Source: Myxococcales bacterium (GTDB lineage Bacteria > Myxococcota > UBA727 > GCA-2721815). Taken from it: DNA of 63,191 nucleotides. The stretch's first letter is position 1, and every line of letters starts with the position of its first letter. The position numbers and the translations under genes were made by a program. This document shows, piece by piece, positions 1-63,191 of the stretch. Location: positions 1 to 63,191 of the forward strand of contig PBLQ01000015.1 in NCBI GenBank assembly GCA_002721815.1, read 5' to 3'. Under the pieces are notes generated by a model that was not told the origin of the DNA, did no database searches, and worked only from the letters and a program-made list of their open reading frames with translations.

Positions 1-2249
1 CCTGATTCGTCCAAGGCCATTAAAACGCCACTTTGTTTGCCGGAATTGACTTCTGATGCGATTTGTTGGACGCATTTGCCTTCACTGAAATTACATTGAT
101 AGCCGCTTTCACAATCTGCATTGCCGATGCAAGACGTCTGCAGCTGCGGATCGCCTTCCCAAAAGGACGCGAAACAAGGACCGAGGCCTGTGTTGTTGTT
201 ACCGCAAAAGTGCCCCAAAGCGTAGATTCTTGCTTCGCTGAGCTCAATCTCAATGAAACCATCGGTGTAAGAAGAATCGGCCGGCAGTGTATTGTTTTCA
301 GAGTTCAAGAATGCCGTCCAAAGGGGATCGCCAGTGGCGTTTCTTTTTTGGATGAATCCGTCTTCGGACGATGTGGTTCGGGACTCCAAGATGCCGTTGT
401 AGTGACCCGCGCTGTAGTGGTTCGCTGCTTCATCCAGGTCGAAGGCCGCAACTTGAAGCTCCGTTTCCCCCGCACCCATCTCATAGGCATAAATCGTTTC
501 TTCGCAGCCATCGCTGAAGTCACCGTTGTGGTTGATGTAAACCAACTCTTCAAACTCGAAACAATAAAGCGAACAGCTCACGCAATACCCGTTCAGTGGC
601 GCATGGTCTAAAGCCGTGTCGCAATCTTCGGCCCCCAGGTGGACGTAGCCATCGCCACAACTGGCCACTTCACAGGTGTTCAAGCAATCATCGTTATTGT
701 TGTCATTACCATCGTCGCAGCCCTCATTGGTCTGGGTTTCATCGTCCCCACAAAAACCGGTGATTTCACCACAATTGCTGGCACAATAATCACCGTCTTC
801 CGTGTTGCTGTCATCGCAGGCTTCATTGGTTTGTTCTTCGCCGTCCCCGCAATAGCCTGTGACAGTGAGGCAGTCTGCGGCGCAGTAATCACCGTCTTCT
901 GTGTTTTCATCATCACAGACTTCATTGGTTTGTTCTTCGCCGTCCCCGCATGCGCCAATGATGGCTTGGCAATCCGCTGAACAATAGTCGCCCTCGTCCG
1001 TATTACCATCGTCACAAACTTCATTGGTTTGTTCTTCATTATCGCCACAGGCACCGATAATGCTGCGACAATCCCCGGCACAATAATCACCGTCTACCGT
1101 GTTTCCATCATCACAGGCTTCATTGGGTTGTTGTTCCGCATCACCGCAGGCTCCGGTTATCGTGAGGCAATCCATCGAACAGTAATCGTCGTCCACCGTG
1201 TTGCCATCGTCACAGGTTTCAATATCTTGAATTGTTTCGTCTCCACACCTGCCCGTCACCGTTTGACAATCATCGCTACAGTAATCCCCATTGTCTGTAT
1301 TGCCATCATCGCACATTTCAATGCTTTGCCTCAGCCCATCCCCGCAGCTTCCGGTGACGCTCGCACAGTCTGCACTGCAATAATCGCCTTCTTGGTTATT
1401 GCTGTCGTCACAGACTTCGTTGCTTTGCTGGGTCCCATCGCCACAACTACCGGTATGGGCGGTACAATCACGGTTACAATAATCGCCGCTTTCGGTGTTG
1501 CCATCGTCGCACACTTCATTGCTTTGTAAAATGTGATCACCACAATAGCCTGTTTGAGCGCCACAGTCGTTCCGACAATAATCGCCATTGTCGGTATTCC
1601 CATCGTCGCACACTTCATTGTTTTGAATGATTTGGTCACCACAGTATCCGGTTTGGGCTTGGCAATCGGCTTGACAGTAATCCCCACTAATGGTGTTGCC
1701 ATCGTCACAGGCCTCGTGCGCTTCTTGAAGGATGCCGTCGCCACAGAATCCGCCTACAGCTTCGACCAATTGGCAGTCTGAACCGCATAACGTGCAAGTT
1801 GTGACACCGTAATCGCATGTCTCAGGTTCAGCGCCTCGGTCGCAAGCTTCGCCATTGGCAGTGTCTGTTGTTCCGTCTCCACAAAAAGACGTCAGACCGG
1901 CGGTGAAACGGCAAGAGGCATCGCATACAAAACAATGATTGAGACCATAGTCGCATTGTGTGGTCAGGGCTGTGTCATCGCATTCCTCTTGGGTGTCCTG
2001 GAGAATATCGTCACCACAGAACGAGACATCACCCCTCACAATTTTACATTCTGAACTGCACGTTTCGCATTCGGTAGCCCCGTATGGACAAGGTGCATCA
2101 TTATTATCGCCTTCATCGCATTCTTCGCTGACCTGTTTTTGTCCGTCCCCGCATTGGGCGACGTTTTGGGGCGCAGATTTTGCGCAGCCCCCCAAGGGGA
2201 AAGCAAGGAAAAGAAGGAGGAACGACAAAATGGAGGAGCGGTACTTCAT
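1..2249 (-). CDS. Cys-rich repeat surface lipoprotein, C-terminus outside window
   Basis: The frame is open from an ATG at 2249 to the window edge (about 749 codons). The N-terminus has a Lys/Arg start, a hydrophobic core and a lipobox ending LGGC, so it is a predicted lipoprotein. It is followed by about a dozen units of roughly 33 residues with the pattern CGDGxxQxxExCDDGNxxxGDxCxxxC, which is the Myxococcus cysteine-rich repeat type. Below about position 650 the sequence becomes a repeat-poor domain with scattered cysteines, of unknown function. The start overlaps the stop of the upstream giant lipoprotein (TGATG), so the two are probably co-translated. A G-rich stretch 5 bases before the ATG can act as ribosome site. 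Role is inferred only: an extracellular, disulfide-rich surface protein. The family name of the repeats is well supported; the function is unknown. Confidence 0.85.
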   Translation of the reverse strand, partial: MKYRSSILSFLLLFLAFPLGGCAKSAPQNVAQCGDGQKQVSEECDEGDNNDAPCPYGATECETCSSECKIVRGDVSFCGDDILQDTQEECDDTALTTQCDYGLNHCFVCDASCRFTAGLTSFCGDGTTDTANGEACDRGAEPETCDYGVTTCTLCGSDCQLVEAVGGFCGDGILQEAHEACDDGNTISGDYCQADCQAQTGYCGDQIIQNNEVCDDGNTDNGDYCRNDCGAQTGYCGDHILQSNEVCDDGNTESGDYCNRDCTAHTGSCGDGTQQSNEVCDDSNNQEGDYCSADCASVTGSCGDGLRQSIEMCDDGNTDNGDYCSDDCQTVTGRCGDETIQDIETCDDGNTVDDDYCSMDCLTITGACGDAEQQPNEACDDGNTVDGDYCAGDCRSIIGACGDNEEQTNEVCDDGNTDEGDYCSADCQAIIGACGDGEEQTNEVCDDENTEDGDYCAADCLTVTGYCGDGEEQTNEACDDSNTEDGDYCASNCGEITGFCGDDETQTNEGCDDGNDNNNDDCLNTCEVASCGDGYVHLGAEDCDTALDHAPLNGYCVSCSLYCFEFEELVYINHNGDFSDGCEETIYAYEMGAGETELQVAAFDLDEAANHYSAGHYNGILESRTTSSEDGFIQKRNATGDPLWTAFLNSENNTLPADSSYTDGFIEIELSEARIYALGHFCGNNNTGLGPCFASFWEGDPQLQTSCIGNADCESGYQCNFSEGKCVQQIASEVNSGKQSGVLMALDES

Positions 2250-5200
2250 CAAAACCACCCCGCAATCCATTCTATGGTGTCATCAACAACATCTACGACC
2301 GTATCGACAACATCATCGATTAAGTCTTCTACGAAATTTTGCAAGACGCAGGTGTAGCCGGCCAACGAACAGCCGCAAGGGTGCCAGTCGGTAATCTCTT
2401 CTAAGTCGAGTCCCGTGATGTAGCGCATGCCGGGAAATTCACCGACGGTCCATATTCGGTCTTCGTGGGTATTGATGTACAAATCTTCAATGCCCACAAC
2501 ACTGCTGTGGGAGTAAACGCTGGATATCCCGTCGAGATTTGCCGCTCCGGCGTGAAGCCAGCCAGACGGTACGCGACCAACGCTGTAGTTCGAGGCGACC
2601 CAATAAAACCCCCTCTTGGGATCGTACGCCGCTCCTTGAAGGTCGCCAAGGTTTGGGAAAATGGCGCGTCGTGCCTTGACCAGTTTGCTGTCGTATTCGG
2701 TCACCAAACGACCGGTGTTAGGGTCCAACTCCCATTCCATGATGCGAGCTGGATAGCCGTCTTCGTCGCTGTATTCGCCCGACACCAGTCGAACGCCAAG
2801 GTCATCGCGGTAAAGCGATACGTACGAAAACCGAGCGCAACAGCAAGTTTTGCATTTGTAATACCGACCCACCTCGGGAATCACGTAGCGGTAATTGAAG
2901 GCACTAATAACTCCATCGCTGTTTCGTCCGATGAAGTCTCCATCGCGGTCGGTGGGGAGCTCCATGATGTGGTTGAGGTCAAAAATACGAAAGCCGCTCC
3001 CTGTTTGAGGAACGTACAAGTAGTTCTTGTACCACACCAATCCTCCCACATGACTGATGACGGGTTTGATAGATGGGTTTCCGTTGGCGTCTTGGGTCGG
3101 TGTGACCAGCAACATGTGTCGGTAGGTCGCATCGTTCATGTTGTTGGTGTTGAAAAACGAGATGCGGGCGCCTTTGCTGCAATCGTCAATGTCGGGATCG
3201 GACAAACCGGGCGGGCACGCGTCAGAATCGGTTGTGCTCAACGAGCCCGGTGGTGCCACGCTGTAATCGCCTTCAGATGCTTTATGGTACGAGGAGATGG
3301 CCATGTATTCGTTCCCACCGAATAAGCCCTCTTCGTACGCGTCGGACGTGCCCGAAACACCTTGAGGCCACCAACCAGCTTTGGCGGAAATCTCGGCAAG
3401 GCCACTTGGGTTAAAATCATCATTGTCAAAACTGAAGGCTTCGTCGAGGCACAAGGGCCGGTTGAGCAGCCAAAAAGAATCATCTACCGCGTGTCGGTTC
3501 CAGTTGGAAATGGCCGTGGCTGCGCTTACCGCATTAACCCCGTTTATGTTTTTAATTTGACCGATCAGTGATTCGAACTCACCCCACAACTCTCGGTCCT
3601 TTAAAACAAAACCGCTCGAATCGGTGACTTTGAAGTAATCCGAAGGTGCATCACCCGGCGTATCAGGCGTGTGGCCGCCGCTACAGGCGTCGGGTGAAAG
3701 AGGGCAGTAGTAATCGTCAGCCAGGGGCGTGGGGTGGTACCACGAAAGCGAACATTCTCCGGTTGAGGGCCGACAGTTCGTTTTTCCGTGACATGCGTAA
3801 TCATCCGGATCGGCACTGCCTTCATCGTCTTCATCGTCCGGTTCAATGCCGAGCTCGATATAACAATTTTTAGGTTCACCGTTTTCGCATTGCCCGTTTT
3901 CGGGGTTACACGCCTTAATGCCATCGCAAAGATTTGAGTCTTCACAGACCACGGGTCCGGTGGTGTCGGGAAGTCCTGTAGACTGGTTGCAGAACTCCGT
4001 GCCGTTGCATAGGTCGTCATCGGCAAGATCAATGTAATCGTACAAACACTGACCGGTCGTTTCATCGCAAGAAATCTCGTAGCAATCGCGGCCCGAGTAA
4101 CCGTCGAGGCCATTGCAAGCTTTTGCCGGGTGTTCGCAAGCACCGGTGTCTTCGCTGCAAAAAGAGTCGGTGCAAAGATTTCCATCGTTGCAAACCACGG
4201 GCGTATGCACGCAGTTGTTCGCTACGCAGGTATCGACGGTGCAATGCCGGCCGTCGTCGCAGTCCGTCTCGTTGCCGCAAGGCTCATCGCCACAGGCAGA
4301 AGTTACCAAAATATCGTCTACCACCAGGGCGTAGCTGTTTTCAATGTCCTGCATGGCCGAGTCGAACCCGAACTTCAGGTACACCACTTGACCCGCGTAG
4401 TCGCTGAGCGATACGGTTTGCGTGTTGTTGTTCGCGTTTGCTGATAGCTCCTGCAAAACTTCAAAGTTACTTGCGCATGGCGCGCCCGTTTCAAGTTGAG
4501 TGGCAAGGCTCACGTGGAAATTGAAACTCCAGGGGTGAGCCATGTAAGCGAGTAGGGAGAACTGGAGCACCAGGTCATTTCCGCCCTCTGGAAGTAAGAT
4601 CGGCTCTGTGATGAAGGACCCCGAAACTGCCGCGTCTGGGTCCTCACTGTTCTGCAAGGACAATGTCTCGGTGTTGCCAAAGTAAAGTGCGCCCCCTCGG
4701 CTGGTGCTCTGGAGGTCTGAGAACTGCCATTTGGTGTCGCCACCGGCACCGTGGCAAAAAGTGAAGCTGGATATGTCTTCAAGGCGCGACAAGCTGTTGG
4801 CGTAATCAAAAAATTTACCTTCACAACATTCACCTTGGGTGCGATCGGGGTAGAGGTACGTGCAGGTGCCTGCGCTGCAGCCGGCCAGGGAGCAACTGTT
4901 GTTGTCATGACAGGGCAGGGGTTCGTGGCTTATATCTCCGGTGGCCACATCACATTGGTCGATGGTGCATGCGTCTTGGTCGTCCACATCGATCAACACA
5001 TTTTCACATTCGCCCGAAATGCCACAGCCGTCGTTGGTGCAAGGGTTGTTGTCGTCACAGGCGGTTAAGGGCGGTTCTTGATGAAGTACGTTGCTGCAGC
5101 CAACCTGACTGTCACAAGTGTCCAACGTACACGGATTCATGTCGTCGCAAAACCCATTGTCATCGCCATAATTCGGTTGGCCCGGCGGCAAAACCCCAAT

Positions 5201-6940
5201 TTCGGCATAACAACCGGCGGGTGCGTTTTGGGCACCCACCGGGCGGCAGTTGACCCGGCGACATAAATCGGTTGGTGACTCGCCCAGTTCTTCATAGCAA
5301 TCCAAGGGTTCCCACTCACACAGGCCGGTGTTGGCGTTGCAGGTACCTTCATGTTCGCATGCGTCACGAGCACTGCATTGAATGGGGGTGTTGCTGCACG
5401 TATCGGTGCTTAAATCACAGGTATCAACAGTACATTTATCACCATCATCACAAATGACGCTGTTGGTAAGGACGAGTTCATTGCTGCACTGTCCGGTGGT
5501 CTCATCGCAGCTGTCCAGGGTGCAAAGAATGCCATCATCGCATTTGGGAATAAAGGTGCATTCGCCCGTTTCAGAATTGCAGCTGTCGATGGTACATCGA
5601 TCATCGTCTTCACAGGTTGAAGGGAAGTAACAACCGACACCGGGAATACATACGTTATTGTGGGTGCAAGCATCTCCGTCATCACAGACTAAGGGGGCAC
5701 CGGTCTGGCAAACTCCAGTGGTGGTCTCGCAGGTTTCGACCCCGTTACAGGGGTCATTGTCATCGCAATCTTCGTTTGCATTACAACAGCCGGGCTCATT
5801 ACTCGGGTAAGAGATACAACCATTTTCAGTACATTCATTGATGGTGCAGGGGTCATCGTCTTCGCAGACCAGCGGATCACTCACGATTTCTTCGCCGGTT
5901 TCAGGGTCACACGTCTCGGTGCCATTACAAGGGTCGCCATCGTCGTAAACAGTTGGGCTACCTGGGAGGCAAGCTCCGGTGGCGCTTAAGCAGGTCTCTG
6001 TTCCGTTACATGGGTTCCCATCGTCGCAGACCAGTGGGGTCCCCGCCACACATCCGCCCATTTCGCTCACACAGACCTCGTACCCGTTGCAATGGTCGCC
6101 ATCGTCACAGTTCACCGGTTCACCGCCGGTGCAGGCACCGCTGTTCGGGTCGCATTTCTCGTGTCCGTTACACGGGTCTCCATCTTGGCAATTGATTGCC
6201 GCGCCGGCTTCACAAGCACCTGTGTCAGCATTACAAGTTTCCACACCATTACAGGGGTTCCCATCACTGCAAGAAACGGGAGTGCCGGGCGCGCATCCTC
6301 CGGTTTCTACATCGCACGTTTCAATGCCATTGCAGGCATCGCCATCATCACAAATGACCGCTTCACCTGGGTTACAGGTACCATCTGCTTCGTTACAGGT
6401 TTCAATGCCATTGCAGGGGTTCAGGTCATCACATTGCCGCAATTGACCCGCTTCACATTCACCGGTTTGGGCATTGCATATCTCAATTCCATTGCAGTCA
6501 TTGCCATCGCTGCACTCTTTAGGCTGCCCTGGTTCGCATGCGCCAGAACTCTCATTGCAGGTTTCGACACCGTTGCAGGGATTACCGTCATCGCACACCA
6601 AAGGAGAGCCGCTTTCACATTCACCGGTGGTGAAATCACAAACCTCCATCCCGTTACAAGCATTGCCATCATCGCAGTCAGTGAAAGAACGACACCCTGT
6701 ATGACCCGCGTCTAAAGAAGACTTTTCCACGCATATTTGCTGAACGCAGAGCAAACCCGCTTGGCAGGTGCCGTTGACGAAACAGGGGCCTTGGCGCTCA
6801 CCTGCCTGTGGTTCGTCTTGAATAGCCACGGGACTGTTGGGGCAGCCCCAGATGAAAAAGAGAAAAAGAATGGGCGGGAAGGGGAGTTTGGACCATGCAT
6901 CAATCATGGAGAAAGCGTACCACAACAACGGTACATGCAC
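2249..6940 (-). CDS. Giant CTDC-repeat lipoprotein (1563 aa)
   Basis: The N-terminus ends in a lipobox FIWGC, giving a predicted outer-surface lipoprotein. Residues about 80-690 and 885-1060 carry more than 25 short units of the form CDDGNPCNGVETC...G.C, matching the slime-mold CTDC-type repeat. Residues about 700-880 form a repeat-free, beta-rich block that resembles a jelly-roll/MAM-like module. Residues about 1120-1560 form a further domain with a motif around GGLVWYKNYLYVPQTGSG, reminiscent of secreted actinobacterial and myxobacterial proteins. The GTG at 6940 has AGAGGA 9 bases upstream. An ATG at 6907 would give a more typical signal peptide but has no clear ribosome site, so the start is uncertain. 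It lies 18 bases after the metal permease and may be transcribed with it. Function unknown; adhesion or a matrix role is a guess. Confidence 0.85.
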   Translation of the reverse strand: MHVPLLWYAFSMIDAWSKLPFPPILFLFFIWGCPNSPVAIQDEPQAGERQGPCFVNGTCQAGLLCVQQICVEKSSLDAGHTGCRSFTDCDDGNACNGMEVCDFTTGECESGSPLVCDDGNPCNGVETCNESSGACEPGQPKECSDGNDCNGIEICNAQTGECEAGQLRQCDDLNPCNGIETCNEADGTCNPGEAVICDDGDACNGIETCDVETGGCAPGTPVSCSDGNPCNGVETCNADTGACEAGAAINCQDGDPCNGHEKCDPNSGACTGGEPVNCDDGDHCNGYEVCVSEMGGCVAGTPLVCDDGNPCNGTETCLSATGACLPGSPTVYDDGDPCNGTETCDPETGEEIVSDPLVCEDDDPCTINECTENGCISYPSNEPGCCNANEDCDDNDPCNGVETCETTTGVCQTGAPLVCDDGDACTHNNVCIPGVGCYFPSTCEDDDRCTIDSCNSETGECTFIPKCDDGILCTLDSCDETTGQCSNELVLTNSVICDDGDKCTVDTCDLSTDTCSNTPIQCSARDACEHEGTCNANTGLCEWEPLDCYEELGESPTDLCRRVNCRPVGAQNAPAGCYAEIGVLPPGQPNYGDDNGFCDDMNPCTLDTCDSQVGCSNVLHQEPPLTACDDNNPCTNDGCGISGECENVLIDVDDQDACTIDQCDVATGDISHEPLPCHDNNSCSLAGCSAGTCTYLYPDRTQGECCEGKFFDYANSLSRLEDISSFTFCHGAGGDTKWQFSDLQSTSRGGALYFGNTETLSLQNSEDPDAAVSGSFITEPILLPEGGNDLVLQFSLLAYMAHPWSFNFHVSLATQLETGAPCASNFEVLQELSANANNNTQTVSLSDYAGQVVYLKFGFDSAMQDIENSYALVVDDILVTSACGDEPCGNETDCDDGRHCTVDTCVANNCVHTPVVCNDGNLCTDSFCSEDTGACEHPAKACNGLDGYSGRDCYEISCDETTGQCLYDYIDLADDDLCNGTEFCNQSTGLPDTTGPVVCEDSNLCDGIKACNPENGQCENGEPKNCYIELGIEPDDEDDEGSADPDDYACHGKTNCRPSTGECSLSWYHPTPLADDYYCPLSPDACSGGHTPDTPGDAPSDYFKVTDSSGFVLKDRELWGEFESLIGQIKNINGVNAVSAATAISNWNRHAVDDSFWLLNRPLCLDEAFSFDNDDFNPSGLAEISAKAGWWPQGVSGTSDAYEEGLFGGNEYMAISSYHKASEGDYSVAPPGSLSTTDSDACPPGLSDPDIDDCSKGARISFFNTNNMNDATYRHMLLVTPTQDANGNPSIKPVISHVGGLVWYKNYLYVPQTGSGFRIFDLNHIMELPTDRDGDFIGRNSDGVISAFNYRYVIPEVGRYYKCKTCCCARFSYVSLYRDDLGVRLVSGEYSDEDGYPARIMEWELDPNTGRLVTEYDSKLVKARRAIFPNLGDLQGAAYDPKRGFYWVASNYSVGRVPSGWLHAGAANLDGISSVYSHSSVVGIEDLYINTHEDRIWTVGEFPGMRYITGLDLEEITDWHPCGCSLAGYTCVLQNFVEDLIDDVVDTVVDVVDDTIEWIAGWF

Positions 6941-6958
6941 GAAGAAAGGTCCTCTTAA

Positions 6959-8170
6959 TTATTCGGTTCGTGGGGATTGAAAACCGGCTTTTTCGATGGT
7001 GGCTACGATACTGGCCCGATCTACAGACCCTATAACGGAGGCCTTACCTTCTTCTAGGTCGACGCTCACTTGGTTGACGCCAGGCAGTTCTTTCAGATGA
7101 CGTTCGAGTTTGCCCACACAGCCCATACAGGTCATGCCTTTGACGGATAATTCTTGTGCGAGGTGGCTCTGGGTGGCGATTTTTCGTTTATTGAAAAAGT
7201 GCCTCAGATCATCTACGGCGAAATAGACAACGAGTGCAGCCAACAGGTACCCGCTGCTCTGATAAATAAAGCCACCCAGCATCTCGTGTTCGTTCAGATC
7301 GAAGAGAACGGTGGTTTCGAAAAAACTATCAAAAGTCAAAGCAGCTAAAATAGAGCCGATGATTAAAGTACTAAGGTAAGAAAACGTTACTTTTTTACCA
7401 AAGGCCCGATGGATGGCGCCTAAGGTGGCAGCGTTGGTGGCAGGCCCGGCCATGAGGAAAACGAGGGCCGCACCTGAAGGCAACCCGGCTGAAACCAGGG
7501 CTGCAGCGATGGGAACCGAAGCAGTGGCACAGACATAGAGTGGCAAAGAGAAAATGAGTGCACCCACATAGGCACCAATCAGGCCCCACCCAGTAGAAAA
7601 TGGAATTTGGTTTTTAGGAACAAAGGCTTCGATGGCGGCAGAAATCAAAATACCGATGACCAACCAGCCCCAGATCGGTCGGAGAATATCAATCGCATGT
7701 TCGATGCCAGCTTTTACAGGGTTGCCTTTGGCCTCGTGAACATGGCCCGGTTCTTCGGTGTTCCGATTTTCATCCACAGGGATTCGATCTGCCCAAAGCC
7801 CACCGAAAAATCCCATGACACCCGCCATGAACACTTTGAAAAATGCAAAGGGCCAACCCAGAAATGAAGCGGCGACCAAAATGGAATCCACACCGGTTTG
7901 TGGGGTGGCGATCAAGAAGCCTATGGTGGAACCTTGGGAGGCCCCGTCTTTGCGTAAGCCAAGGCCTGCCGGAATTACACTGCACGAGCACAAAGGCATG
8001 GGGACCCCAAATAAGACCGCTTTGGCAATGCCGCCCACACCCTGAAAAGATCGTTTGATGAAATCCTTAGGAATGATCACATGGATGAGCCCGGCAATGA
8101 TCATACCGAGTAAAAGCCAGGGCGCCATCTCTAGCCAAATGTGCCATATTGCGTGAAGAAAATGATTCAT
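6959..8170 (-). CDS. SO_0444-type Cu/Zn efflux permease with C-terminal HMA domain
   Basis: A polytopic inner-membrane protein of 403 residues. The N-terminal two thirds has hydrophobic helices and the motif MPLCSCSVIP, typical of the SO_0444/YraQ permease superfamily, whose members are linked to export of copper, zinc or arsenicals. A charged linker near residues 135-155 separates the two permease halves. The last ~65 residues are a heavy-metal-associated domain with the motif GMTCMGC, which would bind a soft metal and hand it to the channel. The start ATG overlaps the stop of the csoR-like gene (ATGA), so repressor and transporter are coupled, and the operator at 8484 probably controls both. 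The metal specificity cannot be read from sequence; copper is likely because of the CsoR partner. Confidence 0.88.
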   Translation of the reverse strand: MNHFLHAIWHIWLEMAPWLLLGMIIAGLIHVIIPKDFIKRSFQGVGGIAKAVLFGVPMPLCSCSVIPAGLGLRKDGASQGSTIGFLIATPQTGVDSILVAASFLGWPFAFFKVFMAGVMGFFGGLWADRIPVDENRNTEEPGHVHEAKGNPVKAGIEHAIDILRPIWGWLVIGILISAAIEAFVPKNQIPFSTGWGLIGAYVGALIFSLPLYVCATASVPIAAALVSAGLPSGAALVFLMAGPATNAATLGAIHRAFGKKVTFSYLSTLIIGSILAALTFDSFFETTVLFDLNEHEMLGGFIYQSSGYLLAALVVYFAVDDLRHFFNKRKIATQSHLAQELSVKGMTCMGCVGKLERHLKELPGVNQVSVDLEEGKASVIGSVDRASIVATIEKAGFQSPRTE

Positions 8171-8460
8171 CCGCGTTTACCGCTCCCGTAACGTTCAAAG
8201 ACATCGAGTAACTCCTCGATATACTGCTCCCGCTTCTCGCCATCACCATATTCAAACGCTTCAGAAACACAATGGCTCATGTGGTGACCCAAAAGAATTT
8301 GACCAACTTTGCCTAAAGCGCCTTGGGCGGCGGAGATTTGTAACAGGACATCCACGCAGGCTTTGTCTTCTTCCATCATGCGGCGTAGCCCGGCCACTTG
8401 GCCTTCTAACCGCTTCAGGCGGGTGCTAATTTTCTTTTTGGTGGTTGCATCTAGGCTCAT
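8167..8460 (-). CDS. csoR: CsoR/RcnR-family metal-sensing repressor
   Basis: This 97-residue all-helical protein belongs to the CsoR/RcnR/FrmR family of tetrameric DNA-binding repressors that release DNA when they bind metal. Cys35, His60 and Cys64 occupy the same spacing as the Cys-x(n)-His-x3-Cys copper(I) ligand set of CsoR. A basic N-terminus (KKKISTRLKRLEGQ) matches the family's DNA-binding face. A GAGGGGG ribosome site precedes the ATG, and a palindromic operator lies 24 bases upstream. It is the first gene of a two-gene metal-resistance operon with the SO_0444 permease. Copper sensing is inferred from the ligand pattern; FrmR-type aldehyde sensing is less likely because the full C-H-C set is present. 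Confidence 0.92.
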   Translation of the reverse strand: MSLDATTKKKISTRLKRLEGQVAGLRRMMEEDKACVDVLLQISAAQGALGKVGQILLGHHMSHCVSEAFEYGDGEKREQYIEELLDVFERYGSGKRG

Positions 8461-8483
8461 CTCAATCCCCCTCAGGCGGTATT

Positions 8484-8500
8484 ATACCCTTGGGGGGTAT
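8484..8500. promoter_or_regulatory. Putative CsoR operator
   Basis: The sequence ATACCCTTGGGGGGTAT has inverted arms ATACCC and GGGTAT around a short GC-rich centre. This matches the G-tract, TA-flanked style of known CsoR/RcnR operators. It lies directly upstream of the repressor gene, consistent with autoregulation. Confidence 0.75.
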
Positions 8501-8547
8501 TGCTGCAAGTCTTTGGATCGCTTGGTTTAACTTGCTGAAATTAAGAA

Positions 8548-10443
8548 CTAATCATCGGCATTGAGATAGGTGTAATCATTCAAACCCTTGCTGTAAGTTT
8601 GGAGCAAGCGTTTGCCCTCTGGCAAAGTGATGGTGCCGGCCTGAAAGCTTTCTTCAACCTGTTTGCGCATGCTGCCCAGCATCTTTTGGTCATCGAATTG
8701 CACGTAATGCAACACTTCGTGCACCCGGTCGCCGTCCACCAAATCTAAAATACGGTAACCTTTATTGTTGTCCACCGCCGCCACGTGAACCGCATTGGTA
8801 TCGCCAAAGAGGTTGTGTAAATCACCTAAGATTTCTTGGTAGGCACCCACGAGAAAAATCCCTAGGTAGTAGGGCGCCTCGCTTTTTTCGTGCAAAGGCA
8901 AGGTGCGGGTGATGTCCCAGTTGGAGACAAAGCGGTTGATGCGCCCGTCAGAATCACAGGTCAGATCCGCGAGCATGCCTTCTTGGGTGGGCTTCTCGTC
9001 GAGACGGTGTAGGGGCACGATGGGAAAGACTTGATCGATGGCCCAAGAGTCCGGGGTAGATTGAAATACCGAAAAATTACAATAGTAAATGTCGGCCAAG
9101 TCTCGGTGCAGGCCCTCGAGTTCTTCGTGACGGGGGTCGTCTTCAGGGAAAAGCGATAAAAGCTTTTGCGTGAGGTGGGAATAGAGTTCATCCACGTAGG
9201 CACGTTCTTTTAAAGAACATAAACCCAACTGAAAACGGTTGATGCATTCTTCACGAGTAGCCGCGGCGATGTGATAAGATTCTTGCGCGTTGTCTTCTTC
9301 GAGTTGGTAAAACAAATCTTTCAGCTTATCGACGCTGCCGTAGGCTTTGGCAGGAATCCGTTCGAGTTCTTCAGTGGGCCTGGTTTGCGAATTTACATCC
9401 AGAACCGGCACGATAAGAAAAGACGAGTGAGCCACCATAGCGCGGCCGGTTTCGGTAACCAAGTTTGGGTGTGGTACTTCTTTTTTATCGCAGATGTCTT
9501 GGATGGTGTGCACCACCGCATGGGCGTATTCAGGGATGTCATAATTGATGGAAGAGGCATCATCGGTGCGGGTGCCATCGTAATCTACACCCAAACCGCC
9601 GCCCACATCGAGGTAGCCCATGGGCGCACCCATGTTGACCAATTCAGAATAAATATAAGCGCTTTCTTTAATGGCGCCTTTAAAGGCACGAATATTCGAT
9701 ACCTGACTGCCGATGTGAAAATGCAAAAGTTTAAGGGTGTGTAGCATCTCTATTTGTTCAAGTTTTTGCACGAGGCGCAAAATTCCGGACATGCCCAAAC
9801 CGAACTTGGCTTTATCGCCAGAAGAAGTGGCCCAGCGCCCCACGCCTTTGGAGGCCAAGCGCGCACGCACCCCAATTTGTGGTTCGATGCCTAGCTCTTT
9901 GGACATTTTTAAAATGAGGTCGAGCTCTTTGGCCTGCTCCACCACGATGACACAGTTACGGCCGAGCTTTTGGGCCAAGAGCGCCATTTCGATGTATTCT
10001 GCGTCTTTATAACCATTGCAAATGATCAAGGCTTCGGGGTCCTTGACCCTCGGTAAAACGATGAGCAGCTCCGGTTTAGAGCCACATTCCAACCCCATGT
10101 GGTAAGGCTTCGAAAATTGAATCACTTCATCGATGAGTTGGCGTTGTTGGTTGACTTTGACGGGATACACCCCTCGGTAATGGCCTTGGTAATTACGTTC
10201 AGTAATGGTTTGGTTAAATGCTTCGGCTATTTTTTGGATGCGGTTTTGCAATACATCGGTGAGACGTACCAAGGCGGGCAGTTCGATGCCGCGGCCCTGT
10301 AGGTCGTCGGCTAACTGTTTGAGATCAATGTTGCCCAGTGGCGTTTTGACTTCCATGTTGCCGTCTGCATTGACGCCAAACAGGCCGGTGCCCCAGTTGG
10401 AAATGTTGTAAAGCGATTCACTTTTTTGGGGATTCCAATCCAT
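8548..10443 (-). CDS. speA: Biosynthetic arginine decarboxylase
   Basis: A 631-residue PLP enzyme of the alanine-racemase-fold (fold III) decarboxylases, close in length to E. coli SpeA (658). It converts arginine to agmatine plus CO2 in the cytoplasm. Lys96 in the motif YPVKVNQ is the expected PLP Schiff-base lysine, and the glycine-rich LDVGGGLGVDYDG segment binds the phosphate. GGAG sits 7 bases before the ATG. It is the last gene of an operon with agmatinase and a deoxyhypusine-synthase-like gene (12-base gap), so its product agmatine is passed directly to the enzyme encoded first. It has no signal peptide and looks intact. Confidence 0.96.
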   Translation of the reverse strand: MDWNPQKSESLYNISNWGTGLFGVNADGNMEVKTPLGNIDLKQLADDLQGRGIELPALVRLTDVLQNRIQKIAEAFNQTITERNYQGHYRGVYPVKVNQQRQLIDEVIQFSKPYHMGLECGSKPELLIVLPRVKDPEALIICNGYKDAEYIEMALLAQKLGRNCVIVVEQAKELDLILKMSKELGIEPQIGVRARLASKGVGRWATSSGDKAKFGLGMSGILRLVQKLEQIEMLHTLKLLHFHIGSQVSNIRAFKGAIKESAYIYSELVNMGAPMGYLDVGGGLGVDYDGTRTDDASSINYDIPEYAHAVVHTIQDICDKKEVPHPNLVTETGRAMVAHSSFLIVPVLDVNSQTRPTEELERIPAKAYGSVDKLKDLFYQLEEDNAQESYHIAAATREECINRFQLGLCSLKERAYVDELYSHLTQKLLSLFPEDDPRHEELEGLHRDLADIYYCNFSVFQSTPDSWAIDQVFPIVPLHRLDEKPTQEGMLADLTCDSDGRINRFVSNWDITRTLPLHEKSEAPYYLGIFLVGAYQEILGDLHNLFGDTNAVHVAAVDNNKGYRILDLVDGDRVHEVLHYVQFDDQKMLGSMRKQVEESFQAGTITLPEGKRLLQTYSKGLNDYTYLNADD

Positions 10444-10455
10444 TTTGAAACTCCA

Positions 10456-11436
10456 TCAGTCGTTGAGCAAATAAGCGAACATCAAAGGGGCCACAATGGT
10501 GGCATCGGAATTGATCATGAACTTAGGGGTATCAGGATCGAGTTTGCCCCATGTAATTTTTTCGTTGGGCGGCGCACCGGAGTAACCGCCATAAGAAGTT
10601 ACTGCGTCTGAGATTTGACAAAAATAGCCCCAAAAAGGCGTGTCTTCCATTTGTAAGTCTTGAATCATGAGAGGAACAGCGCAAATGGCAAAGTCACCGG
10701 CGATGCCGCCACCGATTTGAAAGAAGCCCATGGAGGGAGCCTTTTCTGTTTTTCCATGGTTTTCTTGATAAAAAGAAACCAGGCGCTGCATTTGTTCGGT
10801 GCCGCTGGCCACGCACTGGTGATGAGACACTTCATTTTTTATGATGCACGCGGTAAACATATTGCCCGTGGTGCTGTCTTCCCATCCGGGCGTGAAAACG
10901 GGCAAGTTTTTTTCCTTGGCTGCGATCATCCAAGAGTCTTCTTTGGGAATTTGAAAATGCGTTTGGAGACTTTTGTCATCGAGCACGCGGTATAAGTATT
11001 CGCTGGGCATGAGCGTTTCGTTGTTCGCAGCACCCTGTTGCCATTGCTCTAAAAGGCGAGATTCTAAGTGACGCATCACGGTTTCGGGAATGCAGGTGTC
11101 AGTGACGCGGTTCATGCCGCGGTCGTAGAGGGCTTGTTCATCCTCAGCGCTGAGGGCACGCCAATTGGGTATGATTTCGTAGTCGTTGGCCGCCAGTAGG
11201 TTAAAGATGTCTTCTTCGAGGTTGGCACCCGTGCATGAGATGGCATGTACTTTGTCTTCGCGAATCAGGCGGGACAAAATGCGACCGATGCGAGCGGTAC
11301 TCATGGCACCCGCCAACGACACGAGCATTTTACCGCCCCTGGCCAAATGGTTTTCGTAGGCTTGGGCGGCGTGTAAAACTTCACGACTGTTGAAATGCAA
11401 AAAGTGATGTTCCATGAACTGGCGCACGGTGCTCAT
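10456..11436 (-). CDS. Deoxyhypusine-synthase-like protein (possible homospermidine synthase)
   Basis: A 326-residue NAD-dependent aminobutyl-transferase fold. The C-terminal motif WGKL (Lys298) matches the catalytic lysine region (SWGK) of deoxyhypusine synthase, and an NAD-binding GGGIAGDF segment is present near residue 245. In archaea and eukaryotes this family modifies eIF5A. Bacteria lack that target, and bacterial homologues are thought to act on free polyamines, for example joining putrescine and a polyamine donor to give homospermidine. Its place between agmatinase and arginine decarboxylase supports a polyamine role. GAGGAGG lies 6 bases before the ATG, with 9 bases from the upstream gene. 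The family is clear; the exact product is inference. Confidence 0.9.
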   Translation of the reverse strand: MSTVRQFMEHHFLHFNSREVLHAAQAYENHLARGGKMLVSLAGAMSTARIGRILSRLIREDKVHAISCTGANLEEDIFNLLAANDYEIIPNWRALSAEDEQALYDRGMNRVTDTCIPETVMRHLESRLLEQWQQGAANNETLMPSEYLYRVLDDKSLQTHFQIPKEDSWMIAAKEKNLPVFTPGWEDSTTGNMFTACIIKNEVSHHQCVASGTEQMQRLVSFYQENHGKTEKAPSMGFFQIGGGIAGDFAICAVPLMIQDLQMEDTPFWGYFCQISDAVTSYGGYSGAPPNEKITWGKLDPDTPKFMINSDATIVAPLMFAYLLND

Positions 11437-11445
11437 GTTGCCTCC

Positions 11446-12444
11446 TCAGATTTTGTGTTGTGATTTCAACGCCCAGCCGGCCATTTTGTATAAGAGCCGG
11501 GCGCCCACATTGGCGTCCCAGGGGTGATTACCCACCTCGACCAAATCAAACCCTACGATGTTACGACCAGATTGCCCCAAAGCCGCTAACAAGGTGAGGG
11601 CTTCTCGAAATTGTAAACCGCCGGGTACGGGGGTGCCGGTGCGCGGGCACAAAGCAGGATCCAACCCGTCAATGTCAAAAGACACCCACACATTTTGAGG
11701 CAGGGGTTGCAACATGCGGTGACAAATACCGGCAAAGGTCTGACCTTGGGCCAAGGCATCTTGAATGGCCAAGTCCGAGTGCAAATGAATGCGTGGGTCG
11801 GTTTGGGCCATTTTGTATTCTGCTTGGCCGAGATCACGAATGCCCACTTGCACCAGTTGATTAACTTCGCATTGGGTCATCACATTATAAAAAATAGATG
11901 CGTGGGAATGGGTATAGCCTTGGTAGGCCTTCCGCAAATCAGCGTGAGCATCGATGTGCAAAATACCGAAGTCATCGTGAAGAGCGCTGGCAGCTTTGAT
12001 GGCGCCCAGGGGAACGGAGTGGTCACCGCCCAAAACGGCGGGGATTTTTTGGGCAGCATAGGTGGCTTGGGTTTGTTCATGTACCAACCCTTCCAGCGCA
12101 TCACCCATGGCATTGATCTCGTCTAAGAGACCCGGTTGCTTCTCTTGCTCGTAGGCCGCGATGCGCTCACAGGCTTTGGTGTTCAATGCTTTGATGGAGG
12201 GGTTTTCGGGGAGCAAAAATAAACCCGCCTGCCAGGGGTTGCCTGTCTCTAAGTCAAAAAGGTCCACCTGCCAGCTGGCTTGCAATATTTGCTGGGGGGC
12301 TTTGGCGGTGCCTTTGCCAAAAGAAGTGGTGGCTTCAAAAGGAACGGGCATCACCCAAAGGGCGGCTTGGTCTTGGGCATGGGGTAACCCGTAAAGGGTA
12401 TCCAAATCCGCTGCATCATCGGCATGAAACTGATCCCAATCCAA
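11446..12444 (-). CDS. speB: Agmatinase (ureohydrolase family)
   Basis: A ureohydrolase-fold enzyme expected to hydrolyse agmatine to putrescine and urea. The binuclear manganese motifs are visible: GGDHSVPLG, HIDAHADLR and SFDIDGLDP. Agmatinase is preferred over arginase because arginine decarboxylase is encoded in the same operon. A TTG start at 12444 is chosen because GGAGGAG ends 6 bases before it; an upstream TTG at 12459 would place that ribosome site inside the gene. The predicted length is 332 residues, a little longer than usual because of an acidic N-terminal extension. It is the first gene of the polyamine operon, reading away from a 164-base divergent promoter region shared with the isoaspartyl peptidase gene. 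Confidence 0.92.
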   Translation of the reverse strand: MDWDQFHADDAADLDTLYGLPHAQDQAALWVMPVPFEATTSFGKGTAKAPQQILQASWQVDLFDLETGNPWQAGLFLLPENPSIKALNTKACERIAAYEQEKQPGLLDEINAMGDALEGLVHEQTQATYAAQKIPAVLGGDHSVPLGAIKAASALHDDFGILHIDAHADLRKAYQGYTHSHASIFYNVMTQCEVNQLVQVGIRDLGQAEYKMAQTDPRIHLHSDLAIQDALAQGQTFAGICHRMLQPLPQNVWVSFDIDGLDPALCPRTGTPVPGGLQFREALTLLAALGQSGRNIVGFDLVEVGNHPWDANVGARLLYKMAGWALKSQHKI

Positions 12445-12608
12445 ATCGAACTCCTCCAAAGACTGGTGGCTTTTTTAATCGGGTGGGAGATAATGGAAAA
12501 GGGGGTTTCTGCCGCCAAAATAGGGGACTTGGGCGTTTTTACTTGCTCCCAACGGGGGACTTCTGCTTTGAAGGGGGTGGAAAACCACCAGCCAAAGCGA
12601 GTGTATTC

Positions 12609-13541
12609 ATGACCCAAGCAGTAATTGCCATCCACGGAGGCGCTGGAAGCTTTGAAGGATTAAAATGGCGCCAAGAAGCGCCCTTTCGCGAGAACATGGC
12701 CTTGGCCTGCGAAGCCGCCGCCGCCCATCAAGGCGATGCCGTTGAAATGGCGCTTGCAGCTGTGGCCCAAATGGAACAGTCCGGTGCCTTCAACGCCGGT
12801 AAAGGGTCGGTACTGAATGAGAATGGCGACCAGTATTTAGACGGTGCGGTGGCACGGGGGTGGGATGCCAACTTTGGTGCGGTGGCCCATGTCTCTGCCA
12901 CGTATTCTGTAGCTCACCTCGCCAAAGCGGTGATGGAGCGTTCTGCCCATTCCTTTTTAGTGGGCGCCGGTGCGGACGCTTTGGCCAAAGATTTGAACCT
13001 GCCAGCTTTGGAGCTGCCCAATGCAGCGTTGCAAAAAGTGTATCGGGAGCTCAAAGATGGTGAAAAGCAAAAAGAAAAGCTGGGTACTTTTTCGTTTGGC
13101 GGAGAGACCGACACGGTGGGGGCGGTGGCCCTGGACACCCAAGGCCGTTTGGCCGCGGTGGGTTCCACCGGCGGGACTTGGCTCAAAGCTTTGGGGCGAG
13201 TGGGTGATACCCCCGTGTTAGGTTCGGGGTTTTATGCGGATACTCACCGGGCTGTTTGCGCAACGGGCGTGGGTGAAATCCTCATGCGTGGTTTGGCGGC
13301 GACGCGGGTGGCCCAGTGTTGTATGGATGGTCTAAGCCCTCAAAAAGCAACAGAAAAAGTTTCTAAGGTGTTGGCTGAAATGTTCGAAGTGGACTCGGCC
13401 GGCTTTATTGCTTTGAGTCACGACGGCCAATTGGGGTTTGCCATGAACACCAAAGGCATGGGTCGCGCTTTTTGGCGCATCGGTGAGGCCCAAGGCCCGC
13501 AGCAAGCCATTTGGCCCCACGAAGATTTAAAGCCCTTATAA
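12609..13541 (+). CDS. Isoaspartyl peptidase / plant-type L-asparaginase
   Basis: An Ntn-hydrolase of 310 residues that self-cleaves into two subunits and hydrolyses isoaspartyl dipeptides and asparagine. The N-terminal IAIHGGAGSF motif and the self-cleavage site DTVGAV are present; Thr169 would become the N-terminal nucleophile. The substrate-binding GSTGG follows it. The frame is open further upstream, but the family starts at MTQAVIAIHGG, so the ATG at 12609 is used. It diverges from the polyamine operon. It has no signal peptide, so it is probably cytoplasmic, acting in repair and turnover of damaged peptides. Confidence 0.92.
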   Translation: MTQAVIAIHGGAGSFEGLKWRQEAPFRENMALACEAAAAHQGDAVEMALAAVAQMEQSGAFNAGKGSVLNENGDQYLDGAVARGWDANFGAVAHVSATYSVAHLAKAVMERSAHSFLVGAGADALAKDLNLPALELPNAALQKVYRELKDGEKQKEKLGTFSFGGETDTVGAVALDTQGRLAAVGSTGGTWLKALGRVGDTPVLGSGFYADTHRAVCATGVGEILMRGLAATRVAQCCMDGLSPQKATEKVSKVLAEMFEVDSAGFIALSHDGQLGFAMNTKGMGRAFWRIGEAQGPQQAIWPHEDLKPL

Positions 13542-13612
13542 AGAACGTCCTTTTGTTTGTGGACCAAGGTGCTATAGAGCAATGGAAATATTTGAATTAA
13601 GGAGCGTTTTTA

Positions 13613-14452
13613 ATGATGTCTGCACAACCTAATAAAATGAAAAAAGGCAAAAAAGTCACTCAGGCATCCAAGGCCGATAAATACGATCTGTACCAACAAT
13701 CTGTACAGTCTCCTGAGTTTGAAGCGGAGTTCATGGCGAAAGCCTTCAAAAAGCATTACAAGCGCGAAGCCACCATTTTGCGGGAAGATTTCTGTGGCAC
13801 CCACGCCGTGTGCTGTGAGTGGCTCAAAAAAGGCAAAGCCGATCGCCAGGCTTGGGGCGTGGATTTAGACCCGGAACCGTTGGCCTGGGGCAAAGAGAAC
13901 AACCAAGACAACTTGTCCGAAGGGCAAAAAGAGCGTTTGCACTTGGTTGAAGGCAATGTGTTAACCGCACAAACCCCCTTGGCCGATGTGATTGCCGCCC
14001 AAAACTTCTCCTTTTGGATTTTTAAAACCCGTGACGATTTGCGCACCTACTTTGAAAAAGTATACCGCAATCTTAACAAAGACGGTGTCATGGTGCTCGA
14101 CATGATGGGCGGTGCTGAGGCCATCACTGACGATAACGAAGAAGAAACCGAACACGATGATTTCACCTACGTGTGGGACCAAGATTATTTCGATCCGGTC
14201 ACTCACAATTGTGTTTTCAAAATTCATTTCCGCTTTGATGATGGCAGCGAAATCAAAAACGCTTTCACCTACAAGTGGCGCTTGTGGACCCTGCCCGAAG
14301 TGCAAGAGATTCTCAAAGAAGCCGGCTTTAAAAGCGTTGATGTCTATTGGGAAGGCAGCGACGAAGACGGCGAGGGCAATGGCAAATTCAGCGTGGTCGA
14401 GCACGGTGAATGTGATCCTTGCTGGGTGTCTTACGTGGTGGCTGCGAAGTAA
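13613..14452 (+). CDS. Class I SAM-dependent methyltransferase
   Basis: A 279-residue soluble protein. The SAM-binding region starts at about residue 55 ([15 protein letters not shown], then GVDLDPEPL), a degenerate but recognisable Rossmann motif I/II. A central acidic stretch ([11 protein letters not shown]) and a C-terminal substrate half with KEAGF and VYWEG follow. The N-terminus is very Lys-rich. GGAG lies 8 bases before the ATG. It is 2 bases upstream of msrA, so the two are probably co-transcribed. The substrate is unknown. Confidence 0.85.
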
Positions 14453-14454
14453 TC

Positions 14455-15099
14455 ATGTTTTCCACGTTGTTTAAAAAAACAACCATTCCAAACAAAGAAG
14501 ACTGCTTGCCCGGTCGCGATGAGAAAATGCCGGTGTTTAACCGGCATGAAGTGCTGGGCACGCTCTTAGATGATGAATTTGATGGCATGAAACAACTCAT
14601 GGTGGGCATGGGTTGTTTTTGGGGCGCCGAACGCAAGTTCTGGGTTTTAGAAGGCGTTGTTTCTACCGCGGTTGGTTATGCCGCGGGCCATACCCCCAAC
14701 CCTACCTACCAAGAAGTGTGCTCCGGCCAAACCGGTCACAACGAGGTGGTGCGCATTGTTTACGACCCCACCAAAATAACCATTGAGCAGTTGTTGAAAA
14801 CTTTTTGGGAAAGTCACAACCCCACCCAAGGCATGCGGCAGGGCAACGACATGGGCACCCAATATCGTTCGGGGCTTTATTGCTACGATGAAGACCAGAA
14901 AAAAGTGGCCCAACAAAGTTTAAAGGCTTACGAGAAATCTCTGAAAGCTGCCGGCCATGAGGAGATCACCACCGAGATTCTCGATGCGCCCACGTTTTAT
15001 TTCGCTGAGGAATACCACCAGCAATATTTACACAAGAACCCGAATGGGTATTGTGGGTTGGGTGGAACGGGCGTCAGTTGTCCTATTGGATTAGAGTAG
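14455..15099 (+). CDS. msrA: Peptide methionine-S-sulfoxide reductase A
   Basis: A 214-residue protein closely following the E. coli MsrA layout. It reduces methionine-S-sulfoxide in proteins using thioredoxin. The catalytic cysteine is in GCFWGAER, the substrate pocket in [18 protein letters not shown], and the C-terminal resolving cysteines are in [12 protein letters not shown]. The N-terminal [10 protein letters not shown] segment matches the long proteobacterial form, which supports the ATG at 14455. Only a weak ribosome site is visible; the 2-base gap after the methyltransferase gene suggests translational coupling. Confidence 0.96.
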
Positions 15100-15137
15100 T
15101 TTGAAATCTTAATTCGCAAAATCAGAAAGGCACTGCC

Positions 15138-15896
15138 ATGAACCGCAAACTTTTTTCAATTAACCTCGTTTATGTGCTCGTTGGTATTTCATTTACCCTC
15201 GGGTGTGGCGGTGGAAAACTGAAAGACCGGTTGGCGGGTAACTTGCCTCCAGAGGCGTCCATGTATCTGACACTGCCAGGTGAGGGCGAAAGCAGCGCCA
15301 GCCAGGCCTTGTGCGCATCCGATGCTGAGACCGAAGCTTACGAGAATTATAAAGAGTGGGTTGATGAGCACAATGACACCATTCAAAACCAAATCGCCTT
15401 AATGAAAGCGTTGTTGCGAATGTCTGCACGCAAGCTTCAGAATGAGGGCGAATACGAATACGTGGCCGAAAAAGATGAGCGTTCGCTGACTTTGAGTGCG
15501 CAAGTGAGTGATGACGAGAGCGTGACTTACCAGGCTGTGTTTAATGGCCCTAATGTTTCGGACTACGAGTTTTTGAACGGTACCGCGAACGCTGAGCGGA
15601 CTGAAGGGGACTGGAACATACTTTCTACGGATGGCGAGGAAATTGTGAAGGTCACCTGGACGAACGCCGACGACCTTTTGACGGTGGTTCGCGAGCGTTT
15701 GGATCGTGGTCGCACAGTGACCTTTACGCGGGATACCACCACGGCCAACGTTGAGTTTGAGGGTGCCAACCGAAATGCAACGGCCACATGGGATGTTGAA
15801 ACCTACAACGGCTCATTTGAAATTTTAGGTCAGGAAAAAGTTTGCTGGGAGCACATCGAGTCGGAATTTTGTGCGGTGACCTGCTCAGAGGAGTAA
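15138..15896 (+). CDS. Hypothetical lipoprotein
   Basis: A 252-residue protein with a lysine start, a hydrophobic core and the lipobox TLGC at residues 20-23, so it is predicted to be lipid-anchored. The rest is acidic and Asp/Glu-rich, with a helical stretch near residues 60-100 and beta-rich segments after it. Four cysteines near the C-terminus (residues about 235-250) could form disulfides. AGAAAGG lies upstream of the ATG. I do not recognise the family. Confidence 0.8.
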   Translation: MNRKLFSINLVYVLVGISFTLGCGGGKLKDRLAGNLPPEASMYLTLPGEGESSASQALCASDAETEAYENYKEWVDEHNDTIQNQIALMKALLRMSARKLQNEGEYEYVAEKDERSLTLSAQVSDDESVTYQAVFNGPNVSDYEFLNGTANAERTEGDWNILSTDGEEIVKVTWTNADDLLTVVRERLDRGRTVTFTRDTTTANVEFEGANRNATATWDVETYNGSFEILGQEKVCWEHIESEFCAVTCSEE

Positions 15897-15962
15897 GTCC
15901 AGGTTAAGGAGCGTTTCACCGTCCTGACCAACCCCAAAGAAGGGCGGCACATTGCCACTGCA

Positions 15963-16080
15963 TTAACCCGGTCCCTTTTTAAGCGATAGATCCGGTATGC
16001 CCGTAAAGCATCGCATCACCCACGGGCAGGTGTAGGTCACGTAATAAGCGTAATCGCCATCGCCATTCACCAATCCAACA
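15963..16080 (-). pseudogene. C-terminal relic of a YHYH-domain lipoprotein gene
   Basis: Read on the minus strand, this segment encodes about 38 codons ending in a stop, including NGDGDYAYYVTYTCPWVMRC. It matches the last ~37 residues of the intact YHYH protein at 17289-18878 (NGDGEYAYYVTYTFPWVMRC) nearly residue for residue. There is no start codon or upstream part. It directly follows the stop of the YD-repeat lipoprotein gene. It is best explained as the tail of a deleted or recombined paralogue. Confidence 0.8.
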
Positions 16081-16084
16081 TCGC

Positions 16085-17113
16085 TTAAAAACGGTCACAG
16101 GACCATGTTTGGGTGACGCGGGCGTCCACCATTCCATCAGTATCGTTATCAAACTCACTGGTCAGTAAATTTCCATTACTGTCATAGGTATGGGTGACGC
16201 GGGCATCCACCGTCCCGTCAGCATCGTAATCTTCCTCGTCGCTGAGTTTATTTCCATTGCTGTCATAGGTAAAGGTGGTGCGGGTATCTACCGTTCCATC
16301 AGCTTCTCTATCATACTCTCTGGTCAGCATATTTCCATTGCTGTCAAAGGTGTAGGTGGTGCGACGATCCACCGTTCCATCAGCATCGCTATCCTCCTCT
16401 TGGGTCAGCAAATTTCCACTGCTGTCATAGGTGTAGATGTTGCGGGTATCTATCGTTCTATTACCATCGACATCAGACTCGTCGGTCAGCATATTTCCGT
16501 TGTTATCATAGGTGTAGGTAGTGCTATAATCGACCGTTCCATCACCGTCGTTATCATACTCTCTGGTCAGCATATTACCATTGCTGTCATAGGTGTAGGT
16601 GTGGCGGAAGTCCACTGTTCCATCATCGTTATTAATACCCTTTTGGGTCAGCATATTTCCACCGCTGTCATAGGTGTAGGTGGTGCGAAAATCTACCGTT
16701 CCATCAGCATCGTTATCTTCCTCTTGGGTCAGCATATTTCCATCACTGTCATAAGTGTAGGTGGTGCGAAAATCCACCGTTCCATCACTGTCGTTATCAT
16801 ACTCGCTGGTCAGCAAATTTCCACCGCTGTCATAGGTGTAGGTGGTGCGATAATCCACCGTTCCATCACCGTCGTTATCATACTCGCTGGTCAGCATATT
16901 TCCATTGCTGTCATAGGTGTAGGTATGGCGGGTATCCGCCGTTCCATCACCGTCGTGATCCGCCTCGTAGGTCAGCAGCCTGCAATCGTTGCTGGCGCTG
17001 TTGTTGTTCCCAGCGCCATTATTGCCACCATCATCAGAAACCTGGGAAGGACCACAACCGATGCCCAACATGACTCCAAAGACTAGTGAAACAAAGAATG
17101 GATTTCTTCTCAT
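16085..17113 (-). CDS. YD-like tandem-repeat lipoprotein
   Basis: A 342-residue predicted lipoprotein starting MRRNPFF with lipobox LGIGC. A longer open frame exists upstream, but AGGAGG lies 5 bases before the ATG at 17113. After a short Asn/Gly-rich spacer, the protein is almost entirely eleven 27-residue units. Their core is DGTVDxRTTYTYDSNGN followed by MLT, related to the YD/RHS repeats that form extended beta shells. The unit also has an Asp-rich loop (DNDGDG) like calcium-binding loops. The last unit ends abruptly in a Cys-containing tail (WSCDRF). It is 175 bases downstream of the YHYH gene on the same strand. Function unknown; probably a calcium-stabilised surface protein. Confidence 0.85.
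   Translation of the reverse strand: MRRNPFFVSLVFGVMLGIGCGPSQVSDDGGNNGAGNNNSASNDCRLLTYEADHDGDGTADTRHTYTYDSNGNMLTSEYDNDGDGTVDYRTTYTYDSGGNLLTSEYDNDSDGTVDFRTTYTYDSDGNMLTQEEDNDADGTVDFRTTYTYDSGGNMLTQKGINNDDGTVDFRHTYTYDSNGNMLTREYDNDGDGTVDYSTTYTYDNNGNMLTDESDVDGNRTIDTRNIYTYDSSGNLLTQEEDSDADGTVDRRTTYTFDSNGNMLTREYDREADGTVDTRTTFTYDSNGNKLSDEEDYDADGTVDARVTHTYDSNGNLLTSEFDNDTDGMVDARVTQTWSCDRF
16100..16972 (-). repeat. Eleven 81-base coding repeats
   Basis: In-frame tandem 81-base units encode the 27-residue YD-like repeats. Several units differ by only a few bases, so copies are either recent or kept alike by recombination. Copy number could vary without breaking the frame. Confidence 0.85.
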
Positions 17114-17288
17114 TCTCACCTCCTGAAATGACCCATGAACACGTTTTTTCACTGACCAACAAACAATCTGCCATTGGTGGTACAGGAACGTCAAGTGATG
17201 CATGGGTTGGCTGTCAGGAGCCAATTCATCCAAAAAGAAGATCGAGTAAAATGTATTTGTTAGCCAAGGCCAATCTTTGAAGGGTGAT

Positions 17289-18878
17289 TCAGGGTGAGCT
17301 TTTTTGAAAAGAACTGTTCGGGGTGCCCGTAAAACAACGCATCACCCAAGGAAAAGTATAAGTCACGTAATAGGCGTATTCGCCATCACCGTTCACCATG
17401 CCGTTACATTCGTCTAAGTCGCCGGAACCATCAAATTCATAATCATCAATGAAGGTCCCGTCGTAGGTGCCGCCAGGGAAAACACCTTCATTGTTTTGGC
17501 TTACGCGGTCTCCTGATTTGAGAACGTAGCCCGATTGCACCTGGCGGATGGTGCCATTGTCATCAATGTAGGGGCCAAAGATAGGAAAGCCATCGGCAGC
17601 AAAGCCAATGACACCCGAAGCGGTATTGCCCGAGTCATCGTACATGGAGGCAGGATCACCATGGTAGTGATAAGCCCCGTCGGGTTGGGTGTGGGCATTG
17701 TGTGAGTCGGTATCAAAATCATTGCCTGCAAACATGGGGTCGTAACGCCAGGGTTTGTTCATATCGAAGCAGCCGATTTTCTCTTGGCCTACGGGGCCGG
17801 GCCCCACACCGTAACAAGCGGCAGGTAAGAGGTCGAGCTTGGCACCGTTGAGGAATATGGCATTGTCCCATTGTAAGGAGAGTGCTGTGGGGGTGGTGGC
17901 CACGGTGGGGTTTTTGGTGATGTCGTAGGATTCCACCACTTCGGCCGCAGCATTGGCGAAACCATCGCCGTCGTTGAAATCATGGTTGGGAATGGCGTCA
18001 CTGGTGATGGTGCAGTGATCGCCGCTGTCGGAAATTTCCACATCGCTGTAGAACACAGTGCTGCTGCCAATATCTTGGGAAACGGCGAAATAGCTGCCGA
18101 TGTACGCCGTGCAAGACCGGTCTTGTGAATCGAAAATGGCATTGGTGATGTCCTCGGGAATGGTGCCGCACGTGGGGGCTGCGCCCACATTGTTGGTGCA
18201 GGTGTAGTAGTCATCGTGGTCACATTGCCCATCGTCATCGGGGCACCAGGTGTTGGTGCTGGTGCTGTAATTGGGGTCACCGCATCCGCCGAAGTTGGTG
18301 GCGCATTCATTCACGTCCGCGCATATGGTACCATCCCATTCTGTCCCAGAATCACATGAGGGTGGTCCAGCGTCTTCCGTGTCGTCCGGTATTTCGGTGG
18401 ACCCCGCATCTGCTTCATCGTCGTCCGGTGTTTCTGGTGATCCTGCATCAATATTGGGCGTCGGCGCATCTGATGTGCCCGCATCCTCTTCAGGTGTGGG
18501 GGTGTCCGGTGATCCTGCGTCTACTTCAGGCGTAGATGTGTTTGGTGAGCCCGCATCTACTTCAGGCGTAGATATGTCTGGTGAACCCGCATCCACTTCA
18601 GGCGCGGGCGCGTCTGGTGAGCCCGCATCCACGTCAGGCGCGGGCGCGTCTGTTGAACCCGCATCTACTTCAGGCGTAGATGTGTCTGGTGAGCCCGCAT
18701 CCACTTCAGGCGTAGATGTGTCTGGTGAGCCCGCATCCACTTGAGGGGCAGGTGGCTTTGGGTCACCCTCATCGTTTTGTTCTTTTTCGGGTTCTTGTTC
18801 GGGCTCTTCAAGATCGGTGGGGCAGCCTGCAAAAAAGAGACATAAGGTACTGAGTAATAATAAATGCTTGATGCTCAT
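17289..18878 (-). CDS. YHYH-domain lipoprotein with DAG-repeat linker
   Basis: A 529-residue predicted lipoprotein (lipobox FAGC, residues 17-20). Residues about 45-170 are a low-complexity linker made of VDAGSPDTSTPE-like units. Residues about 190-245 are Cys-rich and EGF-like (NECATNFGGCGDPN). The rest is a YHYH domain, named after the motif AYHYHGDP near residue 400, followed by GVIGFAADGFPIFGPY. The C-terminal CFTGTP segment is conserved in the nearby relic. GGAG lies 6 bases before the ATG. YHYH proteins are secreted and of unknown activity; the His-rich motif suggests metal binding. A 233-base AT-rich gap upstream is the likely promoter region. Confidence 0.88.
   Translation of the reverse strand: MSIKHLLLLSTLCLFFAGCPTDLEEPEQEPEKEQNDEGDPKPPAPQVDAGSPDTSTPEVDAGSPDTSTPEVDAGSTDAPAPDVDAGSPDAPAPEVDAGSPDISTPEVDAGSPNTSTPEVDAGSPDTPTPEEDAGTSDAPTPNIDAGSPETPDDDEADAGSTEIPDDTEDAGPPSCDSGTEWDGTICADVNECATNFGGCGDPNYSTSTNTWCPDDDGQCDHDDYYTCTNNVGAAPTCGTIPEDITNAIFDSQDRSCTAYIGSYFAVSQDIGSSTVFYSDVEISDSGDHCTITSDAIPNHDFNDGDGFANAAAEVVESYDITKNPTVATTPTALSLQWDNAIFLNGAKLDLLPAACYGVGPGPVGQEKIGCFDMNKPWRYDPMFAGNDFDTDSHNAHTQPDGAYHYHGDPASMYDDSGNTASGVIGFAADGFPIFGPYIDDNGTIRQVQSGYVLKSGDRVSQNNEGVFPGGTYDGTFIDDYEFDGSGDLDECNGMVNGDGEYAYYVTYTFPWVMRCFTGTPNSSFQKSSP
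18368..18746 (-). repeat. VDAGSPD linker repeats
   Basis: About ten in-frame units of roughly 36 bases encode VDAGSPDTSTPE-type linker segments. Several units are nearly identical at DNA level. They probably hold the folded domain away from the membrane. Confidence 0.8.
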
Positions 18879-19111
18879 GACTGCTCCTCATGGGTTGTTC
18901 GAGGAGGACTTTAACTTGGAAGGGAGGGAGCGAGCCAATATTTTGATGCTAAAGCCGTTAAAAAACCAGACGAATTCACCTATCAATAGAGATGTTCGCA
19001 CTAAAATCCAAAACCAAGAAAAAATCCCTTTAATAAGATATAAGTAGCTTACAGAAGACCATTCTGTCATTTCACTCATGCATATCCATCACCGATAACC
19101 TTGGGGAAAAC

Positions 19112-19996
19112 ATGACGGCTGAAGAAGAAGAACATCTTGCCAAGGCTATAGAGGGTAAAGTGCCCGAGCCCGCAGATTTACTTCAGGGCCTCAAAGAAGA
19201 GGACGTGGAAGGTGCCGAGGTTCTCGAAACTCCTGTTGTGGTTCGTCCCAAAAGTCTCGATGCCATTTGTTTTGGTTATTGTGAAGACTGTGAAGAAGTT
19301 CACGAATTGCATTTGGGCGCCTCCCAGGAATACGCATTGGACGTCTTGCAGAAAATGCAAAACGAGGGGCGTATGGATTTCGAGGTGTTTGCAGAGGAGG
19401 CCGACCCCAAATTCAAATTAAAAAAGCTGTTTCCTGGTGATCGCGGACACATGTTTGGCGTGATGGAATGCCATAACGAAGCAGGCGAAACGGTTTGGTT
19501 GAAGGCATACTCTTCTTTGCCGGGGGGGTATCGTAAAGTACCAGGGTGGGTACCTATGATTTTGTCTGACCAAGATTTCAACGAGGTGGTGGCGCCCCAG
19601 CAACCAAAAATAAGACAGCTCACCCGCCGAATCGAACAATTAGATAAGAATGCGCTGGGCCGTCCGAAGCTCATAGAAGAGCGTCAGCAGATATCTCGAG
19701 AGCTTCAAACCCAACTTCACTTTCTTTATGTGTTTCACAATCAAAAAGGCGAAGCCCGAACCATGAAAGAGGCTTGGTTTGGCCATCAAGGAATTCCGGG
19801 TGGGGTAGGTGAGTGTTGTGGTCCGAAATTGTTAACTCACGCCGCGAAAAACAATCTTAAACCCATCTCCGTGGCGGAGTTTTTTTGGGGGGACAAAAAC
19901 AAGGAAGGCGAATGGCTCAAACCACGTTTTCGCATCTGTTGCTCGGCGCGTTGTCAGCCCATCATGGGTTTTTTATTGTGTGGCGCCACAGGGTAG
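19112..19996 (+). CDS. Standalone homologue of RluA-type pseudouridine synthase N-terminal domain
   Basis: A 294-residue soluble protein. The motifs GIPGGVGECCGPKLLTHA, ISVAEFFWG and a Cys-rich segment ending QPIMGFLLCG resemble the N-terminal extension of some RluA-family pseudouridine synthases, where they precede the catalytic domain. Here the frame stops right after that segment, so no catalytic domain is present. Conserved cysteine clusters (CFGYCEDC, ECC, CCSARC) could bind a metal. A helical segment spans residues about 165-205. It is convergent with sdhB, with 16 bases between them. The start has GGGG a few bases upstream. Family link is moderate; function unknown. Confidence 0.65.
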   Translation: MTAEEEEHLAKAIEGKVPEPADLLQGLKEEDVEGAEVLETPVVVRPKSLDAICFGYCEDCEEVHELHLGASQEYALDVLQKMQNEGRMDFEVFAEEADPKFKLKKLFPGDRGHMFGVMECHNEAGETVWLKAYSSLPGGYRKVPGWVPMILSDQDFNEVVAPQQPKIRQLTRRIEQLDKNALGRPKLIEERQQISRELQTQLHFLYVFHNQKGEARTMKEAWFGHQGIPGGVGECCGPKLLTHAAKNNLKPISVAEFFWGDKNKEGEWLKPRFRICCSARCQPIMGFLLCGATG

Positions 19997-20012
19997 TCCC
20001 CGCGACCGGTGA

Positions 20013-20768
20013 TTATTTACGCAAGCTTGCGAGCAAAAAGTCACCATTCATGTTGGAAATCACATTACGAGAAATCTCTTTGGGGCACGCTGCTTCGCAT
20101 TCGTATTGATTGGTACAATTGCCGAATCCTTCTTCGTCCATTTGTTTGACCATGTTGCGGGCACGTTCTTCACGCTCGGGTTGTCCCTGAGGCAACAAGC
20201 TTAAATGGGTGACTTTGGCGCCCACGAAGAGCATGGCCGAAGCGTTTTTACAGGCAGCCACGCAGGCTCCGCAACCAATACAGGTGGCGGCGTCAAATGC
20301 AGCATCAGCGTTTTCTTTGCCCACGGGAGTGGCGTGCGCATCGGGAGCAGCACCGGTTCGAATAGAGACGTATCCGCCCGCTTGGGTCACCCGATCAAAA
20401 GCGCTGCGATCGACCATGAGGTCTTTCAATACCGGGAAAGCGCCAGCACGGAAAGGCTCGATGGTAATGACATCACCGTCACTAAAGCTGCGCATGTGTA
20501 ATTGACAGGTGGTGGTTCCTCGCTCGGGCCCATGGGGGTTACCATTGATCACCAAAGAACACATGCCACAAATGCCTTCGCGACAATCGTGGTCAAATTC
20601 GATGGGGTCTTGACCTGAGGTGATCAAACCTTCGTTCACCACATCGAGCATTTCTAAAAAGCTCTTGTTCGGGTTAATATCTTTGGCTTGGTATTCTTCG
20701 ATTCGGCCTTTGTCGCCAGGTCCGTTTTGTCGCCACACGCGTAAGGTAAGATTTAGTCCGCCGCTCAT
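20013..20768 (-). CDS. sdhB: Succinate dehydrogenase/fumarate reductase iron-sulfur subunit
   Basis: A 251-residue subunit of complex II that carries electrons from the flavoprotein to the quinone site. The [2Fe-2S] motif CREGICGMC, the [4Fe-4S] motif [11 protein letters not shown] and the later Cys set ending CEAACP are all present. The frame is open further upstream, but the ATG at 20768 overlaps the sdhA stop (TAATG) and has GGAG 8 bases before it. It is the last gene of sdhC-sdhA-sdhB. Confidence 0.95.
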
Positions 20769-22681
20769 TATTTGTAACTCCTTTGAGTTAACTTCACGTT
20801 TTCGAAAGTCATCTCTTCTTGGTGCCGCTTTGGTGTGGCGTTTTGTCCTTGGTATTCCCACACGGCCGCATGACAAAAGTTTTCGTCATCCCGCAGGGCT
20901 TCACCTTCGGGGGTTTGGTGCTCTTCCCGGAAATGGCCGCCGCAGCTCTCTCGCCGTTCTAGTGCATCGCGACACAATAACTCGCCAAATTCCAAAAAGT
21001 CAGCCACGCGGCCTGCTCTTTCGAGGTTGGCATTGATGCCTTCGCCGCCACCCACCACGGCCACGTTTTCCCAAAACTCGGCACGAATGGCTGGAATTTT
21101 TTCGATGGCCTCTTTGAGGCCCGCTTCGTTCCGTGCCATGCCGCATTTGTCCCAAACCAGTTTGCCCATTTCGCGGTGGAATGAGTCGGGGGTGCGTTTG
21201 CCGTTGATGCTCAGCAGTTTGTCGATACGTGCTTGGGCTTCATTTTCTGCGTCTTTAAAAGCCTCACCGGTGTTGTCGGTGTTGCCATAACCGTGCTGCG
21301 CCAAATATTGACCGATGGTGTAAGGAAGCACGAAATAACCGTCGGCCAACCCTTGCATGAGTGCGCTGGCGCCAAGCCGGTTCGAGCCGTGATCCGAAAA
21401 GTTTGCTTCTCCAATAACGTGCAGCCCGGGCAGGTTGCTCATGAGATTATAATCCACCCACAGGCCACCCATGGTGTAGTGGGATGCTGGGTAAATTTTC
21501 ATGGGCGTTTTGTAAGGGTTATCTGCCGTGATTTTTTGGTACATATGAAACAGATTACCGTACCGTGCGCGAATGGCGTCTTCACCCAGCCGGTTGATGG
21601 CGTCGCGAAAATCCAAATACACGCCGTATCCGGAGTCGGCCACGCCTCGGCCATCATCACAAACCAGCTTGGCGTTTCGGGAGGCCACATCACGGGGTAC
21701 CAAGTTACCAAAGCTGGGATACTTGCGCTCGAGGTAATAGTCGCGTTCCTCTTCCGGAATCTGGTCGGGCGGACGCTTGTCGCCTTTATTTAACGGTACC
21801 CATACGCGACCATCATTCCGCAAGGACTCGGACATGAGTGTAAGCTTACTTTGGTAGTCGCCCTTCACGGGAATACAGGTGGGATGAATTTGAGTGTAAC
21901 AAGGGTTGGCAAAACCAGCGCCCTTTTTGTAAGCGCGATAAGTAGCCGTGACATTGCAGCCTTTGGCATTGGTGGAGAGATAAAAGACATTGCCGTAACC
22001 CCCCGTAGCTAACACAACGGCATCGGCTGCATGGGAGCGAATCTCACCTGTGATGAGGTTTCGGGTCACAATGCCTGCTGCGCGGCCATCTTGAACCACG
22101 ATGTCCAGCATCTCGTGACGGGTGTGCATGTTCACTTGGCCCACTGAAATTTGACGACTTAAGGCACTGTAAGCCCCCAAAAGTAACTGCTGGCCAGTCT
22201 GCCCGCGGGCATAAAAAGTTCGTGAGACCTGGGCACCACCAAAAGATCGGTTGGCCAAAAGTCCGCCGTATTCACGCGCAAAGGGTACACCCTGTGCAAC
22301 ACATTGGTCGATGATGTTCACACTGACTTGGGCCAAGCGGTGGACGTTGGCTTCGCGGGACCGGTAATCGCCCCCTTTGACCGTATCGTAAAAAAGCCGG
22401 TACACGCTATCGCCATCGTTTTGGTAGTTTTTGGCCGCATTGATCCCGCCTTGTGCTGCAATGGAGTGAGCCCGACGCGGCGAGTCTTGAAAGCAAAAGC
22501 AGTCGACATTGTAGCCCAGTTCACCCAACGTGGCAGCGGCAGAGCCCCCAGCCAAGCCAGAGCCCACTACGATGATCTTATACTTTCGTTTGTTTGCCGG
22601 ATTCACCAACTTGAGGTTGAAACGGTGTTTGTCCCATTTTTCGGCAATCGGTCCAGAGGGGATTTTGGCATCAAGTTGCAT
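20768..22681 (-). CDS. sdhA: Succinate dehydrogenase/fumarate reductase flavoprotein subunit
   Basis: A 637-residue catalytic subunit that oxidises succinate to fumarate with covalently bound FAD. The N-terminal dinucleotide motif [19 protein letters not shown] and the FAD-linked region after [17 protein letters not shown] are clear, as is the active-site HPTCIP segment. Its size and its partner, a single five-helix cytochrome b, fit a type B enzyme as in Bacillus and Bacteroidetes. GGAG precedes the ATG. The start is 12 bases from the end of sdhC. Confidence 0.96.
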
Positions 22682-22693
22682 GATAATGTGCTC

Positions 22694-23428
22694 CTATTGC
22701 AGAAGGCCGGTGAGAATGGCGAGAGGGATGGATGCATTGCCCACAAGAATGAGCAAAGCATAGGCGGTGCTGATTTGTTGAACCCTGGCGCGTTTGCTTT
22801 CTTGATCGAAACCTAAGGTTTGAATCACGCTGGCCACGGCGTGTGAGAGATGCAGGGCCAACAAAACCTGCGCTACGATGTAAAAAATGGCCACGGGCGC
22901 CCACTGGAAACTGGCGACCACCATGCCGTAGACATTGTGCATGGCGACGGATGTACCATGAATTGTGTGTTCCATGGTCGGTGCGTAGGCCACCGCAAAG
23001 CGTTCAGGCATGAAGGTAAAGTGGAGCAGGTGGTAAACAATAAACACCAGGATCAACAGACCACTGAAGCCCATGTAGCGGGATGCGATGGTCGCTTGAA
23101 TCGTATGGCTGTATGCGTATTTTTGGGGACGGGCCTGCCAATTCTGTTTTTTCAGTTTGACCGCAGTGAACACGTGGATGGCCAAACACAGCAGGAGAAA
23201 GATCCGGGCGCCCCATACCACCGCACCACTTTTACCAAGCATGGGCCCAGTGTGGTGGAGATTGTATGCGTAGACATTGATGGCCTCTGCGCCTAAGAAA
23301 ATCTGTAAATTACCTAACATGTGCACGAATACGAAGCCCACATAAACCAGCCCGCTGGCGGCCATGAGCGCCTTCAGCCCGATGGAGCTGTTAATAAAAC
23401 CTTTGGATCGTGTGATCGCTGCTGTCAT
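22694..23428 (-). CDS. sdhC: Succinate dehydrogenase cytochrome b subunit
   Basis: A 244-residue membrane anchor with five predicted helices and well-placed histidines (FVFVHMLGN, LAIHVF, VYHLLHF, LALHLSHA) for two hemes. It belongs to the cytochrome b558 type found in type B complex II and passes electrons to quinone. The ATG at 23428 follows GAGGT at a sensible distance; an upstream ATG at 23488 lacks a ribosome site and would add a non-membrane tail. It is the first gene of the operon, so the region upstream holds the promoter. Confidence 0.92.
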   Translation of the reverse strand: MTAAITRSKGFINSSIGLKALMAASGLVYVGFVFVHMLGNLQIFLGAEAINVYAYNLHHTGPMLGKSGAVVWGARIFLLLCLAIHVFTAVKLKKQNWQARPQKYAYSHTIQATIASRYMGFSGLLILVFIVYHLLHFTFMPERFAVAYAPTMEHTIHGTSVAMHNVYGMVVASFQWAPVAIFYIVAQVLLALHLSHAVASVIQTLGFDQESKRARVQQISTAYALLILVGNASIPLAILTGLLQ

Positions 23429-23751
23429 TTGAGACCTCGCTTCGACAGAGAAGGGAGCACCGAGGCGCCCTTCACTCTTATTTAACATTGCAGGTAGTGT
23501 AAGTATTCCAAATCAGGAGTCAAGATGAGAACAACCGAAACTGATTGATTTTGGGGGTTTATGTTTCAAATGAAACTGGGTTGGCGGGTATCTGCGAACG
23601 CTCAGGCGGAATCGCCGGGGATCGCGATGTCAAAGAAGGTATTCAAGTACCCCTTATCGGAGCCATTCTTTGGGGTGACACACCCACCTTGTTTTGATAA
23701 CCCCTTGATTTGCCCAGAAAGGGCGAGGGCAAACTGCGAAGAGTGGCGTAA
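23429..23751. other. Intergenic region between sdhC and methyltransferase
   Basis: These 323 bases hold the promoter of the sdh operon on the minus strand. A possible small plus-strand gene runs 23627-23755 (42 codons, ATG to TGA). Its stop overlaps the ATG of the methyltransferase (ATGA), which hints at coupling, but the ribosome site is weak and I recognise no family. No repeat, tRNA or terminator is evident. Confidence 0.4.
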
Positions 23752-24726
23752 ATGACTGGTGGGAGTGAAGAAATAAGAAAACAATGCCGGATCTGTTCCG
23801 GGAACGATCTGCGAGCAGTGTCGGGCCCATGGGGGCGCCACTTGGTCTGTCGGCAGTGTGACAGCGTCACCAAAGATCTCACTTTTGATCAGTACCAGGC
23901 CATGAACCCCTCCTATGACCCTGGGCCCAATATCGAGCTTGAAAGCCAGGAGGCGGTTCTCGAATACTTGGGCGTCAAAGATAAAGAGGCCTTCCTGCGG
24001 CCCTTTTTGAAAAGGGTTCACAGGCCACAACGTATGCTGGATATCGGTTGTGGGGCTGGCGGTTATTTGGTGGCGGGGCAAAATCTCGGTTTGAAAGTAG
24101 AGGGCGTCGAGCCCAGCGACAGTCACTCGACCATTGCTCGCTCACTGGGATTGGATGTGAAACAGGGTTATTTTATTCCCGATGACTTTCCGGCGGAAAC
24201 CTACGATCTGGTGGTGTTGTCGCATGTGATCGAGCACATTTACGAACCTTTTGAGTTTCTTCGTGGCATTATGAAGGTGCTCAAACCGGGCGGTATTTTA
24301 GTGGTCAGCACGCCCAACGCAGGTTCAACCATTGCGCGTTTGAGTTCTTCCTACTGGGTGATGTTGAAGACGATTGATCACGTCAACATGTTTTCACTGA
24401 AGAGTCTCAACCATTCTCCCATCAAAGACATGGGCAAAGTAGAGTCGTTTACCAGTGAATACAGTTGGGAAAGTATCGCCTCATTGTTGGCTGCAGGTAA
24501 AGATTTTATAAAGCAACCACGCACACCGATCGAAAACCTTGGCGAGAATGAGAATCAAGCGTCGACCCCTCCTGACGATGGGGAGCCGCCCAAGTCTAAC
24601 TTTCGGTGGCGAGGCACCCAATGGATCAAAAATGGGTTACGTTTTGCGTCGTTCCCACTGCACGTCTTTAACCAAATGACAGACCGACAGCACTGCTTGG
24701 TTTTTTCTATTCAAAAGCCCGAATAA
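23752..24726 (+). CDS. SAM-dependent methyltransferase with N-terminal zinc ribbon
   Basis: A 324-residue protein. An N-terminal four-cysteine knuckle (CRICSGN, then CRQC) is followed at about residue 95 by the SAM-binding motif MLDIGCGAGGYLV, then VEGVEPS and LSHVIEHI. This layout is common in methyltransferases of surface sugar or cofactor pathways. The C-terminal third is poorly conserved and contains a disordered Pro/Asn/Glu stretch near residue 275. It converges with the next methyltransferase gene, 6 bases apart. Substrate unknown. Confidence 0.85.
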   Translation: MTGGSEEIRKQCRICSGNDLRAVSGPWGRHLVCRQCDSVTKDLTFDQYQAMNPSYDPGPNIELESQEAVLEYLGVKDKEAFLRPFLKRVHRPQRMLDIGCGAGGYLVAGQNLGLKVEGVEPSDSHSTIARSLGLDVKQGYFIPDDFPAETYDLVVLSHVIEHIYEPFEFLRGIMKVLKPGGILVVSTPNAGSTIARLSSSYWVMLKTIDHVNMFSLKSLNHSPIKDMGKVESFTSEYSWESIASLLAAGKDFIKQPRTPIENLGENENQASTPPDDGEPPKSNFRWRGTQWIKNGLRFASFPLHVFNQMTDRQHCLVFSIQKPE

Positions 24727-24732
24727 GCATCG

Positions 24733-25422
24733 TCACGTCACATCGCTGGTAGGCGACGTCACTCCACCAGTTATCGTTTCGATGTCAATTTTTCGCCAAA
24801 CACTGGCAAGCCAAGGTTGTTCATGGCGCGGTTTTCCTGATGGCCGATAGTAATGTTCCAAATATTGGTAACCGCACGCCATCATCAGTTTTTGCCATGT
24901 CTCCCAACTGAGGTAACAACCGTACCGCTCTTCTGGTATATCATTTTCGACATTAGGCCCGTGAGGATTAGACGCAAAGAGTACGCCATTGGGTTTTAAG
25001 CTTTTCCGGAGTTCTTTGAGTACTCTTGTTAGTTCGCCAAAGGGAATGTGAAACAACACAGCATTGGCAAAAATACCGTCGAAATGGTTGTCGGGTAAGT
25101 CCAGCGCCACAAAATCTTGATGCCAAACTGGACAGTCCGCATGGGCTTGTGCCATGGGGATGAAATTAGCCGCACCTTCCAAGCCCACCGGTGAATGCCC
25201 CAGTGTTTTCAGGGTCTTTAAGTCGCGCCCGGGTCCACACCCGAAATCCAAAATGGTGCCAGGTGCATCGCACACCAAGTGGCGCAACAGTGCATCGATA
25301 TTTTGACTCACATCGTGATCCTTGGTCCCTTCCCAAAAATCGGCTGCCTTTTGGTCGTAGTGGGCGATGGTTCGTTGAACCGCTGCTGTGGTTTTTTGGG
25401 AGATGGGTGCTTTGTGCGACAT
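24733..25422 (-). CDS. Class I SAM-dependent methyltransferase
   Basis: A 229-residue soluble enzyme. The SAM motif ILDFGCGPGRDL lies near residue 57, the acidic residue after motif II in GLEGA, and the post-motif VLFHIPF near residue 120. The spacing matches the broad methyltransferase-11 group. It diverges from the DUF4336 gene across an 89-base promoter gap. Substrate unknown. Confidence 0.85.
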   Translation of the reverse strand: MSHKAPISQKTTAAVQRTIAHYDQKAADFWEGTKDHDVSQNIDALLRHLVCDAPGTILDFGCGPGRDLKTLKTLGHSPVGLEGAANFIPMAQAHADCPVWHQDFVALDLPDNHFDGIFANAVLFHIPFGELTRVLKELRKSLKPNGVLFASNPHGPNVENDIPEERYGCYLSWETWQKLMMACGYQYLEHYYRPSGKPRHEQPWLASVWRKIDIETITGGVTSPTSDVT

Positions 25423-25511
25423 GAAGGTGGCCTAACAAAAAATTAGTCAGTGACAATGGGGGCTTGGTTTTGTTTGTGTTAGTCTCTTAGCAGAAAGGGG
25501 TGAGCATCAAA

Positions 25512-26231
25512 ATGAGTCGATGGGATAAACAGGTCTGTCCACACGGACCTTTAGAGGAGATCGGGGCTGGCCTGTGGCAGGTCACCGGATCTCTTAAACG
25601 CAGCCCTTTGCCGCGCAACATGGTCGTTTGGCGCACGCCGAAAAAAAGTTTGCTCATTCACAGCGCGATCTGCTTGGACGAAGTGAGCATGAAGGAATTA
25701 GATTCACTGGGCCCTGTGAGCCATGTGGTGGTACCCTGTGAGATGCATCGGGCAGACGCGAAAGCTTTTCAGGATAGGTATTCTGAGGCAACCTTTCTTG
25801 CACCGGCTTGTGCTCGAGAAAAAGTAAGCCAGGTCATCAGCGGGGTTGAAGATCTCGAAGAGGGCTTGGAAGACTTAAATGTTACCTTGCATCGCCCTGC
25901 GGGACTCAAAGATTTTGAACTGCATTTGGAGTTGCCTTTAGAAGATGGATCTCGCGCTTTGGTTATGACAGATGCTTTATTCAATTTGGCGGGGGACCCA
26001 CCCAAGGGCTTTGGTGGTTTCCTAGTTAAATTGTTGGGGAGTGTGGGCCCATTAAACATCACCAAAATAGGGCGACGAATGCTTTTAGAGAATAAAAACG
26101 ACTATGCGAACTACGTGCGAGATTTGTCAAAGATCTCCAATCTGAGCGTGTTATCCGTTGCTCACGGTCAGTGTATTCGCGAGGACGTGGTTGCAGAGCT
26201 GATCGCTGCCAGTGAACGTATTCGAAAATAG
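25512..26231 (+). CDS. DUF4336-like metallo-beta-lactamase-fold protein
   Basis: A 239-residue soluble protein. The segments WQVTGSL, LIHSAICLD, LGPVSHVVVPCEMHR and ALVMTDALFN follow the DUF4336 pattern, a metallo-beta-lactamase-like family lacking the full zinc motif. The ATG at 25512 is preferred because GGTGA lies 8 bases before it; a GTG at 25500 is also in frame. It is 12 bases upstream of the broken lipoprotein gene on the same strand, so they were probably one operon. Function unknown. Confidence 0.7.
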   Translation: MSRWDKQVCPHGPLEEIGAGLWQVTGSLKRSPLPRNMVVWRTPKKSLLIHSAICLDEVSMKELDSLGPVSHVVVPCEMHRADAKAFQDRYSEATFLAPACAREKVSQVISGVEDLEEGLEDLNVTLHRPAGLKDFELHLELPLEDGSRALVMTDALFNLAGDPPKGFGGFLVKLLGSVGPLNITKIGRRMLLENKNDYANYVRDLSKISNLSVLSVAHGQCIREDVVAELIAASERIRK

Positions 26232-26243
26232 AGGGGGATTCAG

Positions 26244-27599
26244 ATGCCAGTAAAGTTTATTTTGATTTTAGGTTTGGTGTTTTGGGGCTGTGATCTTTTG
26301 GATAAAGGCGAGGCGCAGGGGCCTGATGTCATCGATGCGGGTGTCGATGATGCTGGCGCAAAAGAGCGGGTCGTGACAAAAACACCGGCCGGCGGAATCC
26401 GTGTTCTGCACATTCGAAATGATGCCGATGAACGTATTGCCATCAAAATCACCTATCCGGAACAGGCCCGTTATGATGATGGCGCCCCTGTGGTGGTGAA
26501 CGTATCCACCTTCTTCACAAATAATTTCGGCTTTTATAAGGACCTCGATGCTGAAAAAATTGGAGCGATTCATATTAGTTATCTTTGGCCGGGGAAGGCT
26601 GACGATACCGTTGATGCTGTGAGTGATGGTGAAAATGATTATGGTGGTGAGAACGCCATCGCGGCATTGCGAGATGTGATTCGGTTTGCTGCGGGTTCTA
26701 TTGACGATGAAAACGGCGTCAATATTTCAGAAATGTCTGAAATCACCCCGCTGCTCGATAACCTGGGGTTGTGGGCATTTTCTCATCCGGGACTGGCAGC
26801 GGTTAATGTGATGGCGAGCCATGGTGATACCTTTCCCAGTCTCAAGTATTTTGTGGGCCGTGAGAACCCCACTGTTGATACCATCGCTTCGGTAGAGGTG
26901 GGGTATTGGGAAGGTGACACACCAGTCGTAAACCCGAGTTACAGTTACCCCGAATCCTATTCGCCCTTGGCCATCACCATGGATTATTCTTTGGCGGGTT
27001 AGCTCACCGACGAAACGCTTTATGACGGTGAGTCCAATGGGCGGGCTTTTATTGGGAACCCTGGTGTTGGTGATTTTGTGTTGAGTTATAAAATCCCCAC
27101 CATGTGGGACAAACGGTATTATTCCATGGCCATGACCCATGCCCTTTTAGATAATGGCGCCCTGACTCTGGAAACATGGCCTGAAGATTTGGCCACGCCG
27201 GACGAAGTTGATGCGGTATGGTCTTATCGAATCTCCACGGGAAAGTATCCAGCGATAAAAGAAAACCTTCCTGACTTAAAAGTCATGTTGGTGTTCGGAA
27301 AAGAGGGCCATGTGAACCCCATGCGTGACATCCCCCAGGTGCATCAAGCATGGGAGGGACTTCGGTTTGGCTGTGGTTTTTGGGTGCGCTTGAATCCTGA
27401 TGCGGCATACGCGTTATATACCACACCCGATTCGAGCATTGTGCCACCTGACAACGATGCCAACAGTGAGCCAGACGATTGGTCAGAGGCTTTTGAATGG
27501 GGGCACGACAAGTCTCAAGGCTCAGCAAAATTATTTGGCTTGGCTGCCGTGGCTGAAATGGCCGACCGGGTACATGAAAATAATTGGGACGATAATTAA
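26244..27599 (+). pseudogene. Alpha/beta-hydrolase-like lipoprotein gene split by an in-frame TAG
   Basis: Two long open segments (26244-26999 and 27003-27599) lie in the same frame and are separated only by TAG at 27000-27002. Together they would encode 451 residues. The N-terminus has lipobox FWGC and a DAG spacer. The hydrolase-like look rests on VVVNVSTFF near residue 85, a SHGDTFPSLK segment near residue 192, and a late KVMLVFGKEGHVNP segment carrying a candidate catalytic His. Coding character continues unchanged after the stop. Either a recent nonsense mutation, a base-call error, or readthrough explains it. TAG is an ordinary stop elsewhere here (msrA, for example), so genetic-code reassignment is unlikely. 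Confidence 0.75.
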
Positions 27600-27628
27600 C
27601 CCCGTGTTTTAGTGGAAGGCCCAGAGGT

Positions 27629-27648
27629 GGTTTTAGGGCCCTAAAACC
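27629..27648. terminator. Palindrome between convergent genes
   Basis: A perfect 20-base palindrome, GGTTTTAGGGCCCTAAAACC, sits between two convergent genes and overlaps the stop of the DUF6122-like gene. It could fold in RNA from either strand. It lacks a clear run of Ts, so a role as a bidirectional terminator is tentative. Confidence 0.4.
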
Positions 27649-27955
27649 AAGTCATCCATGCGCAGTCAAAAAGATCTAAAACGATGTGAACACATAAACC
27701 AATTCCCAGGGGTCTGGTTTTTTTAGGAATGCATAAGCCAATATAAATGGGCATCACCCAAACCGTGTGCAACGGATGGAACCCAACGCTGCACCGATCG
27801 GGGTCATACATGGGCGTGGCAAAAAAGTGATCCACGTCGATGATCATGCCCCCCATCATCCATAAGAAAGCATGGAGCCGGTTTGCGGAATAACCAAACC
27901 GTGCCACCAGGCCCGGTACGAGAATATGAAGAATCACGTGTAGCCCTGCACGCAT
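27641..27955 (-). CDS. DUF6122-like small membrane protein
   Basis: A 104-residue hydrophobic protein with about three membrane segments. The motifs LHILVPGL, DVDHFFATPMYDPDRCSVGFHPLH and LHMV-like VHIVLDLFDCAWM match the DUF6122 family, related in look to YdjM-type membrane hydrolases with conserved Asp and His. The ATG directly abuts the upstream stop (TAAATG). It is last in the selD operon. Activity unknown. Confidence 0.75.
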   Translation of the reverse strand: MRAGLHVILHILVPGLVARFGYSANRLHAFLWMMGGMIIDVDHFFATPMYDPDRCSVGFHPLHTVWVMPIYIGLCIPKKTRPLGIGLCVHIVLDLFDCAWMTWF

Positions 27956-28315
27956 TTAGGCCTGCCTTTGAAGAAACTGGGTTATTTTATCTTGAAAGAT
28001 AACGACCTGACCCTTGCATGCTTCCAGTTCCGCCGCGGTCATTGCCATGATAAAGTTACCGTCATTTTCAAGAACCACGCAGGGCGTGTGGTTCTTGGTG
28101 AATTTTTTCAGGGCGGCCGGTTGCTCGTTCAAATGTAAATTGTGAATGGGAATGGGGAGCTGATTTTTGCAGTCCTGAAATTCTTTTTTCTCAGTAAGCG
28201 CTCCGTGGGTAATGTCGCACAAGGCACAGTGCCGGGTGCCCATGAGTTTACCGACCATGTAAGTCAACTCTCCCACCAAACCACCATCGGCCTGATAAAC
28301 CCCATATAATTTCAC
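27956..28315 (-). CDS. Conserved hypothetical protein with CxxC-like motif
   Basis: A 119-residue soluble protein with GTG start at 28315. The segment HCALCDITHG near residue 30, then KKEFQDCKNQLPIPIHNLH, resembles a small family of uncharacterised bacterial proteins with a thioredoxin-like look. The cysteines could be redox-active or bind metal. It lies between the SDR and DUF6122 genes with almost no gaps, so co-expression with selD is likely. I cannot assign a function. Confidence 0.7.
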   Translation of the reverse strand: MKLYGVYQADGGLVGELTYMVGKLMGTRHCALCDITHGALTEKKEFQDCKNQLPIPIHNLHLNEQPAALKKFTKNHTPCVVLENDGNFIMAMTAAELEACKGQVVIFQDKITQFLQRQA

Positions 28316-28316
28316 G

Positions 28317-29006
28317 TTAGTTCCAAAACACGCGGATGCGACCCCACCAGTGCAGCAGCCGGACCAAAATGAGCATTCTCAACGGGGTTGAGTAGCGAAC
28401 CGGTTTTTTGCGTAGCGCTTTGAGAACGTGTTTTGCAGCTTTATCGCGGGTCATTTCAAAGGGTTTTGTGGGGGCAGAAGCTAATTTGGTATCGACAAAA
28501 CCAAATCGCATGTTGGTTAAAAAGACGTTGCGTTTGCGGACCCGCAGCGCCAGACTTTCTACGTAGCGCGACAGGCCCGCCTTGGTACTGGCATAGGCGG
28601 GGTTGTCCGGGGAAAAGACTTCGTCCGCCACACTGCTCAATATCAAAACCTGCCCGGACTCTCGGGTGGCCATGGGGGGGACGACAATTTCGAGGAGTTG
28701 GACCGCGGCGGTGAGATTGACTTGGAACACATGACTTTCTTTGTCCATCTTTCGAATTCGGCAAGGCGCCCACATGCCCACGCAATAAATGACCACATCG
28801 GGCAGGCCCTCGGTTTCCATGAGCCTTTTAAGTTCAGAAACATAAGCCTCGCTGGCCACATCCAGTTGGTGGTGTTGATATTGCTCGTGAGCGATGGGGC
28901 TTGCGCTTCGAGATAAGCCTGTGATCTGATGACCTTCTCCCAGCAAGGCTTCAGTGGTGGCGAGGCCTATCCCGTCGGAGTTTCCCAGTATCCAATAGTG
29001 GGCCAT
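28317..29006 (-). CDS. SDR-family oxidoreductase
   Basis: A 229-residue short-chain dehydrogenase/reductase. It has the Rossmann motif GNSDGIGLATTEAL at the N-terminus (variant of TGxxxGIG), the catalytic Ser in ILSSVAD, and YASTK with the catalytic Tyr and Lys near residue 140. The C-terminus is basic and hydrophobic, suggesting membrane contact. The ATG directly follows the selD stop (TAAATG). Substrate unknown. Confidence 0.88.
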   Translation of the reverse strand: MAHYWILGNSDGIGLATTEALLGEGHQITGLSRSASPIAHEQYQHHQLDVASEAYVSELKRLMETEGLPDVVIYCVGMWAPCRIRKMDKESHVFQVNLTAAVQLLEIVVPPMATRESGQVLILSSVADEVFSPDNPAYASTKAGLSRYVESLALRVRKRNVFLTNMRFGFVDTKLASAPTKPFEMTRDKAAKHVLKALRKKPVRYSTPLRMLILVRLLHWWGRIRVFWN

Positions 29007-30041
29007 TTAGGGTACCACCTGTAGACGTTCGTTGCCCTCATGGGGGACGATTTCTCCGAAGGACGTCAATTCAAGACCGGCTTTTCGAGTGATGGCCATG
29101 AATGCCGTTTCGTTGTTGAAGTCTACCGCCACCAGTAAACCACCGCTCGTTTGCGGATCACAGATAACGGCCTTTTGTGTCTCATCAAGGGGCGAAATCT
29201 TGTGACCATAACTTTGAAAGTTGCGTTGGGTACCACCAGGAAAGGTTTTTTGTTCCAAATAGGTGGGAAGAAAATCAAGAGTTGGAAGTTGTGAAAAGTT
29301 GATTTTCGCGGCCACATCACTGCCTTCACACATTTCTAGAAGATGTCCGCCCAGTCCAAATCCCGTGACATCCGTCATGGCCGAGACGCCTTCCAGCTGT
29401 CCTAGGGTGAACCCCACCTCGTTAAGTGTTCCCATTTGTTGTTGAATGAATTGAATGTGGTCGTCTTGGGCCACGCCTTTTTTTTGCGCTGTGGTTACGA
29501 TGCCAACCCCAAGAGGTTTGGTGAGGTAAAGTTTATCGCCCACCTTGGCCGTTGCATTGGCCTTCACGTTTTGCTTTTTTGCCATTCCGGTGACGGCCAA
29601 ACCGAAAATCGGTTCGGGCGCATCGATGCTGTGCCCACCGGCCAGGGGAATGCCAGCATCTGCGCAGGCGCCTTGGGCCCCATGGAGGACTCGGCCTGCC
29701 ACTTCAGCAGGAATCTCGTTGATGGGCCAGCCCAAGATGGCAATGGCCATGATGGGTTTGCCACCCATGGCGTAAATGTCACTGATGGCATTGACTGAGG
29801 CAATACGACCGAATGCTTCAGGCTCGTCCACAATAGGCATGAAGAAATCAGTGGTACTAATAATGACATTATCGTTGTCCGTTTCAAAAACAGCCGCATC
29901 ATCTTTTTTATGATTGCCCACCAAGAGTTGCGGGTGGGTCATTCGTGGTCCCGCGCCATCTAAGATTTGCGACAGCACTTCGGGCGAAATTTTACAGCCA
30001 CAACCCGCACCGTGAGAATATTGAGTCAGTTTGATGTCCAT
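29007..30041 (-). CDS. selD: Selenophosphate synthetase
   Basis: A 344-residue enzyme that makes selenophosphate from selenide and ATP, the selenium donor for selenocysteine, selenouridine or selenium cofactors. The catalytic motif YSHGAGCGCK is intact: Cys14 and Lys17 correspond to Cys17 and Lys20 of E. coli SelD. The glycine-rich MTDVTGFGLGGH and CDPQTSGGLL are also present. The catalytic residue is Cys, not Sec. GGAG lies 7 bases before the ATG at 30041. It is the first gene of a four-gene operon. No selA, selB, selC or selU is visible in this window. Confidence 0.95.
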   Translation of the reverse strand: MDIKLTQYSHGAGCGCKISPEVLSQILDGAGPRMTHPQLLVGNHKKDDAAVFETDNDNVIISTTDFFMPIVDEPEAFGRIASVNAISDIYAMGGKPIMAIAILGWPINEIPAEVAGRVLHGAQGACADAGIPLAGGHSIDAPEPIFGLAVTGMAKKQNVKANATAKVGDKLYLTKPLGVGIVTTAQKKGVAQDDHIQFIQQQMGTLNEVGFTLGQLEGVSAMTDVTGFGLGGHLLEMCEGSDVAAKINFSQLPTLDFLPTYLEQKTFPGGTQRNFQSYGHKISPLDETQKAVICDPQTSGGLLVAVDFNNETAFMAITRKAGLELTSFGEIVPHEGNERLQVVP

Positions 30042-30232
30042 CCATGGGCTCCTACGCGAAAATACCGGCTGCACCATAAACCTTTTCGATCTTGAATCTC
30101 AAGCATCATCGCCCATGGCCCCCCAGAGCGTAACAATCCCCTAAGTCCCTAAAATAATGAAAAAACGAGATCTCCGGACCCCCCTTTTCGGCACCTCTTC
30201 CACCCGTTAGGTTCCGAAGCAGGAGAAGATCT

Positions 30233-31735
30233 ATGGCAAAAGTTCATTTTTTATCCTTGGGTTGCCCCAAAAACAGAGTTGATGCCGAACACATGCTCGG
30301 ACTCGCGATCGAAGACGGTCATCAAATGGTCAATGACCCTACCGATGCAGACACCATTGTGGTGAATACCTGCTCCTTCATTGGTGATGCCAAAAAAGAG
30401 AGCATTGATGCGATTTTACAAATGGGTGAGCTCAAAGAAACGGGCGGGCAAAAGCTGGTGGTATCTGGCTGCTTGGCTCAGCGCTACGCAGACCAACTTA
30501 CTGAAGAAATGCCAGAGGTAGACCATTTTATCGGGACCACCGATTATGTGCACATTGCCAATTTGTTGGGACCTAACTCAGATACAAAACCTTCGGCCGA
30601 GACGGCCAATGATGCAGGCTTTATTTCATTCGACTCCTTGGTGGCCAAAAGCAAAAACAAGCAAAGCCAAGCAATGGCTGACGATCAACTGCCTAAAAAC
30701 TTAGTGTCGGACGAGTTGGAGTATGTGGCCAGAAGTCATACGCCTCGGGTGAATTCCATGCCTCAGTACACCGCTTACTTGAAAATTTCTGAAGGCTGTA
30801 ACAACACGTGCGCATTTTGCATCATTCCCAAGTTAAGAGGCAAGCAAAGGTCGCGCCCCATCCTCGATTTGGTGGCAGAGGCTGAAAGATTGGCAGCCCA
30901 AGGGGTGAAAGAGCTGAATCTCATTGCGCAAGACCTCACAGGCTATGGTTATGACCTGCCGGGCAAACCCAAGTTGGCACAACTCTTAGAGGCGTTAAGT
31001 GGTGTGGAGGGTATTCGATGGGTGCGTTGCATGTACGCGTACCCGCGAACCTTGTCGTCGGATTTAATGCACCAACTCAACACTGGAAGTAACATCCTTC
31101 CTTATTTGGACATACCGGTTCAACACGGTTCAGATCGCATGCTGCGTCGTATGAAACGCGGCAAAGACCAAAAGCGACTCTCTGAATTGCTGCTCAAATG
31201 TCGGGATGAGGTTCAGAATTTGGTCTTACGCTCCACAGTAATTGTGGGTTTCCCCGGCGAGGAAGATGAAGACTTTCAAAAGCTCGTTGATTTTGCGCAA
31301 GCCGTACAGTTCGAGCGCTTGGGCGTGTTTAAATACAGTGACGAAGAGGACACTTCTGCTTTCGACCTTGACGGGAAACTCCCGTACAAAGTGAAGCGTT
31401 CCCGTTATGACAAACTCATGCGCCGACAACGAAAAATCTCAAAGACAGTCTGTAAACAGATGATGGGGCAAGTACACGAGGCCATCGTTGAGGGGGTTTC
31501 GGAAGAGCATGACTATTTGGTGAAGGGACGTTTGTGGTCTCAGGCCCCCGAAATTGATGGGATGACGTATTTGTCATCAAACAGGGCATTGAGCGCAGGT
31601 GAAATTGTGAAAGTTAAAATCGTCGATTCTCATGATTATGATTTGGTTGGCGAGGTCCTGGAGGAAGACGACCCACAAGGCCAATTCGCTCTACCGTTCA
31701 ACGCGAGACATGCAGGAGAAAGCCATGCGAGTTGA
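30233..31735 (+). CDS. rimO: Ribosomal protein S12 methylthiotransferase
   Basis: A 500-residue radical-SAM enzyme that adds a methylthio group to an aspartate of ribosomal protein S12. The N-terminal MTTase domain supplies Cys11, Cys47 and Cys80 for one iron-sulfur cluster; the radical-SAM motif CNNTCAFC (Cys189, Cys193, Cys196) binds the other. A C-terminal TRAM domain follows. It is longer than the E. coli enzyme (441) because of a charged insert at about residues 112-170 between the two domains. AGGAG lies 9 bases before the ATG. Its 3' end overlaps guaC by 11 bases. Confidence 0.95.
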
Positions 31736-32765
31736 AAGCGACATTAAACTTGGCTTTAAAGATGTTTTAATTCGCCCCAAACGGTCCACACTCAAAAGCC
31801 GTTCGCAAGTGGATTTGGAGCGAACCTACCGGTTTTATCATGCCGACCACGAATGGACGGGCATCCCCATCGTGGCTGCCAATATGGACACCGTGGGGAC
31901 GTTCAGCATGGCGAAAGCGCTGGGCAGCAATGGCATGCTCACGGCCATGCACAAGCACTATTCTGTGGCTCTTTGGGATGAGTTCATGAAGACTGCGCCG
32001 GAAAATGTCATCAATCACGTGATGGTGAGTACGGGAACCTCCAAAGACGATCTTGAAAAAACCAAGCAGATTTTTGCGCGTTGGCCATCGTTGCGATTTT
32101 TGTGCATCGATGTGGCCAATGGTTATTCAGAAGCTTTCGTCGACTTTGTCAAACAGGCGAGAACTGCGTTTCCCAAAAAAGTCATTACCGCCGGAAACGT
32201 GGTGACCGGCGAAATGGTGGAAGAGCTGATCTTAGCTGGTGCTGACATCGTGAAAGTGGGTATCGGACCGGGTTCCGTGTGCACCACCCGTGTTAAAACG
32301 GGCGTCGGGTACCCACAGCTTTCGGCCATCATCGAATGTGCCGATGCTGCCCATGGCTTGGGAGGCCTGATCATCGGTGATGGCGGTTGTACCTGCCCAG
32401 GAGATGTGGCCAAGGCTTTTGGCGGTGGTGCAGACTTCGTGATGCTGGGCGGCATGCTTGCAGGGCATGACGAGTGCGAAGCCACCATCGTTGAGCGCGA
32501 CGGTCAGCGCTTTTGCGAGTTTTACGGCATGAGTTCTGCCACCGCCATGGACAAGCACGTGGGCGGCGTGGCCGAATATCGCGCCTCAGAGGGAAAAACC
32601 GTGGCATTGCCCTATAAAGGGGAAGTGAAAGCCACCGTTCGGGATATTTTGGGCGGGGTTCGTTCCGCTTGCACTTATGTGGGTGCGCCTCGGCTGAAAG
32701 AGCTTTCAAAACGGACCACTTTTATTCGGGTTCAAGAGCAAGAAAACCAGGTCTTTGGCTCATAA
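31725..32765 (+). CDS. guaC: GMP reductase
   Basis: A 346-residue (beta/alpha)8 enzyme that converts GMP to IMP with NADPH in purine salvage. It matches the E. coli protein (347) closely from [15 protein letters not shown] to the end. The catalytic cysteine is in [10 protein letters not shown] and the phosphate loop in GDGGC and GGMLAG. The ATG at 31725 has GGAG 7 bases upstream and overlaps the rimO 3' end. The close similarity to gammaproteobacterial GuaC may reflect transfer, but this is not tested. Confidence 0.97.
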
Positions 32766-32882
32766 GGCGGGCTGAAAATCAGTCTAAAGAGCGGAATTAT
32801 TGGTCTTTTTTGGGCATTTCATTGCTTGATCCAATGGGCTCAGCCTATACTTTTCATCATGCTTAGACTGAGGAATGCCTGA

Positions 32883-35800
32883 ATGAGATTTGCGATTTTG
32901 ATGAGTGTCTTACTGAGCGGCTTGTTGGGCTGTCCCGAAGACGTGTTGGTGGTCCAAGAAGGGGCTGCCATTGATATCAACACCCTTCAACTGGACTTTG
33001 GTGAAGTCAATATCGGGGAGCGCAGTGAACTGCGTGTGTTGGTCACGAATATCGGCGAACAACCTTTGATCATCGAAGAATTATCCATGCAGCCCGCCAC
33101 TGACCAATTTGGCAGTGTAACGCAAGCCCCCCTCGAAATCCCACGCAATCAAAGCGAAGAGCTCACCCTCTTCTTTTTTCCCGTATCGGCCCAGCTTTAT
33201 TTGGGCGGTTTAGATATCAAAAGCAACGCGGAGAATTCTAAATCCATTCGACTCGAGCTCAAAGGTCAGGGCAGAGATTGGAGCATTTGCGGCGATTGCG
33301 ACAGCCCCCCGCAGCCCGACTGTGTGACGGATCGCCATCGTTTAATTTATGATGAACAGGGCAGCTGTGAAGGCGACAACCAATGTCGTTTTGCTGTGGG
33401 TGTCGAAACCTGCGCGGAGATTTGTCTCAATGGTGTTTGTATCGGTGGTATCGAAGGTGCTGATGGGGGCATGTTGTGTGGACCCGGCGATCCAGATTCA
33501 GATGGGGACGGGGTGTGTGACAGCGATGACAACTGCAAACAAGTGAGTAATCCCAATCAAGAGGATACCGACGAAGATAATAGGGGAGATATTTGCGATA
33601 TTTGTGCCGGCTTTGATGACTTCATTGACACCGATGAAGATGGTGTGCCCAACGGTTGTGATATCTGTACCGCCGGTGATGACACCATCGATACGGATGA
33701 CGATGGTGTCCCCGATGCCTGCGATCGGTGTGAAGGGCATATTGATGCGTTGGACCAAGACGAAGACGGTGTTCCAGACGGTTGCGATTTGTGTGATGGC
33801 GAAAGTGATGCCATCGATACAGATAACGATGGCGTCCCCAATGCTTGCGATTTGTGTGAGGGCTTCGATGACACCTTAGATGAAGATGACGATAACATTC
33901 CAGATGATTGCGACGTTTGCCCCTTGGGCAATGACAACATCGACACCGACAATGACGGGATCCCCAACGCTTGTGACGGTTGTGATGGTGCTGATAATAA
34001 CAACAACGGTAACGATGACGATGATGCCGATGGGGTACAAGATGCCTGTGACCAATGCCCCAACTTTAGCGATAATTTAGACACCGATGGGGATACCGTT
34101 CCCGATGCCTGTGATATTTGTTCATTAGGTGATGATTTTGTAGACAATGACAATGATGATGTGCCGGATGCCTGCGATGAATGCCCGGGGGCCGATAACA
34201 ACAATGACAGTGACAATGACGGCGTCCCCAATGGATGCGACGAGTGCCCTGAAGGTCCGAACCACGTGGATACCGATAATGATGGGATCCCCAATGCCTG
34301 TGATGTTTGCCCTTCATTAAACAGCACCGACCAGTCGGACAACGATGGTGATGGCGTGGGTGACTTATGTGATAATTGTCCTCAGGTTGCCAATCCAACC
34401 CAAGAAAATTACGATGGGGACCAATGGGGGGATGCTTGTGATCGTTGCCCCTATTTGGTTCATGCCAACGATCAGGTGGACTCAGATTTAGACGGTGTCG
34501 GTGACTTATGTGATGTTTGTCCTGGTTTCGATGATTCCGAAGATACCGATGGCGATGAAACCCCGAACGGCTGTGATAATTGTCCGAATGACAGCAGCTT
34601 CAACCAAGCGGACAGCGATGGCGATGGTGTTGGGGATATTTGCGATACCTGCCCAGGGTCTGATGACAATATCGACGTTGATGGCGATAACATTCCAGAT
34701 GCTTGTGATATCTGCACCTCAGGACCGAACGACTTAGATAACGATGGAGATGGGGTGGCCAACGCCTGTGACATTTGTCCCGGCGGAGATGACACCTCAG
34801 ATGCAGATGGGGACGGTGTTCCCGATGCGTGTGACGTGTGTCCGGGAGGCGATGATGGCCTGAATACCGATGGTGATAACTTGGCCAATGCCTGTGATCC
34901 GTGCCCCCTTGTGGCGAACGAAGGGGATACCGATACAGACAACGATGGCATTCCTGAGGATTGCGATGATTGTCCTGATTTGCCAAATGGGGAGGGCACC
35001 GACGTGGATGGTGATGGCCGTGATGATCAATGCGTTGCAGCCACATGCGTGAGTGGGATGAATACGTGGCCGGTTTTAGACTACCCTTTCACGACCACTC
35101 CAGACCGATTTGCCCGTTTCGCCATTTGTGAAGACGCTGGAGACTGTCCTGAAAATGCAGTTTGTACCGAGGGCCGCTGCGTACTTGGTACTGAATCTCA
35201 AATGGATGCAGGGGTGTGGGAGAGTGATGAAAGCCAATGGGTGGTGCATGATCAAGAAACTGGTTTGGTGTGGCAAGGCTGCATGCTGGGAGAAAGCGGG
35301 TCTAACTGCAACACTGGTGACCGACTGTTAGCGTCCCACTCGGATTTGGCTGCAAGCTGCACAGATTTAAATTACCTGAATTGGGGCGGGTATTCGTCCG
35401 GTTGGCGCATGGCGACCATTCAAGAAATCTTGTCCCTGGTGGACTACAGTCACATCACGCCATTTATGGATCTCGAGACTTTTCCGAATAATGAGGCAAA
35501 AATATTTAGTTTAACCAGCAAGGCCAATCAAAGAGAGACCTTCGCTTACATGTTGTACATGGAAGATAATGGAACCATTTACAGTCCTGGAACTGTGGCC
35601 CCTACCGCGAAACAGTCTGTAGATGTGGGCACTCGGTGCGTGAACGGCACTTTAAACCAGCAGCGGTGCTTTTCAAATGATGACCTCGAGAATACTGATG
35701 GAGACAATGACGAATCAGATGCATCAGAGCGCTCCATTGCTGATTACAGCATGCAGCTCGAGTGGCAGGAGGGTTTTTGGGGTTGGACGCCTTCGGGAGG

Positions 35801-36161
35801 ATGGGAGTATAACTCCGTGGGTTTGGGCAACTATGTGGGTTCACGTGATGACTATTCTCAATGCGACAATGGCAACCCTTGCTGCAACATGTTCGACGGG
35901 AAGACGGATTGGCGTCAGCCCAGCATTGGCGAACTCATGACATTAATTCACACTGGGTTGCCCCAAAATGGCCCCCCCAATTGGCCCCAGTCGGTTTTTG
36001 GAACACCTGATGGCGTGGGCAGCACTTTATTCTTTTGGTCCAAAAGCAGATATCCCAGTAGCCTTTCACGGCGGTGGGGCGTTGATTTTTATTCAAATGT
36101 AGACTTGGTTGTCTGGCGTGAAAACAACGGCGTGTTCAAGTGTGTGCGTGATTTAGACTAA
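32883..36161 (+). CDS. Giant lipoprotein: choice-of-anchor D, 23 thrombospondin type 3 repeats, two DUF1566 domains
   Basis: A 1092-residue predicted lipoprotein (lipobox LLGC, Cys17). Residues about 28-125 form an immunoglobulin-like choice-of-anchor D/ASH-type domain (LDFGEVNIG). A short Cys-rich unit follows. Residues about 200-717 hold 23 thrombospondin type 3 repeats such as DTDNDGIPNACD, which bind many calcium ions. The C-terminus has two DUF1566 domains (TGLVWQGC, WRMATIQEI; then LEWQEGFW, WRQPSIGEL), lectin-like folds in other proteins. It is the first of three tandem paralogues. It is probably a long calcium-stiffened surface adhesin; this is inference. Confidence 0.9.
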   Translation: MRFAILMSVLLSGLLGCPEDVLVVQEGAAIDINTLQLDFGEVNIGERSELRVLVTNIGEQPLIIEELSMQPATDQFGSVTQAPLEIPRNQSEELTLFFFPVSAQLYLGGLDIKSNAENSKSIRLELKGQGRDWSICGDCDSPPQPDCVTDRHRLIYDEQGSCEGDNQCRFAVGVETCAEICLNGVCIGGIEGADGGMLCGPGDPDSDGDGVCDSDDNCKQVSNPNQEDTDEDNRGDICDICAGFDDFIDTDEDGVPNGCDICTAGDDTIDTDDDGVPDACDRCEGHIDALDQDEDGVPDGCDLCDGESDAIDTDNDGVPNACDLCEGFDDTLDEDDDNIPDDCDVCPLGNDNIDTDNDGIPNACDGCDGADNNNNGNDDDDADGVQDACDQCPNFSDNLDTDGDTVPDACDICSLGDDFVDNDNDDVPDACDECPGADNNNDSDNDGVPNGCDECPEGPNHVDTDNDGIPNACDVCPSLNSTDQSDNDGDGVGDLCDNCPQVANPTQENYDGDQWGDACDRCPYLVHANDQVDSDLDGVGDLCDVCPGFDDSEDTDGDETPNGCDNCPNDSSFNQADSDGDGVGDICDTCPGSDDNIDVDGDNIPDACDICTSGPNDLDNDGDGVANACDICPGGDDTSDADGDGVPDACDVCPGGDDGLNTDGDNLANACDPCPLVANEGDTDTDNDGIPEDCDDCPDLPNGEGTDVDGDGRDDQCVAATCVSGMNTWPVLDYPFTTTPDRFARFAICEDAGDCPENAVCTEGRCVLGTESQMDAGVWESDESQWVVHDQETGLVWQGCMLGESGSNCNTGDRLLASHSDLAASCTDLNYLNWGGYSSGWRMATIQEILSLVDYSHITPFMDLETFPNNEAKIFSLTSKANQRETFAYMLYMEDNGTIYSPGTVAPTAKQSVDVGTRCVNGTLNQQRCFSNDDLENTDGDNDESDASERSIADYSMQLEWQEGFWGWTPSGGWEYNSVGLGNYVGSRDDYSQCDNGNPCCNMFDGKTDWRQPSIGELMTLIHTGLPQNGPPNWPQSVFGTPDGVGSTLFFWSKSRYPSSLSRRWGVDFYSNVDLVVWRENNGVFKCVRDLD

Positions 36162-36216
36162 GCTCTGTTGGTTTGGGCCTTTTCCGTGTTCGGAATGGGC
36201 CAGGGAGGAATCGTTG

Positions 36217-38097
36217 ATGGTTGGGGAATCAAGCTCAAAAATAAGAGGAGCGGTAAAGGCGACTTGTTGTTGGCTCGCGTCCTTATCCTTTGTGGTGGGT
36301 TTAACTGGTTGCGAAGAATCGGTGGGGTACGTGGTTCAAAAAGGCCCCGCCATTGAAGCCAATACCAAAAAAATCGATTTTGGCGCAGTGGACGTGGGCA
36401 CCCAAGCCTTTATGGAATTAGATTTGAGCAATATTGGTGAGTCGTTGTTGCAAATATCAGAAGTGTTTGTGCAACCAGCAGGGACCGTTTTTGGTTACAT
36501 GGGCGAAACCGATTTTAATTTACAGTTAAATCGCAGCCGCGTTTTACAATTGTATTTTTGGCCCGTGGAGGTACAGGCTTATTCCGCCACACTCGAGATC
36601 TACAGCGATGCCGAGAACTTTCCCATTTATACCATTGAGTTGGTGGGTGAGGGCCAAGAATGGAGTTTATGCGGTTCTTGTGACAATCCGCCAGAAAACG
36701 AATGTTTGCCCGGGGGCTACCTTTTGGTTTACGAGCAAAATGGAACTTGTGACGACACCGCGGAGTGTCGTTATGCGGCCAATGTGGTTCCCTGCGCGGA
36801 AACTTGTTTGGATGGTGTCTGCGTGGGCGATGGCGGAATTTTGTGGCCCGAGGAACCTGATGCAGGCACAGCGCCACCATCTACGGCAACCGATGCCGGT
36901 ACAGAAGCGCCCCTTCCGCCAGTGATCGATGCCGGCAATTCAGCCCCCTGCCCGAGTGGTGATACGGACAACGATGGCATTTGTGATGACGTAGATAATT
37001 GCGTGAACGACCCCAATACCAACCAGGCCGATGGCGATACCGACGGCATTGGTGATGTTTGCGATGCCTGTCCGGCTTTGCCCAATGGTGAGGGGACAGA
37101 TGCAGACGACGACGGCATTGATGACAGCTGCGGCGGGGACCATTGCTACGAAGGCATGAGTGACTGGAGCCCCGCGACATACCCCGTGGCATCAGGGGCA
37201 TTAACTCGGGCGGACCCTGCAGGGAATGACCAATGGGTGGTTGAAGATTCCCGCACGGGACGGACGTGGCTCAGTTGTCTTTACAATACTGCTGATGGGA
37301 CCGGATGCGAGGACATCGACCCTTATGACGATTGGGATCCCAGCACTGAAAACGACTATCTGGATTGGAACTCTCAATGGATTCGTTGCGATGAACTGGA
37401 GTGGGCAGGGCACTCCGACTGGACGGTTCCCAGTATTGATGAATTACAGACCCTCAACGATTTTGCCCCAGACAATTTCCCGGTGGACAGCACGATGTTT
37501 CCGAATCTGGTCAATCCAGAGGGAACCAATGCTTTGGTTTGGAGTCGGTCACCTTATCCCGGTTCCAGCACCCAGTTTTTCAGTTACTCCTTTGCATCGG
37601 GGTATGTGGGTTATCACAATCAAACCGCGGACATCGGTGTGTTGTGTGTTCGGAAAACAAATCCTTCTTCGAGATGTTTTGATCTCGAAACCTCGAATAT
37701 TGCGGACGAAAATATCATCCTCGATCACACCGCGGGCCTGATGTGGCAGGAAGGCATTTGGGCCATGAGTAACAATTCGTGGGGTTTGAACCATACCTAT
37801 GGCGGTATTTATCCGTCTCCAGTAACCTCACCTTGTAATGCGTCTTATGGTGGCCACAACGATTGGCGTTTGCCCACTGTTTCAGAACTGGGCGGTCTCG
37901 TCATTTACGGCACCGAAAACCCTGCTTGGCCGGATGTGTTTGGGAGCGCTGGTTATGGTCAGACTTTTTGGAGTGCCACGCGAAAAGCAGACAGCGTTTC
38001 CAGCTATTGGGTGGTGGATTTTACCGATGGTGACGTGAAAACCCTCGCCAATGACGCAAATGCCAAGGTGAAATGCGTGAGAGACAACGTGGATTAA
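36217..38097 (+). CDS. Lipoprotein paralogue: choice-of-anchor D, two TSP3 repeats, two DUF1566 domains
   Basis: A 626-residue paralogue of the preceding gene. The lipobox is LTGC (Cys32), then a choice-of-anchor D domain (about residues 40-140), a Cys-rich unit, and a DAG linker. Only two thrombospondin type 3 repeats (about residues 248-305) remain, against 23 in the neighbour. Two DUF1566 domains close the protein (WLSCLYN, WTVPSIDEL; GLMWQEGIW, WRLPTVSEL). GGGAGGAA lies 6 bases before the ATG at 36217; a TTG at 36214 is also in frame. It would present the same head on a much shorter stalk. Confidence 0.9.
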   Translation: MVGESSSKIRGAVKATCCWLASLSFVVGLTGCEESVGYVVQKGPAIEANTKKIDFGAVDVGTQAFMELDLSNIGESLLQISEVFVQPAGTVFGYMGETDFNLQLNRSRVLQLYFWPVEVQAYSATLEIYSDAENFPIYTIELVGEGQEWSLCGSCDNPPENECLPGGYLLVYEQNGTCDDTAECRYAANVVPCAETCLDGVCVGDGGILWPEEPDAGTAPPSTATDAGTEAPLPPVIDAGNSAPCPSGDTDNDGICDDVDNCVNDPNTNQADGDTDGIGDVCDACPALPNGEGTDADDDGIDDSCGGDHCYEGMSDWSPATYPVASGALTRADPAGNDQWVVEDSRTGRTWLSCLYNTADGTGCEDIDPYDDWDPSTENDYLDWNSQWIRCDELEWAGHSDWTVPSIDELQTLNDFAPDNFPVDSTMFPNLVNPEGTNALVWSRSPYPGSSTQFFSYSFASGYVGYHNQTADIGVLCVRKTNPSSRCFDLETSNIADENIILDHTAGLMWQEGIWAMSNNSWGLNHTYGGIYPSPVTSPCNASYGGHNDWRLPTVSELGGLVIYGTENPAWPDVFGSAGYGQTFWSATRKADSVSSYWVVDFTDGDVKTLANDANAKVKCVRDNVD

Positions 38098-38223
38098 GGC
38101 AGTTCGAGCTTGGGAGAGTCAATTGCATTCCGCTGGCGATGGGGTATGATGCTCTGCCGGAGCAGATTTCTTGGTGCGACGCCAGAAATTTGTGATAAAA
38201 TTGAGTGTATTAGGGGAGAATTC

Positions 38224-40791
38224 ATGACGAAAAAGACTATTTTAGGCTTCATTTTGCTGTTCACCGGCGTTTTAAGTGCCGGCTGTGAAGACACGATCAT
38301 CGTGGATGCCATCAAGCCACCCGCCATTCAGGTTCATACCAATCGTCTTGATTTTGGGTCACAAAATGTGGGGCAACGCACCACTTTGGGACTTAAGATT
38401 TCCAACACGGGAGACAGTTCCCTGCAAATCAGTGATTTAACCATTCATCCAGGTGACTTTATTTTTGGAATCGACGGGCCCACGTCTATGGCCATTCATC
38501 CCGGCGCAACAGAGGTCGTTAACGTTTATTTCTGGCCCACGGCCATCGATCAGTATACGGCATCCCTTAAAATTTACAGCGATGCCATGAACGCCGACAA
38601 CACGGCGGGCACCAACGAAAACGTGCCCCAAGACAGCGTGATTTTGGTACAACTCGCAGGTGAAGGGGTGACCTTTTGCCAAGAGTGTTCCAGCCCTCCT
38701 TCGTCGGTTTGTTTGCCCAGCGGCGATTTGCTGCGGTTTCTTGAAGAAGGAGAATGCCAAGAAGACGGTGAATGCGAATACACAGCAGTGGTCGAGGAGT
38801 GTGATGGCTTTTGCGACGAAGAAACCCTTCTATGTGTGGATGGGGATGTCGACGCTGGCGTCTACACCCCAGCACCAGTCACGCAGCCCGATGCGGGTTC
38901 GTCGCCCACCGTTGAAGTTCCTGATGCCGGCACGCCAGCGCCGCCTGTTGGAGAGATTGATGCAGGGCCTGTCATTGCTCCGTGTGCCGACCAAGACGAA
39001 GATGGCATTTGTAATGATGATGATAATTGTCCGGGCTCAGCCAATACCGATCAGGCGGACGCGGACAATGACGGGGTGGGCGATGTGTGTGACCTTTGTC
39101 CCGGCCATGACGATGATGCGGATGCCGATGGCGATGTGGTGCCCGATGGTTGTGACAACTGCCCCAATGACAGCAACCTAGACCAAGTGAACAGCGACGA
39201 CGATTCTTTTGGGGATGCTTGTGATAATTGTCCCTACGCCGACAATCAAGATCAAGCCAACAGTGATAGTGATACGTTAGGTGATGTCTGCGATAATTGT
39301 CCCAATGAAACGAATGAAAATCAAGAGAATGATGATAACGACGGGCATGGGAATACATGCGATAACTGCCCCAACGATGACAATGAGGACCAAGCCAATA
39401 ATGACGATGACTCCTTTGGCGATGTTTGCGATAATTGTCCGAGCGTCGATAACGAGGCGCAAACGAATAGCGACAACGACACCCATGGCGATGCTTGCGA
39501 CAACTGCCCGAGCGATGATAACGAGGCGCAAACGAACAGCGACAACGACACCCATGGCGATGCTTGCGATAACTGTTTGATCGGTAACAATGAAGATCAA
39601 GTCAATAGCGATAGCGATGACTTCGGTGACGCGTGTGATGACTGTCCGAATGACGGTACGAAGACAGAGCCGGGGTATTGTGGGTGCGGTGTTGAAGACG
39701 ATTATATCGATACCGACAGTGACGGCACGCACGATTGTATGGATGGTTGCCCCAACGACCCGGACAAGACCGAACCAGGCCTGTGTGGTTGTGGTGAGGC
39801 AGAAGAGCAAGATTGTGGCGGGTTGTGTTTTGAAGGCATGTCCAACTGGCCGCCGCCCAATTCAGCCCAGCCCATGGACCCATGGCGATTTACGCGGCAA
39901 GACGGGATGAGCCAAAATGGCTCACCGGATCCTGACGAGCCAATCGTGATCGATTCGGCCACCCAGTTGCAGTGGCGAGGGTGCTTGCGTGGTTTGAGAG
40001 GGCCGAACTGTGAAACCAGTGAAGGTGCATCTTCAGGATACGCTGCTGAGGCATACACCACGCACAGTACAGCTTGTGACCTCTCCAACTGGGGCGGCTA
40101 TGGGGACTGGCGGCTGCCCACCATCCAGGAGTTGGCGAGTTTGACGGATTATAATTACACCAACTCCCCTTTGCCTCCCGACACGGTATTCCCCGTGTTG
40201 GCGGGGGCTGCCTGGAGCAGCAGTCGAATGGACTCGAATAATCCTACTTTCTTTTATATGAATTTTGACAGCAGTGCGGGCTACGGTGGCACCATCTCTA
40301 TGGGGTATTCGAATACTGAGCTGGCCGCGTTGTGTGTGAGGGCAGGGCCAGAAAACAATCGTTGTTTCGTGGAGGAATCCGACTCGGGTGACAATGTTAT
40401 TACTGACCCCACTGCCAATTTGATGTGGCAAAAAGGCTATTGGGGCAACAATGGCACTTGGACCTACAATCCGAGCGAAAGCTTCAGCTCTAACAATTAC
40501 CCCGTAACAGATATCTGTGGAGAATCACCATTTGGCGGTTGGAACGACTGGCGAATGCCAACGATTGAAGAATTGACCAGTCTCATGCATTTTTCGGGTG
40601 ACCCAAGTGAGGGGTTTCCCGCAGAGGTGTTTGATTTCCCTTCAAACTACGGGGATTGCTTTTGGTCCACCAGCTTACTGGATGACAGTTTTTCCAAACG
40701 ATGGATTTATTATCACTACAACGGGTTGATCGACGATGCGGAAGCCAATAGCGACTACTGTTACGTTCGTTGCGTGCGAGATGTCGACTGA
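38224..40791 (+). CDS. Lipoprotein paralogue: choice-of-anchor D, nine TSP3 repeats, two DUF1566 domains
   Basis: An 855-residue paralogue, third in the array. The lipobox is SAGC (Cys21). A choice-of-anchor D domain (about 33-140), a Cys-rich unit and a DAG linker precede nine thrombospondin type 3 repeats (about 258-490). Two different Cys motifs (KTEPGYCGCG and KTEPGLCGCG) follow, then two DUF1566 domains. The frame is open far upstream, but GGGGAG sits 6 bases before the ATG at 38224 and starts a proper signal peptide. Its stop overlaps the start of the hydrolase gene (TGATG). Confidence 0.9.
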   Translation: MTKKTILGFILLFTGVLSAGCEDTIIVDAIKPPAIQVHTNRLDFGSQNVGQRTTLGLKISNTGDSSLQISDLTIHPGDFIFGIDGPTSMAIHPGATEVVNVYFWPTAIDQYTASLKIYSDAMNADNTAGTNENVPQDSVILVQLAGEGVTFCQECSSPPSSVCLPSGDLLRFLEEGECQEDGECEYTAVVEECDGFCDEETLLCVDGDVDAGVYTPAPVTQPDAGSSPTVEVPDAGTPAPPVGEIDAGPVIAPCADQDEDGICNDDDNCPGSANTDQADADNDGVGDVCDLCPGHDDDADADGDVVPDGCDNCPNDSNLDQVNSDDDSFGDACDNCPYADNQDQANSDSDTLGDVCDNCPNETNENQENDDNDGHGNTCDNCPNDDNEDQANNDDDSFGDVCDNCPSVDNEAQTNSDNDTHGDACDNCPSDDNEAQTNSDNDTHGDACDNCLIGNNEDQVNSDSDDFGDACDDCPNDGTKTEPGYCGCGVEDDYIDTDSDGTHDCMDGCPNDPDKTEPGLCGCGEAEEQDCGGLCFEGMSNWPPPNSAQPMDPWRFTRQDGMSQNGSPDPDEPIVIDSATQLQWRGCLRGLRGPNCETSEGASSGYAAEAYTTHSTACDLSNWGGYGDWRLPTIQELASLTDYNYTNSPLPPDTVFPVLAGAAWSSSRMDSNNPTFFYMNFDSSAGYGGTISMGYSNTELAALCVRAGPENNRCFVEESDSGDNVITDPTANLMWQKGYWGNNGTWTYNPSESFSSNNYPVTDICGESPFGGWNDWRMPTIEELTSLMHFSGDPSEGFPAEVFDFPSNYGDCFWSTSLLDDSFSKRWIYYHYNGLIDDAEANSDYCYVRCVRDVD
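39451..39570 (+). repeat. 69-base direct repeat within TSP3 coding region
   Basis: Two neighbouring thrombospondin type 3 units have almost the same DNA with a 69-base period (23 codons). The near identity over about 50 bases points to a recent duplication. Confidence 0.75.
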
Positions 40792-41537
40792 TGACCACCC
40801 TCATCTTCATTCACTCATCGGGTTTGGGCCCATCTCAATGGAAACGCTACCAAGAAGATTTCGATCAATGGCACCCCATCGTGCCTGCTCTTTTAGACTA
40901 TGAGCAAGAAGGGCATACGGCAGATTTTTCACAATTCACCATTGATGACGACGTAGCGCTTATCGAAGGTGTTTTGCCTGAAGACGAAGATGTGGTGTTG
41001 GTTGGACACTCTTATGGCGGCATGGTCGCGCTGCAACTGGCGCTCAAAGACCCCGAACGAATTCAGGGCATGGTGCTTTTTGAGCCTGTGGCTTACGGCA
41101 TCGTTCGCGAAGGAATCGAAGATAAAGAAGAGATGGAAAAGACCATCACGACCTTCTTAAAAAAAGGGCACATCAGTCCTAAAATGTGGATTGAAGTCTT
41201 TCTGGATTATTGGAATGGGGATGGCGCCTTTGCGGCCATGAACGCGGAACAAAAAGTTCCCTTTTTACGCCATGCCAATAAAATATTTGCGGAGGTACGC
41301 AACCTCATGGCCGATGAGACCGGTGCAGCAGCCTATGAGGCATTGCAAATGCCGGTCATGGTGATGGCGGGTGAGAAGACCATTACGGAAATGAACTATT
41401 TGTGCAGCAAGCTCGTTCAACATCTGCCACAGGGCGAGTTACATCATATTGAAGATGCTGGCCACATGGCACCCGTGACCGAATACGGAAAAGTGGCGCA
41501 TCATTTGTTGCGCTTTTTGGAGCAACTACAGTCCTAA
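40791..41537 (+). CDS. Alpha/beta hydrolase
   Basis: A 248-residue soluble hydrolase. The nucleophile elbow GHSYGG is near residue 75, and the late segment EDAGHMAP carries the catalytic His. An oxyanion-type IFIHSSGLG opens the protein. It starts at an ATG overlapping the preceding lipoprotein stop, so it is probably translated with it. Its 3' end overlaps the convergent phosphatase gene by 12 bases. Substrate unknown. Confidence 0.88.
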   Translation: MTTLIFIHSSGLGPSQWKRYQEDFDQWHPIVPALLDYEQEGHTADFSQFTIDDDVALIEGVLPEDEDVVLVGHSYGGMVALQLALKDPERIQGMVLFEPVAYGIVREGIEDKEEMEKTITTFLKKGHISPKMWIEVFLDYWNGDGAFAAMNAEQKVPFLRHANKIFAEVRNLMADETGAAAYEALQMPVMVMAGEKTITEMNYLCSKLVQHLPQGELHHIEDAGHMAPVTEYGKVAHHLLRFLEQLQS

Positions 41538-41945
41538 CATTTGGGCGACCAATGGCTCCAATGCCGTGAGGCCTGCTTTTCGGCCATCATTCAAAGCTTC
41601 GCGGGGGTCTTTGTTTTGAATATGGGCCGCTCGAAGCGCCATCAATGCCCCTACACGATTGGATGACCCACAATGGATGACCATGGGCCGTGCAGCTGTT
41701 TGCAAAAGCGCATCGAATTGCCGGGTGTTTTCTTCGTTGAGATCTCCGGGCCCTGTGATGGGTAGGGCATGGTAATCCAACCCCAGTTCGGTGGTTTTTT
41801 GCTGGGGGTGTTGAATCTGACCGGGCTCGTTGGCGGGCCGAAGGTTGATTATGCTCCGGTAGCCCTCCCTCTTGAGCTGTTGCAGGTCGGTTTCGCTGGG
41901 TTGGCCAGCACACAAAATATCGTCGGAAAACTGATAACTGAGCAT
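41526..41945 (-). CDS. DUF442-type protein phosphatase-like protein
   Basis: A 139-residue protein of the beta-lactamase-hydrolase-like/DUF442 group. It has the dual-specificity phosphatase loop HCGSSNR (Cys-x5-Arg) with the catalytic Cys and Arg. The LCAGQPSETDL start is typical of this family, some members of which occur fused to sulfur-metabolism enzymes. GGAGG precedes the ATG at 41945. It diverges from the SpmAB-like gene. Whether it acts on phosphate or sulfur substrates is unknown. Confidence 0.85.
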   Translation of the reverse strand: MLSYQFSDDILCAGQPSETDLQQLKREGYRSIINLRPANEPGQIQHPQQKTTELGLDYHALPITGPGDLNEENTRQFDALLQTAARPMVIHCGSSNRVGALMALRAAHIQNKDPREALNDGRKAGLTALEPLVAQMLGL

Positions 41946-42057
41946 GGATCCTCCATTGGCAGGCTTGGATTCAAACACAATTGGGTTTGAGCCACAATCC
42001 TTCTTTACAAAAAGGCCCCTTAGGTGTCATTTTCCCCTGAAGTTTAGGGAGTTTTGC

Positions 42058-43380
42058 TTGCTTAATTGGATTTGGCTCATATTGGTGCTCGCCTCGGTTT
42101 TGTGTGGGGCGTTTTCCGGAAAAATGGAAGCGGTCACGGCCGCCTCTTTGGACAGTGCCAAAACTGCGGTGACTTTGGCCATTGGTTTGGTGGGGGTCAT
42201 GGCCTTTTGGTTGGGCATCATGAAGGTGGCCCAAGATGCTGGCTTGCTGCGCGTTTTGGCCCGAGCGCTGAAGCCACTCATGCACCGCCTGTTTCCCGGG
42301 GTGCCTGCAGAGCACCCAGGCATGAGCGCCATGATCATGAACCTTTCGGCCAACATGCTCGGATTGGGCAATGCGGCCACGCCTTTTGGCCTGAAGGCCA
42401 TGATCGAACTCAACAAGCTCAACAAGCGACCGGGTGTGGCCACGGATGCCATGTGTCTCTTCGCCGCCATTAACACTTCTAATGTTGCTATCTTGCCCTT
42501 GGGCGTCATTGCTTTAAGGGCCTCTATGGATTCTGTGGCTCCCGCCAGCATTTTGATCACCACGTTTTTGGCGACGTTGTTTTCCACATGTGTGGCGATT
42601 ACCATCAGTAAGATTTTTGTTCGGCTGCCCATGTTCGCGGCAGACCGTCACCCCATTGATGAAGACATCGTGGTGGACGCGGCCGCGGGCGATGACATCG
42701 AAATCCCGGAAGAGGCCAGCATCGATCCTGCAACCACAAAGAACAAATGGGTGCTGTCTCTCATCTTGGTGTTTTGCGTGTTGATGGGTTGGGCCACTTT
42801 TTCACACATCACCACCGCTATGTCGCAGCCCGATGCCAATTTGGGAGATGTGGTTCGCACCATGTTGTCTCATTGGTTGTTGCCTTTGTTGATCGTTGGT
42901 TTTTTGCTCTACGGGACCGCCAAGGACGTGAAGGTGTATGGTTCATTGGTTTCAGGGGCCAAAGAAGGTTTCGATGTGGCCCTCAAAATTATCCCGTTTT
43001 TGGTGGCGATTTTGGTGGCGGTGGGCATGTTCCGAGCGTCTGGCGCTATGGAGCTTTTGGTTTCTGCGCTCAACCCGCTCACTTCCCTTGTGGGCTTTCC
43101 TGGTGAGGCGCTACCCATGGCGCTCTTACGGCCCTTGTCTGGTTCCGGCGCTTACGGCATCGCCGCAGAAATCATGCAAACCAATGGCCCCGATTCATTT
43201 GTTGGTTTCTTGGTGAGCACCATGCAAGGAAGCACCGAGACCACGTTTTACGTTTTGGCCCTCTATTTTGGTGCGGCCGGCATTCGCTACGCCCGACACG
43301 CTTTGGCGGCTTGTTTAATCGCTGATGCTGCAGGCATTTTGGGCGCCTTTGTGGTATGCTCTTACTTTTTCGCAGGGTAA
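42058..43380 (+). CDS. SpmA-SpmB-like fused nucleoside-recognition (Gate) membrane protein
   Basis: A 440-residue inner-membrane protein made of two Gate/nucleoside-recognition halves, one near residues 30-190 and one near 270-420. They resemble spore maturation proteins A and B fused together, a form found in non-sporulating bacteria. The TTG at 42058 is chosen because GGGAG lies 6 bases before it and hydrophobic sequence starts there; the frame is open upstream to 41944, but that part is non-membrane. A linker of acidic residues (DAAAGDDIEIPEE) separates the halves. Its transport substrate is unknown. The next gene begins 3 bases later. Confidence 0.82.
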   Translation: MLNWIWLILVLASVLCGAFSGKMEAVTAASLDSAKTAVTLAIGLVGVMAFWLGIMKVAQDAGLLRVLARALKPLMHRLFPGVPAEHPGMSAMIMNLSANMLGLGNAATPFGLKAMIELNKLNKRPGVATDAMCLFAAINTSNVAILPLGVIALRASMDSVAPASILITTFLATLFSTCVAITISKIFVRLPMFAADRHPIDEDIVVDAAAGDDIEIPEEASIDPATTKNKWVLSLILVFCVLMGWATFSHITTAMSQPDANLGDVVRTMLSHWLLPLLIVGFLLYGTAKDVKVYGSLVSGAKEGFDVALKIIPFLVAILVAVGMFRASGAMELLVSALNPLTSLVGFPGEALPMALLRPLSGSGAYGIAAEIMQTNGPDSFVGFLVSTMQGSTETTFYVLALYFGAAGIRYARHALAACLIADAAGILGAFVVCSYFFAG

Positions 43381-43383
43381 CCC

Positions 43384-44406
43384 ATGTCTGAAGATGCAGC
43401 CTGGGATTTTTGTTTTGAGAAGCTGGCGCAAGTCTCGCGTTCCTTTGCCTTGCCCATTTCTTTTTTGGATGACAAAACCAAAAACCCCGTGGCCTTGAGT
43501 TATTTATTATGTCGCATGGTGGACTGCATCGAGGACGCACCTTACCTGCCTCATTCGCAGCGAGACGCATTGTACGAGGGCTTTCGCCGCTTTTTACGCG
43601 GTGACGAAGATGGTTCGTTTTTCAAAAAAGAGAAGATTGCCTTTGCTTCTTTATCCCCCGCTGAGCAAGATTTGATGTCTAACGCCACCACGGTGGGAAA
43701 GGCATGGAATTCCTTATCCGCTGACGCTCGAATGGTCTTGCGGCCGTGGATCCAAGAAATGGCTTTTGGCATGCAAATCTTCAACCACCGCACCCCTAAA
43801 GAAGGTTTTCGGGTGTTGGAGAATCTGAACGATTTACACCGATATTGTTATTACGTGGCGGGCACCGTGGGGCATTTGTTAACCGAGTTTTTTGCCTTCG
43901 CTTATGCTTTCGACGCGCGTCGCAAAAATGAACTCAAAGCCGATGCAGAGAATTTTGCCCTCGGTTTACAGTTGACCAACATCTTGAAGGACGTAGCCGA
44001 AGATCACGCGCGGGGCATGATCTTTATTCCCAAAACCAATTGGCGCCGGCAAAACTTGGACCCGGCCAATTTGTTATTCGCCGAGAACAGACCGGCCGCT
44101 CACGAGGCCATACGTCCTATTTTTGAAATGGCCGAAGATGCGTTAGCAGGGGGTCTGACTTATCTCACCAACCTGCCCGTAGAGAACGCAGCCCCGCGTC
44201 TGTTTTGTGGCATCCCCTTATTGATGGCGGTGGCCACGTTGGCAGAGGCAAAGAACAACGACGCGCAGTTTGAAAAGGAAATTAAAGTAAAAATTTCCCG
44301 CAACTTCACTGCGAACATTGTGAACCACTGCCGGGATAACATCTCAAACAATGACGCGCTGTCTAGGGCTTTCGATCGTTTGAAAAACCAAAAATCACTT
44401 ACATAA
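43384..44406 (+). CDS. Squalene/phytoene synthase family protein
   Basis: A 340-residue head-to-head prenyl synthase. The two Asp-rich magnesium motifs are present: RMVDCIEDAP near residue 45 and NILKDVAED near residue 205. The layout is closest to squalene synthase, which couples two farnesyl diphosphates. It would feed hopanoid or sterol synthesis, but no cyclase is in the window. The C-terminus lacks an obvious membrane anchor. HpnC/HpnD-like or carotenoid-type activity cannot be excluded. Confidence 0.85.
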   Translation: MSEDAAWDFCFEKLAQVSRSFALPISFLDDKTKNPVALSYLLCRMVDCIEDAPYLPHSQRDALYEGFRRFLRGDEDGSFFKKEKIAFASLSPAEQDLMSNATTVGKAWNSLSADARMVLRPWIQEMAFGMQIFNHRTPKEGFRVLENLNDLHRYCYYVAGTVGHLLTEFFAFAYAFDARRKNELKADAENFALGLQLTNILKDVAEDHARGMIFIPKTNWRRQNLDPANLLFAENRPAAHEAIRPIFEMAEDALAGGLTYLTNLPVENAAPRLFCGIPLLMAVATLAEAKNNDAQFEKEIKVKISRNFTANIVNHCRDNISNNDALSRAFDRLKNQKSLT

Positions 44407-44478
44407 TCTCGGGTCGATTTTGTTCATGCGCGTATTAAATATTATCACCGCGAACAAGGCACAGATCAAGGGGCAGCC

Positions 44479-45831
44479 ATGAGCCAATCTCGGAATGGCT
44501 TCTTGCTTTTGCTGCTGTGGCTCTGTGTACACATCGTTCTATTTGAATATTTTGTTTGGCTGGACTGGGAGGCCGGCATTGAACGTGGCGTTGGCTTGGT
44601 TTGCTTGGCACTTTATTCAGGGCTCATATTTAAAAACAGAGAGAAAATAAGAAGCGGTTTGACGTGCATGCCGGCGAAGCACTGGCAGCGTGTTTGTGTG
44701 ACCCTGGCGGTGGCGCTGTTGGTGGTTTGGACGTTCGGCACGGGCGTTCAAAGCTGGATGAAAGCGGCGCACGACGATTTTATTCCCGGTGATATGGGGC
44801 GGTCTACGTTTCAAAGTTTTCGGGCGTTACAAACCGGACAATCACCCTATGGCCAGCGCGTGCTGGTAGATTTTGAGCCTTTGTTACAAATGAAAAAGCT
44901 GAACGAAGAGAAGCCTTTTTGTTTTCAAGGGGAAGGGGTGCGTACTTATTCTGCTTTGGCTCGTTATTGGCAAACGCTGGATGCTCGCTTGTTCGAAAAC
45001 ATGGTCCCGAAGGTGAGCGATGATGAGCGATGCGAGGTGGAGCGGCGTATGCTTGCAAGTTTGGGTCTGAAATATGGCCCGGCCATGCTCACCATGTATG
45101 TGCCTTTTATTTGGATGTGGGGCAAAGGTGGGATTTTTGCCGCCAACCTTTTTTACTTAATCCTGTTTGGGCTTTTGGCTTTTTTTTGTGGCCCGCAGAT
45201 TGGACGCGCCAATTTTTGGGTGGCTGCTTGCTGCATGTTGATGTTGCTGGGCCCTTCTCACATTCGAAACCAGGGGTTGATCGCGTCAGCCAACGATTTG
45301 TTGCCGCTGGGTTGGGCGATGATGGGGTATTTCCTTCTTAATAAAAAACAAACATGGCTGTTCGGCGCTTTTTGTTTGAGTTTGAGCTTCAGCGCAAAAT
45401 TCCTGCCGGGACTTTTTTTTATACCGTTTTTGCTGCGGACAAACCTAAAAACCATACTTGTATTTACGGGCTTGGTATTTTTATGGTTTGCCCCGTTTTG
45501 GTTTTGGGACGCTCAGGGGCTTTGGAATAATTTGGTGGTGTTCATGTTACATCGCCCATCCGACAGTACAGCTTTGGCACATTACTTATCACCGACAATG
45601 GTCACAATCATTCAGGCCCTGACGGGTGTGGGGCTGGTCGGTTTTGCGTTAAAAACGTCCTTGCAGCACAAAGACCCACACATCGACTGGCTGTTTGTGT
45701 TGCTGGGGATGTGTGCCTTATTGTTGGCGGGAAAGATTTTTCACAACAATTATATGTTGTGGGTTCAAGTGGTTTGTGCTTTCGCCGTCTTGACTTGGCT
45801 CACCCAAGAGGCCCCGGCACAAAAAGAATGA
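44479..45831 (+). CDS. GT-C-like multi-pass membrane glycosyltransferase
   Basis: A 450-residue protein with about ten hydrophobic segments. An Asp-Asp pair in the first long loop (AAHDDFIPGDMGRS), followed by TGQSPYG, is typical of GT-C enzymes such as the GT87-like polyprenol-phosphate mannosyltransferases. It would transfer a sugar from a lipid carrier on the outer face of the inner membrane. Substrate not determinable. It converges with the M23 peptidase gene, 7 bases apart. Confidence 0.7.
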   Translation: MSQSRNGFLLLLLWLCVHIVLFEYFVWLDWEAGIERGVGLVCLALYSGLIFKNREKIRSGLTCMPAKHWQRVCVTLAVALLVVWTFGTGVQSWMKAAHDDFIPGDMGRSTFQSFRALQTGQSPYGQRVLVDFEPLLQMKKLNEEKPFCFQGEGVRTYSALARYWQTLDARLFENMVPKVSDDERCEVERRMLASLGLKYGPAMLTMYVPFIWMWGKGGIFAANLFYLILFGLLAFFCGPQIGRANFWVAACCMLMLLGPSHIRNQGLIASANDLLPLGWAMMGYFLLNKKQTWLFGAFCLSLSFSAKFLPGLFFIPFLLRTNLKTILVFTGLVFLWFAPFWFWDAQGLWNNLVVFMLHRPSDSTALAHYLSPTMVTIIQALTGVGLVGFALKTSLQHKDPHIDWLFVLLGMCALLLAGKIFHNNYMLWVQVVCAFAVLTWLTQEAPAQKE

Positions 45832-45838
45832 CTTGTTG

Positions 45839-46432
45839 TTAATACAAAGGCCCCAGAACCAACCGGGGGTCTGGGTGGGCCTTCAGTGCGGCTTCGAGTT
45901 CCGCAGGAGAGACAACGCCAGGCATGTCATGGGTGTTCGGTGCTTCCAGCCCCAGTTGAAAATGAACGTGGGGCGGCCAACCGCCATTTTCCTCTTTATT
46001 CCCAATAAATCCGATCACATCCCCTTGTTGAAAAGCATCTCCTTCGTTTTTACCGTTCAGAGATGCGTGGGAAAGATGTCCCCATAGGGCGTACAAAAAG
46101 GCCTCACTAAGTTGATGTTGGGTGACGATCACACCCCCATAGTCACCCTCGTCAGGGTTGATGCCGAGCTTAAAAATGGTCCCCTCATAGAAAGCTTTAA
46201 GAGGGGTCTCAACGGGACCTCCTAAATCAATTCCCATATGAATACAGCGATCGTCTTCAAAAATTTCTGCCGTATACATGTTGGGTCTTTTTTCATTGTA
46301 CTTGCCAACGGTGTAGGTGGTTTTCGGTCGCCGAACCGCTTTGGGGCCCGCACTAAAATCGAGAACTGTATAGTCTTCCCCCATGTCAATAATGGGCGTG
46401 AAGTTAAAGGCGCTGAAATCAATAGGTACCAT
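45839..46432 (-). CDS. M23-type metallopeptidase-like protein
   Basis: A 197-residue protein with the LytM/M23 zinc motifs HMGIDLG and WPPHVHFQL. Family members cut peptidoglycan cross-bridges. No signal peptide or membrane segment is visible, which is unusual for a wall hydrolase, so it may act in the cytoplasm or be exported another way. The ATG at 46432 follows AAGG at 5 bases; a TTG at 46459 would overlap the upstream gene. It lies 16 bases downstream of uup. Confidence 0.85.
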   Translation of the reverse strand: MVPIDFSAFNFTPIIDMGEDYTVLDFSAGPKAVRRPKTTYTVGKYNEKRPNMYTAEIFEDDRCIHMGIDLGGPVETPLKAFYEGTIFKLGINPDEGDYGGVIVTQHQLSEAFLYALWGHLSHASLNGKNEGDAFQQGDVIGFIGNKEENGGWPPHVHFQLGLEAPNTHDMPGVVSPAELEAALKAHPDPRLVLGPLY

Positions 46433-46448
46433 GCAGACCTTCTGTGTT

Positions 46449-48341
46449 TTAGGAGGCAAGGGATTCGAGTTCGTCCCATCTGGTATAACAAGTTTCGAGT
46501 TCTTCTTCGATGGATTTCAATCTTTCGGTGACCTCAGCCACCAACGTGTGCTCTTGTTGGTAAAAAGAAGGATCGGCCACGCGTTCGTGCAGTTCGCTTT
46601 GCTCTGTTTCGAGGGCTTCAATGCGTTGTGGGAGTTCCTCAAGATCTCTGGTTTCTTTATAGGTGAGCTTTCGTTTCTTCTCTTGCGGGGCTGGGCTTTT
46701 TGGTTTTCCTTTTTTGGGTTTCTCTGCCGATTTTTCTGTGACGGGTTGGGGGCGTTGAGCCAACCAATCATGATAACCGCCCACATAGCTGCGAACTTTC
46801 CCGTCTGCATCAAATGCGATGGTGCTGGTGACCACGTTGTTTATAAATTCGCGATCGTGGCTCACCAAAAGCAGGGTGCCTTTGTAGTCCATGAGCAAGA
46901 CTTCGAGCAGTTCCAAAGTGTCGCTGTCGAGATCGTTGGTGGGTTCATCCATCACCAACACGTTGGCGGGCTGGGTGAATAATTTGGCCAGCAACAATCT
47001 GTTTCGTTCGCCACCTGAGAGGGCACTCACTTTTTGCCGGGCCCGCTCGGGTTCAAACAAAAAGTCTTTCAAGTAGCCAATCACGTGTTTGCGCTGCTCC
47101 CCCACGCGAACGGTGTCGCCGCCATCGCACAGGTTTTCAGCGAGGGTTTGTTCTTCGTTGAGCTGACCACGCAGTTGATCGAAATAACAGATTTGAAGTT
47201 TGGTGCCCAGTTTGATCTTGCCTGCTTGGGGTTTGAGCTCGCCCAATAGCAATTTGAGCAAAGTGGTTTTCCCGCAGCCATTGGGCCCGATCACACCCAC
47301 CCGGTCACCGCGCATGATGGTCAGTGAAAAATCATTCACGATGGGCTGGTTGTCCCAACTGTAATCGAGGTGGGTGGCTTTGACCACTTCGTGGCCCGAG
47401 CTTTGGGCTTCGTGCAGCTGCAAGTTAACTTGTCCAATGCGGTCGCGTCGTTCTTTCCGCTCGGCGCGCAATCGCTTGAGCGCGCGTACACGGCCCTCGT
47501 TACGCGTGCGTCTGGCTTTGATACCTTGGCGAATCCATACTTCTTCTTTGGCCAAGTGTTTGTCTTCGCGTTCCCAAGCCAAGTCTTCGGCGTGCAAGTC
47601 TGCCGCTTTTTGTTTCAGGTATTTTTCGTAGTCACCGGGATAGCTTTTGAGTTCGCCTCGGTCTAAATCGATAATGCGGGTGGCCAAACTGCGCAAAAAA
47701 GCGCGATCGTGGGTGACGAACAGCAGCGTGTTACCCATGTGTTTGAGTTCTTGTTCGAGCCACAAAATGGTATCCACATCCAAATGGTTGGTGGGTTCAT
47801 CTAAAATCAGCAAGTCAGGTTTGGAAACAATGGCTTTGGCCAGCAAGACACGTCGCTTTACCCCGCCGGACAACGCATTAAAAACAAGTTGTGGCTCTAG
47901 CTTGAGATGGGAAATGGCTTTGTTCACCATTTCTTGGAGTCGCCAACCATCCTGCTCATCAATTTGTTGTTGTAGCTTTTCCAGCTTTTCCAGTTGTACC
48001 TGGTTTTGTTCACCCTGTATTTGGCTCGACAGCTGCTGGTATTGTGAAATGAGGTCAGCGGTATCGCCCAGCCCTTGCGCCACCACCTCGAAAACCGTGC
48101 CGTCGATATGGTCGGGCACTTCCTGTGGCAAATGAGCGAGTTTGGCCCCGTCTTCTAATTTGATTTGGCCATCATCGGGCTTGAGTGCGCCGGTGATGAG
48201 TTTCATGAGGCTGCTTTTGCCTTGGCCATTACGCCCCACCAGGCTGACGCGTTCGCCATGCTCAAGGGTGAAATTAACCTCGTTCAGTAAGGGCGGGCCG
48301 CCGAAGCCAAGGGTGAGATTTTTGAGGGTGAGTAAGGCCAT
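46449..48341 (-). CDS. uup: ABC-F family ATPase Uup
   Basis: A 630-residue soluble protein with two ABC ATPase domains (Walker A GRNGQGKSS and GPNGCGKTT) and no membrane part. The signature motifs are LSGGVKRR and LSGGERNR. A positively charged linker (about residues 250-310) and a C-terminal coiled-coil DNA/RNA-binding tail fit Uup. ABC-F proteins act on ribosomes. Its stop lies near the M23 start. It diverges from the ZIP-like gene. Confidence 0.93.
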   Translation of the reverse strand: MALLTLKNLTLGFGGPPLLNEVNFTLEHGERVSLVGRNGQGKSSLMKLITGALKPDDGQIKLEDGAKLAHLPQEVPDHIDGTVFEVVAQGLGDTADLISQYQQLSSQIQGEQNQVQLEKLEKLQQQIDEQDGWRLQEMVNKAISHLKLEPQLVFNALSGGVKRRVLLAKAIVSKPDLLILDEPTNHLDVDTILWLEQELKHMGNTLLFVTHDRAFLRSLATRIIDLDRGELKSYPGDYEKYLKQKAADLHAEDLAWEREDKHLAKEEVWIRQGIKARRTRNEGRVRALKRLRAERKERRDRIGQVNLQLHEAQSSGHEVVKATHLDYSWDNQPIVNDFSLTIMRGDRVGVIGPNGCGKTTLLKLLLGELKPQAGKIKLGTKLQICYFDQLRGQLNEEQTLAENLCDGGDTVRVGEQRKHVIGYLKDFLFEPERARQKVSALSGGERNRLLLAKLFTQPANVLVMDEPTNDLDSDTLELLEVLLMDYKGTLLLVSHDREFINNVVTSTIAFDADGKVRSYVGGYHDWLAQRPQPVTEKSAEKPKKGKPKSPAPQEKKRKLTYKETRDLEELPQRIEALETEQSELHERVADPSFYQQEHTLVAEVTERLKSIEEELETCYTRWDELESLAS

Positions 48342-48452
48342 TTAGTTCCCTTAGCTCACAAATTACGAAGTTAAAAGTCAACATCACTGATCCACATTGA
48401 TAGAAACCCCAGTGGTCGTTGCCAAAACGGATTTTTTTGGCAATGCTGGCTC

Positions 48453-49103
48453 ATGCTCATTTTCTCTTGTATCGCCATTTTTGCGGGGGTGGCCTTGGTG
48501 CCGCTTTTGCGGCGTCATCCCATTTGGATGGTCTATTTAGATAAAGTGTTGATGGCACTCATTGGTGGATTGTTTCTTTTACAGATGCTCCCGCACGCCT
48601 TTAAGTCCATTGGTTTCATGTGCTTTGGCGCGGCATTGGTGGGGGTGTCGATTCCGTGGTTGTTTGAGCGCGGTAAAAACATTCGCTTTTTGGAAAACGT
48701 ACCGCCGTTGGCGGTGACGGTGATCGTTTTAGCGCTGGGTGCCCATGCACTTTTAGATGGTGCCGCCCTGTCTTTGGATGACGATCATGGTCACGGCCAT
48801 TCGCATTCCCATCAAGGTTTGGCCTGGATGATTTTATTGCACCGCTTTCCAGTGGGGCTGATGTTGGGTCTGGTGGGAAGCGCGCGCTTCAAGTGGGTGC
48901 CCTGGGCCGGCGCCCTTTGGGTCTGTCTGTGTACGTTTCTAGGCCATATCTTGGGCGAAAACTTTCTCTCCAACCTCACCGAATCCCAGGAAGCCTTGAT
49001 GGAATCTTTTGTGAGCGGGGTGATTTTGCACGTGTTATTCGCTCATGAAACCAAGAGAACAGCAGGTGATGAGCCTTCAGAGCGTCCCCCCAGCCCTGCA
49101 TAA
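48453..49103 (+). CDS. ZIP-like metal permease
   Basis: A 216-residue membrane protein with about six to seven helices. A His-rich loop (DDDHGHGHSHSHQG) sits between helices carrying HALLDGAAL and LLHRFPVGLMLG, which look like the ZIP-family metal-binding helices. It would move zinc or a similar divalent metal. The next gene, 176 bases later, is an ArsR-type regulator, so metal control is plausible though not shown. Confidence 0.7.
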   Translation: MLIFSCIAIFAGVALVPLLRRHPIWMVYLDKVLMALIGGLFLLQMLPHAFKSIGFMCFGAALVGVSIPWLFERGKNIRFLENVPPLAVTVIVLALGAHALLDGAALSLDDDHGHGHSHSHQGLAWMILLHRFPVGLMLGLVGSARFKWVPWAGALWVCLCTFLGHILGENFLSNLTESQEALMESFVSGVILHVLFAHETKRTAGDEPSERPPSPA

Positions 49104-49248
49104 GCAGTGGAAAAACGGCGCCCGAAACCATGAAAAAGCCTATTTTACATATTCTTATGTGATTTCAGGGCTTTTGTTGTACCGGTTGAATAAATCGCTG
49201 CACGCAGCGGCAGGACAAGCAGATCTAATTTGAGTAATTAATATTTGC

Positions 49249-49264
49249 ATATTTGCGCAAATAT
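49249..49264. promoter_or_regulatory. Putative ArsR/SmtB operator
   Basis: A perfect 16-base palindrome, ATATTTGCGCAAATAT, lies 15 bases before the arsR start. The half-site ATATTTGC is repeated once more just upstream (49241-49248). AT-rich inverted repeats in this position are typical of ArsR/SmtB operators. Confidence 0.7.
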
Positions 49265-49279
49265 AGTTAAAAAGATCTT

Positions 49280-49579
49280 ATGAATATATCAGATGTGCAA
49301 GAACTGGCGGATTTGCTGAAGGCCTTGGGAGAGGTCAACAGATTGTCTTTGGTGTGTCGGCTGTGCGAATGCAGCACCCCCCAAAACGCCATGTGCTTGT
49401 GTGAATGTTGTAGCGTCGATGCATCTGGTGTTTCTCGTCACCTCAAAATGCTGGCCCAAGAAGGGGTCGTGAGTGTTGAAAAGCGTGGGCGAGAACGAAG
49501 TTACTCATTAAATAGAGCTTATGTTGCTGATCGGTTGAGGGTACTCGCCGATAAAATTGAGATGAAAGAGGAGATATGA
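49280..49579 (+). CDS. ArsR/SmtB-family metalloregulator, Cys-rich
   Basis: A 99-residue winged-helix repressor. The recognition helix region is VDASGVSRHLKMLAQEGVV. Seven cysteines lie between residues 26 and 44 (Cys26, 29, 31, 39, 41, 43, 44). The CLCECC cluster sits where E. coli ArsR has its ELCVCDLC arsenite site. The extra cysteines suggest a thiophilic sensor for arsenite, cadmium, lead or zinc. Its stop overlaps a downstream start codon (ATGATG), so the next small gene is coupled to it. Confidence 0.9.
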   Translation: MNISDVQELADLLKALGEVNRLSLVCRLCECSTPQNAMCLCECCSVDASGVSRHLKMLAQEGVVSVEKRGRERSYSLNRAYVADRLRVLADKIEMKEEI

Positions 49580-49674
49580 TGAGCAAAGAAAATTGCAAGT
49601 GTGACTGTAAGGCCGATGATTGCTGTGCGAGAAAAACCTGTTCTTGTTGTAAAGACGCGTGCTGTTGCAAGTAA
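49579..49674 (+). CDS. 31-residue metallothionein-like Cys-rich peptide
   Basis: An ATG at 49579 starts a 31-codon gene; the overlapping ATG at 49576 is also possible. Eleven of 31 residues are cysteine (Cys6, 8, 10, 15, 16, 21, 23, 24, 28, 29, 30), in CxCxC, CC, CxCC and CCC runs, mixed with lysines and without histidine or aromatic residues. This composition is that of a metallothionein, but it is shorter than cyanobacterial SmtA (56 residues). GAGGAG lies 5 bases before the second ATG. The arsR stop overlaps the start region, as in smtB-smtA-type pairs. It is probably a thiol chelator of arsenite or a soft metal. I recognise no exact family. Confidence 0.75.
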   Translation: MSKENCKCDCKADDCCARKTCSCCKDACCCK

Positions 49675-49805
49675 ACGCCAGAGCTTAAAGCTTTACAAGA
49701 ATAAATCTTTCGATTCGTTTTCCGGCCTCTCTGGGCTCGGTTGATGTCGTCAATGAATTGCTAAATTGACTGACGCATCCAACAAGTTCGAACTCGAAGA
49801 TAGGG

Positions 49806-50312
49806 TTAATCGTCGAAGGCACCGTGGATGGCGGCGGCAGCGTAGCCAGCGGCTGCACCACCTAAAGCAAAAGCGCCACCCATGACGCCACCGACCAAGG
49901 CACCGCCCGCAACGCCCCAGGCGAGGCCGGCATGCATGCCCCAGCCCATAAATCCTGAAAAGGCACCTAAGGCAGAGCCAGGAACAGCGGCAGCGATGGC
50001 CCCGTTTCTCATGGCGGATTTTCGGATGGCACCGCCACCGATGATATGTTTAAGCCGACTGTCTGGTCCTTCGGCCACAAAGTCCTCGAGCATTTGGAGG
50101 CTTTCAGCGTCCGCTTGAACTTCGCCGTTTTTCACACGCTCTAATAAATCGCTAATCAGTTTGTGTTCGCGGGGGCTGGTGAAAGTTCCCACGCTCTCCG
50201 GGGCTTTTAAGGCGTCGTCTTTTCGAGAGAGAATTTTTTCGGTTTCATTTTTGGTCAGTTTGCCATCCAGCATGCCTGCCAAAATATTTCCTGAAATTCG
50301 TTTGACGCTCAT
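49806..50312 (-). CDS. Glycine-zipper protein of unknown function
   Basis: A 168-residue protein. The N-terminal half is charged and helical. The C-terminal part (about residues 110-165) is a Gly/Ala-rich hydrophobic region (GVAGGALVGGVMGGAFALGG) with GxxxG spacing, a glycine zipper that could insert in a membrane. GGAGGAG precedes the ATG at 50312. It is 74 bases downstream of arsC, so it may share its transcript. I recognise no family. Confidence 0.7.
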   Translation of the reverse strand: MSVKRISGNILAGMLDGKLTKNETEKILSRKDDALKAPESVGTFTSPREHKLISDLLERVKNGEVQADAESLQMLEDFVAEGPDSRLKHIIGGGAIRKSAMRNGAIAAAVPGSALGAFSGFMGWGMHAGLAWGVAGGALVGGVMGGAFALGGAAAGYAAAAIHGAFDD

Positions 50313-50386
50313 GTCTCCTCCGTTCCGCCTCATATATACCACTGGGCTGGGCTTTGGCGAAAAGTCGGAGGCGTGCAACGACTCAA

Positions 50387-50809
50387 TTATTCCAAAAGTG
50401 CTTTTTTTTCAGCAATCAAGCGCTGCTGGATGGCATCTCGAGCTCGTTCAAAACGCTCCAGTGTGGCTTCTTTGGTGAGCGGTTGGCCCTTGGGGTCGGG
50501 ATCTGGAAAGGGCCAATGGTGGCGTTTGGTTTGCCCCAAAAACGCAGGACAAACTTCTTCGGCGCATAACGTGATCACCACATCCACACTGGAAGGATCG
50601 ATGTCGTCCACTGATTTAGATCGGTGCTGTGCCAAGGATATATCCAGCTTGGCCATGGCCTCAATGGCAAAAGGGTTCACCCGTGAGGGCTGAGAGCCTG
50701 CGGATTGAATGTGGGCATCATCACCGTAGAGATGCCGGGCGAGGCCTTCGGCCATTTGAGATCTGGCCGAGTTGGCCACACACAAAAAGAGAATGTTTTT
50801 CTTGGGCAT
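50387..50809 (-). CDS. arsC: Thioredoxin-type arsenate reductase
   Basis: A 140-residue low-molecular-weight-phosphatase-fold enzyme that reduces arsenate to arsenite. The P-loop CVANSAR contains the first catalytic Cys (Cys10), and TLCAEEVCP supplies the second and third. This is the Bacillus/Staphylococcus thioredoxin-coupled type. The ATG overlaps the aquaporin stop (TGATG). Its product arsenite probably leaves through the coupled channel. Confidence 0.93.
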
Positions 50810-51546
50810 CAGCAGCAGCCTTTGGCTTCTTTAATTTTTTCGTTACTGGGGCTGGGGTCGATGGCAGTGGCTGGCTGCTCGCGGACACAAGACAGCCGTT
50901 GGTAACAGATGGCGCCCAACCATGCGCCGATAAGTGGACCCACAAAGTACATCCACACTGTGGAAAGATTACCATCGATGACTGCAGGACCCAATGATCG
51001 TGCCGGGTTCATTGACGCGCCCGAAACGGGGCCTCCCATGAGCGCAGCGAGGGCAACCGTCCCCCCAATGGCCAGCCCAGCCATTTGTCCTTCGGCGCGG
51101 TGATCAGTGGCAACGGCAGTGATCACCCACATTAAAAAGAACGTAAGAACGATTTCCATCAAAACCACTTTAGCTATTTCTGTATTGGGCAATGTCGCAC
51201 CCAGGTTGGCCACCGGTCCAAAGAGTTGAAACAGCAAGACCGTAGCCAACAATGCGCCCACGAATTGCGCCAAAATATACAAAGGCACTTCACGCCATGA
51301 AAAGCGATTGATGGAAGCAAAAGCCAATGTAACGGCCGGATTAAAATGGGCCCCTGAAATATGACCACACGCGTAGATCATCACCATGATCACCAAGCCA
51401 AAACACAAGCTGACGTTTAGTTGTGCACCAGGAATGGCATGGATTTGGTGCACCATGATGGAACCGCATCCCACAAAAACCAAAGCGAAAGTCCCTACCA
51501 GTTCCGCCAATGGCTTTTCCATATGTAATTCTGGCTCTGTGCCCAT
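50809..51546 (-). CDS. Aquaporin (MIP family), probable arsenite channel
   Basis: A 245-residue channel with six helices and two pore motifs, HFNPAV and SMNPARS, the classic NPA pair. Coupling to arsC by overlapping stop and start codons suggests it serves as an arsenite exit route, as AqpS does in rhizobia. AGGAGG lies 5 bases before the ATG at 51546. The C-terminus ends in a Cys pair. Water or glycerol transport cannot be excluded from sequence. Confidence 0.9.
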
Positions 51547-51652
51547 CATGCCCTCCTGTGGTTCAGGGTTGGATTTATGAAGCATGGGACTTTCAGCAAA
51601 ATGACGGTCAAGTTACGTTCTGGTGAACACAACAATCCAAAAGGCAGCAAAA

Positions 51653-52261
51653 ATGAAGCTTTATGGCTACTGGACCAGCAACCCCCAAAAGATTCGTCTT
51701 GCGTTAGAGGAGATAGGTGAGCCCTATGACTATGCGTATTTAGATTTGGCTCAAGGTGAACATAAAACCCCCGAGTTTCAAGCGTTACATCCGAGGCAAA
51801 AAGTACCCCTGCTGGTGGACGGTGATGCTGTGTTGTGGGAATCCGGGGCGGCCTTGGTGTATTTGGGTCAAAAAGCACCCCATCTGTGGCCCTCGACGCC
51901 AGCGGGCCAGGCGCAAGCCCTGTCATTGTTGTTTTTGGAAGCGTCGGCCTTTAACGATTTGGCGCGGCAATACTTTTTTAACCGCATGGTACTTCCCAGT
52001 GTGGGCAAGGCAGGAGATGAAGAACGGGTGGCCAAAGCCAGCAAGAAGATGGGGCAAATTCTGCAGTTGTTTGAAACGCGGTTAGAGGGCCAAGATTACA
52101 TTTTGGGCAATTTCACCCTGGTGGACTGTGCCTATGCACCCTTTTTACCGGTGCTCGATTTGGAGGGGTTTCCCAGGGTGGTGGGCTGGCGAGATCGGCT
52201 CATGGCACGTCCCAGCTGGACGGGGGCAGATTTCAAATATGGCCTTTTTGACGCTAAGTAA
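51653..52261 (+). CDS. Glutathione S-transferase
   Basis: A 202-residue protein with an N-terminal thioredoxin-like domain (GYWTSNPQKIRLALEEIG, PRQKVPLLVDG, LWESGAALVYL) and a C-terminal helical domain (NFTLVDCAYAPFLPVL). The catalytic Ser/Cys site is in the TSN segment. It would conjugate or reduce using glutathione. The ATG at 51653 follows AAGG. It diverges from the aquaporin-arsC genes. Confidence 0.9.
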   Translation: MKLYGYWTSNPQKIRLALEEIGEPYDYAYLDLAQGEHKTPEFQALHPRQKVPLLVDGDAVLWESGAALVYLGQKAPHLWPSTPAGQAQALSLLFLEASAFNDLARQYFFNRMVLPSVGKAGDEERVAKASKKMGQILQLFETRLEGQDYILGNFTLVDCAYAPFLPVLDLEGFPRVVGWRDRLMARPSWTGADFKYGLFDAK

Positions 52262-52362
52262 CTGTATCTTAGGGGGAAAAATTCGTGTCACAGATCACAT
52301 TTCTGTGAGCCAAAATAGTGCCATTACGGGTATATAAAGCGTTATAGTTAAGAATTTGAAGA

Positions 52363-52381
52363 TCACCTCTATGCGAGGTGA
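52363..52381 (+). promoter_or_regulatory. 5' leader hairpin
   Basis: An inverted repeat with 7-base arms (TCACCTC / GAGGTGA) and a 5-base loop lies 21 bases before the start of the haloperoxidase-like gene. The ribosome site AAAGGAG follows it at once. With no T run it is not a terminator; it may control mRNA stability or translation. Confidence 0.5.
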
Positions 52382-52402
52382 CGTGTAAAAGGAGCCTGTC
52401 TC

Positions 52403-53635
52403 ATGTCGACCATCAAGCCTAATTCGGTTTCCACGCCTCAAACGGCCAATCAAGGTGTGAATGCACCCGTAGCCAATCAAACCGTTGCACAACCTGCCGA
52501 AGTGGCAGAAACTGCACCAGTGGCGGCCCCACAAACAGGCACTTTACAGGCCACGGAAAAGCCCGCGGGCTACGTGACCGGTTCAGCGTCCAGCACCGCC
52601 CCGGTGGCCAATCAAGGTTTGACCCCCTTGGCCGTTCGCTTGGACACCTTGACCAGCAACCAAGTTCAAGAAGAGACGTTTCGTTTTTCAAAGCATTCGG
52701 GGCCCGACATCAATTTCCCATTGACGCCCGACCAAGCTGAAAAGCTTCGTAACTCCAATGCGGTGAGTCCCTATGTCCCGTCAGATCATCGGGTGGTGAT
52801 TCAGCCCGACTATTTGCCCAAGCCGACACATCCAGAAGATCCAGCTTTCTGGCCCGAGTTCGAGCAAATCATTGATCTTCAAGTTGCCCGTCGCGAGAAC
52901 AAAAAAGCAGGAGAGATGATCGACTTGCCGAAAATTTTCTCGGACTATACTTTTGACGAAGGCGCTCAAGCCGTTCGTGCAGACTTTCCCACAAAATGGC
53001 CCACCGCTTTGGTGGAGCAATTTTTAGGTGAAGGCGCGAAAATGGACCCGTCCATCATGAAACCCATGAGTCGGGATGACTTTGTAAACGGGCCTGTTTT
53101 GTTGGCACGAACTTTGGGATGGGCGGTTTCAGAAGTATCCCCATCTGCTTTCGCTTGTAAGTGGAACGAAGGCCGAGCGCGACCCGAGTCGGTGGCTTGG
53201 GCCATTCACACCGGCAAACTCGATGCGCCACAAGAAATCAAAGACAAGGTTGCGGCCATGAAGCTCACCAAACCAGAAGATTTCACGGCTTACAAAGAAG
53301 GTTGCCCACGGCATCCAAGCTGGCCTGCCATGCATTCTGCAGCCTCTTCGGCCTCATTATATCTTGCCGTGTTGATGGACTTAACACCAGAGCAATTGGC
53401 TGAGGCCAAAAAACTCGATTACGCCGTAGCGCATTTTAGAAGTATGGCCGGTGTTCATTACGAAACCGACAATCGAGCCGGTTTGGCTCTGGGTCAAGAG
53501 GTCATCGCGAAGCAACTTCCTGAATACTTGGCGCAGTTTGGTGCTGACCCTGAAGCTGTGAAGGCCAAGATCGAAAAAGTACGTCACGATTGGTATGCGT
53601 ACGAAGCTCAAGCTGGAGTCGAAGCTAGTGCTTAA
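52403..53635 (+). CDS. PAP2/vanadium-haloperoxidase-like protein
   Basis: A 410-residue protein. The first 75 residues are Pro/Gln/Ala/Thr-rich and disordered, with two VANQ repeats and no signal peptide. The vanadate/phosphate site of the PAP2 superfamily is visible: Lys253-x6-Arg260-Pro261 matches KX6RP, and Arg346-x5-His352 matches the SRX5H motif. The usual PSGH is changed to PAMH (His311 kept, Ser and Gly replaced). It is probably a vanadium-haloperoxidase or phosphatase relative that stays in the cytoplasm. Its stop overlaps the convergent fbpC stop by 4 bases. Confidence 0.75.
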   Translation: MSTIKPNSVSTPQTANQGVNAPVANQTVAQPAEVAETAPVAAPQTGTLQATEKPAGYVTGSASSTAPVANQGLTPLAVRLDTLTSNQVQEETFRFSKHSGPDINFPLTPDQAEKLRNSNAVSPYVPSDHRVVIQPDYLPKPTHPEDPAFWPEFEQIIDLQVARRENKKAGEMIDLPKIFSDYTFDEGAQAVRADFPTKWPTALVEQFLGEGAKMDPSIMKPMSRDDFVNGPVLLARTLGWAVSEVSPSAFACKWNEGRARPESVAWAIHTGKLDAPQEIKDKVAAMKLTKPEDFTAYKEGCPRHPSWPAMHSAASSASLYLAVLMDLTPEQLAEAKKLDYAVAHFRSMAGVHYETDNRAGLALGQEVIAKQLPEYLAQFGADPEAVKAKIEKVRHDWYAYEAQAGVEASA

Positions 53636-54666
53636 GACTTAAACGCCCAGCAACGTTTTTCAAAACGCAATTGGCCCGTGGAATTAATTGATAATTCACA
53701 CGGGCTTTTTGTATGTAGAAGAACATCGCCACAGGGGGTTTGTACGGTCCATTGAATTTGGTTCCCCAAAAACCTTTTTTGACTCAACTGGCAGTCGCCA
53801 TTTTCATGTTCCTCAAAACAAATGTCTTCAGGTCGAACCACCACTTGGCATTCACCGTGAACCTCTGTTCGTAAGGGGATAGGCCCCAATGCATTGCTGG
53901 CTTCTTGGCCTTGCGCTGTCGCCGTCAAACAGGTGGCGATACCCGTTAGCTGTGCGGCCACTGCATTGGCCGGTTGGCCATATACATTTTGGGGAGTGTC
54001 CAATTGGACCAGTGACGATGGCTTCTTGGTGTTGGGCGTATCGAGAATGGCCACTTGGTCGGCCATGACAAGTGCGTCGTTTTTATCGTGGGTGACCATG
54101 AGCGCCGTGATGTTTTGAGCTTTCAGGATATTTCGCACCTCTACCACCATCTCGCTGCGGAGGTTGGCATCGAGATTCGCAAAGGGTTCGTCCAACAAAA
54201 GGAGGGTCGGTTTGGGGGCCAACGCGCGCGCCAAGGCCACGCGTTGTTGTTGTCCACCGGATAGCGTTCCGGGCAAGCGTGCGCCAAAACCCTCGAGCCC
54301 CACTAATTTTAAAAGGGTGTCTGCGCGTTCCTGCCGATGGGGGGATTCATGAATACCGAACTGAATGTTTTCATGCACCGTCATGTGGGGGAACAAGGCG
54401 TGGTCTTGAAAAACCATCCCGATATTTCGATGTTCGGTGGGGATTTGATTTTGCCCTGCATTGATCACCGTGTTCTGTCCAATGTGGATCGACCCTTGCT
54501 GTGGGGTGATGAAGCCAGCGATGGTGCGCAATAAGGTTGTTTTTCCGGAGCCTGAAGCGCCCAGAATCGCCAAGAGCTCGCCTTGACCCAGTTCAAGGCT
54601 GATGTTGTGAAGAACCTGCGTGTCACCATAGCCGTGACAAATCTGTTCAAGTTTCAGTTGGGTCAT
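53632..54666 (-). CDS. fbpC: Ferric iron ABC transporter ATP-binding protein
   Basis: A 344-residue ATPase of the CUT1/FbpC type. Walker A GASGSGKTT, signature LSGGQQQR and Walker B LLLLDEPFANLD are intact. The C-terminal TOBE-like domain includes VVRPEDICF. It powers import of ferric iron through FbpB. The ATG at 54666 overlaps the fbpB stop (ATGA). Confidence 0.93.
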   Translation of the reverse strand: MTQLKLEQICHGYGDTQVLHNISLELGQGELLAILGASGSGKTTLLRTIAGFITPQQGSIHIGQNTVINAGQNQIPTEHRNIGMVFQDHALFPHMTVHENIQFGIHESPHRQERADTLLKLVGLEGFGARLPGTLSGGQQQRVALARALAPKPTLLLLDEPFANLDANLRSEMVVEVRNILKAQNITALMVTHDKNDALVMADQVAILDTPNTKKPSSLVQLDTPQNVYGQPANAVAAQLTGIATCLTATAQGQEASNALGPIPLRTEVHGECQVVVRPEDICFEEHENGDCQLSQKRFLGNQIQWTVQTPCGDVLLHTKSPCELSINSTGQLRFEKRCWAFKS

Positions 54667-56261
54667 GTCTTTTTCCAGTTGAGCAGGATGAGCTGAACAC
54701 ACAAGGCCATCAGGAGCAAGAGCAGGGCGGCCAAACCAGCATCGGGCAATACGCCTTCTTGTTGGGCATCAAAAATTCGGTAGGCCAAAGTTTGTTTACC
54801 TAATGGCGTGAGCATCAGTGTGATGGGCAGTTCTTTGGCGATGGCAATAAAGAGCAAAAGATAAGCCGCCTTCAGGCCAGGCTTGATGGCGGGCAAAGTG
54901 ATCTTTTGAAAGATGCGGGCCGATGAGGCACCCAAGGTTTGAGCGCTTTCTTCTTGGCGCAGATCAATATTGAGAATGGCCGGTTTTAAGGCCGCATAGC
55001 CTTCAGATAAAAACCGCATCACATAGCCGAACAATAAGAAAAGGCCCGCGCTTTCCACTAACTCAACCCACGTGACACCTGAACCGTTGTCCCACCACCG
55101 GTTCAGCCCTAAAACCAAAAAGAAGATGCCAATGGCAATGAGGATTCCAGGAACGGCGCTCGTGGCGTACACCGCGTTTTCAGCCAAGCCGCTGTGGCGA
55201 TGTTTACCTCGAGCCAGGGTATAGGCCGGTAACAAGGCGGCCACCAAGGTGAGCAGGGCACCCGTCACCGTATAGATCAATGTGTTTGAAATAATACCGC
55301 CAAGTTGCGCAAAACTTTCTTGTTGTTGCAGCCCCGAAAACACCCAGCCACAAATGGTGATCAGAGGTAAGAACAAGCCCAAGCTCACCATAAAAAAATG
55401 AGCCAGATAGGTGGGCGCAAGCAAATGTTTGGGCATGGGTTCTTTGGTGAGCTTGCGTGGTTCACTCAGTTGTCGTTGTGCTTGTTGTTGGCCGTGGAGC
55501 AATCGAATCAATGCCAATACCGGAAAAGTACAGGCCACCAAACCAAAGCCAATGCGCATGGCATCGGGGGGCGCGTGCCGTGATTGATAAAGCGCCCAGG
55601 TTAACACTTCACAATCGAGCAACGCCACCGCACCAAAATCGGAGATGACATAAAAGGCCACGATAACCAAAGCAAAGGCCCAAGTGGGTCGCAAGCGGGG
55701 TAAGGTGAGAGCGACAAAACGACGCCAAGGTGTGGCACCCAAAGTTCGGGCGGCTTCATCCGGGCCAGCAGGGGTATGGCGCAAAGCTGCCGCAACCAAG
55801 ATTTGAACGTAGGGGGTACAGGACAAGGTGAGCACCAAAAGGGCTGCTTCAAATCCCATGAAAGCATTTTCGAAACCCAGTAGACTGCCCAAGCTTCCTC
55901 GAGGTGCAAAGTTTTCGCGAATGATAGCGGCCAATAAATACGACGGCACCGCCAAAGGGAGGGTGCTCAAAAGAGACAGCAGTCCATTGCCAAAATAATC
56001 GTAACGCACTTGGGCGAAAGCCAGCCACGTTCCCAGGATTAAAGCGCTCGCGCTCACCAATAAGGCAAGACCCAAAGTACGGCCCACCAAGGGCCACAGA
56101 TCGGTCAGGGCCAAAGGTGGGGTATCAAAAAGGGTGGGGCTGTGCTGCAGCGCCAAGAACATCCCCAAAAGCGGCACCACCGCTAAAGCGAGGATTCCCC
56201 AGGTGCCCGCCACCGGCAGAAAAGCTTTGAGAGAAACTTGGGCTGGTGGCGCTGGTTGCAC
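54663..56261 (-). CDS. fbpB: Ferric iron ABC transporter permease
   Basis: A 532-residue permease with two fused halves of about six helices each. The coupling-loop motifs for the ATPase are EAARTLGATPWRRF and ESAQTLGASSARIF. The fused FbpB layout is typical for ferric iron uptake (FbpABC/SfuABC). A GTG start is chosen because AGGA lies 5 bases before it. It is 9 bases downstream of fbpA. Confidence 0.93.
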   Translation of the reverse strand: MQPAPPAQVSLKAFLPVAGTWGILALAVVPLLGMFLALQHSPTLFDTPPLALTDLWPLVGRTLGLALLVSASALILGTWLAFAQVRYDYFGNGLLSLLSTLPLAVPSYLLAAIIRENFAPRGSLGSLLGFENAFMGFEAALLVLTLSCTPYVQILVAAALRHTPAGPDEAARTLGATPWRRFVALTLPRLRPTWAFALVIVAFYVISDFGAVALLDCEVLTWALYQSRHAPPDAMRIGFGLVACTFPVLALIRLLHGQQQAQRQLSEPRKLTKEPMPKHLLAPTYLAHFFMVSLGLFLPLITICGWVFSGLQQQESFAQLGGIISNTLIYTVTGALLTLVAALLPAYTLARGKHRHSGLAENAVYATSAVPGILIAIGIFFLVLGLNRWWDNGSGVTWVELVESAGLFLLFGYVMRFLSEGYAALKPAILNIDLRQEESAQTLGASSARIFQKITLPAIKPGLKAAYLLLFIAIAKELPITLMLTPLGKQTLAYRIFDAQQEGVLPDAGLAALLLLLMALCVQLILLNWKKT

Positions 56262-56270
56262 AAAGGTCCT

Positions 56271-57335
56271 TTATTGCAGTTTTAGGTCTCGCAGCATTTT
56301 GAGCGTACCACCCACATCGGCCAAATGCTCTTGCGGGACATGCGACATTAAACTGGAAATGTCAGGTAAGGCTGCATTGGCTTTTATACCGGTCCGAGTG
56401 GGATATTCATAAATTTTGGTGGTGAAATGCTGTTGGCTTTTTTCTGACAACAGGTGTTCTACGAGCTTTTGGGCGGCTTCTTTCTTTTTAGAGTGAGAAA
56501 CAATGCCAATTCCACTGAGCATCATCACATTGCCAGCGTCTTGGGCTTGGCTGAATGAGTAGTTGGCCGCTTTGAGTTCGGGATTGGCCGCTTTGAGTTT
56601 GTGTAAATAGTAATGGTTCACCCAGCCGATTTGGATTTCGCCATTGCTGACGCCTTTCACTTGAGGGGAATTTTTGGGGTAGGTTTTTGGATTTAAATCC
56701 TTGATTTTACTGAGCCATTCCGCGGCTTTTTCTTCTCCCCACAGGTGGCGCAGCGCACTCACGTGGGCTTGGAAGGACGCGTTACCAGGGGCCCAGCCCA
56801 GCTTGTCTTTCCATTTTGAATCGGTGAGCTCAGATAGGGTTTTGGGTAAATCATCGGGCTGAACTGCCGATGGATCGTACACCAGGACCCGTGCGCGACC
56901 GCTGGTAGCGATCCATTTACCCTGAGCGTCTCGATGGGTTGCAGGCACCAAAGCCAAAAGCGCCTCTGGCAGTTGTGCGAGAACATTTTGTTTGGCCAAT
57001 GCACCCAGGTAGCCTGAGTCTTGTGCAAAGAACACATCGGCTTTGCTTTGTGCACCTTCTGAAAGCAGTCGCGTGGCGAGGTTTTGTGTGCTTTTGTCGT
57101 AACGAACGTCAACTTTAATACCGGTACGCTGAGTGAATTCGGTTAATAGAGGTTCAATGAGGACTTGGCTGCGCCCCGAATACAGTGTGATGCTGTCGCG
57201 TTGTTCATTTTTTGTCGCCGCCACTGCATCAGTGGGTTCTTTGATGGGTTTTGTTTCATTTTTGCTGCAGGCAGCCAGGGCCAATATAATACCCAAAAGC
57301 GGTACACGGCGCAGAATCATTTGAGGGAAGAGCAT
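56271..57335 (-). CDS. fbpA: Ferric iron ABC transporter substrate-binding lipoprotein
   Basis: A 354-residue binding protein with lipobox LAAC, so anchored in the inner membrane facing the periplasm. The ITLYSGRSQ start of the mature domain and the VNHYYLHKL segment with adjacent Tyr residues match the ferric-binding transferrin-like family (FbpA/IdiA). AAGGA precedes the ATG at 57335. It is the first gene of fbpABC and shares a Fur-box-bearing region with the divergent DUF4856 gene. Confidence 0.93.
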   Translation of the reverse strand: MLFPQMILRRVPLLGIILALAACSKNETKPIKEPTDAVAATKNEQRDSITLYSGRSQVLIEPLLTEFTQRTGIKVDVRYDKSTQNLATRLLSEGAQSKADVFFAQDSGYLGALAKQNVLAQLPEALLALVPATHRDAQGKWIATSGRARVLVYDPSAVQPDDLPKTLSELTDSKWKDKLGWAPGNASFQAHVSALRHLWGEEKAAEWLSKIKDLNPKTYPKNSPQVKGVSNGEIQIGWVNHYYLHKLKAANPELKAANYSFSQAQDAGNVMMLSGIGIVSHSKKKEAAQKLVEHLLSEKSQQHFTTKIYEYPTRTGIKANAALPDISSLMSHVPQEHLADVGGTLKMLRDLKLQ

Positions 57336-57527
57336 TTTAAGATCCTTTGGATTGGGATCTTTTGCGGTTTCGAGCGCAAAAAATCCGCTATTTGGGGCCT
57401 CACTATGCGGGCATAAGCGGGAAGTCAACGGTGGCTCCGGTCTCAAAGGGCTGTTTTGCGGCTATTTTTGCCAAGCCAACCCATTGAAATAAATGGAATT
57501 TTAAAAAAGCACACATTTAATTGAAAA

Positions 57528-57542
57528 TGAGAATGATTCTCA
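57528..57542. promoter_or_regulatory. Fur box 1
   Basis: TGAGAATGATTCTCA is a perfect 7-1-7 palindrome matching the Fur consensus (TGATAATNATTATCA). It lies between fbpA and the DUF4856 gene and overlaps a possible -35 (TTGCAA) of the plus-strand promoter, followed 15 bases later by TATAGA. Confidence 0.85.
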
Positions 57543-57586
57543 GTTGCAATTCTATGAGGAAGTCTATAGACCTGCATAGCTTTTTA

Positions 57587-57601
57587 TGAGAATGATTCTC
57601 A
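57587..57601. promoter_or_regulatory. Fur box 2
   Basis: An exact copy of Fur box 1, 59 bases downstream and closer to the DUF4856 start. Two identical boxes between divergent iron genes suggest tight joint control. Confidence 0.85.
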
Positions 57602-57634
57602 AAATCAACTTGCAAAGGTTAAGGGATATATAAA

Positions 57635-59449
57635 ATGTCTACTATTAAAACTCGTTGGCTTTTTACTTTATTGATTTCAGGGCTCTTGGCGCTTAGTGCC
57701 GGTTGTCCAGCTCCTGAGGACACCCACGATGACGGCCATTCCGATGGTCACGACGATGGTCACTCTGATGGTGATGATGATGGTGATTCCGACGGCAACA
57801 CCGATGGCAACACCGACGGCACCACCGACGGCACCACCGACGGCAATACCGATGGCAATACCGATGGCAATACCGATGGCAATACCGATGGCAATACCGA
57901 TGGCAATACCGATGGTACTTCTGCTGATGCTGGTAACGCTGATGGTTCTACTGACGGCTCTACCGATGGAAGCACTGACGGGTCCGAGAGTGATGCAGGC
58001 GTAGCGCCAGTGGCCGCCACGATGGATTACACCTACCCCAGCACCTACGGTGGTGACTGTGATGGTGAAGACAGTGTTTATTACGGTGGTCAAACTTACC
58101 GACAGATCATCATTTCTACCATCAAGCAATATCTCAAAACCTTGAATGCAGGAATCGATACGAGTAACTCCACCGCTACCGATATTCGAAGTGCTTTAGA
58201 TCTGCACATCGATGCCGACTCATCCATCGAAGCCAATCCCATCGCTATTGGTTCCACCGGAGATTACACCGACTACGTGCAAACCACATTGGGCGATTTC
58301 GCTGGTGCTGGCAGCAGCCCTGCTTCCAAAATGGCTGGTAAGGACAACAACTGCAAGTCCACTGGCACCAATGGCGAAACAATCATCCACGTTGATAACA
58401 TCATCGCACAAGCCGGTAATGCTTGTGACACTGACGCCGAAACCGCTGAAGGTGCCATCACTGCCATGATCGGTTGGGGCGCCACCATCAGCCCAACCGC
58501 ATTGGTTGACGAATGGTTCCAAGCCGTTGCTGATGCTGCTGAAGAACGCTCCATCAACGGTGTTGCTGTCTATGACCCAACAGTGGCTGTGGATGATCGC
58601 GAAGATAGTGATAAACTTCCGATTTACGTGACCGCTACTGGGCTTGATTACCAACAACTGTTGCAGAAATTCTTGTTGGGCGCGGTAACGTTCTCTCAAG
58701 GCGCTGATGACTACTTGGATCAAGGCTTGAACGCATCCAACGCACAGAGCCAGGGCAAATGTTACTCAAGCTTGGCTCACAAGTGGGACGAAGGTTACGG
58801 TTACTTTGGTGCAAGCCGTTACTACGGTCAGCAAACCGACGCCGAGAACAAAGCAGGCTACAAAGACCAAGACCTTGACGACAAGCTCAATTTGGAAACT
58901 GAGGCTAACTACGGTCACTCCGTCAATGCAGCAAAGCGTGACATCGGCGCGACTGTGGCGACAGATTTCACCGCTGGTGCATTCGACGCGTTTAAGGCCG
59001 GCCGTGACCTCATTGCTGGTGCAGGCGACACTTTGACCACTGACGAAATGACTGAACTCGAAGGGTATCGTGATGCTGCGATCTCCAACTGGGAAAAGGC
59101 CATTTCTGCCACGGTTGTTCACTATATCAACGATGTGTTGGCCGACATGGACAAGTTTGGCACCACCGGCGATGACGGCTACAGCTTCACCACCCACGCC
59201 AAGCACTGGGGTGAGTTGAAGGGCTTCGCAATGTCCTTCCAGTTCAACCCTTATTCCCCAATGTACGGAACAGCCGACGGTGAGACCACGACTCACTTCG
59301 AAAACTTCCACACTAAGGTGGGTACGGCGCCTGTGTTGAGCACAGACACTCCTGAAAACATTGCAGCTTACAAAACTGCACTGGAAGAAGCACGTACGCT
59401 GTTGCAAACAGCCTACGGGTTCGATGCAGATAACGTGAGCAACTGGTAA
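57635..59449 (+). CDS. DUF4856 lipoprotein
   Basis: A 604-residue predicted lipoprotein (lipobox SAGC). A His/Asp-rich segment (residues about 30-52, such as DDGHSDGHDDGHSDG) could bind metal. It is followed by ten DGxT units, a DAG linker, then the DUF4856 domain from about residue 130. Hallmarks are YPSTYGG, LAHKWDEGYGYFG, and the C-terminal YGFDADNVSNW. Such genes are often next to imelysin and TonB receptors. Likely a surface iron-uptake component; the activity is unknown. Confidence 0.88.
   Translation: MSTIKTRWLFTLLISGLLALSAGCPAPEDTHDDGHSDGHDDGHSDGDDDGDSDGNTDGNTDGTTDGTTDGNTDGNTDGNTDGNTDGNTDGNTDGTSADAGNADGSTDGSTDGSTDGSESDAGVAPVAATMDYTYPSTYGGDCDGEDSVYYGGQTYRQIIISTIKQYLKTLNAGIDTSNSTATDIRSALDLHIDADSSIEANPIAIGSTGDYTDYVQTTLGDFAGAGSSPASKMAGKDNNCKSTGTNGETIIHVDNIIAQAGNACDTDAETAEGAITAMIGWGATISPTALVDEWFQAVADAAEERSINGVAVYDPTVAVDDREDSDKLPIYVTATGLDYQQLLQKFLLGAVTFSQGADDYLDQGLNASNAQSQGKCYSSLAHKWDEGYGYFGASRYYGQQTDAENKAGYKDQDLDDKLNLETEANYGHSVNAAKRDIGATVATDFTAGAFDAFKAGRDLIAGAGDTLTTDEMTELEGYRDAAISNWEKAISATVVHYINDVLADMDKFGTTGDDGYSFTTHAKHWGELKGFAMSFQFNPYSPMYGTADGETTTHFENFHTKVGTAPVLSTDTPENIAAYKTALEEARTLLQTAYGFDADNVSNW
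57791..57910 (+). repeat. Ten 12-base DGxT coding repeats
   Basis: Ten tandem 12-base units encode DGNT or DGTT. The last five (57851-57910) are identical, GATGGCAATACC. Slippage here would change the linker length by four residues without a frameshift. Confidence 0.85.
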
Positions 59450-59462
59450 GCGTTAAAAAAGT

Positions 59463-59488
59463 CACCACCAATCTTAAAATTGGTGGTG
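59463..59488 (+). terminator. Hairpin after DUF4856 gene
   Basis: A perfect 10-base stem (CACCACCAAT / ATTGGTGGTG) with a 6-base loop begins 13 bases after the stop. It is not followed by a T run, so it may be a partial terminator or mRNA stabiliser within the operon. Confidence 0.55.
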
Positions 59489-59494
59489 GCAGAT

Positions 59495-59526
59495 CCAATC
59501 CCATTTGGTAAGTCGAATGGGATTGG
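59495..59526 (+). terminator. Second hairpin upstream of imelysin gene
   Basis: An 11-base perfect stem (CCAATCCCATT / AATGGGATTGG) with a 10-base loop follows the first hairpin, then TTGTTTG. Parts of the two hairpins are similar, so alternative folds are possible. Confidence 0.5.
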
Positions 59527-59600
59527 TTGTTTGAGAGAATGAAAACTCACCCGGTTCAACAGACATTGGTGGGATTCGAAACCACTTAAGGAGAGTCGCA

Positions 59601-60929
59601 ATGGCGAAACTTTTTGGGAAGCAACGAACGAGCACTTCAGGCTCGTTCGTTTTCGTTTTAGGCCTAACCACTTTATGTTTCTTAGGGGCCTCTTGTACCA
59701 ACCTGGGCGATGTTGTTGAGGGCAATGTGACTGAGACCGGTGACGGCTCGGGTGATGATGCAAATAACACCAACAATAACAACGGGACCAACCCCGACTC
59801 GACACACCCAGCAGACAAGGTTGATTTAGAGGCCATTCTCACCAGCTTGGCTGAAAACGTCATCCTGCCAGTTTATCAAGAATTCCACACCGCTGCGTTG
59901 GCTTTGCAAACCACCGCAGACGATTATGCTGCAGCCGTCGCCAGTGACAGCAGCGGGGCTGACGAGCTTGCCGCTTTAAAAGAGGCATGGAAAACTGCCA
60001 TGGCAGCTTGGCAACAGGCCGAAATGCTACAAATCGGCCCAGCCGGAAGCTCGAGTAAAACCATTGCTGGAGATAACATTCGAGATGAAATTTATTCCTG
60101 GCCGACCGTGAACTCTTGCCGCATTGACCAGGAGCTGGTCGAAGCCGTCTATGACGCCTCTGGCTTTTTTAGTGATGAGCTCGTTAATGTGTACGGATTG
60201 GACGCCATCGAATACTTGGTGTTTGAACAAAGCGCTCAAAACACTTGTCCAAGCGTGGTTCATTTGAACACCAGTGGTGCTTGGAGCGCCATGAGTGACG
60301 CAGACCTGAAGTCTGGGCGCGCAAGCTACAGTAAATCTCTGGCAGCCAACCTTGTGACACGCGCCAACGAATTGGTGAATCACTGGTCATCTGAGGATGG
60401 CAACTTTGTCGAAGATTTGGCAAAAGCCGGTGAAAGTGGTTCCATCTACCAAACACAACTAGAGGCCCTTAACGACGTCTTTGCGGCCATGTTCTTCTTA
60501 GATACGACCATCAAGGATAAAAAACTGGCCATTCCCGCGGGACTCCATACATCCTGTGAGGGCGTTTGCCCCGATAAGGCGGAGTCCCAATGGGCCCACG
60601 TGTCTAAAGAAAACATCGTTTCCAACCTCAAAGCTTTTCAACGCACGTTTCACGGCGGCTTGAATCCGGCAGACGATGTTGGCTTTGATGATTTTTTGGT
60701 GGAGTTGGGCTATGACGACTTAGCTCAAACCATGACCGACGATATCGCTTCGGCCATTGCTGCCACCGAAGCCATTAGCGGATCTCTCAAAGACGCTCTT
60801 AATGATGATTATGACGGCGTGAAAGCCGCTTATGATGCGGTCAAAGCTGTAACCGATAATCTCAAGGGTGACTTTGTGACCATTTTGGGCTTAACCATCC
60901 CTGCTGAGGGTGCGGGTGACAGTGATTAA
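59601..60929 (+). CDS. Imelysin-family lipoprotein
   Basis: A 442-residue predicted lipoprotein (Cys after GAS). A short Asn/Asp-rich linker leads into the helical imelysin (M75/IrpA) domain, found in iron-regulated surface proteins. In family members with a GxHxxE site the motif has a His; here it reads GLDAIEYLVFE, so the His is replaced by Asp, as in non-proteolytic relatives. GGAG precedes the ATG. It is in the Fur-boxed operon after DUF4856. Confidence 0.9.
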   Translation: MAKLFGKQRTSTSGSFVFVLGLTTLCFLGASCTNLGDVVEGNVTETGDGSGDDANNTNNNNGTNPDSTHPADKVDLEAILTSLAENVILPVYQEFHTAALALQTTADDYAAAVASDSSGADELAALKEAWKTAMAAWQQAEMLQIGPAGSSSKTIAGDNIRDEIYSWPTVNSCRIDQELVEAVYDASGFFSDELVNVYGLDAIEYLVFEQSAQNTCPSVVHLNTSGAWSAMSDADLKSGRASYSKSLAANLVTRANELVNHWSSEDGNFVEDLAKAGESGSIYQTQLEALNDVFAAMFFLDTTIKDKKLAIPAGLHTSCEGVCPDKAESQWAHVSKENIVSNLKAFQRTFHGGLNPADDVGFDDFLVELGYDDLAQTMTDDIASAIAATEAISGSLKDALNDDYDGVKAAYDAVKAVTDNLKGDFVTILGLTIPAEGAGDSD

Positions 60930-60948
60930 TGTATTAAGGTGTTGAGTC

Positions 60949-61926
60949 TTGAACCACTTCTCGACCATTAGTGAAGCCATTTTAGACCCTTTTCTCTCGG
61001 TACTTGACCCGGAGAAAAGGGTTTTTTGGCCTTTTTTGGTCGCTAGCTTGGTCTTGGCGTTGTGGGTGGCGGTTAAAGAGCGACGAGAACGATCTCTGCG
61101 TTCTTTTCTCACTTATCTTTTTCCCATGAAAATCTGGTTACATGCTTCTGCCCTTTTGGATTATCGTTTACTTTTCGCAAAAGCTTTACTGCGGCTCGTC
61201 TTGATCACGCCATGGGCCATGTCGGCTTTCGGCTTATCCGTTTGGTGGGTGGGCATTCTCAATAAGAATTTTGGTGTCGTGTCGCCGGTATCCATGGACA
61301 AAACCCAAATCATGGTGCTTTACACCCTCATCCTGTTTATCGGCTGGGACCTGAGTCGCTATGTTTTGCATCGGTTATTGCACACGGTACCTTTTTTATG
61401 GGAGTTTCATAAAGTCCATCATTCTGCCGAGGTACTCACCCCTTTTACTTTGTATCGCAGTCATCCCGTAGAAAGCATGCTGTATGCGCTCAGAGGCGTT
61501 TTGGTGGTGAGTGCCATAACGGGAACGTTTTTTTACTTCTTCAAGTCGCAAGCCATTCAATACGAAGTCTTGAGTGTCAACGTACTGGGCTTCTTTTTTA
61601 ACTTCACAGGCGGGAACCTTCGTCACTCCCATGTCTGGCTTTCCTATGGAAAAAAATTCGAGCACATTTTTATCAGCCCCGCGCAACATCAAGTGCACCA
61701 CAGCGTAGACGAAGAGCACTTCAACAAAAATTACGGAACGTGGTTGTCTGTTTGGGATTGGCTGTCGGGGACATTGTATGTCACCAGCGAAAAAGAGGGT
61801 TTACGTTTTGGTTTAAGTGAGGCAGAACTGAACCACGATCCTCATCGAGTGGGATCGATTTTGGTGTTTCCTTTGTGGGCAGGAATTAAACGATTGTGGC
61901 CCCAAAAACTACCCGTCAAAAGGTAA
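60949..61926 (+). CDS. Sterol desaturase/fatty acid hydroxylase family membrane protein
   Basis: A 325-residue multi-pass protein with the di-iron histidine boxes HRLLH, HKVHH and HQVHH. Family members hydroxylate or desaturate lipids using oxygen. A TTG start at 60949 follows AAGGTG by 7 bases. It lies 19 bases after imelysin and just before the TonB receptor, so it is part of the iron operon. Substrate unknown. Confidence 0.88.
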   Translation: MNHFSTISEAILDPFLSVLDPEKRVFWPFLVASLVLALWVAVKERRERSLRSFLTYLFPMKIWLHASALLDYRLLFAKALLRLVLITPWAMSAFGLSVWWVGILNKNFGVVSPVSMDKTQIMVLYTLILFIGWDLSRYVLHRLLHTVPFLWEFHKVHHSAEVLTPFTLYRSHPVESMLYALRGVLVVSAITGTFFYFFKSQAIQYEVLSVNVLGFFFNFTGGNLRHSHVWLSYGKKFEHIFISPAQHQVHHSVDEEHFNKNYGTWLSVWDWLSGTLYVTSEKEGLRFGLSEAELNHDPHRVGSILVFPLWAGIKRLWPQKLPVKR

Positions 61927-61932
61927 GAATTG

Positions 61933-63191
61933 ATGGTAATCATGAATTGTGTTCGTTTGGTTTTTGGAGCCTGTTTATGTTTTTGGGTGGCTGGCGTCAA
62001 CTTGGTTCACGCTGAAGAGGCTTCAGATGCCGGTGTGTCTAACGATGGGGCAAAAAGTGAAACGAGTGAGGCTAATCAAGAAAGCACGGATGCAGGTCCC
62101 GACGTCAATAATGAAGCGCTAACCAATGAGACGGAAGAGAATTCTCAAGACGCCACTGATGCAGGCCCTTCAGTAAAATCTGAGGAAGCCTTGGTGGTGG
62201 TTGACGTGGAAGAAGCGCCATCGCCGAGCGAAGCACCGGTTGCACCGGGCGGTTTTGATCTTTCCTTGGACACAGTGTCTATTATCGGTGACAGGGAACG
62301 TCTGCGAAAAGCAGTGGGCTCGGGACATGTTATTTCTGAAGAAGAATTAGAACGATTCGAATACGATGACATCCATCGCGTGTTGAACCAGACCCCGGGC
62401 GTCTATGTGCGCGGTGAGGATGGCTATGGCCTTCGGCCCAACATTGGCTTGCGCGGTGCCAACTCGGATCGGAGTGCTAAGGTCACGTTGATGGAGGATG
62501 GTATTTTGCTCACCCCGGCACCTTATTCTGCCCCTGCGGCTTATTATTTTCCGCTCATGGCACGTATTTCTGGGGTTGAGGTGTTTAAGGGGCCGGCCGC
62601 TATCCGGTATGGACCCAACACCATCGGTGGTGCGCTCAATTTCCAGACGCGTCAAATTCCACGAGCACCTTCAGCCGCCATTGATTTTGGATACGGCATG
62701 GAGAACTTTGGCCGTTTACAAGGATATGCCGGCACCAGCGGAGGCAATTGGGGCGTGTTGGTGGAAGGGGTTCACCTACAGTCCGACGGCTTTAAGCAGC
62801 TCGACAACGGTGGCAACACCGGTTTCGACCGCAATGAGGTTTTGGCCAAGGCGCGGTACCACACAGATCCGGGTGGCGAATTGTATCACCAGTTCGACGC
62901 TCGGTTTGGTTATGCCACCGAACTTTCCAATGAAACCTACTTAGGTTTGACCGATGCTGACTTTGATGCTTCGCCGTATCGGCGGTATTTGTCGAGCCAA
63001 ATGGGGCAAATGGATTGGAACCGCATGCAAATGCGTTTGGGGTATTACTTAGCCCAAGAGGAGTTTTTCGATTTGCAGTTGGTGGGTTACCGGCATAATT
63101 TCTCGCGGGACTGGCGCAAGCTCAACAGCTTTCGCGGGGCGGCACTGAGAGATGTTCTGTCTGATCCTGATGCTGGTCAAGCCGCTGTATA
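61933..63191 (+). CDS. FecA-like TonB-dependent receptor, C-terminus outside window
   Basis: The frame is open from the ATG at 61933 to the edge (419 codons). A signal peptide is followed by a Glu/Asp/DAG-rich spacer to about residue 110. The plug domain follows (LNQTPGVYVRGEDGYGLRPN, IGLRGANSDRS, FKGPAAIRYGPNTIGGALNF), then beta strands of the barrel. The plug motifs are those of FecA-type ferric siderophore or ferric citrate receptors in the outer membrane. The acidic spacer is unusual. It closes the Fur-boxed operon in this window. Confidence 0.92.
   Translation, partial: MVIMNCVRLVFGACLCFWVAGVNLVHAEEASDAGVSNDGAKSETSEANQESTDAGPDVNNEALTNETEENSQDATDAGPSVKSEEALVVVDVEEAPSPSEAPVAPGGFDLSLDTVSIIGDRERLRKAVGSGHVISEEELERFEYDDIHRVLNQTPGVYVRGEDGYGLRPNIGLRGANSDRSAKVTLMEDGILLTPAPYSAPAAYYFPLMARISGVEVFKGPAAIRYGPNTIGGALNFQTRQIPRAPSAAIDFGYGMENFGRLQGYAGTSGGNWGVLVEGVHLQSDGFKQLDNGGNTGFDRNEVLAKARYHTDPGGELYHQFDARFGYATELSNETYLGLTDADFDASPYRRYLSSQMGQMDWNRMQMRLGYYLAQEEFFDLQLVGYRHNFSRDWRKLNSFRGAALRDVLSDPDAGQAAV

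Follow-up and report, generated by a model that had tools for sequence, protein, structure and literature searches.

Bacterial metallothioneins are regarded as rare and have been catalogued in a few families; those that are tiny and all-cysteine are difficult to detect, being short and of low complexity. Described systems comparable to the present locus are SmtB/SmtA of Synechococcus and BxmR/BmtA of Oscillatoria brevis, in each of which an ArsR/SmtB repressor with a 12-2-12 operator is likewise dedicated to a metallothionein; BxmR and BmtA are encoded by an operon (PMC8790569). This is also the arrangement of the repressor-peptide pair found in the 63,191-nucleotide stretch of a Myxococcales bacterium analysed here (the window), in which arsR and the gene of a 31-residue peptide overlap, whereas the genes of SmtB and SmtA are divergent. 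SmtA folds like a zinc finger and is larger than this peptide; it uses histidine as well as cysteine (PMC10612145), whereas the peptide is of the all-cysteine type. MymT of Mycobacterium is likewise a bacterial metallothionein of small size and high cysteine content that is readily overlooked (PMC7387436), although it gives no sequence match to the peptide. As repressor-metallothionein pairs are already known, the module is of a known kind; the peptide and its repressor are classed here as a minimal metallothionein-like family and an ArsR clade that are both new and tied to each other.

The peptide gene and its conservation next to arsR

The peptide gene (49579-49674, plus strand) encodes 31 amino acids, including 11 cysteines. 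Its open reading frame possesses two candidate start codons, namely ATG 49576 (32 residues, ATGA overlap) and ATG 49579 (31 residues), the latter overlapping the arsR stop codon by one base. A Shine-Dalgarno-like GGAG (49570-49573, plus strand), read directly within the 3' end of arsR, is located 5 nt 5' of ATG 49579 and is better spaced for this start. As the relatives are mostly 30-33 residues long as well, MSKENCKCDCKADDCCARKTCSCCKDACCCK is the likelier product. It contains 35% cysteine (11 of 31 residues), several lysines, neither histidine nor aromatic residues, and CxC, CC, and CCC motifs, confirming the preliminary description of a His-free, Lys-containing ORF overlapping the arsR stop. 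Among the 290 ATG-initiated ORFs of 25-60 amino acids in the window, it is by far the Cys-richest one (34% versus 19% for the runner-up).

No Pfam or NCBIfam family matched the window peptide or its relatives, in line with the earlier suggestion that the peptide may be undescribed. Metallothionein families, including the SmtA type (Pfam Metallothio_Pro), gave no match at E-values up to 1 for the window peptide or up to 5 for its relatives. The sole matches among solved structures were spider-toxin look-alikes (E 0.7), which were rejected because the cysteine pattern and the odd number of cysteines fit metal clusters and not disulfides. The window peptide displays the broad sequence features of metallothioneins, being small, with about 30% cysteine, CxC and CC motifs, and no aromatics, and looks like a minimal bacterial metallothionein. 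The idea of a metallothionein-like peptide smaller than SmtA and coupled to an ArsR/SmtB repressor, as put forward before, is supported. The alpha domain of mammalian metallothionein also has about 31 residues and 11 cysteines, with which it holds four ions of Zn or Cd (PMC9846682). By analogy, an M4Cys11 cluster is a natural guess for a peptide with 11 strictly conserved cysteines. The alpha domain differs from the peptide in its cysteine spacing, without a sequence match, and the peptide is encoded by a free-standing bacterial gene; their likeness would be convergence at most.

When GTDB genomes were scanned for relatives of the ArsR protein, 13 loci were retrieved (67-86% identity), and whole-genome searches added loci L021, L022, and L089, resulting in 17 loci with the window included. 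The search of relatives for an arsR gene followed by a short Cys-rich peptide had been set beforehand as a refutation test of the proposal; such a peptide, 30-39 residues long, was conserved directly 3' of arsR in all 17 loci. The carriers belong to at least six phyla (Myxococcota, Bdellovibrionota, Nitrospinota, Calditrichota, Cyanobacteria, and Gammaproteobacteria). A core of 23 residues (CxCx4CCx4CxCCx3CCC) was identical in length and cysteines in 17 out of 17 loci, and the total, counting the cysteine that precedes the core, amounted to 11 everywhere except in locus L094 (15). The variant peptide of the latter locus (L094:3050-3169, plus strand; 39 residues) carries a CNCK-type repeat extension at its N-terminus. 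Cysteine codons interchanged freely between TGT and TGC (547 of 1200 pairs differed synonymously), and the pooled pN/pS ratio of the peptide was 0.25, with saturated synonymous sites. Free codons, invariant cysteines, and this ratio together are characteristic of a peptide that is translated and functional, showing that its cysteines are under purifying selection. An absence of any functional peptide, the frame having arisen by chance or belonging to a leader element that is not translated, is extremely improbable, given cysteines that stay invariant across these phyla despite synonymous changes of their codons; the retention of the peptide in all loci rules out a chance ORF.

The peptide occurs only once in each of 16 carrier genomes, at arsR, and ArsR proteins below about 43% identity, as retrieved in the first search for relatives, are not followed by it. 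Among 195 genomes of the phylum of the window, the repressor clade was present in four and the peptide in the same four, and the other phyla searched had one or two carriers each (1/292, 1/398, 1/40, 1/77, and 2/369 genomes). This patchy occurrence suggests horizontal transfer. Plasmids and viral contigs were searched for close ArsR relatives as well; as none were found there, these were rejected as carriers.

The repressor, its metal site and its operator

The arsR gene (49280-49579, plus strand) encodes an ArsR/SmtB-family repressor of 99 amino acids with cysteines at positions 26, 29, 31, 39, 41, 43, and 44. Its score was above the cut-off of NCBIfam HTH_metalloreg (58.1 bits; cut-off 55) and below that of Pfam HTH_5 (17.7; cut-off 22), and its closest solved relatives are CadC, the best PDB match (E 1e-7), and CzrA. 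Like the alpha3-type proteins CadC, AztR, and R773 ArsR, it would combine the winged-helix ArsR/SmtB fold with a CxC motif in the helix-3 region. CadC (122 amino acids), however, recruits N-terminal cysteines, whereas the extra cysteines of the present repressor are C29, C43, and C44. Among 15 aligned members of the clade, C29, C39, C41, and C44 did not vary, and C31 and C43 hardly did. The only invariant histidine of these members, H54, is situated in the recognition helix, indicating that the alpha5 zinc site is absent; the helix-5 Asp/His and His/Glu ligands of alpha5-type Zn sensors (SmtB and CzrA) are not present in the clade. The metal-site region of the AlphaFold model of the repressor was of low confidence (mean pLDDT 65), so that this model was used only for placing helices.

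In a tree of 26 ArsR proteins, the clade was found on a long stem with full support (100/100). Its nearest outside relatives precede arsM (L025 and L066), hgcAB (L073), or other Cys microproteins (L067, L091, and L092), and L024 contains an ArsR-ArsM reading frame. These relatives have Cys43-Cys44 in common with the clade; most of the arsM/hgcAB regulators, however, end in a second, AfArsR-like Cys-Cys, lack C29, C39, and C41, and control enzymes. With the loss of the C-terminal Cys pair and the gain of C29, C39, and C41, the metal site of the clade was rebuilt. At L073, which belongs to the phylum of the window, the ArsR gene of the neighbouring clade (at about 1501-1790) directly precedes the apparent hgcAB genes for mercury methylation, recognised by eye from an NVWCAAGK motif and a ferredoxin.

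The invariant CxCxxC formed by C39, C41, and C44 has the spacing of the type-1 site of R773 ArsR (C32-C34-C37, where helix 3 starts), described together with the AfArsR-type C-terminal Cys site (PMC11868830). This spacing favours an alternative in which the peptide sequesters arsenite or methylarsenite, As(III) being bound at the CxCxxC of the repressor and trapped by the peptide in AsS3 units, of which one peptide could hold up to three, in complement to ArsC and an aquaporin. The genes that follow the nearest outside relatives point in the same direction, as does the arsenic response reported for an hgcAB ArsR, as far as quoted in PMC10349881. However, as we read an ungapped alignment with the relatives, the CxCxxC comes later than the R773 ArsR site by about one helical turn. 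In addition, the type-2 site of AfArsR (Cys95-Cys96-Cys102) has no counterpart, no cysteine being present after position 44 in the window repressor and the C-terminal Cys-Cys being absent clade-wide. Sequestration of arsenite is considered unlikely, also in view of the gene order discussed below, although an all-thiolate sensor site without a conserved histidine would also be compatible with Cu(I), Hg(II), or As(III).

As noted in the preliminary description, a perfect 16-bp palindrome precedes arsR (ATATTTGCGCAAATAT; 49249-49264, read directly). It makes up the conserved centre of an imperfect 12-2-12 inverted repeat, TTTGCATATTTG-CG-CAAATATAGTTA (49244-49269, plus strand), the putative operator, which overlaps the arsR promoter region. 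The sequence TTTGCATATTTG-CG-CAAATATGCAAA, or a near variant, was present 22-25 bases 5' of the start codon in all 16 loci with alignable upstream DNA, with 4-10 of the 12 positions of the arms pairing across loci (eight in the window). A 12-2-12 repeat is the operator type of alpha3N and alpha5 SmtB/ArsR sensors (PMC8790569). A consensus scan gave a weak, possible -10 element (TATAGT; 49262-49267, plus strand) with a -35-like TTAATA at 49238, this one match comparing with 1.0 expected by chance, which leaves its position suggestive at best; TATAGT as -10 would entail a very short 5' leader ahead of the arsR ATG. When 13 whole genomes were scanned for operator matches with up to three mismatches, close ones occurred mainly at arsR and those elsewhere were few and weak; a second match in the window genome (two mismatches) sits in repetitive coding-like sequence. 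A wider regulon was rejected on these grounds. The operator was found neither upstream of the aquaporin gene in the window nor, in the 13-genome scan, at the genes of COG0523 GTPases. Being essentially unique per genome, it points to a repressor that appears to control its own two-gene unit only, and not arsC and the aquaporin gene, so that arsR and the peptide gene appear to form a self-regulated module.

On balance, the peptide is probably a minimal metallothionein that buffers a thiophilic divalent metal (Zn or Cd), presumably in one M4Cys11 cluster, and that is repressed by its own sensor. We infer the following for the repression of the module, its release by metal, the identity of this metal, and the number of ions in the cluster. 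A dimer of the ArsR/SmtB type would bind the 12-2-12 repeat in its own promoter and repress the bicistronic arsR-peptide mRNA. Once a thiophilic metal (Zn(II) and Cd(II) being the most likely ones) exceeded its buffered level, it would occupy the cysteines that the repressor clusters where helix 2 ends and in the helix-3 region, and the repressor would come off the DNA. The peptide would then be translated through coupling at the overlapping stop and start codons, and its 11 cysteines would enclose about four metal ions (M4Cys11), lowering the free metal again. The circuit would represent SmtB/SmtA logic in miniature, with the peptide closing the loop.

Gene neighbourhood and the choice of metal

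The preliminary description had tentatively paired the peptide with arsenate reduction and export, given an arsC gene and an aquaporin gene 0.7 kb away. Both genes are indeed present on the minus strand, convergent with the arsR-peptide module: arsC (50387-50809) lies 713 bp past the peptide gene, beyond another minus-strand ORF, and overlaps the aquaporin gene (50809-51585) by one base, in the order aquaporin-arsC. The Pfam matches were clear (LMWPc and MIP), and the scores for ArsC families were below curated cut-offs. Their order resembles that of aqpS-arsC arsenic operons. The proximity of these genes speaks for arsenite as the ligand, but no homologue of either was found near the module in the other 16 loci. 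An arsenic operon as the general context was rejected because of this absence and because the operator is lacking upstream of the aquaporin gene. A role of the peptide alongside arsenate reduction and export was not supported, the neighbours that recur being zinc-homeostasis genes. Upstream of arsR, a predicted membrane protein of 216 amino acids with an HGHGHSHSH loop is encoded (48453-49103, plus strand); its assignment as a ZIP transporter, ZIP-like by eye, was rejected, as it had no Pfam or NCBIfam support.

Across about 245 kb surveyed around the 17 loci, COG0523 (CobW-type) GTPases were the only frequent neighbour family, occurring within about 10 kb in eight loci, whereas nine, including the window, had no such neighbour. 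Assuming one to four COG0523 genes per genome of 4-5 Mb, the chance expectation in 245 kb is well under one. Three of these GTPases (L102, L015, and L106) scored above the NCBIfam curated cut-off for ZigA, a zinc metallochaperone GTPase. Further neighbours were MerC-family proteins (L093, L095, and L106), FUR-family regulators (L093 and L102), members of the HupE/UreJ_2 family (L093 and L011), a HisI paralogue and a DsrE protein (L102), and DUF1826 (L106). Together with the COG0523 GTPases, these make up a set known from zinc regulons. The recurrent neighbours outside the window are thus zinc-homeostasis genes, on which the reading of the peptide as a Zn/Cd-buffering metallothionein partly relies. 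COG0523 genes usually respond to zinc shortage and not to excess. The link of the module to zinc is one of gene neighbourhood only; this neighbourhood and the ligand count favour Zn or Cd.

The same circuit could serve monovalent or very soft metals, the peptide being a Cu(I), Ag(I), or Hg(II) thionein similar to MymT, for which a role in copper detoxification has been reported and whose regulation is unlike that of the present peptide. An all-Cys peptide with CxC, CC, and CCC motifs, an all-thiolate sensor, and the MerC-family membrane proteins close by in three loci would agree with this; yet the scanned neighbours included no recognisable copper genes, an M(II)4 cluster uses 11 ligands, as many as the peptide has cysteines, and the COG0523/ZigA neighbours point to zinc, making such a thionein rather improbable. 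Alternatively, the peptide may be a donor instead of a sink, acting as a zinc store or shuttle for COG0523 GTPases or apo-proteins, or resetting the repressor by taking away its metal. The COG0523/ZigA association and the fixed one-to-one pairing of peptide and repressor are compatible with a donor, but an adjacent GTPase is missing from most loci, and this role is very unlikely. Near three loci (L093:4802-5944, minus strand; L099:16312-17583, plus strand; and L103:12421-13545, plus strand; one in a cyanobacterium), a flavoprotein ending in LSCC-x3-C-x-C is encoded, which is a possible third partner of the module. In a deltaproteobacterial MAG, a protein with a nitric oxide synthase oxygenase domain (E 8e-136) is encoded 0.35 kb 3' of the peptide gene (L098:15829-17007, plus strand).

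A wider set of ArsR-linked Cys microproteins

A second architecture of ArsR-linked microprotein, with an N-terminal Cys cluster and a C-terminal amphipathic helix (33-43 amino acids, e.g. MTAKDKKECCTCCDNSKIAELLRHIASFFEKEK), was observed at L091 (3' of 1501-1830), L092 (minus strand, 3' of ArsR 1773-1504), and L067 (3' of about 1480-1785), without a Pfam or NCBIfam match at any of these three loci. No ArsR-linked Cys microprotein was found in the open-access literature searched; papers beyond it are possible. It is quite conceivable, if a little short of probable, that the peptides next to the present repressor clade represent an undescribed, horizontally scattered metallothionein family whose protein has shrunk to one M4Cys11 cluster, about 31 residues in all, and is always locked to one repressor clade. 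Such a family would match one domain of an animal metallothionein in size and ligand number and would be a branch of the wider set of ArsR-linked Cys microproteins. If so, this wider set escapes gene callers and family databases, and a repressor clade whose genes are always accompanied by such a peptide would offer a route to finding its members. Furthermore, the ArsR set may be seen as a natural experiment, in which the metal site as well as the target (arsM, hgcAB, or Cys microproteins) of one scaffold changed. A minimal metal buffer of 31 residues would, in addition, serve as a handy model and tool.
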